Under the pieces are notes generated by a model. The model was not told the DNA's origin, searched no databases, and saw nothing but the letters and a program-made list of their open reading frames with translations. Position numbers and translations under genes: made by a program. A stretch of 64,000 nt of DNA from Hydrogenimonas sp. SS33 (GTDB lineage Bacteria > Campylobacterota > Campylobacteria > Campylobacterales > Hydrogenimonadaceae), in assembly GCF_040436365.1 (NCBI RefSeq), contig NZ_AP026369.1:682001-746000 (forward strand). Direction: 5' to 3'. Shown here in pieces: positions 1 to 64,000 of this stretch (position 1 is its first letter; every line of letters starts with the position of its first letter).

Positions 1-1308
1 ACAGGATGTGGCAGCGACAATGCGGATTCGGTTGTAGATACCAGGTCCGTCGAGATCCCGATCGACACCAATCTTGCGTATGCCTACAAGACCGAGCCCC
101 AAGGGGAAAAGTATGTCCTCTACTATGCGGACCCCAGGCCCGAAGAACACGGTCTCAACAGGGTCATCCGCATCGATTACCGGGACTGGAACTGGACTGC
201 GATTGACTGCAATGGAAGCAACCCCCACAGTATCGACCGGGCGGGATGGTCCAACAAATTCTATGTCCGTACCCAGAACTCCTACTCTTTCGACGTGGTC
301 GATTTCGATACCGGCAAGGTCAAAACCGTCGACATGAACCACACCAAAGCGGCGGACGGCACGGAACTCTATCACAGACCGCGGGCTATCGGTGCCTATA
401 ACGACAAATACAAAATCCAGCTTCTTTCGGTCAAAAACCGCCCCGCGGTGGATGTGATCGACGTCAAAACCGATACGATCCTCACCGTTCTGGGAGACAA
501 CCAGACAGACAGTCAATCGACGGCGACCGGTCATGCCCTCTGGTTCGACGAAGACCATTGCGGCGTCATCGACAGGGTCCATCCCCAGGTCTGGCTCTAC
601 CGGGTCGAAAGAGACGGCAATGGAACACTCCGCTTCACTCTGACCCAGAAATTCAAACTTCGCGGAACCATTCACGCCCTCGAGCGCGTCGACCATCCGG
701 TCAAAGAGGAAGACAAATATCTCTTCTACGCCACCTATGAGGGCAATGCGAAAGCGAATCCTGCTGTCGCTCCCGCCGTCGCGGAAATCCGTTTCGACCC
801 CTTCGGGGAAACCCTGGAGGAGACCCGTTATGTCTCATTCCCCGATAGCACGCATATCATCGACAATGTTCCTCCGATTACCCACCATCTTGGCGTTTCT
901 CCCGACGGACGCTATGTCGTCGTTCCCGATTTCGACGGCAGTGTCTATTTCGTTGACCGCAGGACTTTCAAAATCGTCAAAAAGCTGAAAGCGGGGCTGG
1001 GAGCGGCCCATATCAACTTCGCACCCAAATATGATGTCGCGATTATCACAAGTCACTTTGACCAGTATGTCACCATCATCGACCTGAAGACCCTGACGGT
1101 CAAAGACGATGTCTATATCACGGACCATACTTTCGATCCCAACGACAAGCACCTGTTGCAGCCTCACTTCAGTTACGTCGATCCCGACGGACGCTACTTC
1201 TACACATTCGCCACGCAGGATGGAGATTTCGTCCGTATCGACCTGCAAAGAGACGAAGTCGACAAACGGCTCCATACCGGCGGGGCACCCGAACAGGCCC
1301 ACTCCTGA
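1..1308 (+). CDS. Beta-propeller lipoprotein (5' end outside window)
   Basis: The reading frame is open from base 1 to the TGA at 1306-1308, so the gene starts just upstream. The first codons read TGCGSD, matching the end of a lipobox (…TGC) with the lipidated Cys at bases 7-9; the window therefore probably holds nearly all of the mature protein, about 433 residues. The body has repeated short beta-strand motifs typical of YVTN/cytochrome-cd1-like propellers, such as SPDGRYVVVPDFDG, VYFVDRRTFKIV, VTIIDLKTLTV and DPDGRYFYTFATQDG. Such propellers are often periplasmic binding or assembly factors, but no catalytic residues identify a substrate. It is convergent with the envC-like gene. Lipoprotein and fold are fairly safe; function is unknown. 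Confidence 0.75.
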   Translation, partial: TGCGSDNADSVVDTRSVEIPIDTNLAYAYKTEPQGEKYVLYYADPRPEEHGLNRVIRIDYRDWNWTAIDCNGSNPHSIDRAGWSNKFYVRTQNSYSFDVVDFDTGKVKTVDMNHTKAADGTELYHRPRAIGAYNDKYKIQLLSVKNRPAVDVIDVKTDTILTVLGDNQTDSQSTATGHALWFDEDHCGVIDRVHPQVWLYRVERDGNGTLRFTLTQKFKLRGTIHALERVDHPVKEEDKYLFYATYEGNAKANPAVAPAVAEIRFDPFGETLEETRYVSFPDSTHIIDNVPPITHHLGVSPDGRYVVVPDFDGSVYFVDRRTFKIVKKLKAGLGAAHINFAPKYDVAIITSHFDQYVTIIDLKTLTVKDDVYITDHTFDPNDKHLLQPHFSYVDPDGRYFYTFATQDGDFVRIDLQRDEVDKRLHTGGAPEQAHS

Positions 1309-1321
1309 TCTCTCTTCTCAC

Positions 1322-1350
1322 GAACCGGAATGGCTGAAGCCCTCCGGTTC
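1322..1350. terminator. Inverted repeat after propeller gene, possible terminator
   Basis: GAACCGGA (1322-1329) pairs with TCCGGTTC (1343-1350) across a 13-nt loop, 14 bases after the stop codon. No clean T-run follows, so an intrinsic terminator is only possible. The rest of 1351-1553 between the convergent genes shows only a weak TCGGAA/TTCCGA pair near 1460 and no gene. Confidence 0.35.
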
Positions 1351-1553
1351 ACTTTCATCTTCCAACTCTCAAACATCCTGACAATCATCCGCCTGTCACA
1401 TGCTGACCGATATTAGGCAAAGCAGAGGAAAAGCCTACATTAACGCTTTCCCCCAGGTTTCGGAAACGAAGATTCCGAGAAGAGGCGACGTTTTTGCGTC
1501 CGCTCTGACGCCGACTCTCCCGGGAAAATCACCAAGAGAATTTTTGAGCGGTT

Positions 1554-2771
1554 TCAGCGGAGGCGGATCAGTTCGAGAGGATTGATATGGCGGTTTTTCT
1601 GGGTCACTTCAAACATTAGCTCTTTTTCGACCCGGCCGATGACATAGCCCCTGCGGATCTTCTTCCCTTCCCGGATGGTCGGCGCGATCTTGTCCATCTT
1701 GGCATAGACGGTATGGAGGTGGTTTTTGTGCTCGACGATGACCACTTTCCCCAGCATCGGCGTCTTTTTCGCGAAAACCACTTTGCCGTTGAGGACGTTT
1801 TTCACTTTGGCATTTTTGCGGTAGGGCTTGAGGGTAATCGATTCGTTGAAGATACGGATTTTGTAGATGGGGTCGATGTAGGAGCCGAACCGCTTCACGA
1901 CTTTCGCTCTTCCCACGGGGGAGATGGTTTTGGGGCCGCGGTAGTGGCCCACCGCCTGGCGCTGGTAGGAAGAGCCGATGGTGCGGACCTTGAGTTTGTC
2001 CCCCCTGGCGAGGGCCGCCGTCTCTTTCCGGCTCTTTTGCCGCTTTCGGCGCTCCAGCTCCTCTTTTTTGAGAATGTTGAGCCGGGCGAGAGTTTTACGC
2101 AGGTCGCTCTCCTCCTGCTGCAGCCGTTCCAACCGCTTCTGGTAGGCTTTTTTCTCCTGCTGCAGCTGAGCCACCAGTTTTCGCCGCCGCTCCTTCTCCT
2201 TCGCCGCCGTCTCCTTCTTCTTCTGAAGCCGGGCGATCATCGCTTCGATCCGTTTCGCCTCGGCCAGCAGCTTCTCCCTCTCCGCGAGGGTTTTCACATA
2301 GGCGCTCTGCATCGATTTGAGCTGCTGCCGGTCCACTTTGATGAGAGAACGGATCACCTCCGATTCGATGACGTCATCGGGGGTCTGGATACCTTTGTCC
2401 CGTATGATCTCTTCCAGAATGTAGCGGTTGGCCAGCAGGTCGACCAACCGCTTCTCCTGCTGGGCCTTGGTCCTGTCCAGCGCCGCCATCTCCTTCTCGA
2501 TCTCCGCCAGACGTTTGCGCCCTTCCTCCAGGGTGACCGAATTGACGGCGATCTCCTTGTCCGAAAGGGTGATGACCCTGTCGAGCTCTTTCAGCTTCGC
2601 CCGGTTCTCTTCGATCTGCTTTGCGATGGCCGCCAGCTTCCGGTCCATGTTCGCATAAGTGCTTTTGGTCGCATGAAGACGCTTTTTGGAGGTGGCGATC
2701 CTGCGGTCGATGGAGGCACCGGAGAGTGCTAGAAACAAAGAGGCGAGCAGGAGCAGCGTACGGACCATCAC
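1554..2771 (-). CDS. EnvC-like murein hydrolase activator with degenerate LytM domain
   Basis: About 405 residues: signal peptide (1-20), long Lys/Glu/Arg-rich coiled coil (about 22-245), and a C-terminal LytM/M23-like domain (about 290-405). The metal ligands of active M23 peptidases appear lost: the HxxxD region reads IFNESITLKP, the usual YAHL reads VYAKM, and LHFE reads LMFEV. This is what EnvC-type activators look like; they switch on amidases rather than cutting peptidoglycan. The gene directly follows ftsX (one base between), and FtsEX is the known partner of EnvC. Start is GTG 2771 or ATG 2768; both give the same signal peptide. It acts in the periplasm at the division septum, by family knowledge. 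Confidence 0.82.
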   Translation of the reverse strand: MMVRTLLLLASLFLALSGASIDRRIATSKKRLHATKSTYANMDRKLAAIAKQIEENRAKLKELDRVITLSDKEIAVNSVTLEEGRKRLAEIEKEMAALDRTKAQQEKRLVDLLANRYILEEIIRDKGIQTPDDVIESEVIRSLIKVDRQQLKSMQSAYVKTLAEREKLLAEAKRIEAMIARLQKKKETAAKEKERRRKLVAQLQQEKKAYQKRLERLQQEESDLRKTLARLNILKKEELERRKRQKSRKETAALARGDKLKVRTIGSSYQRQAVGHYRGPKTISPVGRAKVVKRFGSYIDPIYKIRIFNESITLKPYRKNAKVKNVLNGKVVFAKKTPMLGKVVIVEHKNHLHTVYAKMDKIAPTIREGKKIRRGYVIGRVEKELMFEVTQKNRHINPLELIRLR

Positions 2772-2772
2772 C

Positions 2773-3585
2773 TCAGATCTCTTCCTTGAAGCGCATGACG
2801 ACCCAGAGGGCGCTGAAGAGTGAGAGGCCGAAGGCGGTGGCCGCCAGCAGGGTCAGGTCGTCCAGGTGCAGCAGCGTGGCGGGGTCGATGTGCATCTCCT
2901 GCAAAATTGTCAAAACATGACTTTCGCCGGTCAGGTAGAACATGAGGCCGGCCGCAAGAAGGAGCGCGATGAGGGCGTCCACGAATGCCAGCCTGAAAAG
3001 CACCCCGCTGCGCAGCCAGACCGGTGCTCCGAAAAGCGCCATGATCTGCATTCGCTCACTGTGTTCGAGCTGCCACACCACCATCTGTTTCAGAATGAGC
3101 AGCGAACCGATGAGGGCGATGAGGGTCGCGAAGACATAGAAATTGGACTTCATGAAGATGAGCATCCCGTATATACGGTCGTGGACATTCTCGAAAACCT
3201 GGACCCGGCGCACCCCCTTGACCCCCGTCAGCTCCTCTTTGAGCTTTTCAAGCCGTTTGGAGTCGGGGTAACGCCGCAGCTTGACGGTGTAGAAAACGGG
3301 CAGGACCGCTTTGAGTTTTTCAAGGTTGGCTTCGCTGATCTGGCGGCGAAGCCGTTTCAATACGGCAGCGGCATCCACCTTCTCGACGCTCCCGACCAGT
3401 ACGCTGGCGTTTTTGAGTGCCACGGGGTCGACCCCCCTGTCCGCCACGACAATAACGGTGAACTGCTCTTTGAGACGGTTTTCGTAGGTATGGACCACAC
3501 GGTCGAAGACCAGCAGGTACTCCAGCGAAAAGAGGATGGCGAAGAGGGGCAGGATAAGCCCGAGGTGGTTCCTAATGAATGTCAT
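2773..3585 (-). CDS. ftsX: Cell division protein FtsX
   Basis: 270 residues with an N-terminal membrane segment (about 7-27), a periplasmic domain (about 30-145) and three further membrane helices (about 150-170, 195-220, 245-265), the FtsX topology. FtsX is the membrane partner of the FtsE ATPase and passes ATP-driven changes to periplasmic hydrolase activators. It overlaps ftsE by 14 bases and is followed at once by the envC-like gene, so all three are probably translated together. Sequence divergence is typical for the family; identity rests on topology and gene order. Confidence 0.88.
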   Translation of the reverse strand: MTFIRNHLGLILPLFAILFSLEYLLVFDRVVHTYENRLKEQFTVIVVADRGVDPVALKNASVLVGSVEKVDAAAVLKRLRRQISEANLEKLKAVLPVFYTVKLRRYPDSKRLEKLKEELTGVKGVRRVQVFENVHDRIYGMLIFMKSNFYVFATLIALIGSLLILKQMVVWQLEHSERMQIMALFGAPVWLRSGVLFRLAFVDALIALLLAAGLMFYLTGESHVLTILQEMHIDPATLLHLDDLTLLAATAFGLSLFSALWVVMRFKEEI

Positions 3586-4243
3586 AGACCACTCCGTTTT
3601 CTATCATCAGGTGGCGATAGTCGGTGCTGAAGAGCTCCGGTATGTGGTGGGTCACCACGACGATCGTCGTCTCCAGCTCCGCGTTGGCCCGCTCCAGCAG
3701 CTCCCAGATCACCTGGGCGGAGTAGTCGTCCAGGTTCCCCGTCGGTTCGTCGGCCAGAATCAGAAAGGGGTTGTGGGCCAGGGCACGGGCCATGGCGACG
3801 CGTTGCTGTTCCCCGCCGGAAAGCTCCATCGGGTATTTGTCCGCTTTGTGGGAGAGCTTCACATGGCCCAGCAGTTTCGCCGCCTGGGCCCGGCAGACAT
3901 CTTTGGGGAAACCGGCGATAATGAGCGGCAGCATCACATTCTTCTCAACGGTCCACTCCCGTATCAGCTTGTAATCCTGGAAAATGATGCCCATGTGGCG
4001 CCGCAGTTTGTGGAGTTTCGAGCCCGAAATGCCGTTCATGGCGATACCGCCTACAGTAAGAGCCCCGCTTTTGGGTGCCATGGCACCGTAGAGTGACTTG
4101 AGCAGGGTCGATTTGCCGCTTCCGCTGGCCCCCGTCACGAAGACGAAATCTTTGGTCGTCACCCGGAAGGTGGCGTCACGGATGATCGGTTCGTGCCGCG
4201 GGTAGGCGAGCACGATCTTGTCGGCCTCTATGACTGCGGGCAT
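3572..4243 (-). CDS. ftsE: Cell division ATP-binding protein FtsE
   Basis: 223 residues from ATG 4243; GAGGAG lies five bases upstream, which favours it over the in-frame GTG at 4249. Walker [10 protein letters not shown] (residues 38-46), signature [15 protein letters not shown], Walker [14 protein letters not shown] and the switch histidine in VVVTHH are all intact, so it should hydrolyse ATP. It resembles LolD/MacB-type ATPases, but the overlap with ftsX identifies it as FtsE. The start overlaps the end of trmB by 16 bases. Confidence 0.92.
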
Positions 4244-5409
4244 AGCCACTCCTCGATCTTTCTGTGTGCGGCGAGATTGGTGCGTGTCGGCACCGGGTCA
4301 TGGGGAAAGTAGCGCACCCTCCCCTCCTCGACGAGCAGGTACTTGTGTTCGGGACGGTCGAAACTCCCCAGGGAGAGGCGCACCAGGCCGCGCCGGTCGT
4401 CGATGGCGTAGAAGCGCTCGAAATGGATGAAAAACTCCTTCTCCACGACCGCCTTTCGCGGAAGCCTCCGGTAGAGGTCGCGGATCTCGGGCGTGCATCG
4501 GAAGCCGAAGTCGGCCTCGATGCTTCTGGGCTCGGAGGATTCCAGCGCTTCCGCGTGGATTTCGTAGATATCCTTCTCCAGTCTCCGCCAGCGATCTTCA
4601 TATTTGCTCCGCACCGCCGCTTCCCCGTTCTTCTCCAGCGTCAGGCGCACCCGTTTGGGTTTGGTGAAGACCTCCATAGCATACCTGAAGTAGTTGTCGC
4701 TGTCGGTACGAAGCTCCAGGGTGCCGCCGGGCTTCAACACCCGCATTGCCTCGGCGAGAAAGGCATCGGAGATGACACGGCGGTGGGGCTTTTTGTCCCA
4801 GGGGACGGGAAAGTGGACGAAAATCCGCTCCACCCGGTCACTGGGCAGCAATTCCATGAAGAGACGGGCGTCGTAGTCGATAACCCAGACATTCTCCAGC
4901 TTCTCCAGGTCGATGCGGCGCATCACCTGTTCCAGGGAGGGGCGGTGGATCTCAAGCCCGACGAGATGGACCTCAGGGTGCCGTTGCGCCTGATGGAGCA
5001 GATGGCGCCCGCTTCCGAAACCCACTTCGATCCAGAGCGGCTTGTCAGGCAGCGTCGCGGCATCGAACCGGTCGATCTCCTTCAGGCACGGCAGCGGCTC
5101 CTTCAGCTTCGCCTCTTCGGCATTGCCGAGATTGGCGTAGAGGAGTTCGGGGCGGCAGATGTCGACATAACGTTGCAGCGCCTTTTTGATCAGGGCGTTG
5201 GGAGAGGGGCGGGAGATCTTTTCGGCTTTGATCAGCACCGAATCTCCTTTGGGCTTCACCTGCAGCAGGAAGGGGATACCGGAGACTTCCACCCCCAGCA
5301 GCCCCTCTTCGGGATGCTCCAGGTTGACGGCATGCCAGAGAAACCGGACGTCGCCCCCGTCGGAGGGGAGGCAACGGGGGTCGAATCGCGCTATGCGGAT
5401 ATGGGGCAT
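4228..5409 (-). CDS. trmB: tRNA (guanine-N7-)-methyltransferase TrmB, long form
   Basis: 393 residues, much longer than the roughly 210-240 residues usual in bacteria. The SAM-binding motif IEVGFGSGRH is at 127-136, followed by VGLEIHRPSLEQ and the substrate motif FVHFPVPWDKKPHRRR-like segment near 200. It makes m7G46 in the tRNA variable loop. The extra N-terminal domain (1-120) and C-terminal tail (about 280-393) are characteristic of the Campylobacterota form, from general knowledge. It is coupled to ftsE (16-base overlap) and lies 9 bases after the FN3 lipoprotein gene. Confidence 0.88.
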   Translation of the reverse strand: MPHIRIARFDPRCLPSDGGDVRFLWHAVNLEHPEEGLLGVEVSGIPFLLQVKPKGDSVLIKAEKISRPSPNALIKKALQRYVDICRPELLYANLGNAEEAKLKEPLPCLKEIDRFDAATLPDKPLWIEVGFGSGRHLLHQAQRHPEVHLVGLEIHRPSLEQVMRRIDLEKLENVWVIDYDARLFMELLPSDRVERIFVHFPVPWDKKPHRRVISDAFLAEAMRVLKPGGTLELRTDSDNYFRYAMEVFTKPKRVRLTLEKNGEAAVRSKYEDRWRRLEKDIYEIHAEALESSEPRSIEADFGFRCTPEIRDLYRRLPRKAVVEKEFFIHFERFYAIDDRRGLVRLSLGSFDRPEHKYLLVEEGRVRYFPHDPVPTRTNLAAHRKIEEWLCPQS

Positions 5410-5418
5410 CGGGGCGGA

Positions 5419-6684
5419 TTACTTCACTTCTGATTTGGGAAGGTAGAGGTCAACCGGTTCCGAAGGGGCGGATTCCAAACCGTTTCGGTCGATCTCCACG
5501 ACCCGGTAGGTATATTTGACGCCCGGCGTCATTGTCTTGTCGACGAATTTGGTGCCGTAGATGTTGGTGAAAACCTTTTTCTTCCTGCCAAGGCCCTCCC
5601 AGTGGGAGCGGATGACGTTGTATTTCTCCGCACGGTGGTCGGAGGGCTCCCAGGTGATGATGGCCTGGTTAAAGGCGATCTTCGCGGCGGTGATGGTCGG
5701 AGGTGCCGGTTTGGCGAGAGTCTGGCCGATGGTGGGAGCTTCGGGCATGGGGCTCTCCAGCCCGTCTTTGTCGACGGCGGTCACTTTGTAGTAGTAGAGT
5801 TTGCCGTCTTCGGGCACATGGTCTTCGAAGGCTGTTCCCTCCACCTTTGCCCGGTAGCTGTAGAAACCTATGGCGAAAGGCGCCCGGTAGACCTTGTAGT
5901 AGACCACGTCGGACGTCGGGCTCGGTTTCCAGGTCAGGCGGATCGTCTTGGGAAGGTCGGTCGACGCATGCAGGTCGGAAGGGGGCTTGGGCAGCGGTTT
6001 GGTGATCGCCTTGACCGGCTGGCTCGGGCCCGAAACGAGGCCGTTGCAGAGCTTGACCCGGATGCGGTACATGTAGACTTCGCCGTCACCCAGATTTTTG
6101 TCCATATATTCGGCGCTGAGCCGGTTCTTGATTTCGGCCTGTTTCTTCCACTCCTCCGGTTTGGTCACTTCCGCCCGCTCGACGACATAACCTACGACCC
6201 GCAGGTCGTTGTGGGGGCGCCAGATCACCTTGATGCGGTGGGGAAGGTCGGTAATGGCCCGCACGAAGCTGACCGAATGGATCATCGGTGCGGTTCTGAC
6301 CCGTACCGGCGCCGACTGGCGCGACTCCGCGCCCTCCTTGTCGAACGTGGCCATCTGGTAGATGTACTCGCTTCCCGGCTTCAGGCCTGCATCGACATAG
6401 TGGGTGCTGTAGCGGTCGTCAACCTCGGCGATGCGTTTGAGCTTCTTCTCTTCGCTGTTGGGGTCGAGCCTATAGATGGTGTAGCCTTCGATCGCCGCGG
6501 AGGGGACCATCTGCCACTCCAGGCCCACGGCGGTCATGCTGCTGATGGAGCGGATGGAGGTGACGACCGGCAGATTCTCTTTGACCTGCGGCTCACCTTT
6601 CGGAAGGCTTATCCCCTTCGTGGAACAGCCGGTCGCAATGATCGTCAAAGCGGCCAAGAAAAGAGCACGGATCCAGTATTTCAT
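5419..6684 (-). CDS. Fibronectin type III repeat lipoprotein
   Basis: 421 residues. The N-terminus has a basic, hydrophobic signal sequence ending in IIATGC, a lipobox with Cys near residue 20. The rest is about four FN3 domains of 90-95 residues, recognised by repeated VGLEWQM / KVIWRPHNDLRV / IRLTWKPSPT / IITWEPSDHR strands and matching YxYRV- or YYYKVTAVD-like strands. FN3 arrays usually mediate envelope protein contacts; the partner is unknown. Start ATG 6684 has GGAGAAACTCG just upstream, which places 92 bases of the gene inside the end of rluD in another frame. Confidence 0.85.
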   Translation of the reverse strand: MKYWIRALFLAALTIIATGCSTKGISLPKGEPQVKENLPVVTSIRSISSMTAVGLEWQMVPSAAIEGYTIYRLDPNSEEKKLKRIAEVDDRYSTHYVDAGLKPGSEYIYQMATFDKEGAESRQSAPVRVRTAPMIHSVSFVRAITDLPHRIKVIWRPHNDLRVVGYVVERAEVTKPEEWKKQAEIKNRLSAEYMDKNLGDGEVYMYRIRVKLCNGLVSGPSQPVKAITKPLPKPPSDLHASTDLPKTIRLTWKPSPTSDVVYYKVYRAPFAIGFYSYRAKVEGTAFEDHVPEDGKLYYYKVTAVDKDGLESPMPEAPTIGQTLAKPAPPTITAAKIAFNQAIITWEPSDHRAEKYNVIRSHWEGLGRKKKVFTNIYGTKFVDKTMTPGVKYTYRVVEIDRNGLESAPSEPVDLYLPKSEVK

Positions 6685-7597
6685 CGAGTTTCTCCTTCGT
6701 AAAACATCGTTCCAACCATATTTCCATATCCTGCGGTATCGGTGCCAGAAACTGCATCGTCTTGCCGGTGGTCGGATGGTTGAGATAGAGTATGTAAGCG
6801 TGAAGCAAAAAGCGTTCTATTTTATCTTTCGGGCTCTTAAAACCGTATAAACTGTCCCCCACGATGTGGCGCCCCAGTTTCCCCAGGTGGACCCGTATCT
6901 GGTGGGTCCTGCCGGTGTAGAGTTTGGCCCCCACCAGCTCCCAGGGGAATTTCCGGGATGTCAGAAGCTTCTCGAAACGGGTCTTCGCCTCCTTCCCGCC
7001 GGCGACGATGCCCATCTTGAGCCGGTTGGCGGGGTTGCGCCCGATCGGCCCCTCAACGATGCCCGAGGCTTTGAGGGGGTAGTCGACCAGCGCCAGGTAG
7101 TAGCGCCCCATCGTCTTCTCCTGAAGCTGGCGGGAGAGTTTCTCGTGGGCGGCATTGTTTTTCGCCACCACCAGTGCGCCACTGGTCTCCTTGTCGATGC
7201 GGTGGACGATACCGTGGCGCTCTTCGCCGCTGATGGTGGAAAGGTTCACACCACGGGCCTTGAGCCAGTCCACCAGGGTCGGTTCCTTGACGCTGGGGGC
7301 CGGGTGGACCACCAGCCCCGAGGGTTTGTTGACCACCAGAATGTCATCGTCTTCGTAGATGACCGGCACATCGAAATCGACCTTCCCCCGCTCGACGGCG
7401 GGTTCGGGCGGAAGGGTATATTCGACCTTCTCTCCCCCTTTGAGGCGGTGGCCCGCTTTCGTGACGGTCCGGCCGTCGACGGTCACGAACCCCTTCTTGA
7501 CGAGCTGCTCCACCTGGTTGCGGCTGCCGCCGATGTGGCGGTGGAGAAACCGGTCGAGGCGCTCCGCCTCCCGGGAGGTTAAACTCTCTTTTTTCAT
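6593..7597 (-). CDS. RluD-family 23S rRNA pseudouridine synthase
   Basis: 334 residues. An S4-like RNA-binding domain (about 10-60) precedes the pseudouridine synthase core with the catalytic HRIDKETSG motif (Asp135). Later motifs YLALVDYP, GRTHQIRVHL and DSLYG are present. RluD enzymes modify helix 69 of 23S rRNA (U1911/1915/1917); other RluA-family members have different targets, so exact specificity is inferred. The C-terminal 30 residues run through the start of the FN3 lipoprotein gene. It diverges from rodA across 43 bases, which must hold both promoters. Confidence 0.88.
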   Translation of the reverse strand: MKKESLTSREAERLDRFLHRHIGGSRNQVEQLVKKGFVTVDGRTVTKAGHRLKGGEKVEYTLPPEPAVERGKVDFDVPVIYEDDDILVVNKPSGLVVHPAPSVKEPTLVDWLKARGVNLSTISGEERHGIVHRIDKETSGALVVAKNNAAHEKLSRQLQEKTMGRYYLALVDYPLKASGIVEGPIGRNPANRLKMGIVAGGKEAKTRFEKLLTSRKFPWELVGAKLYTGRTHQIRVHLGKLGRHIVGDSLYGFKSPKDKIERFLLHAYILYLNHPTTGKTMQFLAPIPQDMEIWLERCFTKEKLDEILDPCSFLGRFDDHCDRLFHEGDKPSER

Positions 7598-7640
7598 TGG
7601 TTGGATATGATTCCTGAAACGGTTTTGGTAGGTTTACATA

Positions 7641-8762
7641 ATGAAACTGCGCTTGATGTTCGACCGGCGAATTCTAACACATTTCGATTTCTTCCTGATT
7701 CTTCTGATTCTGCCGCTCATCGGTATCTCCCTGGAGCTTGTGCGGGAGATCAGTCCCGCGCTGTTTCGCAAGGAGCTTCTCTACATCGGGCTCGGTTTTC
7801 TCGTCTTTTTCCTCTTTTTTCTCATTCCCTGGCGCTCCATCCGCTGGCTCATTCCCTTCTTCTACTGGAGCACCATCGCGCTGCTAGTCAGCGTCGACCT
7901 CTTCGGGGTCACGAAACTGGGGGCGCAACGGTGGCTGGAGATCCCCTTCGTCGGTTTGACGATCCAGCCTTCCGAACTTTTCAAACCCGCCTTTTTGCTG
8001 ATGCTCGGCCACCTGATACAGGAGAACCCGCCGCCCGAAAGCGGCTACCGTTTGAAAGATTTTCTCAGATTTTCCTTCTATATTCTGCTGCCGTTTCTTC
8101 TCATCGCAAAGGAGCCGGACCTGGGCACCGCCATGGTGCTGCTCATTATCGGTTACGGCATCCTCTTTCTGGTCGGCGTCCACTGGAAGATATGGGCGGG
8201 CATCGCCATCACCCTCGCCGTCGCCGCCCCCTTCCTCTACTCCAACCTGCACGACTACCAGAAAAAGCGCATCCGCGACTTTCTCAGCGAAAAACCCAGC
8301 TATCACGTCCAGCAGTCGATCATCGCCATCGGTTCCGGCGGCATGAGAGGCAAACCCAAGGAGGAGGCCACCCAGACCCAGCTCAAATTCCTCCCCATCG
8401 CCTCCAGCGACTTCATCTTCGCCTACTATGTGGAGCGGTTCGGTTTCACCGGCGCCGCCCTGCTCATTCTCATCTATGCGCTGCTGATCCTGCACATTCT
8501 CAGCCTGGGGATGCATGCCGGGGGCGACTATTTCATCAAAGTGACCGCTTACGGCATCGCTTTCCTCATCTTCGTCTACACCAGCGTCAACATCCTCATG
8601 ACCATCGGCCTGGCGCCGGTGGTCGGCGTCCCGCTCCCCCTGGTCAGCCACGGCGGCAGCAGTTTTCTCAATTTCATGGTCCTCTTCGGCATACTGGAGA
8701 ATTTTATTGCTTTCAGGTTCAATTTCCTGTATAATTCCGGCTCCAAAGTGACTTTCCTCTAA
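7641..8762 (+). CDS. rodA: Rod shape-determining protein RodA (SEDS peptidoglycan polymerase)
   Basis: 373 residues, about ten membrane helices. SEDS motifs include LGAQRWLEIPFVGLTIQPSE (about 92-111), KEPDLGTAMVL and PLVSHGGSSFLNFMVLFGIL near the end. RodA polymerises glycan strands for lateral wall growth with a class B PBP. FtsW is the alternative; the short N-terminus and LPLVSHGGSSF motif favour RodA. The stop codon TAA (8760-8762) directly abuts the first base of a tRNA, and the tRNA promoter lies within the last codons. Confidence 0.88.
   Translation: MKLRLMFDRRILTHFDFFLILLILPLIGISLELVREISPALFRKELLYIGLGFLVFFLFFLIPWRSIRWLIPFFYWSTIALLVSVDLFGVTKLGAQRWLEIPFVGLTIQPSELFKPAFLLMLGHLIQENPPPESGYRLKDFLRFSFYILLPFLLIAKEPDLGTAMVLLIIGYGILFLVGVHWKIWAGIAITLAVAAPFLYSNLHDYQKKRIRDFLSEKPSYHVQQSIIAIGSGGMRGKPKEEATQTQLKFLPIASSDFIFAYYVERFGFTGAALLILIYALLILHILSLGMHAGGDYFIKVTAYGIAFLIFVYTSVNILMTIGLAPVVGVPLPLVSHGGSSFLNFMVLFGILENFIAFRFNFLYNSGSKVTFL
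8707..8735 (+). promoter_or_regulatory. Promoter for tRNA inside rodA 3' end
   Basis: TTGCTT (8707-8712), 17-base spacer, perfect TATAAT (8730-8735). Transcription would begin near 8742, about 20 bases upstream of the mature tRNA 5' end. The promoter is built into sense codons of rodA. Confidence 0.7.
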
Positions 8763-8839
8763 GGGTCTATAGCTCAGTTGGTTAGAGCATCCGGCTCATA
8801 ACCGGATGGTCCCAGGTTCGAGTCCTGGTGGACCCACCA
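8763..8839 (+). tRNA. tRNA with CAU anticodon (elongator Met or Ile2)
   Basis: 77 bases fold as a full cloverleaf: acceptor GGGTCTA/TGGACCC, D stem GCTC/GAGC, anticodon stem TCCGG/CCGGA with loop CTCATAA, T stem CCAGG/CCTGG with TTCGAGT, and encoded CCA. It is not the initiator: the 1-72 pair is G-C and the anticodon stem lacks the GGG/CCC triplet. CAU is used both by elongator tRNA-Met and by tRNA-Ile whose C34 becomes lysidine; sequence reading alone does not settle which. Confidence 0.95.
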
Positions 8840-8865
8840 CCCTCCTTCTTTTCACCTCTTTTCGT

Positions 8866-8871
8866 TATAAT
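8866..8871 (+). promoter_or_regulatory. Candidate -10 element before histone-deacetylase-like gene
   Basis: A perfect TATAAT lies 27 bases after the tRNA and 48 bases before the ATG at 8919. No good -35 is seen, so confidence is limited. Confidence 0.45.
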
Positions 8872-8918
8872 CTATGAAAGACTACCTATAAAACTTTACC
8901 GGTTTCAAGGAGCCATCC

Positions 8919-9842
8919 ATGGCAGCGGTCGCCTATATCACCGATCCGGTCTACCTTCTTCACGAGACGGGCGAGTGGCACCCCGAATCATCCGAGCGTC
9001 TCAGAAGCATCGGTCGCCATATCGCCCCTTTGAAAGAGCGCCTTCTTTGCCTCTCTCCCATTGCGGTGAGTGAAAAACTGGTCGCCTCGGTCCATACGCC
9101 GGAGCATATCGAGACGGTCCGGGCCCACTGCGAATCACTGGAGCCCATCGACGCCGATACGGTCTGCTCCGCCCACTCCTGGGAGGCGGCGATGAAGGCG
9201 GCGGGAGCGGGCATCGTGGCGGTCGATGCCGTCCATGCGGGCGAAGCCGGACTCGCCTTCTGCGCCGTACGCCCGCCGGGACACCACGCCACGCCGGAGC
9301 GTTCCATGGGGTTTTGCCTCTTCAACAATGTGGCCATCGCCGCCCGCTACGCCCAGACCAGAGGCTACGGCCGCATCGCCATCGTCGATTTCGACGTCCA
9401 CCACGGCAACGGTACCCAGGAGATCTTCTATACCGACGGGTCGGTCCTCTACTTCTCCAGCCACCAGTCTCCCGCCTATCCCGGTACGGGCAGTTCCGAC
9501 GAACGGGGTGCGGGGGCAGGCGATGGGACCACCTTCAACTACCCCTTCCCGCCGGGCAGCGGCGACGAATCGGTCCCCCCACTCTACGAGGAGCTTCTCG
9601 CCCCCGTTCTGGCCGATTTTGAGCCGGACCTGATCCTCGTTTCCGCCGGGTACGACCTGCATGAAAAAGACCCCCTCGCCCAGCTGCAGGTGACCACCGA
9701 TGGCGTCCGGCGCATCGTCCACGCCATCTTGCACAGTGCCGACGTCCCCAAAATCTTCATGCTAGAAGGCGGCTACAACGTCGACGCCCTCGGAGAGTGC
9801 GTCGCCGCCACGATCGAAGAGATGCTACAATATCCCAATTAA
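8919..9842 (+). CDS. Histone deacetylase family hydrolase
   Basis: 307 residues, the normal single-domain length. The active-site His pair is in RPPGHHA (122-123), the zinc ligands in [15 protein letters not shown] (Asp159, His161), and the later Asp in [17 protein letters not shown] is also conserved. Bacterial members act as acetylpolyamine amidohydrolases, acetoin-utilisation-type or protein deacetylases, so the substrate is open. AAGGAG is correctly spaced upstream. It is followed after 16 bases by nfeD, suggesting one transcript. Confidence 0.9.
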
Positions 9843-9858
9843 CCTGTGAAGGAAAAAC

Positions 9859-10323
9859 ATGGAGTACCTTGCCCAGACGGTAGCGTGGTGGCACTGGATC
9901 GTTCTTGGGATCATCCTCAGCGCCGCGGAGATTCTGATTCCCAGTTTCATCGTCCTCTGGTTCGGTCTGGCGGCCATCGCCGTCGGTATTATCGACCTCC
10001 TCTTCGGCACCGGTTTCACGACGGAACTCTACCTCTGGATTCTCCTTTCGGTCCTCTTTCTGGCCATCTATTTCAGATTTTTCAAAAAGCACGAACCGGT
10101 CCCAAGCGTCGGACAGGCAGAAGGGGAGTATGCCGACATTCCCGGGGTCATCGTCAAAGACCTGGGCGGCGGGCGCTACAAAGCCCGTTTCGACCTGCCC
10201 GTCCTGGGTGACCGGGTCTGGGTCGTCGAACCCGAAGGTGAATCCTCCTTCCGTGAAGGAGACAAAATCAAAGTCGCCCATGTCTACGGGCAGATCGTCA
10301 AAGTCAAAGGAGTCTCCGAATGA
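9859..10323 (+). CDS. NfeD-like membrane protein
   Basis: 154 residues: two or three membrane helices (about 12-75), then a soluble OB-fold domain (about 95-150; GVIVKDLGGGRYKARFDLP, DRVWVVEPEG). This is the short NfeD form lacking the N-terminal ClpP-like protease. NfeD proteins pair with stomatin-like SPFH proteins in membrane microdomains; the next gene, overlapping by four bases (ATGA), is exactly such a partner. Confidence 0.88.
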   Translation: MEYLAQTVAWWHWIVLGIILSAAEILIPSFIVLWFGLAAIAVGIIDLLFGTGFTTELYLWILLSVLFLAIYFRFFKKHEPVPSVGQAEGEYADIPGVIVKDLGGGRYKARFDLPVLGDRVWVVEPEGESSFREGDKIKVAHVYGQIVKVKGVSE

Positions 10324-11177
10324 ACCCGCAACTCTCCATCGCCGTCGTCCTGCTCTTCGCCCTCTTCGTCTTCCTCGTCACCGGCATCCGCATCGTTCCC
10401 CAGGGGGAGGAGTGGGTCGTCGAACGGCTGGGCAAGTTCAAGAAGGTGCTCAAACCGGGACTAAACATCATTGTCCCCTTCATCGACCGCATCCGGGCGA
10501 AACTCTCCACCCGCGACATCATCCTCGACGTGAGCAAACAGGAGGTCATCACCAAGGACAACGCCGTCATCATCACCAACGCCATCGCCTTCATCAAAAT
10601 CACCGATCCCGTCAAAGCGCTCTACGGCGTCGAAAACTTCAAACTGGCCATCCAGAATCTCATCATGACCACCCTGCGCTCCATCATCGGGGAGATGAAA
10701 CTGGACGAAGCCCTGAGCAACCGGGAGATCATCAAGGCCCGCCTCAAGGAGCAGATCATCGACGATGTGGCCGACTGGGGCATTACCGTCAAAACCGTCG
10801 AAATCCAGGACATCACCCCCAGCCCCTCCATGCAGCAGGCGATGGAGCAGCAGGCGGCGGCCGAAAGGGAGCGGCGCGCCATCGAAACCTTGGCGGAAGG
10901 GAACAAAAACGCCACGATTCTGGAAGCCGACGGGAAGCTGGAAGCGGCGAAACGGGAAGCGGAAGCGCAAGTCAAGCTGGCCGAAGCGAGCGCGGAAGCG
11001 ATACGCCAGATCTCCTTCTCCATCGAAGGGCAGCCCATGGGCGCCGGCTTTCTTCTGGGGGACCGCTACATCGAGGCGCTGCGCAAACTTTCCGATTCGC
11101 AAAACAGCAAGTTCGTCGTCTACCCCGCCGATCTGCAGCAGGCGATCCGGGGGCTTTTCGCACAGTTTGGAAAATAG
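10320..11177 (+). CDS. Stomatin/prohibitin-family (SPFH/band 7) protein
   Basis: 285 residues: one N-terminal membrane anchor (about 5-24), SPFH core beginning GIRIVPQGEEWVVERLGKF, conserved RSIIGEMKLDEALSNRE, then a charged Ala/Glu coiled coil (about 180-235) and a hydrophobic C-terminus. These proteins oligomerise into membrane scaffolds that influence proteases and channels. It is translationally coupled to nfeD, the usual arrangement. Confidence 0.92.
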   Translation: MNPQLSIAVVLLFALFVFLVTGIRIVPQGEEWVVERLGKFKKVLKPGLNIIVPFIDRIRAKLSTRDIILDVSKQEVITKDNAVIITNAIAFIKITDPVKALYGVENFKLAIQNLIMTTLRSIIGEMKLDEALSNREIIKARLKEQIIDDVADWGITVKTVEIQDITPSPSMQQAMEQQAAAERERRAIETLAEGNKNATILEADGKLEAAKREAEAQVKLAEASAEAIRQISFSIEGQPMGAGFLLGDRYIEALRKLSDSQNSKFVVYPADLQQAIRGLFAQFGK

Positions 11178-11183
11178 AGGGTT

Positions 11184-11624
11184 CTATAATCCGAAGCGTC
11201 TCTTTTTCTTCTTCTCCAGCACCACATCGGCGCGTTTTCGAAGGGGGCGGGTCCCTTTGAACTTCTCCAGCCGTTTCATGTAGGGGTCGTCGGCCGGGAC
11301 CGCCTCTTTTTTAGCCGTTTTCGCCTCACTTCTTCCTTTTTTGCTTCTCTTTTTCTCTTTGGGCCCTTTTTTGCTCCTGGAAAAGCCCAGACGCATGATG
11401 GAGAAGAGAACCGTCAGGCTGCACAGGACCACGACCACCCATTTGACCGCCAGGTAGAGGCCGATCTTTTGGGTATCGCCCGTCTTGTAGGCCAGGTCCG
11501 CCATGTCCCGGTAGACCGCATCCGCCAGAAAAATACCGATGATGCCGACGGCGATCAGGGTGAGATAGCGGACATTGCGCCTGAAAAAGAGTCCGACGGT
11601 CGCCCATTTGAGGTAGTGGTACAT
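11184..11624 (-). CDS. Small membrane protein of unknown function
   Basis: 146 residues with two membrane helices (about 20-40 and 58-82) and a very basic C-terminal half rich in Lys/Arg (pI clearly high by eye). No recognised catalytic motif. It follows the 83-residue gene by one base, so the two are probably co-transcribed, convergent with the stomatin gene. The basic tail could contact membrane lipids or nucleic acid; this is only inference. Confidence 0.7.
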   Translation of the reverse strand: MYHYLKWATVGLFFRRNVRYLTLIAVGIIGIFLADAVYRDMADLAYKTGDTQKIGLYLAVKWVVVVLCSLTVLFSIMRLGFSRSKKGPKEKKRSKKGRSEAKTAKKEAVPADDPYMKRLEKFKGTRPLRKRADVVLEKKKKRRFGL

Positions 11625-11625
11625 G

Positions 11626-11877
11626 CTATATCCAGCTGATTCCCAGCAGCGCCAGCAGTGCCAGCAGCCCTTTGGTCTTGTACTCGCCGATCAGTTTGTC
11701 CTCTTCGTCGGCGATGATGATCTCCAGATCCTCGTCGCTGAGAGTGTTTATATCGACCCGGCTCTCCACCAGGCGTGCCCGGGTGCGTATGAGCGCTTTC
11801 TCCCGAAGCTTTTCGTAAAATTTGTCCCGGCTTCTTTTGGGAAGTTTTTTGATAACATTGAGAATATTTTCTTTCAT
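11626..11877 (-). CDS. Small hypothetical protein
   Basis: 83 residues: a charged helical N-terminus (MKENILNVIKKLPKRSRDKF), an acidic middle (LSDEDLEIIIADEEDKL) and a short hydrophobic C-terminus (GLLALLALLGISWI) that may sit at the membrane. Not recognised. It starts about 50 bases from the left end of the MITE, so its promoter is probably close to the insertion. Confidence 0.6.
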   Translation of the reverse strand: MKENILNVIKKLPKRSRDKFYEKLREKALIRTRARLVESRVDINTLSDEDLEIIIADEEDKLIGEYKTKGLLALLALLGISWI

Positions 11878-11921
11878 GTTTTCATTGTATCACAACCGGA
11901 AAAAGGTGACAAATCTTTTTT

Positions 11922-11930
11922 TTCATTACC
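11922..11930. repeat. Left 9-bp target-site duplication of MITE
   Basis: TTCATTACC directly precedes the left inverted end and is repeated exactly at 12094-12102 directly after the right end, as expected from a 9-bp staggered insertion. Confidence 0.75.
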
Positions 11931-12093
11931 CATGGTACTTCAAGTTAAAGGTTCATTTCGGTTTTAAGCGGCTTTGAGGGCGGCTGTTTGGCATAAGATG
12001 TGCCAAACAGCCCTCAACCTCAGAGAAATCCCATGGAAGGGATTTCGAGAATGAGCGCAAAACTGAAAGAAACCTTGAACTTGAAGTACCATG
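11931..12093. mobile_element. MITE-like non-autonomous element, 163 bp
   Basis: The ends are 35-bp terminal inverted repeats (11931-11965 and 12059-12093), starting CATGGTACTTCAAGTT, with about four mismatches. Both ends are flanked by an identical 9-bp direct repeat. Inside are a perfect 12-bp stem (11982-11993 with 12001-12012, loop TAAGATG) and a second stem GAAATCCC/GGGATTTC (12025-12046). No transposase is encoded. A 9-bp duplication fits families such as IS4/IS5/IS10-like elements, but the parent cannot be named. RNA from it would be highly folded. It lies between a small minus gene and a plus stress-protein gene. Confidence 0.8.
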
Positions 12094-12102
12094 TTCATTA
12101 CC
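12094..12102. repeat. Right 9-bp target-site duplication of MITE
   Basis: TTCATTACC, identical to 11922-11930 and immediately adjacent to the right terminal inverted repeat. Confidence 0.75.
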
Positions 12103-12161
12103 TTTGTTTACCATGTTTGAAGTATCATTGTTAAAAGAAATCAAAACCATAAGGAGAAATC

Positions 12162-12665
12162 ATGAAAAAGACGGTGATGGGTGTCTACGACAGTTACGAC
12201 GACGTGATCGATACCATCGAAGCGCTGGACAATGCGGGTATTCCGAAAGAGGTTATTTCGGTTCTGGGAAAAGGGAACGAAAAGATGCACAACCGCTTCG
12301 AATACTACAAACACAGCCAGGATGCCGCCTTCTGGGGTGAACAGGGTGCATTCTGGGGAGCGATCATGGGCTTTCTCGCCGGCGGCCTGCTCTTCTTCCT
12401 CCCCGGATTCGGCCCCATTATCGCGTCCGGCCCCATTATGGCTACCCTGGCAGGAATGGCCGGCGGAGCGGTGCTCGGCGGCGCCGGCGCCTCATTGATC
12501 GCGGTGCTTGTAGACTGGGGCATAACCGAAGCGGAAGCGAAACGGTATGAAGATCTGCTGAAAGAGGGGAAATTCATCGTCATGATACACGCCGACGAAG
12601 AGATCGCGAGAAAAGCGGAAGAGATTATGAAAGGCCAAACCAACAAAGAAGTGAAACTCCACTGA
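12162..12665 (+). CDS. General-stress/DUF1269-like membrane-associated protein
   Basis: 167 residues. The N-terminus (MKKTVMGVYDSYDDVIDTIE) and C-terminus (GKFIVMIHADEEIARKAEEI) form a ferredoxin-like pattern seen in 'heat-induced/general stress' YflT- or DUF1269-type proteins. Between them is a Gly-rich hydrophobic stretch (about 62-118) that may insert in the membrane. ATAAGGAG gives a strong ribosome site before ATG 12162. The right end of the MITE is about 70 bases upstream and may influence its promoter. The biochemical role is unknown. Confidence 0.7.
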   Translation: MKKTVMGVYDSYDDVIDTIEALDNAGIPKEVISVLGKGNEKMHNRFEYYKHSQDAAFWGEQGAFWGAIMGFLAGGLLFFLPGFGPIIASGPIMATLAGMAGGAVLGGAGASLIAVLVDWGITEAEAKRYEDLLKEGKFIVMIHADEEIARKAEEIMKGQTNKEVKLH

Positions 12666-12678
12666 CACACCCTCTTTC

Positions 12679-12698
12679 CACCGGCTTTGAAGCCGGTG
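12679..12698 (+). terminator. Hairpin terminator after stress-protein gene
   Basis: CACCGGCTT (12679-12687) and AAGCCGGTG (12690-12698) form a nine-pair stem starting 14 bases after the stop codon and followed by TTTCACGC. The T-run is short, so termination may be partial. Confidence 0.55.
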
Positions 12699-12725
12699 TT
12701 TCACGCATAAAAAAACGGATCGGAT

Positions 12726-12935
12726 TTATCGGGCAGACGGCAGGGTCGTCGTCTCCATAAACTTTTTCACCCGCTTTTTCAACGCTCTCTTTTCGCCGAT
12801 TTTCCGGTAGAAGGTATCGTACCCCTGAAAGGCGTCGCCGCCGGTATCCTCAAGCTGGCCCGGCTCCATGTTGACGATCATGGTACGGGGCTTGACGGTC
12901 CCGTTCGCGTATATTTCGTGTCCTTTGAGAATCAT
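12726..12935 (-). CDS. Small hypothetical protein
   Basis: 69 residues, soluble, with a beta-like N-terminal half (MILKGHEIYANGTVKPRTMI) and a basic helical C-terminus (KRALKKRVKKFMETT). AAGGAGTGAGCG before ATG 12935 is a strong ribosome site, the main reason to accept the gene. Not recognised. A TATAAT (minus strand, plus 13060-13065) lies about 125 bases upstream and could be its -10, leaving a long leader. The rest of 12936-13206 holds only this and a GC hairpin. Confidence 0.55.
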   Translation of the reverse strand: MILKGHEIYANGTVKPRTMIVNMEPGQLEDTGGDAFQGYDTFYRKIGEKRALKKRVKKFMETTTLPSAR

Positions 12936-13146
12936 CGCTCACTCCTTCTTTTCCGACCCACTCCACAAGGCCGTATGATTGACTGTCCACTCGAGGCCCT
13001 CCGCCTCCGACGAAGCGTTTCAGGATAGCTCGGATCTTCGTTTTCAGCGGAATATAACCATTATAGGGCGAAACAGGTAAACGAAATGTCTTCCAACTGA
13101 CATTTTCACCGATATTAATATTGATTAACTTTTCACCGACATAGCG

Positions 13147-13166
13147 CCCCGGCCGAAAGGCCGGGG
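13147..13166. terminator. GC-rich hairpin between glgP and small gene
   Basis: CCCCGGCC-GAAA-GGCCGGGG is a perfect eight-pair stem capped by a GNRA tetraloop, 41 bases beyond the glgP stop on the minus strand. There is no T-run, so it may protect a 3' end or serve as a terminator; role uncertain. Confidence 0.45.
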
Positions 13167-13206
13167 TATAGGTATAAGAGAGGGAGGCTGTTTCAAACCA
13201 CGGCGA

Positions 13207-15363
13207 TTACCGGCCCCCGCCCGCTTTTTTGTCCGACTGCTGCAGGTAGGCGGAGATGGGCAGGTAGAATTTTCCAAGGTAGTCTTTCATCATTCTTCGG
13301 CCGCCGAATTGCGGCGATATGCTGCGGATGGTGTGCTTCATCATCCGAATCCATCCGGCGGGCAGGTTCCGGTCGTCGAGGGTATAGTAGAGTGGCACGA
13401 TCTCCTTTTCGAGGGTGTCGTAGAGGGCCGTGGCATCGGCTGCGTCGTCGGAGGTCTCACCGCCGATGGACCAGCCGTTTTTGCCGTCGAACCCTTCGGG
13501 CCACCACCCGTCTTTCGTGGAGCAGTGCAGCGTGGCGTTGACAGAGGCTTTCATGCCGCTGGTGCCGCACGCTTCCATGGGTAGCAGCGGATTGTTGAGC
13601 CATATGTCGCAGCCGCGCACCAGGTATTTGGCCACATTCTCCCCGTAATCCTCCACAAAGGCGATGCGCCCCCGAAACCTGGGGTCCTGCGCCGTCTTGA
13701 AGATACGTTGCAGAATCTTCTTGCCCGGATTGTCCGCCGGGTGCGCCTTGCCGGCGAAGACAATCTGCACCGGCATCGCGAAATTGTTGATGATCCTTTC
13801 CAGGCGCTCCAAATCGTGAAGGATCAGGTCGGGACGCTTGTAGGAGGTCATCCGCCGTGCGAAACCGATGGTCAGAACGTCGGGGTCGAGCATCACCCCT
13901 TCCGCCATCGCGACGAGGGGGTCGATGCCCTCGTCGGCCCATTTGCGCCGCACCCGCTCGCGGATGAAGTTGACCATCCGTACCTTGTAGGCATAGTGGA
14001 GATTCCAGACCGTCTCGTCGTCGAGCTCCTCCACCCGGGACCAGAGGTCGATATTGTCCTGGTGTTCGACCCAGTTCTCCCCAAGCACACCGTCGAGCTG
14101 CGCCCGCAGTTCATCCCCCAGCCAGGTGGGCAGATGGACGCCGTTGGTGACGTAGTCGATGGGATTGTCACGCCCCTCCTTCTCGAACAGCGTATGCCAT
14201 ATCCGGCGCGTGACGTCGCGGTGTTTGCGGCTGACGGCGTTCCGGTGGGCGCAGAGGTTGAAACCGAAGACGGTCATGTTGAAACCGGCCCCCGGTTTGT
14301 CGGGGTTGATGCCGAAATTCATGAAGCGCTCTTTGTCCATGCCCAGCCGTTTCCAGTAGTCGGAGAAGTAGTGGCTCATCATGTCGAAGCCGTAGACATC
14401 CGTCGCCGCCTGCAGGGGGGTGTGGGTCGTGAAGATGGAGCTCTGCCTGACCCGTTCGATGGCGTCGTCGAGAGCCATTCCTTCGTTTTCGATGAAGGCG
14501 CGGACCCTTTCGAAAAGGGCGAAGGCGGGATGCCCTTCGTTGAGATGGAGAATGGAGTATTCGATACCCAGATCCTCCAGCACCTTGTAACCGCCGATGC
14601 CCAGCACGATCTGCTGGCGCAGCCGCTGGTTCAGGTCGGGGGTGTAGAGGTGGGAGGAGATCTGCCTGTCCCACGGGTCGTTTTTGTCGATGTCGGTATC
14701 GAGCAGGTAGAGGGTCACCCGCCCCACGTTGACCTTCCAGACCGTGGCGTAGACCGGCGGGTCGATGAAGGGTACCTGGATCATGAAATGCTCCCCCTTC
14801 CCGTCCAGGACCCGTTCGATGGGGGCGGTATCCTTGTCCACCGTCTCGTTGGCGCCGTTCTGCCATCCGTCGCTGCCGATGACCTGGCGCACATATCCCT
14901 GGGGATACATGAAGCCCACCCCCACCATGGGCAGCCCCATGTCGCTCGACTCTTTGAGGATGTCTCCCGCCAGGAACCCCAGGCCGCCGGAGTAGATGGG
15001 AAGGGAATGGTGCAGCCCGTACTCGGCGCAGAAGTAGGCAATGGGCAGGGGCTCCTCTTCCGTATAGACCGTCTTGTCCCGCATATACTCTTTGAAGAGG
15101 GCATGGACGTAGCGGTACTCCCGCATGAAACTCTCGTTGCGGGCGACGGTCTCCAGCTGCCGCGGGGAGAGGTTCCTGAGCATTTCGATGGGGTTCTGCC
15201 CACTCTCCTTCCAGAGGTAGGGGTTCAGTTTCCTGAAGAGGTTCTTCCCTGCCGGGTTCCAGGTCCACCAGAGGTTGAGGGCGATCTCCCCCAGCCCCGA
15301 CAATGCGTCGGGAAGCTCGGGGATGGCTATGTTGGCCGAAGGGTCGGTTCCCTGTATACTCAT
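13207..15363 (-). CDS. glgP: Alpha-glucan (glycogen) phosphorylase
   Basis: 718 residues, the short bacterial/archaeal GT35 form. It has the N-terminal [10 protein letters not shown] motif, [21 protein letters not shown] (split as AYFCAEYG…[12 protein letters not shown], about 107-130), [26 protein letters not shown] and the PLP/phosphate region [14 protein letters not shown]. It releases glucose-1-phosphate from glycogen. The ATG overlaps the enolase stop by four bases, so carbon-reserve breakdown is coupled to a lower-glycolysis enzyme. Specificity between glycogen and maltodextrin is not visible. Confidence 0.9.
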
Positions 15364-16637
15364 TTCCAGTAATACTTCGCGTTGGATTGGAGATCATCCT
15401 CGATTTCGAGGAGACGGTTGTATTTGGCCAGCCGTTCGCTGCGGCTGGCGCTGCCGCTTTTGAGATGCCCGCTTCCCATAGCGACGGCGAAGTCGGCCAG
15501 GAAGGTGTCGGCCGTTTCGCCGGAGCGGTGGGAGAGGAAGGCCCGCCAGCCGTGCTCCAGGCAGAGTGTGACGGCGTCGACCGTTTCGGTGACGCTGCCG
15601 ATCTGGTTGAGCTTGATGAGCGACGCGTTGGCCGTATGCTCCTCGATGCCCCGTCGGATGAATTTGGTGTTGGTGACAAAAATGTCGTCGCCCACCACCT
15701 CGATCTTGTCGCCCAGGGCTTTGGTGAATTTGGCGAACCCTTCCCAATCCTCCTCGGCAAGGGGGTCCTCCCAGAGGACGATGGGATATTTGGCGACCCA
15801 CTTTTCGGCCAGGGCGATCAGGTCGTCGCTGGTCATTTCGCCGCCGCCGGACCATTTGAGGTTGTAGTGCCCCTTCTTGTCGGTCGAAAAGGAGGTGGCG
15901 GCGCTGTCGATGGCGATGGCGATATCTTCCCCCGGAACGTAGCCGGCCTTTTCCACCGCTTCGAGAATTAGTTCGATCGCCTCTTCGTTGCTCCCCAGGT
16001 TGGGCGCGAAGCCCCCTTCGTCACCGACGGAGGTGGCGTACCCTTTGCTTTCGAGAATCTTTTTGAGGGTATGGAAGGTTTCGGCCACGTACCGCAGCCC
16101 CTCCGAAAAGGAGGGGGCTCCCAGGGGCACCGCCATGAACTCCTGGAAATCAACGCTGTTGTCGGCATGCTCCCCGCCGTTGAGAATGTTCATGCAGGGA
16201 ACCGGCAGGCGTCTTGCTTCCGCACCGCCCAGATAGCGGTAGAGCTCCACCCCGTGGCTTTGGGCCGCCGCCCGCGCCACGGCCATGGAGACACCCAGAA
16301 TGGCATTGGCCCCCAACCGTGCCTTGTTCTCCGTTCCGTCGAGTTCGATCATCAGCCGGTCGATCATCGCCTGCTCCGTGGCGTCGATGCCGATGAGTTC
16401 GGGGGCGATGATCTCGTTGACGTTGGCGCACGCCTTGCGGACCCCTTTTCCGCCGTAGCGGTTCGGGTCCCCGTCACGAAGCTCCACCGCCTCGTATTCG
16501 CCCGTACTGGCGCCGGAGGGAACCGACGCGCTCACTTTCGTACCGTCCTGAAGGGTTACGAAGACCCGTACCGTCGGGTTTCCGCGGGAATCGAGCACTT
16601 CCAGTGCCCTGACTGACCGGATATCGCTTTGACTCAT
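15360..16637 (-). CDS. eno: Enolase (phosphopyruvate hydratase)
   Basis: 425 residues, normal length. Motifs: [44 protein letters not shown] (catalytic Glu/His region), [35 protein letters not shown], and the catalytic Lys/His region FLSHRSGET. It interconverts 2-phosphoglycerate and PEP. Residues near the C-terminus ([20 protein letters not shown]) differ from the common IKTGAPxRS form, so it may be a second, divergent enolase. It is the first gene of an operon with glgP and has a candidate 11-bp-spaced operator upstream. Confidence 0.93.
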
Positions 16638-16658
16638 GGTTGAATCCTTTGAAGTAAG

Positions 16659-16701
16659 ATTATGACAATTTTACTCCAAAAACCGTTTACCAACCGTTTA
16701 C
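16659..16701 (-). promoter_or_regulatory. Enolase promoter with tandem 11-bp-spaced half-sites
   Basis: On the minus strand GTAAACGGTTGGTAAACGG (plus 16683-16701) contains TAAACG twice, with starts 11 bp apart. A CATAAT -10 (plus 16659-16664) follows 18 bases downstream, so the half-sites cover the -35 and upstream area. A very similar block lies before PEP synthase (49030-49049). Confidence 0.45.
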
Positions 16702-16779
16702 TTCCAAAAATTCACCCGAAAAAATTGTTGCCGATGGCTATGGACCTCCAAAGTACGGGTCTTAGGTCACATGGGAGTG

Positions 16780-17475
16780 TCAGAAGGCGTACTTTTTTTT
16801 CAACGCTTCCAGTTTCGTCACCACAATGCGCCCCTCTTTGCGCAGGACGATCTCCTCCTCTTTCAGCTTGCGCAGCTGAGTGGTTACGACCGTACGGACG
16901 GTTCCGATGAGTTCGGCAAGGACTTCATGGGGAAGGTCGTTGATGAGACGGACGGGATGCCCCTCCGGTTCGCCGTTTTCGGTATCGGTATGGTGCAGAA
17001 TCAGTTTCGCGAGACGGGTCAGGGTATCATCGAAGACGAGACTCTCGCTCAGATGCTCCAGATGGCGCATCTGCCGGCCGATATAGGGAAGAAACCGGGC
17101 ATTGAATCGGGGATAGTCCCTGAGCCACTCCCGTGCTTTCTCCATCGGCACCCGCAGCAGGATAACGTCGTCCTGTGCCGTAAAGAGTGAAAGATGGGGT
17201 TGGCCATCCAGCAGCGACAGAACATCGAAAACATCCCCTTCCGCCAGAATGAAGAGGGTAATGTTTCGCCCCGTTTTGAGATCGGTCTGGCTCATTTTGA
17301 CACGCCCCCGGACGATGATGTTGAGAAAGAGCGTTCCTTCGTCGTTGTCGATCACCTGACCTTTTTTCCAGTGGCTGACGTGGCATGCCGAAACCATTTT
17401 TTTCAGAATCTCCCGGGGCAGATCACCGAAAAGCGGTGTGTGTTCAAGTCTTGACAGATAGGCCGTCGTACTCAT
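16780..17475 (-). CDS. Crp/Fnr-family transcription regulator
   Basis: 231 residues: cyclic-nucleotide-binding-like beta barrel (about 12-135; RGRVKMSQTDLKTGRNITLFI), dimer helix, and C-terminal winged helix (about 150-225; LPHEVLAELIGTVRTVVTTQLRKL). The cAMP-contacting RxS motif is not evident and only one Cys (near residue 30) is present, so an FNR [4Fe-4S] sensor is unlikely. The effector is unknown. It overlaps the upstream 168-residue gene by four bases. Divergent flank genes (enolase, diiron protein) are plausible targets. Confidence 0.88.
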   Translation of the reverse strand: MSTTAYLSRLEHTPLFGDLPREILKKMVSACHVSHWKKGQVIDNDEGTLFLNIIVRGRVKMSQTDLKTGRNITLFILAEGDVFDVLSLLDGQPHLSLFTAQDDVILLRVPMEKAREWLRDYPRFNARFLPYIGRQMRHLEHLSESLVFDDTLTRLAKLILHHTDTENGEPEGHPVRLINDLPHEVLAELIGTVRTVVTTQLRKLKEEEIVLRKEGRIVVTKLEALKKKYAF

Positions 17476-17978
17476 ACTTTCACCTCTCTTTTTGTCCTGA
17501 AAGCATCGAAATCAATCCCGTGACGCTCCGCATCCGGCTCCAGCAAATCCACATAGGCACAGGTGAGGGTTTTGAAGTGGGCAGATATGGCCACGGCATA
17601 TTCCAGAGTATAAGGGTTGACGAGATCCTTTTCCCACGCGGCACACGTCTTCACCTCTGCGACAATCTCATCCATGCACCGCTCACAAAGATGAATGAAT
17701 CGCAAAAAATCGACCATCGCTTCACTCTCATCGGCATCCTCTTTCCTGATACGACGGTACCGCTCCTTCAGGAGGTATCGCAGGTGCCAGTGAAGATTGT
17801 CCACCACCCTCTCCGTCAGGTCATTGACATCTTCACGTCTTTCGGCGAAGGTTTCGTCCAGACGGCAGAGGGTCGCGACGGCACCTTTCAACACCCCTTC
17901 GGGAACCTCCCCCCGATCGATCGCTTCATCCATCTCCCTCGTCACCGCTTTGAGCACTTCCCTGTACTTTTTCGCCAC
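17472..17978 (-). CDS. Hypothetical helical protein co-transcribed with Crp-family regulator
   Basis: 168 residues, predicted mostly alpha-helical and highly charged, with clustered His/Cys (DNLHWHLRYLLKERYRR; FIHLCERCMDEIV; VKTCAAWEKD). The CERC pair plus His residues could bind a metal or haem; this is inference. GTG start at 17978 with AAAGG seven bases upstream. It overlaps the regulator start by four bases, so it may modulate or sense for that regulator. Family not recognised. Confidence 0.65.
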   Translation of the reverse strand: MAKKYREVLKAVTREMDEAIDRGEVPEGVLKGAVATLCRLDETFAERREDVNDLTERVVDNLHWHLRYLLKERYRRIRKEDADESEAMVDFLRFIHLCERCMDEIVAEVKTCAAWEKDLVNPYTLEYAVAISAHFKTLTCAYVDLLEPDAERHGIDFDAFRTKREVKV

Positions 17979-17989
17979 AGCATCGCCTT

Positions 17990-18012
17990 TTACCTAACTG
18001 ATGTTACCTAAT
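17990..18012 (-). promoter_or_regulatory. Direct repeat TTAGGTAA in leader of regulator operon
   Basis: On the minus strand TTAGGTAA occurs twice, 13 bases apart, between a TATAAA-like element (plus about 18017-18022) and the GTG start. The position downstream of the -10 would suit a repressor or autoregulatory site. Weak evidence. Confidence 0.3.
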
Positions 18013-18148
18013 TCACAAATTTTTATATTTTACCCTATTTCTCCGAAAAACGATGTCAGCTGGCAGACACCGGCTCGGAACCTTGCGTTTCATCTTCCGC
18101 AGACACGATTTCAACGGCCGGAATTTACCTTCGTTTATCATTCCCGAA

Positions 18149-18154
18149 TATAAT
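18149..18154 (+). promoter_or_regulatory. Candidate -10 for diiron-protein gene
   Basis: TATAAT at 18149-18154, about 36 bases before the chosen ATG. A TTTACC at 18124-18129 is too far (19 bases) for a good -35. Confidence 0.4.
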
Positions 18155-18189
18155 GTGCATAAACGAATGCTATATTATAAGGAATGGCC

Positions 18190-18975
18190 ATGGCCCGGTG
18201 GAATTACAAAACCATAGCGTACGACACGATCGATCGGGAGAAGATCGCAAACAACGACTTCCTTTTCAAAGTCATCACCATCGCTTCCTTCATCGAGATC
18301 ACGTCCGATCTCTATGAAAAGAACCTGGTCACCTTCTACGAGGGAGACGAACAGATCGTTCCCTGGCTGCGGGAGGTCTGGGAGCCTGAGGAGATCCAGC
18401 ACGGCAAATCTCTCAAAAAGTATGTCGAAACGGTCTGGCCCGAATTCGACTGGCAGTCGGCCTACGACGGTTTCCGGGAAGAGTACGGCAAATACTGCAC
18501 CATCGACGAATTTCAGCCGACCCGCGCCAGGGAGATGCTGGCCCGCATGGTGGTGGAGACCGGCACCTCCACCTTCTACAAGGGGGTCGAAAAGTATGCC
18601 GAAGCGCTTGGCGAACCGATCCTCGCGCAGATCGCCCACAACATCTCCAAGGACGAAGTCTACCACTACGACCGTTTCGACGAAGGGTTTGAAAAGTACA
18701 ACCGCAGGGAACATCTGGGGCGCACCGACATCACAAAGGTGATCTACGCGCGCCTCAAAGAGGCCAGTGACGAAGACATCTTCATCGCCCACAAATATAT
18801 CGTGCCCGGGGAGAATTTCGAAGATTTCAAGGCCCAGACCAAAGCGTTCGCCAAGCAGTACTACCCCTACAAGATGGCGGTGAAGATGCTCATGTACCCC
18901 CTCCATCTCAACAAACATGTCGAAAACGCCACCGCTTCCACGATCCAGGGGGCACTCAAAGTCCTCGGGATCTGA
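18190..18975 (+). CDS. Ferritin-like diiron carboxylate protein
   Basis: 261 residues from ATG 18190; AAGGA at 18179-18183 is only adjacent to the first ATG (18184) but six bases from the second, so the second is preferred. Helices carry paired metal ligands: FIEITSDLYE, WEPEEIQHG (ExxH), VVETGTSTFY and ISKDEVYHYDRF (DExxH). This four-helix layout resembles acyl-ACP-desaturase-type and related di-iron oxidases; the substrate cannot be told. It is followed two bases later by a DedA membrane protein, consistent with a role in lipids or membranes. Confidence 0.72.
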   Translation: MARWNYKTIAYDTIDREKIANNDFLFKVITIASFIEITSDLYEKNLVTFYEGDEQIVPWLREVWEPEEIQHGKSLKKYVETVWPEFDWQSAYDGFREEYGKYCTIDEFQPTRAREMLARMVVETGTSTFYKGVEKYAEALGEPILAQIAHNISKDEVYHYDRFDEGFEKYNRREHLGRTDITKVIYARLKEASDEDIFIAHKYIVPGENFEDFKAQTKAFAKQYYPYKMAVKMLMYPLHLNKHVENATASTIQGALKVLGI

Positions 18976-18977
18976 CG

Positions 18978-19568
18978 ATGCTCGAAACCCTGGCCCGGCT
19001 TCTGGTCGATTTCGCCGATGCCCTCGGCTATGTCGGCGTCTATTTTTACATGCTGCTGGTAGGCACCTTCATCCCCGTGCCCAGTGAGATCCTGCTCATT
19101 CCTTCGGGCTACCTGGCTTCCACGGGCCAGAAAAGCTTCGCCCTGCTCCTGCTCGCCGGAGCACTGGGAAGCCTCAGCGGCGCACTGATCAACTACTTTC
19201 TGGCCCGTGCCCTGGTCCGCCGCTTTCTGGGCCACAAGCCCGTCATCAGGAAGACCGCCTACTTCTTCAAACGCCACGGGAAGATCTCCGTCTTCCTCGC
19301 TCCGCTGACGCCGGGGCTGGGGCAGTACATCTCCATCCCCGCCGGTCTGGCCCATATACCATTGAGAAATTTCATCCCCCTCACCTTCGCCGCCAACCTC
19401 ATATGGGTCGGCTTCATGCTTCTCATCGGATACATCTTCGGCAACGGTGCGGCGGCCGAAAAGCGGGCGGCCTGGTTTTCGTTGATTCTGCTGGGGTTCG
19501 TCATCCTCAGCGTGACGGTTTATGTCTGGCGTGAGATTAGAAAGGAGGGTGAGAAGGCAGGAAGGTGA
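18978..19568 (+). CDS. DedA family membrane protein
   Basis: 196 residues with four to five membrane segments. DedA/VTT features: VPSEILLIPSGYLA, GALINYFLARALVRRFLG, and the re-entrant FLAPLTPGLGQYISIPAGLA with the characteristic basic/proline pattern (here with Pro-rich loop but no clear G-x-R-F-x-P Arg). The family includes flippases for undecaprenyl phosphate and phosphatidylethanolamine. Co-transcribed with the diiron gene (two-base gap). A second DedA gene is at 25209. Confidence 0.85.
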   Translation: MLETLARLLVDFADALGYVGVYFYMLLVGTFIPVPSEILLIPSGYLASTGQKSFALLLLAGALGSLSGALINYFLARALVRRFLGHKPVIRKTAYFFKRHGKISVFLAPLTPGLGQYISIPAGLAHIPLRNFIPLTFAANLIWVGFMLLIGYIFGNGAAAEKRAAWFSLILLGFVILSVTVYVWREIRKEGEKAGR

Positions 19569-19641
19569 GTGGTCGTTGATAAGTAAAGAGCACCTCTAAA
19601 GCGTGAAAAAAAAGTTGATTTCCAATGACCAGTGACGCATC

Positions 19642-20421
19642 TTATAAATTGCGCAAGCGGTACATGACGATCGCCCCGGCCGTGGCGACATTGAAGCTCT
19701 TGACACCCGGTTCCATTTCGATGCGCAAAACGGCGTCGCAGTGCGACAGCATCGCTTCCGGCACCCCCTCCTCTTCGTTGCCGAGAATCAGAACCCACCG
19801 CTTCGGCACCGGGCCGAACTCCGCGAGCGGAACGGCTTCGGACGACGCTTCGGCGGCCAGCAGTGCGTAACCCATCTTTCGCAGCCGCGCCATCGTCTCC
19901 AGGGGGTCGTCGTAGAGGTGGACCTTCAGGCGGGTGACATGGCCCGTGCTCACCCGCACCGCCCTGCGCCCGTAGGGGTGCGGGCCGGCGGCCGGAACCA
20001 CGTAGCCGCCCACCCCCAGTGCGGCGGCATTGCGGGCGATGGCGCCCACATTCTCCATATTGTTGAGCCTGGCCAGCATGACGATCCTCTCCGGCAGCGC
20101 CTCCAGCGGCACGCTCTCGGGCCGCTTCAGATGGGCCATGACACTGTGGTGGACGGTATGCCCCACAATCGTCTCCAGCAGCCTCCTTTCGCCCAGGTAG
20201 ACCCTCGGCACCCCCGCCGCCTCGATCCGCCGCCGCTCCTTTTCGAAGTAGTCCGGCGTACAGAGGAGGCTGTAGAATGTCAGGCCGCTTTCGAGCAGCT
20301 GCCCCACTACCCGGGGTGAATCGGCGACAAAACCGCCCGTCGCATCGAAAAGATTACCCCGCAGCGTTTTGTAGGGAACCAGTTCCGGCAAGTCGAGCCG
20401 GTCGAGTCGAATGATTTCCAT
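19642..20421 (-). CDS. TrmH/SpoU-family RNA 2'-O-methyltransferase
   Basis: 259 residues: N-terminal substrate-binding domain (about 15-100) and C-terminal SPOUT knot with motif 1 NNMENVGAIARNAAALG, motif 2 LILGNEEEGVP and motif 3 IEMEPGVKSFNVATAGAIVMY. Motif 1 has NNMENVG rather than the common NPGNVG/NPHNVG, a mild deviation. Family members methylate rRNA or tRNA ribose; target not assignable. It is convergent with dedA; 19569-19641 shows no clear terminator. Confidence 0.87.
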   Translation of the reverse strand: MEIIRLDRLDLPELVPYKTLRGNLFDATGGFVADSPRVVGQLLESGLTFYSLLCTPDYFEKERRRIEAAGVPRVYLGERRLLETIVGHTVHHSVMAHLKRPESVPLEALPERIVMLARLNNMENVGAIARNAAALGVGGYVVPAAGPHPYGRRAVRVSTGHVTRLKVHLYDDPLETMARLRKMGYALLAAEASSEAVPLAEFGPVPKRWVLILGNEEEGVPEAMLSHCDAVLRIEMEPGVKSFNVATAGAIVMYRLRNL

Positions 20422-20470
20422 AATAGAAGGGATAGTACCGGAATTTACCTAAGATGTTATACAATCCGGT

Positions 20471-22375
20471 ATGCCATTGAAAATCGAAGAAGAGAGCGAA
20501 GTTTTCTTTCTCTATGACCATGCCATCGACCCGGAGAGTGTAGAGGAAACACTCTCGCAGCTCACTGAATGGACGAAGCGCCGGATCACGCCGCACATCT
20601 TCAAAAAGAGGAAAAGCAGCTACCCCGACGGGGCCGTACTCTTCGTGATGGTTCCCGACGGCGACTTTCTCGCCTGGGTCCCCCATATCCGCAACAGAGC
20701 CGTTACCATCGTCATTCTCCCCTACGACTCGAACCCGCGGCTTCAGGAAGAGTTCGCCCTTCCCCCTTCCCTCCCGAAACTTCTGGAGACGCTGGAAGCA
20801 GAAAATCTTTACCTGACCGACCGTTTTCTCACCTGCAACGAAAATCCGGTACTCGGCCTCGTACGTGTCGGGGAGAGCGAATGGGTGGAAGAGGAGGCCA
20901 CAAGGGCAAACCGGGACATCTTCCGCCGTTTCGGGGAGCTTTTCACGCTTCGGCTGCGGCCCGTGGAGATCACGACGGCGAAAGAGCAGCAGGTCAAAAC
21001 GGCCGCCCTGCTGGTCGAAGCGGGCCGGGAGTCGCTGCTGGCCAGAGAACGCCCCCACTTTTTCAAAGCGGAGGAGAACCAGTGCCGGCGCAGCACCGCC
21101 CTTGTCTACGCCCCCCAAAGCATCGTCGAAACCCTCAAACTCCGGCTGCTGCACGCCCGCCTCAAACAGACCCCGGCAGAGAGGCTTCCCAAAGGTATCG
21201 GGACACTCAAATCGGAAAAACTCACCCTCCGTGCCGCCGACGAAAAACCCCTGACCCTCTTTTTCAACGGCAAGGAGAGCCGTGCAGACGGTGTAAAGAT
21301 CGAGAGTGTGGCGATGGCCGCTTCCATCGTCACGGCCGAGCAGGGGTGCGCCCCCGCCGACGAGAAGGAGAGCATCCGCATCCAGAATCTGCCCACCGAG
21401 AGCGACGCCGTCGCATTCTTCACCAAAAAGACCCTCCCCTTTATTCCCGTCGCCTCGGAGAGCGCATTCGCCGAACTCTTCACCAAACTCAGGGACTCGG
21501 CCCTCATGAGCAGGGCCTACCTCATTCTGCTGGTCGTCAGTGTTCTGATGGCCACAACCGGCCTTTTCCAGAACTCCTCCCCCACCATCATCGGAGCCAT
21601 GATCCTGGCGCCCCTGATGGCGCCGATCATCGCCTTCGCCATGGGGGCGATCCGCTTCGACGGCGCCCTGATGCTGCGCAGCCTCAAAACGGTCTCCTTC
21701 TCCGTGCTCATCGCCCTCACCGCCTCCGCTTTCCTGGCATGGGCGCTTCCCTTCACCCATGTGACCGAACAGATCGCCATGCGCACCCACCCCACCCTTC
21801 TGGACCTGGCGGTGGCGGTTCTCGCCGGCATCGCGGCAGCCTACGGGTACGCCAACTCCAAAGTGGGCGAAAGCCTGGCGGGGGTCGCCATCGCCGTCGC
21901 ACTGGTCCCGCCGCTTTCGGTCGCCGGCATCGGCATCGGCTGGGAATCCTGGAGCCTCTTTGCCAACGCCTTCCTCCTCTTTCTGGCCAACATCGTCGGC
22001 ATCGTCTTCGCCTCGGGCATCATGTTCTATCTGCTCGGTTTTGCCTCCCGGAAGTACGCCTCCGCCGCCTTCTTCGTCAAACTGCTGATGCTTGCGGTCA
22101 TCGCCGTGCCCCTCTGGCTCTCGACCAGAACCCTGGTGGTGGAGGAAAAGATCTTCGACACTTTCAAAAGCATCGAAAGCCGCCCCTCGCCGGTACCCGG
22201 CCTCACCATCCACCTCCGGAAGGTCGAAAAGAGGGGTGACGGCTACTATGCGACGGTCTCCGTCATCGCCCCCGCAGGCCTGAAGGAGAGCGATCGCCGG
22301 GCGGTCGCGGCCTATTTGAAAAAGAGAGTGGGCAAAGGTGTGCATCTGCTCTTTACCTACACCATCCGATACTGA
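20471..22375 (+). CDS. DUF389 membrane protein with long N-terminal cytosolic domain
   Basis: 634 residues. The C-terminal part (about 345-560) is a DUF389 (TIGR00341-type) membrane domain with SRAYLILLVVSVLMATTGL, SSPTIIGAMILAPLMAPII and VAIAVALVPPLSVAGIG, about six to seven helices. The first 330 residues are soluble; by architecture they may include a lipid-kinase (DAGK)-like module, as known in some DUF389 proteins, but the signature glycine motif is not obvious. Function is unknown. It heads a run of five close plus-strand membrane genes (gaps of 13, 9 and 3 bases, then an overlap). Confidence 0.8.
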   Translation: MPLKIEEESEVFFLYDHAIDPESVEETLSQLTEWTKRRITPHIFKKRKSSYPDGAVLFVMVPDGDFLAWVPHIRNRAVTIVILPYDSNPRLQEEFALPPSLPKLLETLEAENLYLTDRFLTCNENPVLGLVRVGESEWVEEEATRANRDIFRRFGELFTLRLRPVEITTAKEQQVKTAALLVEAGRESLLARERPHFFKAEENQCRRSTALVYAPQSIVETLKLRLLHARLKQTPAERLPKGIGTLKSEKLTLRAADEKPLTLFFNGKESRADGVKIESVAMAASIVTAEQGCAPADEKESIRIQNLPTESDAVAFFTKKTLPFIPVASESAFAELFTKLRDSALMSRAYLILLVVSVLMATTGLFQNSSPTIIGAMILAPLMAPIIAFAMGAIRFDGALMLRSLKTVSFSVLIALTASAFLAWALPFTHVTEQIAMRTHPTLLDLAVAVLAGIAAAYGYANSKVGESLAGVAIAVALVPPLSVAGIGIGWESWSLFANAFLLFLANIVGIVFASGIMFYLLGFASRKYASAAFFVKLLMLAVIAVPLWLSTRTLVVEEKIFDTFKSIESRPSPVPGLTIHLRKVEKRGDGYYATVSVIAPAGLKESDRRAVAAYLKKRVGKGVHLLFTYTIRY

Positions 22376-22388
22376 AGAAGGATGACCG

Positions 22389-23639
22389 TTGCCTAACCTG
22401 AGAGAGCGAATCCGCGCCGACATCGCCAAAAACCGGCAGCGCATCAGAGAGCTCGGCCCCGGCCTCATCACCGGCGGGGCGGGCGACGACCCCGCCGGCA
22501 TCGTCACCTACACGATGGTGGGGGCGGCCACCGGCTTTTCCCAGCTTTGGCTCCTGCTCCTCTCGACTCCCATGATGATCGCCATTCAGAATATCGTCGC
22601 CCGCATCGCCATCGTCACCGGCAAGAGCCTGCCGGAGATCACCAACGCCTTCTATTCGAAAAAACTGACGATTCTGATGAGCGCGGTACTGGCAACCGCC
22701 AACATCCTCACCATCGGCGCCGACCTCAACGGCATCGCCGCCATTCTCCACATCGCCACCGGCTTTCCGACGGTCTATTTTCTCATCCCCGTCACAGCCC
22801 TCATCGCCGGCCTCATCACCTTCGGCAAATACCGGACCGTCAAACGGGTCCTCATCTGGCTGACGGCGGTTCTGGGGGTCTACATCGTCTCGGCCATCCT
22901 CGCCAAACCGCCGCTTCTGACCCTGCTGCGGGACACCTTCGTGCCCCAGTTCCAGACCTCCGCCGCCTGGGTCATAGCCGCCCTTGGGCTGATGGGGACC
23001 ACCATCTCCCCCTATCTGCTCTTCTGGCAGGCTTCGGAAGAGCGGGAGGAGAAAAAGAGTGTCGTCCAGGCGGACGAAGTGGGATTCGACACGGTCGTCG
23101 GCATGGCATGGTCCAACCTTCTCGCCTATGCCATGATCGTCGCAGGCGCGGCGATGCTCTACGGTACCCATGCCGACATCCAGGATGTTTCCACCCTCGC
23201 CCAGACACTCGAACCGGCAGCGGGCAAATACGCTTTCGCCCTCTTCTCCCTCGGCATTCTGGTCGCGGGTTTCCTGGCGGTGCCGGTCCTGGCGGGCTCC
23301 ACCGCCTACGCCGTGGCCGACACCTTCGGCTGGCGCGAGGGGATGGACTACAGGGTCAGCGACGCCAAAGGCTTCTACATCGTTTTCGTCGGCTCCCTCA
23401 TCGTCGGCGACGCCATCGACATGATGCCGCAGCTTTCCGTCGTAGACGCCCTCTACTACTCCCAGGTCCTCGACGGCATGCTCATTCCCGTGCTTATCGG
23501 CATCGCCCTCATGGTCGGGCGAAACCGGGCGGTTATGGGTGAGTTTACGATTACCCGTTTCGAAAACCTCTTCGCCCTCCTGGCGATGGCGGTCACCCTC
23601 GCACTGAGCGGGGTCATGATCTACCAGTGGTTGCAATAG
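22389..23639 (+). CDS. NRAMP-superfamily cation transporter, non-canonical
   Basis: 416 residues, about 11 helices. TTG start at 22389 with AAGGA eight bases before; the nearby ATG (22382) runs into a stop. Helix 1 reads GDDPAGIVTYT instead of the metal-binding DPGN, and helix 6 reads TTISPYLLFWQ rather than AxxMPH. Loss of the Asn and Met ligands suggests a substrate other than the classical Mn/Fe, perhaps Mg or another ion as in NRAMP-related transporters. Placed in an ion-homeostasis cluster. Confidence 0.82.
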   Translation: MPNLRERIRADIAKNRQRIRELGPGLITGGAGDDPAGIVTYTMVGAATGFSQLWLLLLSTPMMIAIQNIVARIAIVTGKSLPEITNAFYSKKLTILMSAVLATANILTIGADLNGIAAILHIATGFPTVYFLIPVTALIAGLITFGKYRTVKRVLIWLTAVLGVYIVSAILAKPPLLTLLRDTFVPQFQTSAAWVIAALGLMGTTISPYLLFWQASEEREEKKSVVQADEVGFDTVVGMAWSNLLAYAMIVAGAAMLYGTHADIQDVSTLAQTLEPAAGKYAFALFSLGILVAGFLAVPVLAGSTAYAVADTFGWREGMDYRVSDAKGFYIVFVGSLIVGDAIDMMPQLSVVDALYYSQVLDGMLIPVLIGIALMVGRNRAVMGEFTITRFENLFALLAMAVTLALSGVMIYQWLQ

Positions 23640-23648
23640 GAGCGTACC

Positions 23649-25205
23649 ATGCCTTACGAATCGGTCGTACTGCTGCTCTTTCTCATCGCTTCTTTCGTCG
23701 CCGTGGCGGCCAAACGGTTCAACCTCCCCTACACCATCGCCCTGGTCGCCGTCGGGCTGGTCCTGGGAGCGGTCCACCTGCTCAACCCGCCCCACCTGAC
23801 CCAAGAGCTGCTCTACGCCATCTTCCTCCCCCCGCTCATCTTCGAAGCGGCGATCCATCTCAAAGCGGACGATGTGAAGAAAGATGTTCTCCCCATCACG
23901 ATGCTGGTGGTCCCCGGAGTCGTCGTCTCCACCCTCGTCACCGCCGCCGTCATGATCGCCATCAGCCACATCTTCTCCCAGCTCGATGTCATCACCTGGC
24001 CGGTGGGTATCCTCTTCGGTGCCGCCGTCGCCGCCACCGACCCCGTTTCGGTCGTCTCCCTCTTCAAAAAACTGGGGGCCCCGAGGCGGCTCAGGGTGCT
24101 GGTGGAGAGCGAAAGCCTCCTCAACGACGGCACCTCCATCGTCGTCTTCATTCTGGCGATGCACTTCATCCAGGGAAGCGTCTCCTCCCCCCAGGCGGCG
24201 GTCATCGACTTCTTCCGCATCGTGGGGCTCGGCCTGCTCGTGGGAACCGTCGTCGGCCTTTTGACGGTCTCTTTCATGCAGCATGTGGACGATGCCATGA
24301 TCACCATCACCCTCACCACCGTCGCCGCCTACGGCGCCTTCCTCATCGCCGACAACCTGGGGGTTTCGGGTGTCATGAGCACTGTGGCGGCGGGCCTTGT
24401 CTGCGGCGAAAAGGGGTTTTCGGGATCCCTGCTCCCCTCTATACGCCTTTCGACGGAGACCTTCTGGGAGTATATCGCCTTCGCCATGAACTCCCTCATC
24501 TTCCTGCTGATGGGCTTCACCGTCAACCTGACGATGCTCTGGGAACTCTGGCCCATCGTCCTCATCGCCTACGCCGCCGTGCTGATCGCCCGCATCTTCG
24601 TCGTCACCGGCACGTGGGCGCTCTTTCTGCCGAGCCGCTGGCGCTTCCCCTTCTCCTGGGCCGCCATTCTGACATGGGGCGGGCTGCGGGGAGCGCTCTC
24701 CATGGTCCTGGCCCTCTCCATTCCAGACACCTTCGCCCTCAAAGAGGTGATCGTCACCCTGGTCTTCGGTGTCGTCCTCCTCTCCATCTTTATCCAGGGG
24801 CTGAGTATGCCCTGGCTTCTTCGTCTATTGGGCCTCGTCTCCCCCGTCAGCTCTCTGAAGGCGTATGAGATCGTCAAGACGGAGATTACCCTCATCGAAA
24901 ACACTCTGGAGTCCATCGACAATCTCCGCGCCAAACGGCTCATCGGGCAAAAGAGTGCCGATGCCCTGAAAAAGGAGTTCCAGTCCCAGTTGGACGACCT
25001 CAACGCCAGACTCGACCAACTGGAGCCCGATATCGACACGCTGGTGGCCGAAGAGACCCTGCGGATCAAACGGCGCATTCTGATGGAGCAGAAGCGTACC
25101 CTTCTGGAGATGTACCGTAGCGGAACCATCAGCCACGAAGTCTACGAAACGGTCAAAGCCGAACTCGACGGCAAACTTTTCGAAATCGAAAATATGGGGG
25201 CCTGA
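23649..25205 (+). CDS. CPA1-family Na+(K+)/H+ antiporter
   Basis: 518 residues: about 12 membrane helices (to about 395) and a cytosolic coiled-coil tail (about 400-518). CPA1 motifs: FLPPLIFEAAIHL, AAVAATDPVSVVSLF with the ion-binding Asp, and VESESLLNDGTSIVVF. Exchanges monovalent cations for protons across the inner membrane. The tail probably regulates activity. Neighbours NRAMP-like, DedA and MscS genes point to a shared ion/osmotic task. Confidence 0.92.
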   Translation: MPYESVVLLLFLIASFVAVAAKRFNLPYTIALVAVGLVLGAVHLLNPPHLTQELLYAIFLPPLIFEAAIHLKADDVKKDVLPITMLVVPGVVVSTLVTAAVMIAISHIFSQLDVITWPVGILFGAAVAATDPVSVVSLFKKLGAPRRLRVLVESESLLNDGTSIVVFILAMHFIQGSVSSPQAAVIDFFRIVGLGLLVGTVVGLLTVSFMQHVDDAMITITLTTVAAYGAFLIADNLGVSGVMSTVAAGLVCGEKGFSGSLLPSIRLSTETFWEYIAFAMNSLIFLLMGFTVNLTMLWELWPIVLIAYAAVLIARIFVVTGTWALFLPSRWRFPFSWAAILTWGGLRGALSMVLALSIPDTFALKEVIVTLVFGVVLLSIFIQGLSMPWLLRLLGLVSPVSSLKAYEIVKTEITLIENTLESIDNLRAKRLIGQKSADALKKEFQSQLDDLNARLDQLEPDIDTLVAEETLRIKRRILMEQKRTLLEMYRSGTISHEVYETVKAELDGKLFEIENMGA

Positions 25206-25208
25206 CAA

Positions 25209-25784
25209 ATGCTGCTGCAACTCTTCGCCTTTCCGGTCCACCTGCTGCTGACCTACGGCTACAAAGCCCTCTTCATCTGGAGCATCACCGAAGGGGAGAT
25301 CGGCCTGATGCTCACCGGATGGCTCGCCTCCGAACACCGCGTTTTCGACTATTGGCACGTCATTCCCGTCGCCATCGCCGGCGCCATGGTGGGAGATGTT
25401 TCGGTATTTCTCTTCGGCCGCCTCTTCGAAAAGAGGGCCCTCGCGTGGCTGGAACGCAAACCGGGACGCAGGGAGAAGGCGCAGGGGTGGCTGCGAAAAT
25501 GGGGCTCGGCGGTCATCGTCTTCGAGCGGTTCGTCTACGGCACCCACATTCCCGCCCTGCTCACCATCGGCATGTCGGGCTACCCTTTCTGGAAGTTCTT
25601 TCTTTACGACATTCTGGGCATCGTCATGTGGGCCTTCACCTTCGTCTCCATCGGATACTGGTTCGGGGATACCGCCATCAACCTGATTCTGCTGATCCAG
25701 AAAAACCTCTTCCTGGTACTCTTCCTTCTGGCGCTCTTCGTTTTCGTTTTCAAAAACGTCACGGCGGAGGAGGATGAACGATGA
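25209..25784 (+). CDS. DedA family membrane protein (second copy)
   Basis: 191 residues with four to five membrane segments. VTT-domain features: SITEGEIGLMLTGWLA (acidic pair near residue 30), GAMVGDVSVFLFGRLF and FERFVYGTHIPALLTIGMSGYP, where the Arg and Gly-Pro pattern is closer to the DedA consensus than in the copy at 18978. Possible lipid-carrier flippase by family. It begins three bases after the antiporter stop and overlaps the mscS start by four bases. Confidence 0.85.
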   Translation: MLLQLFAFPVHLLLTYGYKALFIWSITEGEIGLMLTGWLASEHRVFDYWHVIPVAIAGAMVGDVSVFLFGRLFEKRALAWLERKPGRREKAQGWLRKWGSAVIVFERFVYGTHIPALLTIGMSGYPFWKFFLYDILGIVMWAFTFVSIGYWFGDTAINLILLIQKNLFLVLFLLALFVFVFKNVTAEEDER

Positions 25785-27631
25785 AACGGATTCTGCCGAT
25801 TCTGTCGATCCTGCTGTTCGCTGTGCATCTGAGGGCTGCCGACATCGACGCCACCCTGGTCAACGGCGGCGAAAAGGTCTACCAGTCCCTTCTGAAACAG
25901 CTGGCGGCAGGCAAAGAAAACTCCGACGAAACAAAGCTTCAAAAGGCCCTGCTCTACAAACTTATCAATCTCTCCCGGGTCAAACCGCCGCAATCCATCA
26001 CCATCAAACCCCCTTCCGACGAAGCGCACTATCGCAAAGCGGCGATGGCCTACGGCAACCGGCTCCTGAGCAAGGCTTCCATTCTCGCCAACCTACAGAG
26101 CCTTCACGAAAAGATCGACGGGGTGCGGAACCAGCTGCTGCATGGAAGCGACGACAATGCCACAACCCCCCTGACGCTGCAGCTGCAGTATGCTTTCTAC
26201 CTGAAAGGAAAGAGGCTCTACGAGCACAAACTTCATCTCTATCAGGAAGCCATCGCCAAAGCCCCGAAACTCTTCTCCGACGCCCTGAAACGCATCTCCT
26301 TCGACGTCAACGCAACCGGACAAAACCTTCAGAAAATCGAAAAAGAGCTCAGAAAGAAACGGGAAGAGATCCAACGGATGGAGGTGGAGAGGGAACGGCT
26401 CAATCTGCTCGGTCGCACGGCGGCCGTGACCCGCATCACTCACGAACTGCAGCGTCTCCATGGAGAGGAGAAGCGGATTCTCAACAAAAAGCTGCTCGAA
26501 CTCTTCATCCGCTACTCCATCGCCCTGAAAGAGAAAAGGAGCAAAAAGGCTTTCGACCTGCAGCGGCGGATGATGTCACTGGTGGAAAAAACCTACCCCG
26601 CCAGTGTCCATACCGACATGGCCAAACTCTTCCACAAGATGGACCTGCTGACCCTGGGGCGGGCCGAAACCCTCAAAGGGGCCACCCGCGAAGAGGTCGA
26701 AGCGGTCGTGAAAGATTTTTGGCACAGAGCCAACGCTCCCCTCTTCGATATCAACAAGACGCCCATCAGCGCCTTCAAACTCTTTCTGGCCCTGCTGGTC
26801 TTCGTTCTTGGATTCATCTTCGGCCAACTCTACAAAAGCGGCATCAAACGCCTGACAAAAAACTCCACGTCCATCACCCCTTCCACCCAAACCCTGCTGG
26901 CGAACCTGGGCTACTACATCATCGTCATCATCGCCTTTTTCATCATGCTCAAGGTCCTGGGCATCAACCTCACCTCTATCGCCCTGGTCGCAGGCGCCCT
27001 CTCCGTCGGTATCGGTTTCGGACTGCAGAACATGGTCTCCAACTTCGTTTCGGGACTCATCCTGATGTTCGAACGTAGCATCAAAATCGGCGACTACGTG
27101 GAGCTTGACAACGACCTCAGAGGCCATGTCAGCGACATCCGCATGCGCTCCACCACCATTACGACCAACGACAATATCGACGTCATCGTCCCCAACCAGG
27201 ACCTCATCCAAAACCGTGTCGTCAACTGGACCATGAACGACCGCATACGCCGCTTCAAAATCCCCTTCGGCGTCGCCTACGGCACAGATGTCCAGAAGGT
27301 GGAAACGGTCATCCTCGAAGCGGTGGCCACCAGCGGTTTCACCGACATCTACGAAAAAGGCCACCGCAAAACCCGGGTCATCATGACGGGGATGGGCGAC
27401 AGCAGTGTCGATTTCGAACTCTTCGTCTGGATCCAGGGACGGGAGATTCTCTTTCCCCGGCGCACCACATCGCGTTTTCTAAAACTCATCTACAAAGCCC
27501 TCAATATACACGGCATAGAGATTCCGTTCCCGCAGCGGGATATCCATATCCGATCGGTGGATGGAGAGATTCCTCTGAAAGTCGACAATGCGAAGCATGG
27601 GGATAAAAGCGGTACGAATATCGGAAATTGA
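25781..27631 (+). CDS. MscS-family mechanosensitive channel with large periplasmic N-terminus
   Basis: 616 residues: signal peptide (1-19), a helical coiled-coil periplasmic region (about 20-315) rich in Lys/Glu, two or three membrane helices (about 325-425) and an MscS cytoplasmic domain. The pore helix is VAGALSVGIGFGLQNMVSNFVSGLI, cited as VAGALSVGIGFGLQ plus NMVSNFVSGLI; IKIGDYVEL and VPNQDLIQNRVVNW are conserved. It opens on hypo-osmotic stress. The N-terminal extension resembles the MscK/MscM layout but is shorter. Last gene of the five-gene run. Confidence 0.9.
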   Translation: MKRILPILSILLFAVHLRAADIDATLVNGGEKVYQSLLKQLAAGKENSDETKLQKALLYKLINLSRVKPPQSITIKPPSDEAHYRKAAMAYGNRLLSKASILANLQSLHEKIDGVRNQLLHGSDDNATTPLTLQLQYAFYLKGKRLYEHKLHLYQEAIAKAPKLFSDALKRISFDVNATGQNLQKIEKELRKKREEIQRMEVERERLNLLGRTAAVTRITHELQRLHGEEKRILNKKLLELFIRYSIALKEKRSKKAFDLQRRMMSLVEKTYPASVHTDMAKLFHKMDLLTLGRAETLKGATREEVEAVVKDFWHRANAPLFDINKTPISAFKLFLALLVFVLGFIFGQLYKSGIKRLTKNSTSITPSTQTLLANLGYYIIVIIAFFIMLKVLGINLTSIALVAGALSVGIGFGLQNMVSNFVSGLILMFERSIKIGDYVELDNDLRGHVSDIRMRSTTITTNDNIDVIVPNQDLIQNRVVNWTMNDRIRRFKIPFGVAYGTDVQKVETVILEAVATSGFTDIYEKGHRKTRVIMTGMGDSSVDFELFVWIQGREILFPRRTTSRFLKLIYKALNIHGIEIPFPQRDIHIRSVDGEIPLKVDNAKHGDKSGTNIGN

Positions 27632-27635
27632 AAGG

Positions 27636-27654
27636 GACGGGGCGTAGCCCCGTC
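27636..27654 (+). terminator. GC hairpin directly after mscS
   Basis: GACGGGGC-GTA-GCCCCGTC starts five bases after the stop codon, an eight-pair stem with a three-base loop. No T-run follows. Together with the larger palindrome next to it, it likely marks the end of the operon. Confidence 0.5.
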
Positions 27655-27664
27655 GTGTAGATTA

Positions 27665-27882
27665 TACCAATCCCCAACCAATCCCAAACATGACATCGGG
27701 GGCGTGTGTTTGGGTAGCGTTGCGATTTGAGCGGCCTCTTGCCGTCAAGAAAACCGCGCGTGCCCGCAGGGTGCCGAAGGCATTAGCGGTTTTTAGGCAA
27801 GAGGCCGCGTCCCGCAGGGCAAATCGCACCCCCGCGTACCAAACGCACGAACCCGATGTTTTTCTTTGGATGGGGATTGGTA
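27665..27882. mobile_element. 218-bp imperfect palindrome, possible decayed MITE
   Basis: The two arms match over roughly 90-100 bases with gaps: ends TACCAATCCCCA (27665-27676) and its complement (27871-27882), then shared blocks ACATCGGG, TTTGG, GCGATTTG and GGCCTCTTGCC (27733-27743 against 27796-27806), down to an AAAACCGC/GCGGTTTT inner stem. TTA flanks both ends (27662-27664 and 27883-27885), possibly a 3-bp target duplication; the right TTA is also the hdeD stop codon. No coding capacity. It separates convergent mscS and hdeD, so it could also act as a bidirectional terminator. Confidence 0.6.
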
Positions 27883-28446
27883 TTACTCTCCGCCGATTTT
27901 TTTGACGGAGTTGCCCATGAAGATCAGCATGAAGCCGTCGAAAAGGAGGCTGATGCCGACGAAGATGCCGATGAGCCATGCCGTCTCCTGAATGGAGGTC
28001 CAGGAGGTCAGGAAGATGATGGCCAGCACCAGAGAGATGAAACCGTTAAGCGACCAGAGCCACCACCCTTTCGCCGGTTTCATCGCCGCACCGAGGGCGA
28101 ATCCGGCGAAGGTGTCGAGCAGGAAGTAGATGGCGAGCATCAATCCCACAGCCTGGATGCCCACACCGGGGTAGAAGATCATCAGGGCGCCGGTCATGAT
28201 GAGGATGAAGCTCTTCAGCCAACCCAGCCAATCCTTCGGATTGCCTTTGACGGTGGCGTACCCGGCGGCGAATCCGGCGAAGATCATAAGCCACGCCACG
28301 AAGGCGACCGTGAAGAGCGAGCCGTAGAAGGGGTAGAAAAGCGCCGCTCCCCCCAGAATGACCATGATGATCCCTGCGACCATCGCATGTTTGCTGAGCT
28401 TCGGCAAGATATCCATATCGTTGGGAAGCATGGAATAGTTCCACAT
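27883..28446 (-). CDS. HdeD/DUF308 family membrane protein (copy 1)
   Basis: 187 residues, six membrane helices in a pattern of paired hairpins: VAGIIMVILGGAALFYP, FVAWLMIFAGFAAGY, SFILIMTGALMIFYPG, GLMLAIYFLLDTFAGF, GFISLVLAIIFLTSW and GIFVGISLLFDGFML. HdeD proteins are linked to acid resistance in enteric bacteria. AAGGAG precedes ATG 28446. Downstream of a YfdX gene, a pairing also seen in acid-stress loci. A paralogue is at 40582-41130, sharing AxxMKPAKGWWxW. The TAA stop sits inside the end of the large palindrome. Confidence 0.88.
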   Translation of the reverse strand: MWNYSMLPNDMDILPKLSKHAMVAGIIMVILGGAALFYPFYGSLFTVAFVAWLMIFAGFAAGYATVKGNPKDWLGWLKSFILIMTGALMIFYPGVGIQAVGLMLAIYFLLDTFAGFALGAAMKPAKGWWLWSLNGFISLVLAIIFLTSWTSIQETAWLIGIFVGISLLFDGFMLIFMGNSVKKIGGE

Positions 28447-28504
28447 CGTTGACTCCTTTGATTTTTGGGCATTGGTTTTTAGAGGTGCCCTTTTGATTTT
28501 AAAT

Positions 28505-28528
28505 GGCGGGAGGCGTTCTCTTCCCGCC
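28505..28528 (-). terminator. Hairpin between yfdX-like gene and hdeD
   Basis: GGCGGGA (28505-28511) pairs with TCCCGCC (28522-28528); read on the minus strand it lies 27 bases after the YfdX stop and is followed by an AT-rich stretch (ATTTAAAAT). It may attenuate read-through into hdeD. Confidence 0.5.
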
Positions 28529-28555
28529 TACACAGGCCATACGCCGTCAAATATT

Positions 28556-29644
28556 TTAGAAGGCGTCGAGCTCCATCTCCCGTTCGAAACGGAGTTTGTC
28601 GCTATCTTCCTCTTTCGCCGCTGCCGCGTGCGCTTTGGCGGTATCTTTCCACGCGGAACTGTTGTCTTTGAGTTCATGCTGTTCGTGGCGATGCTTTTCG
28701 ACAAGTGCCGCGATATCGTTGCCCAGCTTTTTGAAGAGGCTGCCGGTGGCGTGTTTGGCGTTGATCTCTTTTTGGATATGAGTCATCTCTTCGTATATGG
28801 TCTCGTAATCTTTGGCATGGGTGTCGGTATACCCGAGCAGCAGCGCTTTGTGCAGTTCCGCTTTGGCCAGTTTCAGATGCTGATAGGCCGCTTTCGGATT
28901 CTCTTTCGCGATCTTCGCGGCGGAAGCGACCAGATCCTGTGCCGTCAGCAGCGGAATGGGGACGACGACCTGCTCGGCGACGATGGTGCTCACCCCCAGC
29001 ATCAAAGCGCGGACCGCCGCATCCTTTTTCCCCTCTTGGAGCAGTTTCAGCGCATCTTTCGTCGCCTTGGGGTAGAGGTCCATCGGCAGGAAGTGGGTCG
29101 TGATGTCGATCTCGTCTTTGAGCGGCATCAGAATATCGCGGGCCGCCTGGGTCCGGTAGTTTTTGAGCCAGTTTCTCGCCAATGTGATGTCGGCTTTGAT
29201 GTCGTTGGCGGTCCCTTCAAACTCATAGACGACGATTTCGTTGTCGATGGGCACCAGCTTTAGCGACGGGTCGGCTTTCAGCGCCGTATCGAAAAGCTGA
29301 GTCGCCGTTTTCAGTTTGGCTTCCGCCCCCTTCGTATCGTTTTTCTGCAGGTCCTGCAGCGCCGCCAGTGTGGCGTTCAACCCCTCCATCACCTCTTTGG
29401 GTGCCTTTTTGAAATGTTTCGAGGCGTGTTTCACCTCGTTTCTAACACACTGTTTGGGATTCTCTATCTGCGTGGTGTAGTAGGTATCCCCGAACTGGTC
29501 GGTATGCTTGACCCTTTTTTCCAGCGGCTGATTCCAGGCATTCGGGCCGTTGACTCCGAAATTTCCGGGTTCTGCCTGCAGCATCGACAGGCTGCCTGCC
29601 AGCAGCAGGGCGGTCATCGTTGAAAGTGTCACGCTCTTTTTCAT
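28556..29644 (-). CDS. YfdX family periplasmic protein
   Basis: 362 residues: signal peptide (1-24, cleaved near LQAEP), then a helical body. The YfdX pattern is seen as LVPIDNEIVVYEFEG, LARNWLKNYRTQAARDILMPL, TTHFLPMDLYPKATKDAL and VPIPLLTAQDLVASA. It is longer than typical YfdX proteins (about 210), with an extra His-containing helical C-terminus (about 285-362). YfdX homologues are acid-stress and antibiotic-response proteins and are often near hdeD, as here. The promoter region carries an inverted repeat and tandem half-sites. Confidence 0.78.
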   Translation of the reverse strand: MKKSVTLSTMTALLLAGSLSMLQAEPGNFGVNGPNAWNQPLEKRVKHTDQFGDTYYTTQIENPKQCVRNEVKHASKHFKKAPKEVMEGLNATLAALQDLQKNDTKGAEAKLKTATQLFDTALKADPSLKLVPIDNEIVVYEFEGTANDIKADITLARNWLKNYRTQAARDILMPLKDEIDITTHFLPMDLYPKATKDALKLLQEGKKDAAVRALMLGVSTIVAEQVVVPIPLLTAQDLVASAAKIAKENPKAAYQHLKLAKAELHKALLLGYTDTHAKDYETIYEEMTHIQKEINAKHATGSLFKKLGNDIAALVEKHRHEQHELKDNSSAWKDTAKAHAAAAKEEDSDKLRFEREMELDAF

Positions 29645-29664
29645 ATTTCTCTCCTTGATGGTTT

Positions 29665-29683
29665 TGATAATGTCAGTTTATCA
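29665..29683. promoter_or_regulatory. 19-bp inverted repeat upstream of YfdX gene
   Basis: TGATAA-N7-TTATCA, perfect six-base arms, 21 bases upstream of the YfdX ATG. The size and symmetry suit a dimeric regulator; TTGATAATGTCA is a partial match to an FNR/Crp-type site. Its closeness to the start would favour repression. Confidence 0.35.
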
Positions 29684-29701
29684 CTTCGGGGTTTCCGAAA
29701 G

Positions 29702-29749
29702 TAAACGATGAATTAACAGTCGGTAAATGAACGGGATTTGCACTATAAT
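29702..29749 (+). promoter_or_regulatory. Three tandem 11-bp half-sites and -10 of ATPase gene
   Basis: TAAACG (29702), TTAACA (29713) and TAAATG (29724) start exactly 11 bp apart, and a perfect TATAAT lies at 29744-29749 with no good -35. This layout resembles OmpR/PhoB-type boxes replacing a -35. The same spacing and similar half-sites occur before the two-component operon at 32748 and at 34483. The region is shared with the divergent YfdX gene. Confidence 0.45.
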
Positions 29750-29767
29750 CTTTGAAAAGGAGAGGCC

Positions 29768-30805
29768 ATGATCCAGAAACTCGGGATGGAAAACTTCACC
29801 GTCTTCGGCGGGCAGCATTCGGTCCGTTTCGCGCCGGGGCTCAACATCATCATCGGCGAGAACGGTTCGGGCAAGAGCCATCTGCTCAAGCTGGCCTATA
29901 CTCTGACTTCCGCCAGCCACCTGGCCGCCGCCAAAAAAGAGGCCACCGACGCTTTCGCGGATATTCTGGCCGAAAGGTTCATGGCCGTTTTCTCACCCGA
30001 CGCCCTGGGCCATCTGGTGCATCGCCGGAAATCCGGAAGCCGATGCCGCCTCACCGCCGGGTTCGCCGACACTTCCCTCGATTTCGGCTGCACCTTCACC
30101 TCCCTCTGCCGGGATAGGCTCGAAGTGACGGAAAAGCCGGAGGCTTTCCTCCCCTCTTCCGTGCTCTACCTCCCCACAGCGGAAATCTTCTCCCTCTATG
30201 GCGCTTTCCATGCCCTTTTGCGGCACCGCACCCTTCCTCTGGAAGCGGCCTATGCCGACCTGATGGCGGCACTGGAGAGAGCGCCCGCCAAAGAGATCGG
30301 CCATGAGATGGAAGTGTTGCTGGAGCGCATCGAAGGAATGATGGGAGGACGGGTGGAGGCTGAAAAGGGGCGTTTCTACATCGTCACCTCCCACGGGGAG
30401 CGGACCGAAATGTCCCTGGCGGGAGAGGGAGCGGGAAAAATCGCCACGGTCGCATGGCTCATTGGAAACGGTACGCTCAGGCCCGGAACCCTGCTCTTCT
30501 GGGACGAGCCGGAGACCAACCTCAACCCCCGGTACATCCGCAAAGCGGTGGACATTCTGATGCACCTGGCCCGGCTCGGCGTACAGGTTTTCCTGACCAG
30601 CCACAGCCTCTTTCTTCTCAGGGAGATCGAGATTCTCTCCGGGCGCCGCTCCCTCGCCGGCATTTCCCAGCGCTACATCGCCCTGGGGTACGACAAAAAG
30701 GGGCGCCTGCTCTTCGAACAGGCCGATTCCATCGAAGAGGTGGAACCGGTGGTTACCCTCGAAGAGGCCCTCAGCCAGGCCGACCGCTATCTGGAGCTCG
30801 GGTAG
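29768..30805 (+). CDS. ABC-type AAA ATPase (AAA15/AAA21, RecF/OLD-like)
   Basis: 345 residues. Walker A GENGSGKS (30-37), an ABC signature-like LAGEGAGK (217-224), Walker B LLFWDEPE (242-249) and switch His in LTSHS (279). The N-terminal ENFTVFGGQHSVRFAPGLN matches the first strands of stand-alone SMC/RecF/OLD-like ATPases, not transport ABC proteins. No TOPRIM or membrane domain is present. It is followed two bases after its stop by a small protein with a PD-(D/E)XK-like motif, so the two probably work as a complex, possibly in defence or repair. Confidence 0.85.
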   Translation: MIQKLGMENFTVFGGQHSVRFAPGLNIIIGENGSGKSHLLKLAYTLTSASHLAAAKKEATDAFADILAERFMAVFSPDALGHLVHRRKSGSRCRLTAGFADTSLDFGCTFTSLCRDRLEVTEKPEAFLPSSVLYLPTAEIFSLYGAFHALLRHRTLPLEAAYADLMAALERAPAKEIGHEMEVLLERIEGMMGGRVEAEKGRFYIVTSHGERTEMSLAGEGAGKIATVAWLIGNGTLRPGTLLFWDEPETNLNPRYIRKAVDILMHLARLGVQVFLTSHSLFLLREIEILSGRRSLAGISQRYIALGYDKKGRLLFEQADSIEEVEPVVTLEEALSQADRYLELG

Positions 30806-30807
30806 CG

Positions 30808-31341
30808 ATGGCGGTCATCGTCGAAGGGACGCCCCCGACCCGGCTGCGCTTCACCTTCCCCGAAAGCTGGCATGTCGACAAATTCGACGCCGGCAACTTC
30901 TACCGCAAACACATTCTCTGGCTGGAGGGGATGAAGGCGGTGGACATCTTGGCATCCCGCGGGGACCTGCTGCAGCTCATCGAGATAAAAGATTTCCGGG
31001 GCCACGGTATCCAGAACCTCAAAAAACAGGAGAGCGGCCGGCTCATCATCGACGTTTCCAAAAAGTTCGTCGACACCTTCGCCGCCCTGGTCGCCGCAAA
31101 GCGGAGCGAAGAGAGGGGGCTGGCACCCTTCTACACGCTCCTGTGCGACCTGCAAAAGCGGCCCGTGGAAGTCATTCTCTTTCTCGAACGGGACGACCCG
31201 GAAACGATGCTGCGGCGCCACAAACTGACCCTCGCGGACCTGACCGCCAAACTGCGGCGGCTCATGAGCCCCTACCGTGTCCGCTGCCGCGTCATGGACC
31301 GCCGACACATGCCCAAAGAGATCGAGTGGACAGTCCGATGA
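30808..31341 (+). CDS. Small PD-(D/E)XK-nuclease-like partner protein
   Basis: 177 residues from ATG 30808, two bases after the ATPase stop. A candidate restriction-endonuclease-fold motif is visible: KAVDILAS with Asp46, then LIEIKDF with Glu59 and Lys61 (D-x12-E-x-K), followed by a helix with QN…QE residues. The C-terminal part is basic (RRHKLTLADLTAKLRRLM; YRVRCRVMDRRHMPK). The fold is inferred from this motif alone; an HMM comparison would be needed. Alternative: an ATPase regulatory subunit with no catalysis. Convergent with the permease gene three bases on. Confidence 0.6.
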   Translation: MAVIVEGTPPTRLRFTFPESWHVDKFDAGNFYRKHILWLEGMKAVDILASRGDLLQLIEIKDFRGHGIQNLKKQESGRLIIDVSKKFVDTFAALVAAKRSEERGLAPFYTLLCDLQKRPVEVILFLERDDPETMLRRHKLTLADLTAKLRRLMSPYRVRCRVMDRRHMPKEIEWTVR

Positions 31342-31344
31342 CCC

Positions 31345-32676
31345 CTACTTTTCAAACTCCTCATAAAAACGTTTGACGTTGAAAAGGTCGACGATCTGCC
31401 TGGAGACGACCCGTTTGGTGAAGAAGCGAAGCAGCACCTCCACGGCGAAAGCGAGGGCGAAGGCGGCCAGGAGGTAGTACCCGATCATCGGGTCGTGGAG
31501 GCTGGTGTAGTAGAGCGTCAGCCCGGCGATGGCGAACATCGCCACGATGGCGCAGCAGATGGCCCAGACATTGGCGCCCGTCTCCTTGATGCGGAAAAGG
31601 TGCCCCACATGGGTCAGACCCTGTACTACCAGCACCGCGAGCGCCGCCACGGTCGTCACTTCCGAAAGGTTGAAGAAGAGAATCAGCGGAATGATGAGCA
31701 CTCCACTGATGACGAGCCCTTCGAAAGAGTGGAAGACGTTGTAGCTGTAGACTTTGGGCAGGTTCCCCTCCTTCGCCATGGTATAGCCGATCTCCGTGGC
31801 GGCGTAGAGGGTGGCGTTGATGGCCGAAGCGGTGGCCAGAAGCGCCGTCGCCGCCATGATCTTGAAGCCCCAAATCCCGAAGATCGGCTTGGCGGCTTCA
31901 GCCAGGGCGTAGTCTTTGGTCTTGATGACCTCCGCAAGGGGCAGGTTGCCCAGCACGGCGATGGAGACCAGAATGTAGAGCGCCGCCACGATGCCGATGG
32001 CCCACATCATCGCCCGCATCATTGTCCGTCTGGGGTCTTCCATATCTTCAACGGTGTTGGTGATGACGCTGAAACCCTGGTAGGCGAAGAAGGTGAGGCC
32101 GATGGCGAAAAGCATGTTCTTCATGGGCGGCATCTCCTTCACCGAAAGGTACTCGGGATGGATCGTAAAGAGTGCGGCGATGGCGAAAACCACCAGAATC
32201 GTCACTTTCACCGCCACGATGAGATTCTCGGACTTGGCGACGATGGAGGCGCCGACAAGATTGATGAGGGTGAAAAAGGCGACGATCCCCACGGCGAAGA
32301 GGTTGACGACGAAAGGGTCCTGGCTGCCGTGGGTGAAGGTGCTGGCATAGGCGCCGAAAGATTTGGCCACCGCCGCCAGGGCGATGAGCTGGGAGAAGTA
32401 AAAAAGGACGCTGGCGGCACCGGAGAAGACCCCCTCCCCAAACCCCTGCACCAGGTACTCCACAATGCCGCCCCGCGAGGGGTAGCGCAGCGCCAGCTTC
32501 GCCAGTGAATAGCCGCTCAACACCGCGGCGATGCCGCCGAAAATGAAAGAGAGCCAGACGATGTTCCCCGCAATCGCCCCGGCCTGGCCGATGACGATGA
32601 AGATACCCGCACCGACCATCGAGCCGATGCCAAGAAAGACGGCACTCCACAAACCGAACGCTTTTTGCTTGTCCAT
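31345..32676 (-). CDS. APC-superfamily amino acid permease
   Basis: 443 residues from ATG 32676, which has AAGGAA upstream; an upstream in-frame extension lacks membrane character and a ribosome site. Twelve membrane helices, with the APC signature SAVFLGIGSMVGAGIFIVIG in helix 1 and GFSVITNTVEDMEDPRR in helix 6. It likely imports or exchanges an amino acid or amine; substrate not readable. Divergent from the response-regulator operon, sharing a 110-base control region. Confidence 0.87.
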   Translation of the reverse strand: MDKQKAFGLWSAVFLGIGSMVGAGIFIVIGQAGAIAGNIVWLSFIFGGIAAVLSGYSLAKLALRYPSRGGIVEYLVQGFGEGVFSGAASVLFYFSQLIALAAVAKSFGAYASTFTHGSQDPFVVNLFAVGIVAFFTLINLVGASIVAKSENLIVAVKVTILVVFAIAALFTIHPEYLSVKEMPPMKNMLFAIGLTFFAYQGFSVITNTVEDMEDPRRTMMRAMMWAIGIVAALYILVSIAVLGNLPLAEVIKTKDYALAEAAKPIFGIWGFKIMAATALLATASAINATLYAATEIGYTMAKEGNLPKVYSYNVFHSFEGLVISGVLIIPLILFFNLSEVTTVAALAVLVVQGLTHVGHLFRIKETGANVWAICCAIVAMFAIAGLTLYYTSLHDPMIGYYLLAAFALAFAVEVLLRFFTKRVVSRQIVDLFNVKRFYEEFEK

Positions 32677-32747
32677 GGTTTTCCTTGACAAACTTTTTTC
32701 GGCTATGATACCACTTTCTCCACAAATGAAATGTGATGCCGGTCGCA

Positions 32748-32780
32748 TTCACGTTGCGTTAACGTCATCTTCCCTATAAT
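32748..32780 (+). promoter_or_regulatory. Promoter of two-component operon with tandem half-sites
   Basis: TTCACG-N5-TTAACG (32748-32764, half-sites 11 bp apart) is followed ten bases later by a perfect TATAAT (32775-32780), seven bases before the ATG, so the transcript would be nearly leaderless. The box occupies the -35 position, the usual place for an activating OmpR-family regulator, suggesting autoregulation. Confidence 0.5.
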
Positions 32781-32786
32781 GATGCC

Positions 32787-33443
32787 ATGAGAGCCAAACT
32801 ACTCCTTCTTGAAGATGACGACGTCCTCTCCGAAACATTGGTCGATCTCCTCGAGAACCACGATTTTTCGGTCGAACACGCAATAAGCGGGGAAGAGGCG
32901 ATCGAAAAAAGTTTCGAGAAACATTTCGATTTGATGATACTCGATGTCAATGTTCCCGTCATGAACGGTTTCGAACTTCTCAAAAGCCTGAGAGACGCGG
33001 GGGTGACGACCCCCGCCATCTTCATCACGGCCCGGACCGATATCGCATCGTTGGCCCATGGTTTCGACGTGGGGGCGGACGACTACCTGAAAAAGCCCTT
33101 CGACTTCGACGAACTGCTGATCCGCATCGATGCGCTGCTGCGAAAGTCGTTTCATTCTCGTGCCGACGAGATTGACGTGGGAGCGTTTCGATTTTATGTC
33201 GGAAGAAGCGAACTCTACAGAGAAACCGACTACATTCCCCTGCCTCCTTCGGAACTGAAGCTCGCCCGGCTCTTTTTTCAACACAGAGGCCACACGGTAG
33301 AAAAAATACGGCTTCTCGAAGCGTTGGGCGACGGTACCGAGGCAAGTGAAGGAGCCTTGAGAGTGCATATCGCCAAACTTCGGAAGATCGGCCTGCCCAT
33401 ATTGACCGTCAAAGGTGTAGGATATCGGCTTGAAACGACGTGA
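32787..33443 (+). CDS. OmpR-family response regulator
   Basis: 218 residues. Receiver domain (1-120) with acidic pocket LLEDDD (9-12), phospho-acceptor Asp53 in LMILDVNVPVMNG and the conserved Lys in ADDYLKKPF. C-terminal winged helix (about 125-215) ending ILTVKGVGYRLE. It binds DNA as a tandem dimer after phosphorylation. Overlaps the kinase gene by 14 bases. The signal is unknown; adjacent metal-related genes suggest a metal or redox cue. Confidence 0.93.
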   Translation: MRAKLLLLEDDDVLSETLVDLLENHDFSVEHAISGEEAIEKSFEKHFDLMILDVNVPVMNGFELLKSLRDAGVTTPAIFITARTDIASLAHGFDVGADDYLKKPFDFDELLIRIDALLRKSFHSRADEIDVGAFRFYVGRSELYRETDYIPLPPSELKLARLFFQHRGHTVEKIRLLEALGDGTEASEGALRVHIAKLRKIGLPILTVKGVGYRLETT

Positions 33444-34497
33444 AAAACAGGCTTTCTGGAAATTTTTCCTACTATATTTTTCCAGTGTAGCCCTTCTCAT
33501 ATCGATTGCCGGATATTTTTACTTTAAACAAACCAGGGCCCATCTGCTCAAGGAAGAAGAGTTCTCCCTGTTGGAATTTGCACGCCATATCAAAATGGGA
33601 GGGCCTTCCGGCGAATTTTCCGAAGCATTTCGATCCCGAATTATTTCTGCCGGAAATCGACATATCGACATACGAAACTTCGAAAAAATCGATAATGAAT
33701 TTGTCAAACTCATACCGATGCCCTTGCACAATTACTATCTCGAAGTGCGAAAATCGACACAAACGTTCGAAAAGAAAATCGCAAATATCAAAAAAGAGAT
33801 AATCGCCGTACAGATTCTGTTACTCTTTCTCTTTGGAGTTCTGAGTTATGTATTGGCAAAAAACGCCACCAAACCGCTGGAGGAGAGCATTGAACTTCTT
33901 GACGCTTTCGCCAAAGACCTGATACACGATCTCAATACTCCCGTCACGTCGATTAAACTCAACCTCACTTTGTTGGAGCAGATGCCGGATATCAAAAAAA
34001 ACCCACGCATTCTGCAACGCCTTCGCAAAAGTGCCCATACCATTTCAGAACTGCATCAAAACCTGAAAATCCTTCTCGAGGAGAAGACTTTTCAAATGGA
34101 ACGGACCGATCTTTGTCCCATCGTCAACGAGATTGTGGAGATACAGAAACCTCTCTACAAAAACCTCACCTTTATCGTCGAATGCCGGCATTTCCATGCA
34201 CACATCCATGCCAATGCGATGAAGCAGCTCCTGTTGAATATCATTGCCAACGCCTGCAGATACAACCATCCAAACGGCTATGTGAAGATCCACACAAAAG
34301 GCCGGTCGCTCGTCATCGAAGACAGTGGAATCGGCATCGACGATCCGGAAAAGATTTTCAATCGCAACTATAGCAAAAGCGGAAGCAGCGGCCTGGGGCT
34401 CGACATTGTCAAAAGGTTGGCGATGGCGATGCAGATTGGGATCGACGTGAAACAGAGTGAAAACGGCGGCACGCTTTTCATCTTAACGATGCGTTAA
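33430..34497 (+). CDS. Sensor histidine kinase
   Basis: 355 residues, TTG start. Two membrane helices (12-32 and 124-144) enclose a periplasmic sensor of about 90 residues with no known fold by eye. H-box DLIHDLNTPVTSIKLN (His166), N-box LLNIIANACRYN, G1 IEDSGIGID and G2 GLGLDIVKR are present. No separate HAMP domain is obvious; the H-box follows helix 2 after about 20 residues. Base composition becomes visibly AT-richer from here to about 36240. The stop codon lies in a second regulator-like box. Confidence 0.92.
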   Translation: MKRREKQAFWKFFLLYFSSVALLISIAGYFYFKQTRAHLLKEEEFSLLEFARHIKMGGPSGEFSEAFRSRIISAGNRHIDIRNFEKIDNEFVKLIPMPLHNYYLEVRKSTQTFEKKIANIKKEIIAVQILLLFLFGVLSYVLAKNATKPLEESIELLDAFAKDLIHDLNTPVTSIKLNLTLLEQMPDIKKNPRILQRLRKSAHTISELHQNLKILLEEKTFQMERTDLCPIVNEIVEIQKPLYKNLTFIVECRHFHAHIHANAMKQLLLNIIANACRYNHPNGYVKIHTKGRSLVIEDSGIGIDDPEKIFNRNYSKSGSSGLGLDIVKRLAMAMQIGIDVKQSENGGTLFILTMR

Positions 34498-34514
34498 TGC
34501 CTATATGCGACAAT
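34483..34514 (+). promoter_or_regulatory. Tandem half-site box before DUF2202 gene
   Basis: TTAACG-N5-TTAATG (34483-34499) shares ACGWTGCGTTAAYG with the box at 32748 and also has an 11-bp repeat. A GACAAT hexamer (34509-34514) lies nine bases beyond, like the -10 at the first box. It overlaps the kinase stop codon. Confidence 0.5.
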
Positions 34515-34544
34515 TTTTCTGAAACACGACAGACAGGAGCCATG

Positions 34545-35246
34545 ATGAGAGTCATATCAAAGTATATCGTTGCGGTATCGGTTGTCATAGCTTTGTCATT
34601 CCTCACGGGGTGCGGAGGCGGAAGCGGCGGTGATGATGTTCCAAACACGCAACTCACCGATGCGCAAAAATATTCTCTTGCGTATATGTGGAACGAAGAG
34701 AAGCTTGCCAAAGACATCTATCTGGCGATGAATGAAAACACACCGCACATGACATTATACAATATCGCCACGAACTCGGAAACGCAACACGAAGCGGCCG
34801 TTGAATCTCTGGTGCAACAATACGATATCAATATCACAAATCTCGAAAATTATGAAATCTATTACTCGGAAGAGGAGCTTAGGGCATTTGGTCCGGGAAA
34901 GTTCGGCGTACCTGAAATACAAAAGCTATACGATACGCTCTATGCCAAAGGAAGTCAGTCACTTCAAGATGCTTTGGAAGTAGGATGTATGGTCGAAGTG
35001 ACGGATGTGGAGGACCTGGACAAATATATCGAAACGGCGAATGGCAACACAAATCTGGTGACGGTATTCACATACCTCAGAAACGGAAGCTATAACCATT
35101 ACTGGGCTTTCGACACTGCGCTTAAATCTCTTGGAATCAGTGAAGGGTGTTGTTCCCTTGGAAAACAATATTGCAAGACACCTGAAGAGTACCCCGTTTC
35201 CAGAGGAACACCGAATGGGGGGAACGGATATCGGGGCGGAAGATAA
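34545..35246 (+). CDS. DUF2202 ferritin-like lipoprotein
   Basis: 233 residues from ATG 34545 (GGAG five bases upstream; 34542 is also possible). The signal sequence ends FLTGCGGG, a lipobox with Cys near residue 23. The body carries the DUF2202 helical pattern YMWNEEKLAKDIYLAMNE and NSETQHEAAVESLV, where Glu and ExxH-type residues could bind a di-metal centre as in ferritin-like proteins. C-terminal Cys cluster EGCCSLGKQYC. It is exported and lipid-anchored. Gene order after the kinase suggests it is a main target of the two-component system. Confidence 0.82.
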   Translation: MRVISKYIVAVSVVIALSFLTGCGGGSGGDDVPNTQLTDAQKYSLAYMWNEEKLAKDIYLAMNENTPHMTLYNIATNSETQHEAAVESLVQQYDINITNLENYEIYYSEEELRAFGPGKFGVPEIQKLYDTLYAKGSQSLQDALEVGCMVEVTDVEDLDKYIETANGNTNLVTVFTYLRNGSYNHYWAFDTALKSLGISEGCCSLGKQYCKTPEEYPVSRGTPNGGNGYRGGR

Positions 35247-35272
35247 ACTCGACTTAGAAGGAGGACAACGAC

Positions 35273-35608
35273 ATGAAACGGACGATCTTGATGATGGCAA
35301 TGGCAATAACAGGAGTACTGGCACAGGGGCCACAGATGCCCACATTTGCCGATTTCGACAGAGATGGAAACGGAAAAGTGACACAGCAGGAGTTTCAGCA
35401 AACACGGCAAGAACGCATGACGCAACGTGCAAAAGAGGGCCGTATGATGAAAAATGCCCAGAACGCGCCGCAGTTTGGCGATATCGATACAAACGGTGAC
35501 GGTTTTATTGATCAAACGGAATTTCGAAACCATCAGCGAAGTCATATGCGTTCGCAAAGAGGCGGCCAGGGGCAAGGCCGCGGCATGGGAAGAGGAAGAA
35601 ACTGGTAA
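35273..35608 (+). CDS. EF-hand domain protein, exported
   Basis: 111 residues with a short signal peptide (1-17, ending VLA). Two canonical Ca-binding loops: DFDRDGNGKVTQQEF (about 27-41) and DIDTNGDGFIDQTEF (about 70-84), with Asp/Asn at positions 1, 3, 5 and Glu at 12. The C-terminus is Gly/Arg-rich (RGGQGQGRGMGRGRN). AAGGAGGA is well placed. It follows the DUF2202 gene by 26 bases and is probably on the same transcript. Likely a periplasmic calcium sensor or buffer. Confidence 0.85.
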   Translation: MKRTILMMAMAITGVLAQGPQMPTFADFDRDGNGKVTQQEFQQTRQERMTQRAKEGRMMKNAQNAPQFGDIDTNGDGFIDQTEFRNHQRSHMRSQRGGQGQGRGMGRGRNW

Positions 35609-35745
35609 CTGATACGCAAAAAGCGTAGCATCATCTCGAAATCCACATTTTGGAGTATTAGAAGGAGACCATCAAAATCATTTGTAACGGTCAGTCTCCA
35701 CCCATAATCCTCTGGTAAAATCAGGAAGATGTACGAGGAGTTTGT

Positions 35746-36192
35746 ATGAAATTGAAAAAATGGTTTATAGGAGCGGGGATCCTCTTCGTTCTCATTCAGT
35801 TTGTACCGTATGGTCACGACCATGAAAACCCAGCGGTGGTTACGGAACCGAATTGGGCGGACGACTGGACTCGGAAAACCTTCATGCGTTCTTGTGGCGA
35901 CTGCCACTCCAACGAAACCGAATGGCCGTGGTATAGCAAAATCGCACCCGTATCATGGTTGGTGGCATACGATGTGAAAGAGGGGCGGGAACATTTCAAC
36001 GTCTCCATGTGGGGACATCAGAAAAAGAATAAAGGTGAAGATGCCGCTGAAGAGGTCGAAGAGGGAGAAATGCCACCGCTGCCCTATCTTCTTATGCATC
36101 CTGATTCTCACTTGAACGATGCGGAGAAGAGAAGATTCATCGAAAGACTTAAACACACTTTCGGAGAGGATAGTGATGAAGATGATAATTGA
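35746..36192 (+). CDS. Haem-binding domain protein (monohaem c-type)
   Basis: 148 residues: one N-terminal membrane anchor (about 5-22) and a haem_bd domain with CGDCH (50-54) and the conserved SNETEWPWYSKIAPVSWL and GREHFN segments. The C-terminus is acidic. It faces the periplasm and probably acts in electron transfer or haem sensing. A GAGGAG ribosome site and a TAAAAT hexamer (35716-35721) lie upstream. The 137-base gap before it holds only a GGAGAC/GTCTCC inverted repeat (35664-35699) and a TACGC/GCGTA pair. Confidence 0.85.
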   Translation: MKLKKWFIGAGILFVLIQFVPYGHDHENPAVVTEPNWADDWTRKTFMRSCGDCHSNETEWPWYSKIAPVSWLVAYDVKEGREHFNVSMWGHQKKNKGEDAAEEVEEGEMPPLPYLLMHPDSHLNDAEKRRFIERLKHTFGEDSDEDDN

Positions 36193-36234
36193 GAATGGGT
36201 ACAAAGTCGATCGATACGTAAATGGATCTCTCCA

Positions 36235-37476
36235 TTGAAATTCATCGTATTGATTGTTTTTGTATGGTCCTTTTCGTTCGGAGCCGATACCCTCACACTT
36301 CGGCAGTGCCTGGATATGGCGATTCAAACCCATCCCGACATCAAGACGTGGCTCTACAAAAGCGAGCAGGCGAAAGAGGAGGTCGCGGCACAAAAGAGCG
36401 CCCGGCTTCCCCAGGTGTCGGTTTCGGCGGAGTACGACCCCCAACGCACCTATGTGATGCCGCAGTTGGGGCGCTTTCATACCGTGGACGATGACGGCTG
36501 GAGTGTCGGGGCGCAGGTATGGCAGAAGGTCTACGACTTCTCCCAGACCGCCGGACGCATCGAGGCGGCGAAGAGCCGGGAACAAATCGCCCGCCTCGGC
36601 ACCGAAGAGGCCAAAGCCCTGATGCGCTACCGTGTCAGGACGGCCTACGCCCTGTTACTGGTGCAAAAGGCGGCCGTCGAGGCGAGGCGCAAGGACCTGG
36701 CGGCAAAAAGGGCGCTCTACAAGCAGGCGAAGGCACTCTACGCCCAGGGGCTCAAGACCCGCGCCGACGAGAGCCGTTTCCGTGCCAGCGCCAAAGCGGC
36801 GGAAGACGCCCTCGCCCAGGCACGCTCGGCCTACGAAAAGGCGAAAGCCTCGCTCGAAGCGCTGACGGGGTTCACCATTACCGACACCACGCAACTGCAA
36901 AAGAAGGTCCTAACCGGGCTCTCCCCGGCTGCCGAAGACCTCAACACCACCCTCTCCGGCAACCTGCGCCTCTTAATGGCGAAAGAGGAGATCGAAACGG
37001 CCCGTTCGGAAGCCAAAACGGCCCAAGGGGCGAAATATGGTAGCGTCGACGCCTTCGCCGAAGTCTCCCGCATCGGCTCCCTAAGCGACTACGACACGAC
37101 GCTGCTGGGCATCCGCTATACGCTCCCCCTCTACACCGGCGGACGGCTCGGCGCCGAAGCCCAGAGCGCCAAAATCGCCCAAATGTCCGCCGCCTCCCGG
37201 AAGGAGAGCACCCGGCGCGCCGTCGTCGAGGAGTACCGCGGCCTGGTGGCCGACCTGCGCGCCGCCCAAAGGCGCATCGAAGCGAGAATGGCCCAAGAGA
37301 GATCGATGGAGGAGATGAAAAAGCTCATCAGCGCCCGCTACAAAGCGGGCCTGGAGACCTACGTGGCGGTCCTCGACGCCCAGGCGGCATGGCTCGATGC
37401 CAGACTGGGACTTCTAAGCGCCCTCTACACCCGCGCGGCATCCCTTTTCAGACTGGAGTATCTCAATGGCAAATAG
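36235..37476 (+). CDS. TolC-family outer membrane efflux protein
   Basis: 413 residues. TTG start at 36235 gives a good signal peptide (MKFIVLIVFVWSFSFGA). Two internally similar halves of long amphipathic helices are seen (about 70-200 and 255-405), with TLRQCLDMAIQTHPDI at the front and LPLYTGGRLGAEAQ marking the second beta strand, the TolC pattern. It provides the outer-membrane duct for the next three genes. Overlaps the adaptor gene by 11 bases. Confidence 0.88.
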   Translation: MKFIVLIVFVWSFSFGADTLTLRQCLDMAIQTHPDIKTWLYKSEQAKEEVAAQKSARLPQVSVSAEYDPQRTYVMPQLGRFHTVDDDGWSVGAQVWQKVYDFSQTAGRIEAAKSREQIARLGTEEAKALMRYRVRTAYALLLVQKAAVEARRKDLAAKRALYKQAKALYAQGLKTRADESRFRASAKAAEDALAQARSAYEKAKASLEALTGFTITDTTQLQKKVLTGLSPAAEDLNTTLSGNLRLLMAKEEIETARSEAKTAQGAKYGSVDAFAEVSRIGSLSDYDTTLLGIRYTLPLYTGGRLGAEAQSAKIAQMSAASRKESTRRAVVEEYRGLVADLRAAQRRIEARMAQERSMEEMKKLISARYKAGLETYVAVLDAQAAWLDARLGLLSALYTRAASLFRLEYLNGK

Positions 37477-38595
37477 ATGGATCAAATGGAGCCTCTTTCT
37501 GGTCGTTGCGGCGATCGCCGGATGGCTCTTCTACCAAAAAGTCTACCTTCCCAAAACCACCTATCGCAGTGTCACGGCAAAGAGCGGCACGATGGAAGCG
37601 ACGGTTTTCGGCATCGGCACGGTGAGTGCGAAGAACCTCTACCCCCTCTGCTCCGTCACCGGCGGCAGGCTTTTGGCCGTGAACAAAGAGGAGGGAGATT
37701 GGGTGAAAAAAGGGGAGACAGTCGCCCGCATCGACCCCGTCGACCTCCCCCAGCAGCTTGGGGCGGCCAAGGCGGCGGAGAGGAAAGCGCAGTACGAAAC
37801 AGAAGCGGCGAAAAGGTCCCTAAAGGCGCTGGAGGCGCAGAGGAGGCTGGCAGCGATCACCTTCGAGCGGTACACTAAGCTCAAATCCCAGGGATTTGCC
37901 GCCAGGGCCGAGTATGACAGGGCCAAAGCGGACCTGGATGCCGTCACCGCCCAAATCGCGGCGACGAAATCGCAGATCGCCGCTTCCGAAGCGGAGGCGC
38001 ACAGGGCCCACAGCAACGTCGAAGCGCTCGAAGAGAGAATGAAAAAGCTCACCCTCTACGCCCCCTTCGACGGCTATGTGGTCAAAAAAGAGGCCAGAGC
38101 CGCCCAGACCCTGGCGCCCCAGGCCCCCGTCGTCACCGTCGTGCGGCCCGAAGAGGTGTGGGTACGCATCAACATCGACGAGAGGATCTCCGGCCGTGTC
38201 AAGGTGGGCCAGAAAGCCGCCATCCGCCTGCGCTCCCACCCCGAAGAGGCGATGACGGGCCGCGTGGCGCGCATCGAGCCCGAAAGCGACCCCGTGACGG
38301 AGGAGCGCATCGTCGACATCCGTTTCGACCGGCTTCCCCGCCCCTTCTACCTGAACGAACAGGCCGAAGCGCAGATAGAGACGGGAATCCTCCGCGATGC
38401 GGTCATCGTCCCGACCCGCGCCCTGACCCACGGCGGCCTCTGGCTCTACCGAAACGGCAGGGCCCACTTTCAGAAAGTGCGCGTCCTGGCCGAAAAAGAG
38501 GGCAAAGCGGCCATCAGCGACATCGCGCCCGGCAGCAGGATTATCATTCCCGATCCCCGAAAAAAGCCGCTGCGTGAAAACGGGAGCGTCCACCT

Positions 38596-38599
<4 letters not shown>
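37466..38599 (+). CDS. HlyD/MacA-type periplasmic adaptor
   Basis: 377 residues: N-terminal membrane anchor (about 7-24), lipoyl half-motif (GGRLLAVNKEEGDWVKKGE), helical hairpin (about 95-190), second lipoyl half (YAPFDGYVVKKEARAAQ) and beta-barrel domain (VWVRINIDERISGRVKVGQ). It bridges the ABC transporter and the TolC duct. Coupled to its neighbours by overlaps on both sides. Confidence 0.9.
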
Positions 38600-39747
<1,148 letters not shown>

Positions 39748-39749
39748 TA

Positions 39750-39780
39750 TGGTCATTGGTCATTGGTTATTGGTCATTGG
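39750..39780. repeat. Heptamer tandem array (TGGTCAT)4
   Basis: Four units (third unit TGGTTAT) plus TGG, between the permease stop and the ATPase start. Related arrays occur at 42970 and 52261. Confidence 0.85.
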
Positions 39781-39810
39781 GAAGGGCGAAAATACATCGG
39801 AAGAGGAAAT

Positions 39811-40524
39811 ATGAGCGATACCGGTATCAAAGTGGAGAACCTTACCAAAGTCTTCGGCAAGGGGGATACGGAGGTTCGGGTGCTCGAAAATGCCTCTTTG
39901 GAGGTCAAGAAGGGGGAGTTCGCCGCGCTCGTGGCTCCCAGCGGCGCGGGGAAGACGACGCTGCTGATGATGATCGGCTGTGTGGAGAAGCCCACAAGCG
40001 GCAAGATATGGCTGGGCGACGACCTGGTCTGGGACGAAGACCACTGGAGCATCCGTGACCCCCGGCGCATCCGGCGGGAAAAGCTGGGTTTCATCTTTCA
40101 GGCCCACTACCTCATCCCCTTTCTCGACATCCTCGAAAACGTCATCCTCATCCCCACCACCAACGGCATGCCCCGCAAAGCCGCCGAAAAAAGGGCAATG
40201 GAGCTGCTGGAGTATTTCGATATTGGCGACAAGGCCCACGCCATGCCTAACCAGCTCTCCGGCGGCCAGAACCAGCGCGCCGCCATCGCCCGGGCTCTCT
40301 CCAACGACCCGCATATCGTCCTCGCCGACGAACCCACCGCCGCCCTGGACATGACCCGGGCGGTCAACGTGGTCAAAATGCTGCGAAAGATCGCCAAAGA
40401 GCGCCACGTCGCCATCATCATGGTCACCCACGACGCCCGGCTGCTTCCCTACTGCGACAAGATTCTCTCCATCGAGAACCGCAAAGTCGTCACCAAAACT
40501 CAGGTGGCGCAGGAACTGATTTGA
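39811..40524 (+). CDS. ABC transporter ATP-binding protein (LolD/DevA/MacB type)
   Basis: 237 residues from ATG 39811, preceded by GGAAGAGGAAAT; an in-frame upstream start at 39763 would translate the heptamer repeat and lacks a ribosome site. Walker A APSGAGKTT, signature LSGGQNQRAAIARAL, Walker B HIVLADEPTAALD and switch His in VTHD are intact. It powers the FtsX-like permease. The heptamer array in the leader could affect expression if unit number changes. Confidence 0.92.
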   Translation: MSDTGIKVENLTKVFGKGDTEVRVLENASLEVKKGEFAALVAPSGAGKTTLLMMIGCVEKPTSGKIWLGDDLVWDEDHWSIRDPRRIRREKLGFIFQAHYLIPFLDILENVILIPTTNGMPRKAAEKRAMELLEYFDIGDKAHAMPNQLSGGQNQRAAIARALSNDPHIVLADEPTAALDMTRAVNVVKMLRKIAKERHVAIIMVTHDARLLPYCDKILSIENRKVVTKTQVAQELI

Positions 40525-40581
40525 TTTCGTTTAAAGTGGTTGCCGTTTCCTGAAGCGGACAGAGTGCCCGTTTCAGCGAAA

Positions 40582-41130
40582 TCATTCACTCTTTTTCAGG
40601 TAACTTCCGAGGGTGAAGAGGATGATACCGTCAAAAAGGAGGCTGATGCCGACGAAGAGGCCGACCAGGTAGAGGGAGGAGAAGGGCCAGCCTATCAGGA
40701 AGATGACGGCGAGAACGAGGGAGAGAAGGCCGTTGAGCAGCCACATCCACCACCCTTTCGCCGGTTTCATCGCAAAAGCGAGGGCCATGTTGCCGAAAGA
40801 GTCGAAGAGAAAGTAGATGGCCAGCAGCAGCCCCACAGCGGCGATGCCGGGAAGCGGTTTGAAGATGAGCAGCAGGGCGGTGATGACGAGAACGAAGGTT
40901 TTGAGCCATCCCAGCCAGTCACTGCGGTCGCTCATCCAGGTGAAGTAGCCGGTCATCAGGCCCCCGAAGAGCATCATCCAGGCGACGAAAAAGACGACGG
41001 CCACCGACATGATGCCGGGGAAAATGATACCCACAAGCCCGATGAGCGCCAGAATGATACCCGCCACTTTCGCGTTTTTGGCGATTTTTTCTTTTGTTTC
41101 CGGATCCATATTGAGCCAAAGTTGCCACAT
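40582..41130 (-). CDS. HdeD/DUF308 family membrane protein (copy 2)
   Basis: 182 residues, six membrane helices, paralogous to 27883-28446: both share SDW/KDWLGWLK, AMKPAKGWWxWxLNG and FVGISLLFDG. AAGGATGAAAG precedes ATG 41130. It stands alone, convergent with the exporter operon. Role inferred as acid or envelope stress from the family. The 128 bases upstream (41131-41258) hold no gene, only a TATAAA-like element on the minus strand. Confidence 0.88.
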   Translation of the reverse strand: MWQLWLNMDPETKEKIAKNAKVAGIILALIGLVGIIFPGIMSVAVVFFVAWMMLFGGLMTGYFTWMSDRSDWLGWLKTFVLVITALLLIFKPLPGIAAVGLLLAIYFLFDSFGNMALAFAMKPAKGWWMWLLNGLLSLVLAVIFLIGWPFSSLYLVGLFVGISLLFDGIILFTLGSYLKKSE

Positions 41131-41258
41131 CTTTCATCCTTTTTTGTTGATTTATAGAATCATACCGTAATAACTTTCCAATCTTCCGCTACCCAAGACA
41201 CATACCATTTTCCTTCGGTTATTATCTCTTTTCACCTTCTCACCCTCTCACCTGAAAG

Positions 41259-41525
41259 TCACAACAACTCTTCCGCCACCTCGTCCACATGGTCGTGTTT
41301 GCCGACTTTGGTATGCAGATACCCCAGTCCCACCCCAAGCAGGGCTGCCAGGAGCAGGAACCAGAGAAAGTTGAAGGCCATCAGGGCGTAGTAGTCGACC
41401 ATTCCGAAAATGGCCGTGAAGAGGATGAAATAGATAACCGACACTTTCCAGAAGTGGCGCCACCTGAATGGGCGCTGCTTTTTCGTTTTGCCGCCGGAAC
41501 CCTTTTTGTGGCGCTTCCTACTCAC
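41259..41525 (-). CDS. Small membrane protein of unknown function
   Basis: 88 residues: a very basic N-terminus (MSRKRHKKGSGGKTKKQR), two membrane helices (about 30-46 and 48-68) and an acidic tail. Its ATG overlaps the stop of the Lpd-family gene by four bases, so it is translated with it. Not recognised. Confidence 0.7.
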   Translation of the reverse strand: MSRKRHKKGSGGKTKKQRPFRWRHFWKVSVIYFILFTAIFGMVDYYALMAFNFLWFLLLAALLGVGLGYLHTKVGKHDHVDEVAEELL

Positions 41526-42919
41526 CGGGGCCTCCTTTGCATCATCGACTTGAAAAAGAGGGATTGGGCGATTTTGCCGAAACTCTCCGTCAGGGTCGGA
41601 TGGGGGTGGATGGCGGACATCACCTGCTGCGGCGTCATTTTGTTGGCAACGATCAGGGCCGCTTCACCCGCCAGAGAGGAGGCGTCGTAACTGACCACCT
41701 GCACACCGACGACCGCGCCGCTTTTTTGGTCAACGACGAATTTCAAAAAGCCCTTGGTCGCCTTGTCGATCTGGGCCCGGGCATCGACGGCGTAATCGTA
41801 CTTCTCCACTGTCACTTCCAGGCCCGCTTTGGAAGCATCGGCTTCCCTCAAGCCCGCCGAGGCGATCTGAGGGTCGGAAAAGAGAACCCAGGCCAATTTG
41901 TTCATATCCGCTTCGTGACGTGTGGGGGCGTAGATGTTATGGACGGCGATGCCGGCGGTATAGGTGGCCCAGTGGGCGAACTTGGGCCCTACGGCGCAAT
42001 CGCCGACGGCATAGATGTGAGGGACGCTGGTCTGCATACCGCCGTCGACCTCGATGCCGTGACGGTCGAAGGCGACCCCCGCCTTTTCGAGCCCGATGCC
42101 CTCCACATTGGCGGCCCGCCCCGTGGCGATGAGCAGATGGGGCACCTTCAGGGTTTTTTCCACCCCATCCCGGCTGTAGCGGATAGCGAAATCCCCCTCC
42201 TCTCCATCGATCGACTCGAAGGTGACGTTGAGGATGACGTCGATGCCCTGCTCCTGCATCCGCTTTTGCACCGCCAGCGCCGCCTCTTCGTCGATGCGCT
42301 TGAGAATGCGGGGGCCGCGCTCAAGAATGTGGCATTTGACCCCCAGCTTGGCGAACATCTGCACCAGTTCGCAGCTGATGGCTCCCGCCCCGAAAAAGGC
42401 GATCTCTTCGGGCAGGCTCCTGTTTTTGAAGATGTCGGCGTTGGTCCAGGCTTTGGCGACCCCGTCGCCTTGGAGCGGAGGAATATGCGCCGATGCGCCC
42501 GTCGCTACGATGGCGTGATCGAAACCGTAGCGCTCCCCGTTCACCTCGACCGTATGAGCATCGACGAAAGCCGCCTCCCCCGCTACGAAATCGAGGCTGG
42601 GCAGCGCTTTGAAGGATTGCAGGGCTGCCATGGCGCGCTTTTGCAGCAACGCCTCCTTATCGGCGATGACCGCATCCCAATGGATCTGCGCCGCCCCTTT
42701 TAGCTCGACATGGAACGCCTTGGCCTCTTTGAGCATGGCGTAACGGTTGGCGGCATTCTCCAGAATCTTGGAGGGAATGCACCCCTCGAAGAGGCACTCG
42801 CCCCCCGGCTCGCCGCGCTTGTCGGCCAAAAGCACCTTTTTGCCAAACCGCGCCGCCATCGTCGCCGCAGGCGTACCCCCCGGCCCTGCGCCGATAACAA
42901 CCAAATCATATTTTTTCAT
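41522..42919 (-). CDS. Dihydrolipoamide dehydrogenase-family flavoprotein
   Basis: 465 residues, class I pyridine nucleotide-disulfide oxidoreductase. FAD motif VVIGAGPGGTPAA, redox disulfide GGECLFEGCIPSK (Cys near 42 and 47), NAD-binding FFGAGAISCELVQMF, second FAD motif HIYAVGDCAVG and the catalytic dimer pair HPHPTLTESF. Could be Lpd, a mercuric-reductase-like enzyme (no HMA domain or C-terminal Cys pair), or a thiol reductase for an unknown partner. A second family member is cut by the right window edge. Heptamer repeats lie upstream. Confidence 0.87.
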   Translation of the reverse strand: MKKYDLVVIGAGPGGTPAATMAARFGKKVLLADKRGEPGGECLFEGCIPSKILENAANRYAMLKEAKAFHVELKGAAQIHWDAVIADKEALLQKRAMAALQSFKALPSLDFVAGEAAFVDAHTVEVNGERYGFDHAIVATGASAHIPPLQGDGVAKAWTNADIFKNRSLPEEIAFFGAGAISCELVQMFAKLGVKCHILERGPRILKRIDEEAALAVQKRMQEQGIDVILNVTFESIDGEEGDFAIRYSRDGVEKTLKVPHLLIATGRAANVEGIGLEKAGVAFDRHGIEVDGGMQTSVPHIYAVGDCAVGPKFAHWATYTAGIAVHNIYAPTRHEADMNKLAWVLFSDPQIASAGLREADASKAGLEVTVEKYDYAVDARAQIDKATKGFLKFVVDQKSGAVVGVQVVSYDASSLAGEAALIVANKMTPQQVMSAIHPHPTLTESFGKIAQSLFFKSMMQRRPR

Positions 42920-42969
42920 ATAAGAATTCCTTTTTATGGTGGATGAAAAATTCCCTATCTATTTACCTA

Positions 42970-42992
42970 ATGACCAATGACCAATGACCAAT
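42970..42992. repeat. Heptamer tandem array (ATGACCA)3
   Basis: Three units plus two bases, between the aldolase stop (42993) and the Lpd-family start (42919). Same repeat as 39750 and 52261, read on the other strand. Confidence 0.8.
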
Positions 42993-43904
42993 TCACCCCA
43001 AAATCTTCATCGCCTCTTCCACACTCCTGTTTTCGCACGTGACGGCATAGATGGCGTCAGCCATCTTCACCGCTTCTTTCAGGGGGCGCTGGTGGATGTT
43101 GCGGCCCGTGCCGTTGCCCCGGCTGTGGCCGGTATGGATCTGATCGTAAAGCTGACGCAGGAAGGTGGCTTCGTCGATCTTGGAGCCTCCCTCGCAGAGC
43201 ACGCCCGTGCGTCCGGCGGCTGTCGTCGCTTCCTGCAGAAGCTCCGCCTTCGGTTCTCCCTCCGGGGTGTAAGGCACCTTCACCTTGGCGAAGTCGGCCC
43301 CGAGGCAGGCGGCGACACCCGCCGCGCCGGCGATGAGATGGGGGTCGTGCTGGTTTTTGACAAAGGGGCCCTTGGGGTACATCCAGAGCACCGCCAGCAG
43401 ACCGTGGTCATGGGCTTCGTGAACGATCCGTGCCGCTTCCCGCAGCATGGCGTGCTCATGCTCACCGCCCAGATAGACGGTATAGCCGACCCCGCGGATA
43501 TCCAGCCCGCTGCTCTCTTTGAAGCGGACCACATCGCCCACTTCGAGCCACTGCTGCGAATAGGGGTCTTTGGCTTCGTAGGGGACCAGGTTGGTTTTTG
43601 AGTTGAGTTTCACCAGGTAGGGAACACTGCGGTAGTCGCGGCCGTATCGGGAAATGAGCCCGAACTGGGTCGCGAAAACCCCGATTTTCGCCCTCGACGC
43701 GATCCTGAACATATGTTCCGGATCGTTGTCTTCGGCGGGAATCCCCTCCCCGTGGAAATCGTTGTTGAGATGTTCCACCTTCTGATCGCCCGCAAAGAGC
43801 ATGAGCCGCCCGCTGCCGCCGGTACTCTTCTCGAAATTCTCCAGAAAAAGACCCTCTTTGTCCGCCGGCACGTCGGCGGGAAGATACGATACGAACATGT
43901 TCAA
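42993..43904 (-). CDS. Class I fructose-bisphosphate aldolase (archaeal/FbaB type)
   Basis: 303 residues. DhnA/FbaB features: LMLFAGDQKVEH with catalytic acid region, FGLISRYGRDY, GVGYTVYLGGEHE and the Schiff-base Lys in DFAKVKVPYT, followed by VLCEGGSK. It interconverts fructose-1,6-bisphosphate and triose phosphates; some archaeal-type aldolases also act as FBP phosphatases, but this shape is the aldolase-only class. Four bases after gap, so co-transcribed with it. Confidence 0.88.
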   Translation of the reverse strand: MNMFVSYLPADVPADKEGLFLENFEKSTGGSGRLMLFAGDQKVEHLNNDFHGEGIPAEDNDPEHMFRIASRAKIGVFATQFGLISRYGRDYRSVPYLVKLNSKTNLVPYEAKDPYSQQWLEVGDVVRFKESSGLDIRGVGYTVYLGGEHEHAMLREAARIVHEAHDHGLLAVLWMYPKGPFVKNQHDPHLIAGAAGVAACLGADFAKVKVPYTPEGEPKAELLQEATTAAGRTGVLCEGGSKIDEATFLRQLYDQIHTGHSRGNGTGRNIHQRPLKEAVKMADAIYAVTCENRSVEEAMKILG

Positions 43905-43908
43905 TCCT

Positions 43909-44922
43909 TTACGCCATTTTTCCGGCGATATAGTCGGCCAGTTCCAGCAGCCGCTGGGAGTAGCCGTACTCGTTGTCGTACCACGCCAGCACTTTCACCA
44001 TGCGTGAACCCACGACGGCGGTGGATAGGCCGTCGATGATACTGGAGTGGCGGTTGCCGAGAATGTCGGTGGAAACGATCTCTTCGGTCGTGAACTCCAG
44101 GATGCCTTTGAGCTCCCCTTCCGCCGCCTTTTGGAAAGCGGCATTGACCTCTTCGACAGTGACATCCTTTTTCAAAAGCGCCACGATCTCCGTGATGGCG
44201 CCGTCGGGCACCGGCACGCGAAGCGCCATCGCCTCCATCTTCCCTTCCAGGGCTGGAATCACTTCGACCGTGGCGACCGCCGCTCCCGTGGTGGTGGGGA
44301 TGATGTTGACGGCGGCGGCCCGTCCGCGGCGGCGTTTCTTGGCCCGTTTGTCCACCGTGGTCTGGCTGGAGGTGTAGGCGTGGGTCGTCGTGATCATGGC
44401 GTTTTCCACGCCGAACGCCTCTTCAAGCACCTTCATCGCCGGCGCCAGGGAATTGGTGGTGCAGGAGGCGTTGGAGACGACATGGTGTTTGGCGTCGTCA
44501 TACTCCTTTTCATTGACGCCCAGCACGAAAGTTTTGTCCACATTCTTTCCGGGCGCGGAGATGATGACCTTCTTCGCACCAGCCGTGATGTGCTGCGCCG
44601 CCGCACTCCCTTCCGTAAAGTGCCCGGTACATTCGAGGACGATATCGATGCCCAGCTCCTTCCAGGGAAGCTCCAAGGGGTTGTGGGAGCTGACGATCGC
44701 GATTTCGTGGCCGTCCACGATGAGCTTTTCATTCCCCTCGGTTTCGATGGAGAAATCGGCCCGGCCGTGGACCGAGTCGTATTTCAGCAGATAGGCGGCA
44801 TCCTCCACGCTGGAAGTGTTCGCCGCGACGATTTCGCAATTTTTGGGGAGTGAATGGATGTAGTGTCGCAATACCTGATTTCCGATACGTCCCAATCCGT
44901 TGATGGCTACTCGTTTTTTCAT
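43909..44922 (-). CDS. gap: Glyceraldehyde-3-phosphate dehydrogenase
   Basis: 337 residues from ATG 44922 (AAGGATC upstream; longer frame rejected). Rossmann motif INGLGRIGNQVLR, catalytic SNASCTTNSLAP and TTHAYTSSQTT. The usual NAD-selecting Asp after the second strand is missing: the segment reads VAANTSSVEDA rather than …ND…. The loop after THAYT, normally D-x-PHKDLRRARA, reads DKRAKKRRRGRAA. Both changes are like NADP-using or gluconeogenic GAPDHs. Paired with aldolase, it suits a biosynthetic direction. Cofactor preference is inferred. Confidence 0.9.
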   Translation of the reverse strand: MKKRVAINGLGRIGNQVLRHYIHSLPKNCEIVAANTSSVEDAAYLLKYDSVHGRADFSIETEGNEKLIVDGHEIAIVSSHNPLELPWKELGIDIVLECTGHFTEGSAAAQHITAGAKKVIISAPGKNVDKTFVLGVNEKEYDDAKHHVVSNASCTTNSLAPAMKVLEEAFGVENAMITTTHAYTSSQTTVDKRAKKRRRGRAAAVNIIPTTTGAAVATVEVIPALEGKMEAMALRVPVPDGAITEIVALLKKDVTVEEVNAAFQKAAEGELKGILEFTTEEIVSTDILGNRHSSIIDGLSTAVVGSRMVKVLAWYDNEYGYSQRLLELADYIAGKMA

Positions 44923-44944
44923 GTTTTGATCCTTTGTTAAAAAT

Positions 44945-45322
44945 TTAATGACAGCACAATTTACAGTCGTAGGAAGCGAATTTCCCATCATCGCTCATAA
45001 TCGGCAGATTGCGTTGCATCGCCTGGGCAATGAGCATACGATCGAAAGGATCGCGATGATGATAGGGAAACTCCCCCAGTATTCGTGCATCTTCTGCAGA
45101 GAACTCCAGGAGTTCAAAGCCGCTCTCTTTCGCAATTTCCACCGGATCGAAAGCGATTTGCAGTTTTCCGATGGAGTTTTTGATCATGATTTCGGCAATC
45201 GTCACGGCACTCACGTAGAGGATATTGGACGGACGTTCCAAAAACTCCACTTGCCGCTTGCTCAGCTTTTCGGGCTCGGCGACCGCCCAGAGAAAAATAT
45301 GGGTGTCAAGGAGAACTTTCAC
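44945..45322 (-). CDS. PIN-domain toxin (VapC-type)
   Basis: 125 residues. The PIN active-site acids are visible: Asp6 in LLDTHIF, Glu in SAVTIAEIMIK, and Asp in HHRDPFDRMLIAQA plus MSDDGKF. PIN toxins cut tRNA or rRNA. It overlaps its antitoxin gene by four bases. This TA pair lies between gap and the 2-hydroxyacid dehydrogenase gene. Confidence 0.88.
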   Translation of the reverse strand: MKVLLDTHIFLWAVAEPEKLSKRQVEFLERPSNILYVSAVTIAEIMIKNSIGKLQIAFDPVEIAKESGFELLEFSAEDARILGEFPYHHRDPFDRMLIAQAMQRNLPIMSDDGKFASYDCKLCCH

Positions 45323-45552
45323 GACTCCTCCCCGTAGAACATCTCTTCGATCTCGCGGTCGCTCTCCCGCAAATCGCCCTCGTATTTGAGCTTTCCTTTG
45401 GCAAGGCCCAATTTTCTTCGCTTTTGGGGTTTGTGAAGGACCAGATCGACGATGGGAAGGTTGTTTTTGGCAATCGTCACCTCCTCTCCCCGATAGACCA
45501 TTTCGATCAGTTGGGAGAGTTTCGCCTTGGCTTCCGAAACATTGACGACCAT
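45319..45552 (-). CDS. Phd/YefM-type antitoxin
   Basis: 77 residues: MVVNVSEAKAKLSQLIEMVY and GEEVTIAKNNLPIVDLV are the Phd/YefM DNA-binding fold; the C-terminus (about 45-77) is the flexible toxin-binding tail. It should bind the PIN toxin and repress its own promoter. GGAGATTCC precedes the ATG. Confidence 0.87.
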   Translation of the reverse strand: MVVNVSEAKAKLSQLIEMVYRGEEVTIAKNNLPIVDLVLHKPQKRRKLGLAKGKLKYEGDLRESDREIEEMFYGEES

Positions 45553-45627
45553 GGAATCTCCTTTTTTCGGATATGGTCTATTGTACCAAAGTTGGTCAAT
45601 CTGGTCAACTTTTAATCTTTTATCAAA

Positions 45628-46566
45628 TCAGGAACTTTTCCCATACTCTCTTTCACAGGAGATTTTTAGGCAGTTGGGAAGGGGTCTTCCCTCGATGAAT
45701 GCCCTCAGATTCTCCTGAGAGATCTGGCGGATCCTTTGCAGTGCTTCTCGGGTATAGTAGGCCATATGCGGCGTATAGAGCACATTCTCCCGTCGGGTCG
45801 CCTCGAGATCCGCCGTGACATCGAGGCAGAGGATGTTGGGGAGGGTGGCATAAAGAGATTTTTCGATGATCTCACCCCGAGCCACATTGACGATGATCGT
45901 ATTTTTATCCAATAGTTCCGCCCGTCGGGCATCGATAAGATCTTTCGTCGCTGGGGTCAGGGGCAAGGCGATCATCACGACGTCGCACTGCGGGAGCATC
46001 GCATCCAGGTCGTGGTAGAAATCGATACCGAGCTCATCGACGACGGGGCGGCGGCTTCTCGACCAGGCTTTGATTTCCATTCCAAAACCTTTGGCAATGT
46101 AGGCCATCCGTGAACCGATCGTTCCCAGGCCCAGGATACCGATGCGCTTTCCAAAAAGCTCGCTGCCGAGGAGGTCATGGTATTCATAGTTCCCCTCTTT
46201 GCTGCGATGCAGCGCGACGTGGGTATGCCGTGTGGCATTGAGCAGCAGAGAAAAAGCGAACTCCGAAACCGCCGGCCCCGCATAACCCGCCACATTGGAG
46301 AGCAGGATGCCTCGGCGGTAGAGCGCCGAACAGTCGATATGGTCGTAACCGGTCGATCGGGTCTGAACATAGCGAAGGTGGGGAAGTCTCCCGATGACAT
46401 TCTCATCCACTTTCGAATGGACGAAGACGGAAACTGCCTCGTAAGGCGCTTCCTTTCCGAGGACAGCCTGGATCGGCTCTTCAAAGAAGTGCACTGAATG
46501 TCCGCTCAGCTTTCCTTCGAAGAAATCTCTGTCCTCTGTTGTAGTTTCGAAAAATGCTATCTCCAT
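45628..46566 (-). CDS. D-2-hydroxyacid dehydrogenase
   Basis: 312 residues from ATG 46566; GAGGAGATA precedes it and it overlaps the PEP synthase stop by one base (TAATG). NAD motif GILGLGTIGSRMA, catalytic Arg in VNVARGEI, Glu/Asp region CLDVTADLEA and His in YTPHMAYYT. The loop between the Arg motif and the acid is shorter than usual. Fermentative D-lactate dehydrogenase is possible given the neighbouring pyruvate enzyme; glyoxylate or other 2-keto acids are alternatives. Confidence 0.85.
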   Translation of the reverse strand: MEIAFFETTTEDRDFFEGKLSGHSVHFFEEPIQAVLGKEAPYEAVSVFVHSKVDENVIGRLPHLRYVQTRSTGYDHIDCSALYRRGILLSNVAGYAGPAVSEFAFSLLLNATRHTHVALHRSKEGNYEYHDLLGSELFGKRIGILGLGTIGSRMAYIAKGFGMEIKAWSRSRRPVVDELGIDFYHDLDAMLPQCDVVMIALPLTPATKDLIDARRAELLDKNTIIVNVARGEIIEKSLYATLPNILCLDVTADLEATRRENVLYTPHMAYYTREALQRIRQISQENLRAFIEGRPLPNCLKISCEREYGKSS

Positions 46567-48983
46567 TATCTCCTCCCCAGTTTCTCTTCCAGCTTCACGA
46601 CATCCTGAATGGTGCGCAGCACGCTGTCGGGGTTGAGGCTCATTGAGTCGATGCCCAGTTTGACCAGGAATTCCGCCACTTCGGGATAATCGCTGGGGGC
46701 CTGGCCGCAGATACCGCTGTGGCGCTGATTGCGTTGGCACCCTTCGACAGCCAGTTCGATCATTTTGAGCACGCCGGGATCACGTTCGTCGTAGTCGAAG
46801 GCGACGATCTCGCTGTCGCGGTCGACCCCCAGGGTGAGCTGGGTCAGGTCATTCGAGCCGATGCTAAAGCCGTCGAAGGTCTTGCTGAATTCGTCGATCT
46901 GGATGACGTTGTTGGGGATCTCACACATGACGTAGATCTTGAGACCCTTTTCGCCCTTTTTGAGGCCATATTTGGCCATGGTCTCGATCACCTTCTCCCC
47001 TTCGGGGACCCGGCGGCAGAAGGGGATCATCAGAATGATGTTCTCCATGCCGATCACTTCGCGCGCCCGTTTCATCGCCGCACACTCCAGGGCGAAGCCC
47101 TCTTCGTAGGCGGGATGGGTGTAGCGGGCAGCGCCGCGGAAGCCGATCATCGGGTTGTCCTCTTGGGGTTCGAAGAATTTGCCCCCAAGCAGGGTGGCGT
47201 ATTCGTTGGTCTTGAAGTCGCTCATCCGCACGACGCAGGGTTTGGGATAGACCGCCGCGGCGATGGTGGCCACTCCCTCACTCAAGGTTTTGACGAAGAA
47301 GTCCACCATATCGTCGTAGGCGCAGCTCAGTTCCTCAAGTTGTTTCCGGGTGGCCTCGTCCACCTTTTCGGGGTGTTTCAGCGCCATGGGGTGGGCTTTG
47401 ATGTATTCGTTGATAATAAACTCCATCCGCGCCAGGCCGATGCCGTCCACCGGCAGGGAAGCGAGGCTGAAGGCCTGGTCGGGATTGCCCAGATTCATCA
47501 TGATCTCGGTTTTGGGTTTGGGAAGGCCGCTCAGGTCGACCTTTTCGATGGCGAAGGGGAGGATTCCTTCATAGACATAGCCCGTCTCTCCCTCGGCACA
47601 GCTGACGGTGACATCTTCTCCCGTATTGAGGATCTCCGTGGCCCCTTCGGCACCGACGACAGCGGGAATGCCCAGCTCACGGCTGACAATGGCGGCGTGG
47701 CAGGTGCGCCCCCCTTTGTTGGTGACGATGGCCGCCGCGGTCTTCATGACCGGTTCCCAGTCGGGGGTCGTCGTGTCGGCCACCAGCACTTCCCCGGGCC
47801 GGAATTCGTCGAGATGCTTCACGTCGGGAATATAGCGCACTTTTCCCTGGCCGATCTTGGTACCGACGGCGCGGCCGGTCACCAGCACTTTGCCCCGCTC
47901 TTTGAGATGGTAGATCTCCAGAATGTCGCCTTTTTTCTGGCTTTGAACCGTTTCGGGACGGGCCTGGACCATGTAGAGATGGCCGTCCTCCCCGTCTTTG
48001 GCCCACTCCATATCCATCGGTTTGTGGTAGCCCGCCTTTTCGGAGTAGTGGCGCTCGACCTTGATGGCGTAGTCGGCCAGCACCATCACGTCGTCGTCAC
48101 TGATGCAGTAGCGGCTGCGCTCCTCCTCGCCGGTGGGCACATTCTTGGTATATTCGACGGCGATGTTGTCGGTGTTGAGGGTGTCGGTGAACACCATCTT
48201 GAGCTCTTTTTTGCCCAGTCGGCGCTTGAGCACGGCCCGATAGCCCTTCTCGTAGGTCGGCTTGTGGACATAGAAGCTGTCGGGGTCGATGGTCCCCTGC
48301 ACGACGTTCTCTCCCAGGCCGTAGGCGGCGTTGATGAAGACCACATCCCTAAATCCCGTTTCGGTATCGAGGCTGAACATGACGCCGCTGGCCCCCTTGT
48401 CGGAGCGGACCATCTTCATCACAACGACGCTCAGGTAGACTTTGGCCCAGTCGAAGCGGTTGTCGTGTTTATAGTGGAGGCTTCGGTCGGTGAAGTTGGA
48501 GGCGAGGCAGCGTTTGTAGGCGTCCAGCAAGGCCTCCTCACCCTTGATATTCAGGTAGGTGTCGTTCTGGCCGGCGAAGGAGGCTTCAGGGGAGTCCTCC
48601 GCCGTGGCGGAGGAGCGGACCGCCAGGGAGACATCCTCGCCATACTCCTCTTTGAGTTTGGCGTAGCTTTGAAGGATATCGTTTTTCAGATCGTCGGGAA
48701 GCTCGCATTCATAGACGATCTTCCTACACGCCGCCCCAGCCTTCTGGAGCGCGTCGACATTGTCGTAGTCGAGATTGTCCAGCGCTTCGTGCAGCTTCTC
48801 CCACGCACCGTTGGCATCCAGCACATGGCGGTAGGCCGTGGCCGTGACGGCGAAACCGTGGGGCACCCGTACACCCTCCTGCGTCAGGTTGCGGTACATC
48901 TCTCCCAGGGAGGCGTTTTTGCCCCCCACCTCTGGCACATCCTCGATGCCGATCTCTTCGAACCATTTGACGAACTGACTCAT
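46566..48983 (-). CDS. ppsA: Phosphoenolpyruvate synthase (pyruvate, water dikinase)
   Basis: 805 residues, normal length. ATP-grasp domain (about 15-350; GGKNASLGEM, VRSSATAEDSPEASFAGQ), phosphohistidine domain with GGRTCHAAIVSREL, and PEP-binding TIM barrel with SDFKTNEY, GSNDLTQLTLGVDRDS and catalytic SGICGQAPSDYPE. It makes PEP from pyruvate at the cost of two phosphate bonds, the entry to gluconeogenesis. Upstream lie a TATAAT (minus, plus 49016-49021) and tandem half-sites. Confidence 0.94.
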   Translation of the reverse strand: MSQFVKWFEEIGIEDVPEVGGKNASLGEMYRNLTQEGVRVPHGFAVTATAYRHVLDANGAWEKLHEALDNLDYDNVDALQKAGAACRKIVYECELPDDLKNDILQSYAKLKEEYGEDVSLAVRSSATAEDSPEASFAGQNDTYLNIKGEEALLDAYKRCLASNFTDRSLHYKHDNRFDWAKVYLSVVVMKMVRSDKGASGVMFSLDTETGFRDVVFINAAYGLGENVVQGTIDPDSFYVHKPTYEKGYRAVLKRRLGKKELKMVFTDTLNTDNIAVEYTKNVPTGEEERSRYCISDDDVMVLADYAIKVERHYSEKAGYHKPMDMEWAKDGEDGHLYMVQARPETVQSQKKGDILEIYHLKERGKVLVTGRAVGTKIGQGKVRYIPDVKHLDEFRPGEVLVADTTTPDWEPVMKTAAAIVTNKGGRTCHAAIVSRELGIPAVVGAEGATEILNTGEDVTVSCAEGETGYVYEGILPFAIEKVDLSGLPKPKTEIMMNLGNPDQAFSLASLPVDGIGLARMEFIINEYIKAHPMALKHPEKVDEATRKQLEELSCAYDDMVDFFVKTLSEGVATIAAAVYPKPCVVRMSDFKTNEYATLLGGKFFEPQEDNPMIGFRGAARYTHPAYEEGFALECAAMKRAREVIGMENIILMIPFCRRVPEGEKVIETMAKYGLKKGEKGLKIYVMCEIPNNVIQIDEFSKTFDGFSIGSNDLTQLTLGVDRDSEIVAFDYDERDPGVLKMIELAVEGCQRNQRHSGICGQAPSDYPEVAEFLVKLGIDSMSLNPDSVLRTIQDVVKLEEKLGRR

Positions 48984-49015
48984 ACACCATCCTTTGTTTG
49001 TTGATTGATACAGAA

Positions 49016-49070
49016 ATTATAACAGGCAAAAGTTAACGGATGGTAAGCGAATGGTTTACGCTCTGTTTAC
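49016..49070 (-). promoter_or_regulatory. PEP synthase promoter with tandem half-sites
   Basis: Minus-strand TATAAT at plus 49016-49021. AAGTTAACGGATGGTAAGCG (plus 49030-49049) contains TTAACG-N5-TAAGCG with an 11-bp step and matches 17 of 20 positions of the enolase block at 16683. Two GTTTAC units, also 11 bp apart, lie at 49054 and 49065. Confidence 0.45.
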
Positions 49071-49252
49071 ATGGGCGGAGGCCCCATAAACATATGCATC
49101 ATCCCTCCGAAAAACATGGCGAAGAGGGCAAAAATGAAATAGATGATGAAAAGCGCCGGGATGGAGGCCAGCGCCAGTTTCACCATGAACCAGACCAGAT
49201 TCCAAAACGGTATCTCCAAACCTGCGAGGATCACTTTCTCAAACTTTTCCAT
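49067..49252 (-). CDS. Small hydrophobic membrane protein
   Basis: 61 residues from ATG 49252 (AAGGAGAG upstream). One or two membrane segments (about 14-50; ASIPALFIIYFIFALFAMFF) and a Met-rich end GGMMHMFMGPPPM that could bind a metal. It overlaps the LOG gene end by 14 bases. Not recognised. Confidence 0.65.
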   Translation of the reverse strand: MEKFEKVILAGLEIPFWNLVWFMVKLALASIPALFIIYFIFALFAMFFGGMMHMFMGPPPM

Positions 49253-50195
49253 GTTCGGGTTTCTCTCCTTCCGTATAGACTCGGTATAGATGGGTCTGCC
49301 GGTCGGTGTGCCACTGGATGATGTGATTCCACGCTTCGTCGGCATTCTCCACGATTTTGAAAATCTCCAGATCTTCCGGGGCGATCGTCCCCTCTTCCAC
49401 GAGCAGGTCGAAGTTGATGAGGCGCTCCCAGTACCGTTTCCCCACCAATACGACGGGAATGGCCGGGTTTTTCCTGGTCTGGATAAGAGTCAGCACTTCG
49501 AAAAGCTCGTCGAGGGTGCCGAACCCGCCGGGGTAGGCCACCAGGGCCTGGGCCCGCAACATGAAGTGGAGCTTGCGAATGGCGAAATAGTGAAACTGGA
49601 AACAGAGCTCCGGCGAAACGTAGGGGTTGGGAAACTGTTCATGCGGCAGATGGATGTTGAGGCCGATCGTCTTCGCCCCCACATCGAAAGCTCCCCGGTT
49701 GGCCGCTTCCATAATGCCCGGGCCGCCGCCTGTCATGACGATAACCCGGTTGTCCTGTGGCCCTTTTCCCGCCATCGCCACCAGTTTTCCGAAACGCCGG
49801 GCATCGTCGTAGTAGGTACTCATCTCCACCCTCCGCTCGGCGGCCCGGAGTTTGTCGAGAAGTTTGGGGTCGTCCGGGTTTTGCGCCACCTCCTTTTCGA
49901 CCTCTTTGAAACGGGCGAAGGCGGTCTTTCTCTCCCTGATCCGGGCGCTTCCGAAAACGACGATGGTATGCTGCACATCCAGCTCCGTCAGCTTCAGCTC
50001 CGCCTTCAGGTAATCCAGTTCGAGACGCACCCCGCGGGTTTCGTGACTCTGAAGAAAGTCGGTATCCTCCTCCGCCAGGCGGTAGGTGGGGCTCTCCATG
50101 ATTTTTTGGACCAGTTTTTCCGCCTTGGGATCCTCCGCTTTCGATTTGGGATGCTCCCAGGGGAGTTCATGGTGATATTCGTTATGCCGATGCAT
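49239..50195 (-). CDS. LOG family protein (TIGR00730-like)
   Basis: 318 residues. The Rossmann-like core (about 75-270) has VVFGSARI, MTGGGPGIMEAANRGA and YPGGFGTLDELFE, the LOG motifs for nucleotide-monophosphate binding. LOG proteins hydrolyse nucleoside monophosphates such as AMP to ribose-phosphate and base; annotations as lysine decarboxylase are not supported. An N-terminal extension (1-70) is charged and His-rich. Confidence 0.87.
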   Translation of the reverse strand: MHRHNEYHHELPWEHPKSKAEDPKAEKLVQKIMESPTYRLAEEDTDFLQSHETRGVRLELDYLKAELKLTELDVQHTIVVFGSARIRERKTAFARFKEVEKEVAQNPDDPKLLDKLRAAERRVEMSTYYDDARRFGKLVAMAGKGPQDNRVIVMTGGGPGIMEAANRGAFDVGAKTIGLNIHLPHEQFPNPYVSPELCFQFHYFAIRKLHFMLRAQALVAYPGGFGTLDELFEVLTLIQTRKNPAIPVVLVGKRYWERLINFDLLVEEGTIAPEDLEIFKIVENADEAWNHIIQWHTDRQTHLYRVYTEGEKPEHGKV

Positions 50196-50204
50196 TCTTG
50201 TCCT

Positions 50205-51473
50205 TTACAAAAAATGTTCTATTTTCAAAGCCCAGCCGATCGTCAGGAGACCGAGCACCGCGATCCACAGTGCCGCCTTCCAGGAGGAGCGGACCCCGCC
50301 GAACCAGAGGGCATAGAGCGCCTTGAGAAGATTGTTGCTCCCTGCGGCAATCATGATGGCGGCCGTCACCTGCAGCGCCGTGACGCTGTATTTGCCGGTC
50401 AGCAGTGAAAGAACGAAGGGGTCGATGTCGGTAAAACCGACGAGGAAAGAGAGCATCTCCAGCCCCCCGGAGCCGTAGTGCTTCGTCACATACTGGGTCA
50501 GCATCATCATGATGACGAAGAGCGCCGCGAAAACAAAAGCGGTCCCCAGCTCCAGCGGGTTTTTGTCGACGAAACCCACACTCTCCCCTTCCTGCCCGCT
50601 ATGACGGAGGAAAAAAACCGAAATAACGAGCCCGGCAAAGGAGAGAACGATAAAAGGAACGAGCAGCGACCTGGCGATGGCAAAGTTGAAGATGGCCGCA
50701 ACGACGATGAGCCGCAGATACATCATCGACGTCGCCGCGATGATCGCCGCTTCGATGACCGGGTTGTAACCGACACTCTTCTGCTTACGTGCCAGCACCA
50801 CCGTCGTCGCCGTCGAAGAGTAGGTTCCCCCGATGAGGCCGGTGAGGAAGTAGCCTTTGTTGGGGAAAAAGTATTTCTGCGTGATGTAGCCGCCGTAACT
50901 GATGGCGGAAATGACCACGACCGCCAGCCAGATTTTGAAGGGGGAGAGGGGAATGTAGGGAATCACCTTCTCGTCCGGTAGCAGAGGGAGGATAACGGCG
51001 GAGAGCAGAACCATTTTGCCAAGAGTTTCGAACTCGTAAGTATCCGCTCCGGCAGTGAATCGCTCGATGACACCGTTGGCGTTGAGGATGAAGACCACGG
51101 CGACGAAGAGGAGCGCCGGTGCCCAGAGCGGCAGAAGGATGCTCAACGGCCCGAAACTGTAGACACAGAGCATCACCACATAGAGCAAAATACCCGGATG
51201 CCCTTCATGCAAGCGTTTTTTGTAAAAGAGTGCAAAGAGCACCGTCAGGAGGATCATCCCCGTCGTATAGGGGAGCAGATGCACCGGGTCGATCCGGTAG
51301 AAGATAAAGCCCAGGACACCGATAAAGGTCATGGTCCTTGCTGTTCCGATAAAAAAGAAATGATTCTTATCTTTAATATTTTTCTCACGGTAGGTCTTGA
51401 TTTCGAGACCTACCAGAAAACCCAGAACCGTCGTCAGAATAAAATGGACAAAATCTCCGGGAAGATGAGTCAT
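50205..51473 (-). CDS. MgtC/SapB and DUF4010 membrane protein
   Basis: 422 residues, about 12 membrane helices. N-terminal MgtC-like part (LGFLVGLEIKTYRE, GTARTMTFIGVLGF) and DUF4010 C-terminal part (GLIGGTYSSTATTVVLARKQK, LEMLSFLVGFTDIDPFVLSL). Function unknown; MgtC domains are tied to Mg or ATPase regulation. It overlaps ppk2 by four bases. Confidence 0.83.
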   Translation of the reverse strand: MTHLPGDFVHFILTTVLGFLVGLEIKTYREKNIKDKNHFFFIGTARTMTFIGVLGFIFYRIDPVHLLPYTTGMILLTVLFALFYKKRLHEGHPGILLYVVMLCVYSFGPLSILLPLWAPALLFVAVVFILNANGVIERFTAGADTYEFETLGKMVLLSAVILPLLPDEKVIPYIPLSPFKIWLAVVVISAISYGGYITQKYFFPNKGYFLTGLIGGTYSSTATTVVLARKQKSVGYNPVIEAAIIAATSMMYLRLIVVAAIFNFAIARSLLVPFIVLSFAGLVISVFFLRHSGQEGESVGFVDKNPLELGTAFVFAALFVIMMMLTQYVTKHYGSGGLEMLSFLVGFTDIDPFVLSLLTGKYSVTALQVTAAIMIAAGSNNLLKALYALWFGGVRSSWKAALWIAVLGLLTIGWALKIEHFL

Positions 51474-52228
51474 GGCGCGATGAGACCCTTGTCGTAGCAG
51501 ACGGGATCGAATTCACAGACCACGTCGTTGTCATAAACCAGCAGTTTCTCATCTTTTCCCGGATAATCGACCTGAGAAAGAAAGTGTTTGATGACGTTGA
51601 TACGGGCGGTTTTTTTATCGTCGCTGTGGACCATATGCCAAGGAGCGAAGACGAAAGAGGTGCGCTCGAACATCCGGTCGCGGTATTTGGAGTATTTTTT
51701 CCACATCTTCTGAGCCTGCATATCGATGGGGCTCAGTTTCCACTGTTTGAGGGGGTCTTTTTTGCGCGCTTCGAGGCGGCGCTTCTGCTCCTCTTTGGAG
51801 ATGTCCAGATAGTATTTGATGAAGATCATCCCCGAGTGCACCAGCATCTGCTCGAAGCTTCCCACCTCGTCCATGAAGGCTTCGTACTCCTCTTTGGTGC
51901 AAAAGCCCATCACCGGCTCCACGCCGGCGCGGTTGTACCAGCTACGGTTGAAAAAGACCATCTCTCCCCCCGCAGGCAGATGGGGCACGTAGCGCTGGAA
52001 ATACCAGGATTTCCTATCCCGGTCGCTGGGCTTTCCCAGGGCCACGGAGCGGGCCTCCCTGGGGCTCAGATGCTCCAGAAAGCGCTTGATGGTACCATCC
52101 TTGCCCGCAGCATCCCTCCCCTCGAAGACTACGCACACTTTGATGTCGTTCTCGATGACATAGCGCTGGAACTTCACCAGCTGCACCTGCAGATCGTAAA
52201 GCTGCTTTTTGTACTCTTTTTTCTTCAT
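51470..52228 (-). CDS. Polyphosphate kinase 2
   Basis: 252 residues from ATG 52228 (AAGGATGATTCG upstream; the longer frame translates the heptamer array). Walker A EGRDAAGKDGTI, FFNRSWYNRAGVEPVMGF and the lid FLEHLSPREARSVALGKPSD are PPK2 class I hallmarks. It transfers phosphate between polyphosphate and ADP or GDP. Operon with the MgtC/DUF4010 protein. Confidence 0.92.
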   Translation of the reverse strand: MKKKEYKKQLYDLQVQLVKFQRYVIENDIKVCVVFEGRDAAGKDGTIKRFLEHLSPREARSVALGKPSDRDRKSWYFQRYVPHLPAGGEMVFFNRSWYNRAGVEPVMGFCTKEEYEAFMDEVGSFEQMLVHSGMIFIKYYLDISKEEQKRRLEARKKDPLKQWKLSPIDMQAQKMWKKYSKYRDRMFERTSFVFAPWHMVHSDDKKTARINVIKHFLSQVDYPGKDEKLLVYDNDVVCEFDPVCYDKGLIAP

Positions 52229-52260
52229 CGAATCATCCTTCTTGGACAGACATATCTTCC

Positions 52261-52288
52261 CAATGACCAATGACCAATGACCAATGAC
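52261..52288. repeat. Heptamer tandem array (CAATGAC)4
   Basis: Four exact units between the proton ATPase stop (52295) and the ppk2 start (52228). Reverse complement contains TCATTGGTCATTGGGAAG, also present at 39771-39784. Confidence 0.85.
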
Positions 52289-52294
52289 ACTTCA

Positions 52295-55051
52295 TCAAAT
52301 CACATCCGTATGATACTTTTTACGATAATAGCGCAAAACCGCCATCTTGACCACATCGTTGAAGACGAACCAGGTCAGCGCGTACCCCCACATCGACAGT
52401 GCCCAGGCCCAGCCGATGGGCTGCATCAGCCCGAAACCGTAGACGGCGATGATGGTCCCCGCCACCCGGCTGGAGAAGGTGGCGTTGAAAAGCGTCCAGC
52501 TCGGCCAGGGACGCTTCCAGAACCAGTCGTCGATCCGGGTGTTGTAGATGGTGCCGTGGCCGGCGATGACCAGCTTGGCGAAGAAGGCCGACTGCACGAA
52601 CTCCAGGGGCACGTGCATGACCGAAATGAGGATCCAGAAGAGCAGGAACGAAGAGAGCACCCCGGCCAATCCCAGCCAGCTCGCCAGAACGAAGATCTCC
52701 TTCATATCCCAGCGCACCGGCTTTTCCCGTATCTTGGTATGGTCGTAGGCGATCGTCATGATCGGGATGTCGTTGAGCAGCGCCAGGACGATAATCATGA
52801 TCGCCGTGATGGGATAGAAGTCGTAGATGACGATGGCAAGAGTCATGAAGATGATGATGCGGATCGTCTCCGCGATACGGAAGATGGTGTAGCTCTTCAT
52901 CCGCTCGAAAATCTTACGCGCCTCTTTGATGGCATCCACGATCACCCGCAGGCCCGGCGCCATCAGCACGATGGCCGCCGCCGCACGGGCCGCGTCGGTG
53001 GCCCCGCTGACAGCGATACCGCAGTCGGCCTTTTTGAGCGCCGGCGCGTCGTTGACCCCATCGCCGGTCATCCCCACAATGTGATCGGCCTTCTGCAACT
53101 CGTCGACGATGAAGTACTTGTCTTCGGGGAAGACCTGGGCGAAACCGTTAGCCTGCTCGATGGCGGCGATGATCTCGCTCTCATGCTTCTTGACCGTCCC
53201 TTTGGGGATGGGCATGTTGTAGAGTTCCCGCTTCACCTTCTTCATGATGGCGTCGACCTGCTTTTGCACCTCTTCGTCGGTCGCATCGGGGTGCATCTGC
53301 TCGGCGATCGCTTTGGCCAAAACCTGGGAGAGATAGAGGTATTCGGTGATCGACTCGCCCTTGAGTTCCCGAACATCTTTGATGTTGTCGCCGATGCCCA
53401 GAATCTTGGCGATGTACTTGGCCACGGCGATATTGTCGCCGGTAACCATCTTGACCTCGACCCCTTTGGCTTTGGCCTCGGCGATCGCCTCCTTGGAGTC
53501 GGGGCGCGGCGGGTCGAAAAGAGGAATCAGCCCCACGAAATGGTAGAGGTCCTCTTCGCATTTGCGGTAGGCGACCCCAAGGGTGCGGAAACCCTTTTCC
53601 GCAAAGGCTTCGACCTGTGCATAGGCGGCCTTTTTGTCGAACTCCTTCTCGTCGCACTGTTCGATGATCACCTGGGGCGCGCCCTTGGTATAGACCATGC
53701 ACTCCCCGGTTTTGTAAAGCCCTTCGGTCCGTTTGTGCACCGGGTCGAAGGGGAGAAATTTGGCCAGTTTGTGCGTAGCGAGTTTGTTGCGGAGTTTGTG
53801 GGCGTCGATATATTCGAAGATCGGTTTTTCTATGGGATCGTTGTTCTCCTCTTTGCTCGCCAGGGCGGCGTAGAGCATCAGGGTATCGGGGTCGTATTTT
53901 TCGATGACGTAGGGATCGGCCAGGCTCATCTTGTTCTGGGTCAGGGTACCGGTCTTGTCGGAACAGAGCACATCCATCCCCGCCATCTCTTCGATGGAGG
54001 CCAGCTTGCTCACAATCGCCTGCTTGGCCGCCAGCACCCTCGCCCCGATGGCCATCGTCACCGTCAGAACGGCCGGCATCGCCACGGGGATGGCCGAGAT
54101 GGTCAGCACCAGGGCAAAGATGAGCAGATCAACGGTGGGCTGATGGGTGCGAAGACCGTGCCAGATGATGATGGCGATCATGACGATGGTGACGTAGATG
54201 AGGAAATTGCCCACTTTGATGACCATCTGCTGGAAGTGGCTGCGCTCTTCCCGCTCCGCCTTGGCCACCAGCCCGACGGTCTTGCCGAAATAGGTGTTTT
54301 TACCTGTGGCGGTGATCTGGGCGATCATCTCGCCCTGCTTGATGATGGCGTTGGCGTAGAGTTCGTCGCCCGCTTTCTTGTCCACCGGGAGCGATTCGCC
54401 CGTCAGGGCCGACTGATCCACCAGCAGGAAATCCCCGCCGCCCAGCAGCTTGGCGTCGGCGGGGACGATGTCGCCGATCTTGACCTTGATAATGTCGCCG
54501 GGAACCACCTCTTTGGCGTCGATCTCCTGCCATTTGCCGTCGCGTAGCACGAGGGCCTTACGGGCAAGCTTCTTCTTGAGCACGGCGATGGCGCTGAGGG
54601 CCTTGGACTCCTGGTAGAAATCGACGATGGCATTGACCAGCAGCAGCACCATGATGATGGTGAAATCCTCCCAGCGTCTCGCCAGGGCGGAGAGAACGGC
54701 CGCCGTTTCGATCATCCAGGGGATAGGTCCCCAGAAACGGCGAAAGAGCCGATGCCACCAACTCTCCTCTTTCTCTTCGATAGCATTGGGGCCGTACTGG
54801 GCCAGGCGCTTTTGCGCCTCATCACTCGTGAGACCCTTCAACGCGATCGGATCAAATTTTTTGGAGGTATCGGCATCGGAACTTTTTTCGACGGTTGAAG
54901 AACTTTCCGCAGAGGTGGAAACTTCACTCTTTTGGGAATCTGCCGATCGCTCGTCACCATTTCCTGATTGCGGCGCGGTTTCGGTTTCCGGCTCTTTTGG
55001 GGGAGTTCCGGAGACCTGACTCTTTTTTCCGCCGCGATTTCTCTTGCTCAT
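52295..55051 (-). CDS. P3A-type plasma-membrane proton ATPase (copy 1)
   Basis: 918 residues. The first 65 are low-complexity and Ser/Glu-rich, absent from the second copy. Then the P-type core: VDQSALTGESLPV, CSDKTGTLTQNKM (phosphorylated Asp), MTGDGVNDAPALKKAD and AVSGATDAARAAA, the last typical of P3A H+ pumps rather than cation or copper pumps. About ten membrane helices. It would expel protons at ATP cost, useful for pH balance or for making a gradient in an energy-rich state. Separated from copy 2 by the SQR-like gene. Confidence 0.93.
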   Translation of the reverse strand: MSKRNRGGKKSQVSGTPPKEPETETAPQSGNGDERSADSQKSEVSTSAESSSTVEKSSDADTSKKFDPIALKGLTSDEAQKRLAQYGPNAIEEKEESWWHRLFRRFWGPIPWMIETAAVLSALARRWEDFTIIMVLLLVNAIVDFYQESKALSAIAVLKKKLARKALVLRDGKWQEIDAKEVVPGDIIKVKIGDIVPADAKLLGGGDFLLVDQSALTGESLPVDKKAGDELYANAIIKQGEMIAQITATGKNTYFGKTVGLVAKAEREERSHFQQMVIKVGNFLIYVTIVMIAIIIWHGLRTHQPTVDLLIFALVLTISAIPVAMPAVLTVTMAIGARVLAAKQAIVSKLASIEEMAGMDVLCSDKTGTLTQNKMSLADPYVIEKYDPDTLMLYAALASKEENNDPIEKPIFEYIDAHKLRNKLATHKLAKFLPFDPVHKRTEGLYKTGECMVYTKGAPQVIIEQCDEKEFDKKAAYAQVEAFAEKGFRTLGVAYRKCEEDLYHFVGLIPLFDPPRPDSKEAIAEAKAKGVEVKMVTGDNIAVAKYIAKILGIGDNIKDVRELKGESITEYLYLSQVLAKAIAEQMHPDATDEEVQKQVDAIMKKVKRELYNMPIPKGTVKKHESEIIAAIEQANGFAQVFPEDKYFIVDELQKADHIVGMTGDGVNDAPALKKADCGIAVSGATDAARAAAAIVLMAPGLRVIVDAIKEARKIFERMKSYTIFRIAETIRIIIFMTLAIVIYDFYPITAIMIIVLALLNDIPIMTIAYDHTKIREKPVRWDMKEIFVLASWLGLAGVLSSFLLFWILISVMHVPLEFVQSAFFAKLVIAGHGTIYNTRIDDWFWKRPWPSWTLFNATFSSRVAGTIIAVYGFGLMQPIGWAWALSMWGYALTWFVFNDVVKMAVLRYYRKKYHTDVI

Positions 55052-55082
55052 CTATCTGCCTTTCACACTTCTGGGTTCACGC

Positions 55083-56480
55083 CTACAGCAGGCCGTGCAT
55101 CATCAGTTCGAAATAACTCCAACGAATCAGGTGCAGGTCCAGCTCCCACCATATCCATCGGGGGACCGTCGGGTCCAGGGGAAAGGTAGGCGCGGGACCA
55201 TTGCGGTCGTATTCGATCAGCATCTCCCGGCCGTAGCGTGTCTTGACGGGAACAGCGGTATAACCGGTATATTTGGTATCGAGCTTGCGCCCTTCGAGGT
55301 AGTTGGCCACATTGTCCTGGATGACGATGGCCATATCCCGTGTAGCCGCTCCGCTTTTGGCAGGCAGCGCCGCCACGTCTCCCAGGGCGAAGACATTGGG
55401 GTAGCGTTTGTGCTGCAGCGTCACCGGGTCGACCTCGACGAAACCCGCACGCTCGCCCGTCTGCATCGAGAGGTCGGAATCGGCCACACATGCAGGGGCG
55501 GAGATGGGCGGAGTGATATGCAAAAAGTCGTACCCGATATCTTTGGTGCCTTTATCGCTTTCTAAGGTCGCTTTTTTGGCTTTGACATCCACAGCCGTCA
55601 ATTCGGTGCCCACCCGAAGTTCGACGTTTTTCTCTTTTGCCAGAATCGCCCGAACCGCCTTGTCGAAGGGTTTGGAGGCGATGAGATAATCGTTTCCCGC
55701 CGCCAGCGTGATCTTCACATTGCGTGAGACGTCACCGCTGCCGCCCGGCCCTTTCCCCCGAAAAAGATCGAGCCCAAGCAGCAGAATGTCCAAAGAGGCG
55801 TTCTGGGCTTTCACGTCGCCTGCCGGAATGGTAAAGAGTACCTTTTGCTCCTTCGTCCGTGCCGCTTCGGCAATCCGTTCCAGCCACTGTCTCGTCTGCT
55901 CTCCGCCGTCCGCTTCTCCTTTGCCTGTGTGGTTGAAATAGACACTGACGATGCCGTTGCGCCCCAGATTTTCCTCATTCAGGCCGTCGATCATTTCGAA
56001 ATCGTGTTTGACCCCGGTAGCCACTACAAGAACGTCGTAGGGAATCTTGCCGCTCTTTTGGGTCTCCACCCGGTTGTTCTCCGGGTCGATGGCGGTTACG
56101 CGGTCCTGCACCCATTTGACGCCGTCGGGCATCAGCTCCGCCGTGCTTCTGCGGTTGTCCGCCTGTCTATAAAGACCCGCAGCCACGAAAACCTGCCCGC
56201 TCTGGTAGAGGTGGACGGCATTGGGCGTGACAACCGTGATTTTGGCCTTGGGCGCGGCGCGTCGGAGCCTGGCCGCCGCGTCGATCCCGCCCGTTCCGCC
56301 GCCGACAATGAGGATGCGGGCCGCTTTTTTGCTGATGCCCGCCGTCAGTTTGCTCTCCGCCGCCGAGGCACCCCGGGATGCTCCCGCCAGCAACAGCGGC
56401 GCCGCGGCCGCGCCTTTCAGAAAATCTCTTCGGCCAAGCATTTTGCCGCGCCGGCCGTTTATATTAGATGATATCTTCAT
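55083..56480 (-). CDS. Tat-exported SQR/FccB-like flavoprotein
   Basis: 465 residues. Twin-arginine signal GRRDFLKGAAAAP (about 15-40), FAD motif ILIVGGGTGGIDAAARL, VVVATGVKHD and FALGDVAALPAK; the C-terminus (about 440-465) has Trp-rich amphipathic helices like membrane-bound sulfide:quinone oxidoreductases. Only one Cys (331) exists, so the usual SQR Cys pair is missing. Strong GGAG before ATG 56480; ATG 56441 is less likely. The family fits sulfide or flavocytochrome c chemistry, but the true substrate is uncertain. Overlaps copy 2 of the proton ATPase by 17 bases. Confidence 0.8.
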   Translation of the reverse strand: MKISSNINGRRGKMLGRRDFLKGAAAAPLLLAGASRGASAAESKLTAGISKKAARILIVGGGTGGIDAAARLRRAAPKAKITVVTPNAVHLYQSGQVFVAAGLYRQADNRRSTAELMPDGVKWVQDRVTAIDPENNRVETQKSGKIPYDVLVVATGVKHDFEMIDGLNEENLGRNGIVSVYFNHTGKGEADGGEQTRQWLERIAEAARTKEQKVLFTIPAGDVKAQNASLDILLLGLDLFRGKGPGGSGDVSRNVKITLAAGNDYLIASKPFDKAVRAILAKEKNVELRVGTELTAVDVKAKKATLESDKGTKDIGYDFLHITPPISAPACVADSDLSMQTGERAGFVEVDPVTLQHKRYPNVFALGDVAALPAKSGAATRDMAIVIQDNVANYLEGRKLDTKYTGYTAVPVKTRYGREMLIEYDRNGPAPTFPLDPTVPRWIWWELDLHLIRWSYFELMMHGLL

Positions 56481-59100
56481 GATATCTCCTTCGGTAGTAT
56501 TTGATCACGAGCATTTTGACCGAATCGTTGAAGACGAACCACACAAGGGCGTAGAGCCAGATGAAGATCGCCATCCCCCACCCGATGGGAGCCATAAGAT
56601 CGAAGCCGTAGACTCCGACGACGGTTCCGATAACGGCCGTCGCCTGGGAGGTCCAGAAAAGTTTACCCGAGGGCCAGGGCTTTCGCCAAAACCAGTCGTC
56701 GATACGGGTGTTGAAGATGGTGTTGTGGCCGGCGACGATCAGCTTCACGAAAAAGAGCGACTGCACATAATCGAGGGGCAGATGCATCACCGCCATGGCG
56801 ATGTAGAAAAGGGTGAAGGAGGAGAGAACCCCCGCGATCCCCAGCCAGCTGGAGAGAATGAGCATCTCCCGCATATCCCAGCGCACCGGATGCACCCGCA
56901 CCTTGGTGTTGTCGGTTGCGATCATCAGGATCGGCAGGTCATTAAGCAGCGCCAGCAGAATGATCATGATGGCCGTGACGGGATAGAAGTTGAAGATGAC
57001 GATCGCCAGGGTCATGAAGATGATGATACGGATTGTCTCTGCGATGCGGTAGATCGTATAGCTCTTCATCCGCTCGAAAGTGACACGTGCCTCTTTGATG
57101 GCATCGACGATCACCCGCAGACCCGGCGCCATCAGGACGATGTCGGCCGCGGCACGGGCCGCGTCGGTGGCCCCGCTGACGGCGATGCCGCAGTCGGCCT
57201 TTTTGAGCGCCGGGGCGTCGTTAACCCCGTCGCCGGTCATCCCGACGATATGATCTGCCTTCTGCAGCTCGTCGACGATGAAGTATTTGTCCTCGGGGAA
57301 AACCTGGGCGAAGCCGTTGGCCTGCTCGATGGCGGCGATAATCTCACTTTCGTGCTTCTTGACGCTCCCTTTGGGAAGCGGCATGTTGTAGAGTTCGCGC
57401 TTGACCCACTTGAGGATGTCCTGGATGGTCCTTTCCCGCTCCTCGTCGCTCAGGTCCGGGCGGAGCTTTCGGGTCAATGCTTCGGTGAGAACTTTGGAAA
57501 GATAGATGTACTCTTCGACCGATTCGCCCTTGAGCTCGTGGACATCTTTGATATTGCCTCCGATACCCAGCAGCGAAGCGATGTATTTGGCCACGGCGAT
57601 ATTGTCGCCGGTGACCATCTTGACCTCGACCCCTTTGGCCTTCGCCTCGGCAATCGCCTCTTTGGAATCCTCCCGCGGTGGGTCGAAGAGAGGGATGAGC
57701 CCCACGAAGTGGTAGAAGTCCTCTTCACAGTTACGGTAGGCGACGCCCAGTGTCCGGAAACCCTTTTCGGCGAAGGCTTCCACCTGGGCATAGGCGGCCT
57801 TTTTGTCGAACTCCTCCTCTTTGCACTGTTCGATGATGACCTGGGGCGCCCCCTTGGTGTAGACGATACACTCCTTCTCGTCTTTGTAGATCCCTTCGGT
57901 CCGTTTGTGCACCGGATCGAAGGGAAGGAATTTGTAGAGAGTGTGCCCTTTGAGTTTGTCCCGCAGTTTGTGGTTGTCGATATAGTCGAAAATCGGTTTT
58001 TCGATGGGATCGTGGTTCTCCTCCTTGCTCGCAAGGGCGGCATAGACCATCAGCTCATCCGGGTTATGGCCCTCGGCGACGTAGGGGTCCGCCAGGGTCA
58101 TGCGGTTTTGCGTCAGGGTTCCGGTCTTGTCGGAACAGAGAATGTCCATTCCCGCCATTTCCTCGATGGCCGCCAGACGGGTGACGATCGCCTCTTTCGC
58201 AGCGAGAATCCGCGCCCCGACCGCCATCGTGACCGTCAGGACCGCCGGCATCGCCACCGGAATTGCCGAAATGGTCAACACCAGGGAGAAGATGAGCAGT
58301 TCCACCGGCGATTCGTGTCTCTTGAACCCGACCAGCAGGATGATCGCGATCATGACGATCGTCACGGCGATGAGGAAGTCGCCCACCTGGATGACCATCT
58401 TCTGGAAGTGGCTCCGCTCTTCCCGCTCTGCCTTGGCTACCAGTCCCACCGTCTTGCCGAAGTAGGTATGGATGCCCGTCGCCGTCACCAGGGCGATCAT
58501 CTCCCCCTGTTTGACGATGCCGTTGGCGTAGAGTTCGTCACCCGGTTTTTTCGTCACCGGAAGCGATTCACCCGTCAGCGCCGACTGGTCCACCAGCAGG
58601 AAGTCCCCACCGCCCAGCAGTTTGGCGTCGGCGGGAACGATGTCGCCGATCTTAATCTTGATCACATCCCCGGGTACGATCTCCCTGGCCGGTATTACCT
58701 GCCATTTGCCGTCGCGAAGCACCAGCGCCTGCCGCGCCAGCTTCTGTTTCAAAACCGCGATGGCATTGAGGGCTTTGGACTCCTGGTAGAAGTCGACGAC
58801 GGCGTTGACCAGCAGAAGGATGACGATGATTGTGAACTCTTCCCAGTGGCGCACTGCCGCCGCCAGGATCGCCGCCACTTCGATCATCCAGGGAATGGGG
58901 CCCCAAAAACGTCGGAAAAGGCGGTGCCACCAGCTCTCCTCCTTCTCCTTGATTTCGTTGTAGCCGTATTTTTTCAGACGCTCCTGCGCCTCCTCATTCG
59001 TCAGACCCCTGACATTTTCGACCGGTTCACTCCCGCTCTTGTTCCTATCGTCGGTTTGGACATCAGATTTTTCCGGTACATGTTCCTTTGCCTTATCCAT
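56464..59100 (-). CDS. P3A-type plasma-membrane proton ATPase (copy 2)
   Basis: 878 residues, clearly paralogous to 52295-55051 across the whole core (WWHRLFRRFWGPIPWMIE and CSDKTGTLTQN shared) with a short acidic N-terminus instead of the long Ser-rich one. Catalytic motifs TGES, DKTGT, TGDGVNDAP are intact. Differences lie in helices 3-4 and the tail of the nucleotide domain. It is nine bases downstream of the beta-CASP gene and overlaps the SQR-like start, so the three may share a transcript. Confidence 0.93.
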   Translation of the reverse strand: MDKAKEHVPEKSDVQTDDRNKSGSEPVENVRGLTNEEAQERLKKYGYNEIKEKEESWWHRLFRRFWGPIPWMIEVAAILAAAVRHWEEFTIIVILLLVNAVVDFYQESKALNAIAVLKQKLARQALVLRDGKWQVIPAREIVPGDVIKIKIGDIVPADAKLLGGGDFLLVDQSALTGESLPVTKKPGDELYANGIVKQGEMIALVTATGIHTYFGKTVGLVAKAEREERSHFQKMVIQVGDFLIAVTIVMIAIILLVGFKRHESPVELLIFSLVLTISAIPVAMPAVLTVTMAVGARILAAKEAIVTRLAAIEEMAGMDILCSDKTGTLTQNRMTLADPYVAEGHNPDELMVYAALASKEENHDPIEKPIFDYIDNHKLRDKLKGHTLYKFLPFDPVHKRTEGIYKDEKECIVYTKGAPQVIIEQCKEEEFDKKAAYAQVEAFAEKGFRTLGVAYRNCEEDFYHFVGLIPLFDPPREDSKEAIAEAKAKGVEVKMVTGDNIAVAKYIASLLGIGGNIKDVHELKGESVEEYIYLSKVLTEALTRKLRPDLSDEERERTIQDILKWVKRELYNMPLPKGSVKKHESEIIAAIEQANGFAQVFPEDKYFIVDELQKADHIVGMTGDGVNDAPALKKADCGIAVSGATDAARAAADIVLMAPGLRVIVDAIKEARVTFERMKSYTIYRIAETIRIIIFMTLAIVIFNFYPVTAIMIILLALLNDLPILMIATDNTKVRVHPVRWDMREMLILSSWLGIAGVLSSFTLFYIAMAVMHLPLDYVQSLFFVKLIVAGHNTIFNTRIDDWFWRKPWPSGKLFWTSQATAVIGTVVGVYGFDLMAPIGWGMAIFIWLYALVWFVFNDSVKMLVIKYYRRRYHEDII

Positions 59101-59109
59101 TGTCCGCTC

Positions 59110-60528
59110 CTAAACGTAGATTTTCTCTTCCGGTGCGACGATATGGGCCCTTTTACCCATCTTTTCGCCGATCACCTTCCGCAAAACCTTCTGTTTGTCA
59201 TATTCGCCGTGAATCAGGAATATTTTCCCCAGTCTGTCGAAACTTTTCATCCACTCGATCAGGCCGCTCTGGTCGGCATGGGCGGAGAAGCCGTTGATGG
59301 TGTGGATACTGGCGCGGATCAGAATCTCTTCATGGTAGATGCGGATATGCCGCTCCCCGTTGATGATGCGCCTTCCAAGGGTCCCCTCGGCCTGGTAGCC
59401 GACGAAAAGGAGCGCGTTTCTCTCGTTCCAGAGGCGGTGCTTGAAGTGGTGCAGTATCCGCCCGCCCGTGCACATCCCGCTGCCGGCGATGATGATGCAG
59501 CCGCTGTCGATGTCGTTGATCTTCTTCGAATCTTCCACATCCGGGGTATAGCGGACATAGGGAAAGTCGAAAATCGTCCCGTCGCGCTTGAGGTATTCGT
59601 TGCACTCTTCGCTCAACTCCTCATGGTAGGCATCGTAAAGGCGGGTCGCCCGTATCGCCATCGGTGAATCGATGAAGATCTGGCACTCCGGCAACTCCTT
59701 GCTGTCGTACATCTGTTTCAGCAGGCAGAGAATCTCCTGGGTCCGTTCGATGGCGAAGGAGGGGATGAGGACGTTCCCCCTGTTCAAGAGCGTATTGATG
59801 ATCACATCCTTGAACTCCGCCACACTCTCCTCGATGCCCTTGTGGTCCCGGTCACCGTAGGTCGATTCGATATAGAGGATGTCGGCCTCTTTCACTGTCA
59901 CCGGGTCGGGCATGACCATGTCGTTGTGGTTTCCGAGGTCACCGCTGAAGACCAGCTTTTCACTCCCTTCTTTCGTCGTCACATCCAGTTCGATCGTCGC
60001 CGAGTCGAGAATGTGCCCCGCGTCGCGGAAGGTTGCCACGACCCCCTTGGCGATTTCGACCGGCTTGTTGTACCGGACGAAGGTCATGGGCAGGTCGTAC
60101 ACGGCAGCCACGTCATCCGTGGTATAGAGGGGCTTTCGCACGCTCGCTTCCGCTCCGCGCCGCTGGGCCTTTTTGAAGCGGGTATGGTACTCCTCCTCCA
60201 TCAGTTTCGCACTATCCAGAAGTACCACTTCCGCCAGGTCCATCGTCGATTTGAGGGTGATGATGCGCCCCCGGAACCCCTCCCTCACCAACTTGGGAAT
60301 CCGACCCACATGGTCCAGGTGGGCATGGGTGACCAGCAGGATGTCCACATGCCTGGGATTGAATCCGAAGGGTTCGTAGTTTCGCTCCTCCACCGTCCCC
60401 TGGAACATTCCGCAGTCGATGAGAATGGTCGGCCCGTGGTCGATCTGGTAGAGATGGCAGGAACCCGTCACCACCTCCGCCGCCCCGAAGGAGCGGATAA
60501 TGCCAGTTTTGGCGAATCGCTGTTTCAT
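59110..60528 (-). CDS. MBL-fold beta-CASP ribonuclease-like protein
   Basis: 472 residues from ATG 60528 (AAGGA upstream), overlapping the phosphoglycerate mutase stop by four bases. Metallo-beta-lactamase zinc motif THAHLDHVG, then FSGDLGNHN, IYIESTYGDRDH, the beta-CASP segment with SPMAIRAT and IIIAGSGMCTGGR, and final GFSAHADQSGL and IHGEYDKQ. CPSF73-like exonuclease/endonuclease family, acting on RNA. No KH domain. Confidence 0.9.
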   Translation of the reverse strand: MKQRFAKTGIIRSFGAAEVVTGSCHLYQIDHGPTILIDCGMFQGTVEERNYEPFGFNPRHVDILLVTHAHLDHVGRIPKLVREGFRGRIITLKSTMDLAEVVLLDSAKLMEEEYHTRFKKAQRRGAEASVRKPLYTTDDVAAVYDLPMTFVRYNKPVEIAKGVVATFRDAGHILDSATIELDVTTKEGSEKLVFSGDLGNHNDMVMPDPVTVKEADILYIESTYGDRDHKGIEESVAEFKDVIINTLLNRGNVLIPSFAIERTQEILCLLKQMYDSKELPECQIFIDSPMAIRATRLYDAYHEELSEECNEYLKRDGTIFDFPYVRYTPDVEDSKKINDIDSGCIIIAGSGMCTGGRILHHFKHRLWNERNALLFVGYQAEGTLGRRIINGERHIRIYHEEILIRASIHTINGFSAHADQSGLIEWMKSFDRLGKIFLIHGEYDKQKVLRKVIGEKMGKRAHIVAPEEKIYV

Positions 60529-61226
60529 GAATTTTCCTTTTTCAGTATTTGTTTTTTTAGAAGGTGCAGTGTCTCGTCGAATTCGTAGAGAATGGGTATC
60601 CCCGTGGGAATCTCCACTTTCACCACCTCTGCCGGCGTCAGATGTTCGATGGCCATGGTCAGCGCCCGAAGGGAATTGCCGTGGGCACTGACCAGGACCG
60701 TTTTGTTTCGGGCCAGTTCGGGGGCGATGCGTTCGGCGAAGTAGTTGAGGCTCCGTTTGCGCGTATCTTTGAGCGATTCGCTCCTGGGCAATAACGACGG
60801 GTCTAGAGAGCGGTATTTGGGGTCGAATTCGGGCCCTCTCGGGTCCCCCGGCGGCAGCGGGGGCGGCGGTGTGTCGTAACCGCGGCGGATGGCGATGAAA
60901 GTTTCTTCTCCTACCTCTTTCTTGATAGCATCCTTGTTGTGCCGCTGCCAGGCGCCGTAGTGCCGTTCGTTGATCTTCCAGCTCTTGATGAGATCGATAT
61001 GCTCCCACTCCATCTCCCGCAGCGCGATCTGCGCTGTATGGATGGCCCGCTTGAGCCAGGAGGTGAAACAGATACCGGGGAAAAGATCGTTTTCGGCGAG
61101 GATCTTCCCCGCTTCCGCCGCCTCCGCTCTCCCCTCTTCACTCAGGTCGATGTCGGTCCAACCGGTAAAGAGGTTCTCCTTGTTGTAGAGGCTCTGTCCG
61201 TGACGCAGCAGGATGAGTTTGCCCAC
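60525..61226 (-). CDS. gpmA: 2,3-bisphosphoglycerate-dependent phosphoglycerate mutase
   Basis: 233 residues. Catalytic LLRHGQSLYN (His9), FTGWTDIDLSEEG, SWLKRAIHTA, NERHYGAWQ (family form is NERHYGxLQG) and VSAHGNSLRAL with the second His. Cofactor-dependent form; most Campylobacterota are better known for the independent GpmI. The promoter region (61227-61328) carries GGTAAACAAAG and TTAACG, related to the half-sites elsewhere. Confidence 0.9.
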   Translation of the reverse strand: MGKLILLRHGQSLYNKENLFTGWTDIDLSEEGRAEAAEAGKILAENDLFPGICFTSWLKRAIHTAQIALREMEWEHIDLIKSWKINERHYGAWQRHNKDAIKKEVGEETFIAIRRGYDTPPPPLPPGDPRGPEFDPKYRSLDPSLLPRSESLKDTRKRSLNYFAERIAPELARNKTVLVSAHGNSLRALTMAIEHLTPAEVVKVEIPTGIPILYEFDETLHLLKKQILKKENS

Positions 61227-61328
61227 TTTCGATCCTTTTTGAGGTTGGATAGGATTATTCTATCACTGAAGTGGTAAACAAAGATTAACGCTCGTAAAGT
61301 TTTTGGGCTTGTCAGAGAGGTTCTTGCG

Positions 61329-62159
61329 TCACAACCTGTCTGCATAGTAGGAGCTGCGGACCAGTATCCCCGATGCCACCGCCTCGAAACCGATGGCCAG
61401 GGCTTTGGTTTCGAGCCTTTCAAAAAACTCCGGTGGAAAGTAGCGGACCACCGGCGCATGTTTGGGTGTGGGCTGCAGATACTGGCCGAGGGTCAGTTGG
61501 CGCACCCCGGCTTGGTAGAGCTCTTCCATCGTTTCGATCAGCTCCTCTTCGCTCTCTCCCAGCCCCGCCATCAGCGAACTCTTGACGGGTCCGTCAAAAC
61601 GTTCGGCATAGTAGCGTAACACCTGTAAGGAGCAGTCGTAATCGCTCTGGGGGCGGATAAGGGGCGAGAGACGCCGCACCGTCTCTTCGTTGTGGGCCAG
61701 CTTGTCGGGCGCCGCGGCGATGACCCGATCCAGCGCCATCCTGTCGCCCCTAAAATCGGGAGTCAGCAGCTCGACCTTCACCCCCGGTGCTGTTTCACGG
61801 ATCGCCCGCACCACGGCGGCAAACTGGCCGCTGCCGTAATCTTTCAGGTCATCCCGGTCCACCGAGGTGATCACCGCATAGCGCAGCCCAAGCTCCCTGA
61901 TCGCCTTCGCCACCCGCTGCGGCTCCGTAGGGTCGGGCGGCGCTCCCCTCCCCGTCTTCACATTGCAAAATCGGCACGCCCGGGTGCAGGTATCCCCCAA
62001 AATCATAAAGGTCGCCGTCCCGCGGTGGTAACACTCCGTCCGGTTGGGGCAGGCACTCTCTTCACAGACCGTCGTCAAGGTATTTTGGCGCAGAATTTCG
62101 TTGGTCGAAGCGATGAGATGGGGGTCGGGGGCTTTGACTTTGGGTTTATAAGGTTTCAT
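61329..62159 (-). CDS. lipA: Lipoyl synthase
   Basis: 276 residues. Auxiliary cluster Cys in CEESACPNRTEC (about 34-45) and radical-SAM CxxxCxxC in DTCTRACRFCNV (about 57-66), plus C-terminal RSSYYA with the Ser ligand. It inserts sulfur at C6 and C8 of octanoyl groups. It overlaps lipB by 14 bases, so the lipoate pathway is translated together. Confidence 0.95.
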   Translation of the reverse strand: MKPYKPKVKAPDPHLIASTNEILRQNTLTTVCEESACPNRTECYHRGTATFMILGDTCTRACRFCNVKTGRGAPPDPTEPQRVAKAIRELGLRYAVITSVDRDDLKDYGSGQFAAVVRAIRETAPGVKVELLTPDFRGDRMALDRVIAAAPDKLAHNEETVRRLSPLIRPQSDYDCSLQVLRYYAERFDGPVKSSLMAGLGESEEELIETMEELYQAGVRQLTLGQYLQPTPKHAPVVRYFPPEFFERLETKALAIGFEAVASGILVRSSYYADRL

Positions 62160-62727
62160 CGAATGCTTTACAGAGATGTTCCGTCAGTGAATCTTCCACC
62201 GCCGCGATAGAAATATCACACCCCTCCGCCCTCAATGATGTCGGCACGATCCCCTCCAACCCGCAGGGGTTGACCCGGCTGTGAAAGGCCAGATCCACAT
62301 CGACATTCAGCGCCACGCCGTGGAGGCTCACACCGCTTCTATAACGAAAGCCAAGGGAAGCGATTTTGCGGTTTTCGATGTAAAAGCCCGGGGTTTCCCT
62401 GTTATAGCGTGCCGGCACCTTCAACAGATCGAATAGCGCTTCGTAGGCCCGTACTACCCTCCGATAGAAGAGAGCCGGCTGCGGAGCCTGAAAACAGAAG
62501 TAGGCCACCAGCTGCCCGGGGCTGTGACAGGTGACGGAGCCGCCGCGGTCGGTGCGGAGGGTCGGTACGGGCCAGCTGCCGTTGTCGTCCCGGCCGACGG
62601 TGAATACATCGGGATGTTGGCAGAAGATCAGATGGTTTTGGCCGTCCCGGCAGGCCTGGGCGTGGACTTCGTCCATCTGCTTTCGGGCGGTTTCGTAGTC
62701 GATGAGGCCCCAGTGGTGGAGGATCAT
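62146..62727 (-). CDS. lipB: Octanoyl-[acyl carrier protein]-protein octanoyltransferase
   Basis: 193 residues. RGGSVTCHSPGQLVAY, NRKIASLGFRY with the catalytic Lys and NPCGLEG with the catalytic Cys are intact. Transfers octanoate from ACP to lipoyl domains before LipA acts. The ATG overlaps the hepT stop (ATGA), so lipB translation is tied to the upstream toxin-antitoxin module. Confidence 0.93.
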   Translation of the reverse strand: MILHHWGLIDYETARKQMDEVHAQACRDGQNHLIFCQHPDVFTVGRDDNGSWPVPTLRTDRGGSVTCHSPGQLVAYFCFQAPQPALFYRRVVRAYEALFDLLKVPARYNRETPGFYIENRKIASLGFRYRSGVSLHGVALNVDVDLAFHSRVNPCGLEGIVPTSLRAEGCDISIAAVEDSLTEHLCKAFDETL

Positions 62728-63098
62728 TTCAAATCATCAAGCATACGGGAGATTGTATTTTGCAGCGGTTCGACATGTTCCTTGCAAATCCCGAAAATCA
62801 CCTCGGCATCCATATCGAAATAATGGTGGGAAAGAAGATCACGAATTCCTTTGATCGACTTCCAATCGATTTCCGGATATTGGGCGAGAAGTTTCCGGCC
62901 GGTGATTTTGTCGATGTTCTTTAGCGCTTCGCCAATCGCGATCAAACGCATACAAATACTGTCAAGTTTTATCAAACCCTCATCATTTTGTAAAAAGTCA
63001 TCAGCAATTTTCGCATAAGAACAGCGCTTTTTGACAAGAGAGATCGAATCATTGATCTGTTGAAGTATCTCGATAACCAGTGATTTATCGTAAGACAC
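62724..63098 (-). CDS. HepT-like HEPN toxin (DUF86)
   Basis: 124 residues from GTG 63098, preceded by GAGAGG at good spacing; a TTG start at 63116 is possible but has no ribosome site. The RNase motif RX4HXY is present as RDLLSHHY. It should be paired with MntA, overlapping by 14 bases. MntA-type enzymes AMPylate the HEPN toxin to block it. Base use is more AT-rich than lipB, hinting at transfer. Confidence 0.85.
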   Translation of the reverse strand: MSYDKSLVIEILQQINDSISLVKKRCSYAKIADDFLQNDEGLIKLDSICMRLIAIGEALKNIDKITGRKLLAQYPEIDWKSIKGIRDLLSHHYFDMDAEVIFGICKEHVEPLQNTISRMLDDLK

Positions 63099-63378
63099 GG
63101 ATACCCTCTCTTTCAATGCGACGTTTGAGATAGGGATTCATACGGTCCCAGAGCCGAACGAGATCGACGGGTTTGTCGAGATCCTTTTCGATCATCTCTT
63201 TCACCGCCACCAGAGAAGAGAGTTTGGGAGGCATTTCTACAAAAATGTCTATGTCGCTCTTCTCCGTCGCTTCATCACGGGCATAACTGCCGAAAAAGCC
63301 GATAGCAGTCACTCCGTATCGTTCCTGCAAAACGGGATAGCGCTGCTGGAGATACTCAAGAATCTCTTTTTTCGTCAT
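63085..63378 (-). CDS. MntA-like minimal nucleotidyltransferase antitoxin
   Basis: 97 residues with the GSX10DXD motif (Gly30, Ser31, Asp42, Asp44 in GSYARDEATEKSDID). Single-domain nucleotidyltransferase, antitoxin of the HEPN toxin next to it. It begins 12 bases downstream of the end of the Lpd-family gene, inside what looks like a lipoyl operon. Confidence 0.87.
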   Translation of the reverse strand: MTKKEILEYLQQRYPVLQERYGVTAIGFFGSYARDEATEKSDIDIFVEMPPKLSSLVAVKEMIEKDLDKPVDLVRLWDRMNPYLKRRIEREGIRVLR

Positions 63379-63390
63379 GCAATAATTATA

Positions 63391-64000
63391 TCAAAGGCGT
63401 AAAAACGCCTTCTCCAGCGATTCGCTGAAGGTGGGGTGGGCCAGAATGGTGCGTTTGGCGGTGGCGATATCCAGCTCGCCCCCCAGGGCCATGGCGACGG
63501 TGGCGATGAGCTCTTCGGCATTGGGGGCGAAGATCTCCCCGCCGGCGATGAAGCCTTCTGCATCGGCGTAGACCACCATCACACCCAAGTGCGCGTCGTG
63601 GGTTTCGGCGAAGGGCAGGCCCGCCAGGGGCACGACGCTTTCGCTGTATCTCTCCTCCGCTTTTTCGAAATCGGTGCGGACGTTGCCCACCAGGGCGTAG
63701 GAGCACGGCAGGGTATGGATGAATTTGACGATGCGCTCCAGCCTGATAGGCTCGGGGGCCTTGCCCAGGATGCGCTTGACCACGTAGAGCACCTCGGCCC
63801 TTGCGGCGTGGGCCAGCTGGAGCTTGCCGTTGCAGTCGCCGATGGCGTAGTGGTCCGCCAGGGAAGTCTCGAAATGTATGTCGGTTTCGATCCCCTTGCG
63901 CCCCACGGCGATCTCTGGCGTCTGAACGATGTCGGTGACGGCGTGGCGGCCGGTGGCGACCAGCAGGGTGGGCACGTAGTGCTCGCTACCCTCTTTGAAG
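63391..64000 (-). CDS. Dihydrolipoamide dehydrogenase-family protein (5' part outside window)
   Basis: The frame is open to the right window edge (FKEGSEHYVPTLLVATGR…). Visible are the second FAD motif HYAIGDCNG and the C-terminal dimer domain with the catalytic His/Glu pair in HPTFSESLE. The CxxxxC redox site lies outside. Its position before mntA/hepT/lipB/lipA suggests a role with lipoylated proteins. Paralogue of 41522-42919, but clearly divergent. Confidence 0.82.
   Translation of the reverse strand, partial: FKEGSEHYVPTLLVATGRHAVTDIVQTPEIAVGRKGIETDIHFETSLADHYAIGDCNGKLQLAHAARAEVLYVVKRILGKAPEPIRLERIVKFIHTLPCSYALVGNVRTDFEKAEERYSESVVPLAGLPFAETHDAHLGVMVVYADAEGFIAGGEIFAPNAEELIATVAMALGGELDIATAKRTILAHPTFSESLEKAFLRL

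Follow-up and report, generated by a model that had tools for sequence, protein, structure and literature searches.

Nucleotides 11931–12093 (plus strand) of the 64,000-nucleotide stretch of Hydrogenimonas sp. SS33 DNA analyzed here (the window) constitute a 163 bp MITE, one member of an orphaned family with ISAs1-type ends the helper of which is gone from the genome. To judge from the sequence, an ISAs1-family DDE transposase acting in trans very probably mobilized this non-autonomous element. MITEs as an element type are already known and the family is a new member, for which ISAs1 now provides a likely transposase family, while its copies within a single genome form a data set for testing the retention of a folded structure after insertion.

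The element is flanked by two copies of the 9 bp target site duplication TTCATTACC, at 11922–11930 (assigned from the sequence and the aligned flanks) and at 12094–12102 (from the sequence), which match exactly. Its terminal inverted repeats, at 11931–11965 and 12059–12093 (both given on the plus strand), comprise a left end with tip CATGGTACTTCAAGTT, matching the ISAs1-type IS ends CACGGTAATTCAAGTTTAA, and a right end recognized by its pairing with the left. Over 35 nt they are complementary at 31/35 positions (89%) with 4 mismatches, for which the earlier wording "near-perfect" is slightly generous; the element boundaries, the 35 bp length of the inverted ends and the exact 9 bp repeat in that preliminary description were all correct on re-examination. 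In between lie two hairpins on the plus strand, the first (11982–12012) with a perfect 12 bp stem GGCTGTTTGGCA/TGCCAAACAGCC (arms 11982–11993 and 12001–12012; helix 4), the pairing of which is kept across copies, and the second (12025–12046) with stem GAAATCCC/GGGATTTC (arms 12025–12032 and 12039–12046; helix 6), in which 98.8% of cells are paired across copies. The predicted fold of the entire element amounts to −88.7 kcal/mol versus −41.9 ± 4.1 kcal/mol in dinucleotide shuffles (z = −11.3, 0/200), in line with the strong internal stems, the perfect 12 bp hairpin included, reported before. Equally, the element has no coding capacity, the ORFs crossing it being short and spurious-looking with no credible gene among them. 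No Rfam family matches the MITE, the sole Rfam match in the window being a tRNA, and the end motif occurs elsewhere in the window as a single match with 3 mismatches.

Searching the source genome (G000), which is one complete contig of 2.25 Mb, yielded the sister copies that were to be expected of a MITE: 21 full-length copies, that at 11931–12093 being one, and 2–3 partial ones, 84–94% identical among the full-length copies and 78–94% identical when full and partial copies are taken together. A covariance model built on the inner 127 positions of the MITE retrieved the same 21 full copies and two internally deleted ones. The sequence is short, non-coding, multicopy and dispersed. A recognizable target duplication of 8–10 bp borders 14 of the 21 full-length copies (seven with at least 7/9, four with at least 8/10 and three with at least 6/8 positions matching), whereas these cut-offs are reached by 0.2–1% of control pairs, in which the left flank of one copy was set against the right flank of another. 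The copy at 11931–12093 is the only full-length one with an exact 9 bp duplication, others being exact at 8 or 10 bp, and we therefore count it among the younger copies. Its designation as a recent insertion holds in this relative sense only, with the nearest sister being 94% identical.

BLAST over 100 relatives returned relatives of the MITE in one congener, G012 (1/17 congeners), with one full-length relative at 79% identity and one 78 bp element (L035:1501–1578) that has little beyond two ends and its own 9 bp duplication, GGAGTTAA[C/T]. The covariance model gave no match in the eleven congeners, G012 not among them, to which it was applied, and the family thus appears species-restricted apart from the G012 relatives. 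We found neither a lack of other copies nor fixation in distant species. Two further matches concern L033, which is short, seemingly inside a coding region and due to chance, and L047, a hairpin resembling the MITE ends, possibly also by chance.

As had been described, the MITE lies between two genes, in a gap of 284 bp. The left neighbor, an 83-aa ORF without Pfam match (11626–11877), is on the minus strand and the right neighbor, encoding a YflT-domain protein (PF11181; 12162–12665), is on the plus strand 68 bp downstream of the element, and the two are therefore divergent. G012 holds the same divergent gene pair (L039) 136 bp apart without the element, its YflT ortholog (71% identical) adjoining the start of the left-gene ortholog. 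With the MITE and a single duplication taken out, the gap in the window shrinks to 112 bp, similar to that in G012. The empty-site comparison thus delivers an element-free gene pair, the G012 intergenic DNA being too diverged from the source for base-by-base alignment of the junction. Sister copies, duplications, this element-free site and the existence of a larger element sharing the ends (see below) together bear out that the sequence is an intact MITE.

RNAalifold analysis of the copies gave 57 consensus pairs, of which 11 have been altered in both partners with pairing preserved (20 cells), compared to 3.6 ± 1.3 pairs and 5.5 ± 1.9 cells in shuffles (0/500 reaching the observed values) and 1–5 covarying pairs in slid registers. 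Pair 26/150 accounts for 7 of the 20 covarying cells and may represent a single subfamily change; outside this pair, most of the paired changes occur in just a single copy, an indication that they arose once the copies had separated. This suggests that the fold has been kept in the copies after insertion. Divergence from the consensus is 13.5% of positions in the tips versus 5.0% in the core, a contrast that leans on few copies, being most pronounced in copies 6, 18 and 19, with a probable tip indel inflating the difference count of copy 6. Counts of single changes to G-U or to A-C (28 versus 20, P = 0.31) reveal no significant strand preference, and we dropped them as an argument for one.

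On what we consider the likeliest reading, transcripts running through the copies would form a long hairpin of some slight use, or one that is at any rate retained, and it might serve, for example, RNA processing or stability. This retained-RNA reading is about evenly matched with another, in which the stems are maintained by templated arm-to-arm repair (quasi-palindrome correction or gene conversion), and in which covariation is the mutational by-product of a dead element. In favor of such repair between arms, the mechanism is known in bacteria and G-U changes do not significantly exceed A-C changes on either strand; this comparison does not tell the two readings apart. Templated repair should, however, remove standing wobble pairs, and those at columns 22/154, 36/140 and 70/76 persist in 11–17 of the 21 copies; the better conservation of the core relative to the tips argues against it as well. 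We consider templated repair a serious contender that falls somewhat short of an even chance. Of the three roles put forward for the element, a terminator, a small folded RNA or a promoter change, the folded RNA is the sole one with positive evidence, namely stem covariation, for which this mutational alternative exists.

Assignment of the transposase family starts from the MITE end consensus, CAYGGTACTTCAAGTTYAAG. A pattern search of the order revealed similar ends in G167, which belongs to another family, and a search of that family revealed paired ends bounding ISs of 1166 bp (G493, L084:1501–2666) and 1165 bp (G525, L079:1501–2665), along with a 786 bp internally deleted form of an ISAs1-type IS (G526, L080:661–1446). 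The MITE consensus is identical to the ends of these ISs at 18/19 positions, homology extending over roughly the terminal 20 bp, with no similarity beyond. Perfect 9 bp duplications are present at both insertions readable on each side (gtagcaaac, twice, in G493 and attaatagc, twice, in G526). The two halves of the G493 transposase match NCBIfam transpos_ISAs1 (NF033564) with E-values of 2.8e-38 and 4.6e-38 and scores of 131.9 and 131.2 bits, the cut-off being 70 bits, and its domains are PF13808 and PF01609. In both ISs of about 1.17 kb (L084 and L079) the transposase reading frame is broken at an A-run, into different frames, and an intact transposase with these ends was therefore not seen; the shared break point may stem from decay or an assembly error or, possibly, from programmed slippage. 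The internally deleted G526 form is a possible intermediate between IS and MITE. This form, with its perfect 9 bp duplication, contains an in-frame 239-aa reading frame.

From the ends and the duplication length we infer that an ISAs1-family DDE transposase, acting in trans, would have bound the shared ends CAYGGTACTTCAAGTTYAAG of the MITE and joined it to staggered cuts, generating the 9 bp (8–10 bp) duplications. Like ISAs1-family ISs (H-repeat relatives), the MITE combines a near-identical tip with a 9 bp target duplication; unlike these, it has no transposase gene and an unrelated interior. The transposase with the same ends that the preliminary description called for was found elsewhere in the order, in the ISAs1-type ISs, and not in the source genome: the complete G000 sequence contains 0 matches to the ISAs1 transposase and no detectable DDE_Tnp_1 (PF01609) transposase. 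The family is presumably now immobile there, and since it has no autonomous partner in G000, we file it as a MITE with ISAs1-type ends and not as an ISAs1 member. We found no ISAs1-type IS with these ends in the same genus, which, the relatives being mostly draft genomes, is weaker evidence than absence from the complete G000.

Several candidate partners were rejected. In the congener G009, a high-copy ISAs1-like IS is represented by about 16 fragments, many at contig edges (L104, L105, L108, L111 and L112); these were discarded as parent on account of their different ends. Likewise, the ends accompanying a transposase in G167 (L060) differ (TAGTCC...). The exact end pattern gave one match each in genome_contigs and viral_contigs, with no paired end or transposase seen, and these were taken as chance. 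We also considered, instead of ISAs1, a parent from the IS4 family, either of subgroup IS4Sa or IS231-like. The published IS4Sa ends, CA------T, and direct repeats of 8–10 bp (PMC2266710 Table 1) do fit those of the MITE, yet that consensus fixes just three positions, no PF01609 transposase is detectable in G000, and where near-identical ends were found on an IS, its transposase is of ISAs1 and not of IS4 type. IS4Sa/IS231 parentage, resting on the ends alone, was dropped once this ISAs1 IS turned up and is in our view very unlikely.

Shared ends around differing hairpin cores recur in the order, since G167 and G469/G473 have elements of 140–153 bp with the same ends and unrelated hairpin interiors, some with duplications of their own. 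A set in G167 (L048:1376–1521, L093, L098 and L100) has an interior of AAGAGC/GAGCTC-type repeats, the L048 element featuring a 10 bp duplication with 1 mismatch. A third MITE family with these ends has a GTAGAGTTTACTCCCAC-type hairpin core (L082:1501–1640, L091:362–514, L073:1501–1645 and L072) and occurs in two species of one genus; tcttaatatt is found in both flanks of the L082 element. We tentatively propose, as a possibility that is rather less than probable, that after transposase loss the MITE family took on a role as a dispersed RNA element of conserved structure, lying for the most part upstream of genes and preserved through compensatory mutation at some 20 loci, with the order's families holding separate MITE families of the same build (ISAs1-type ends, unrelated hairpin cores).

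With respect to the locus itself, the left gene has a promoter-like site (11912–11884) located outside the MITE, which lies between divergent genes, and the likely effect of the MITE is therefore to spread two promoters apart; separation of the divergent promoters, or a hairpin in the 5′ transcript, are both possible. Its strong hairpins notwithstanding, a transcription terminator, as previously put forward, or a 3′-end structure is most improbable, and a terminator role is unlikely in general, since no terminator-like site was found inside 11931–12093 and, by an approximate, codon-usage-based gene call, 13 of 24 copies have divergent neighbors and 11 have tandem ones, with no copy flanked by convergent genes.

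A link between ISAs1 and MITEs goes unmentioned in the 2024 review of prokaryotic MITEs, and in the part of the literature combining the two that we covered such a family was not found described. With the Correia/NEMIS, ERIC and RUP MITEs the family shares a length of 100–200 bp, inverted ends, a target duplication, long hairpin transcripts and intergenic positions (PMC2229807, PMC10969869), whereas its ends are different and its duplication is 9 bp; a further difference is that reports of RNase processing concern the transcripts of Correia and ERIC. Elsewhere in the window, positions 32001–36000 have a G+C content of 0.49, compared to 0.55–0.61 in the remainder, and are possibly foreign DNA.
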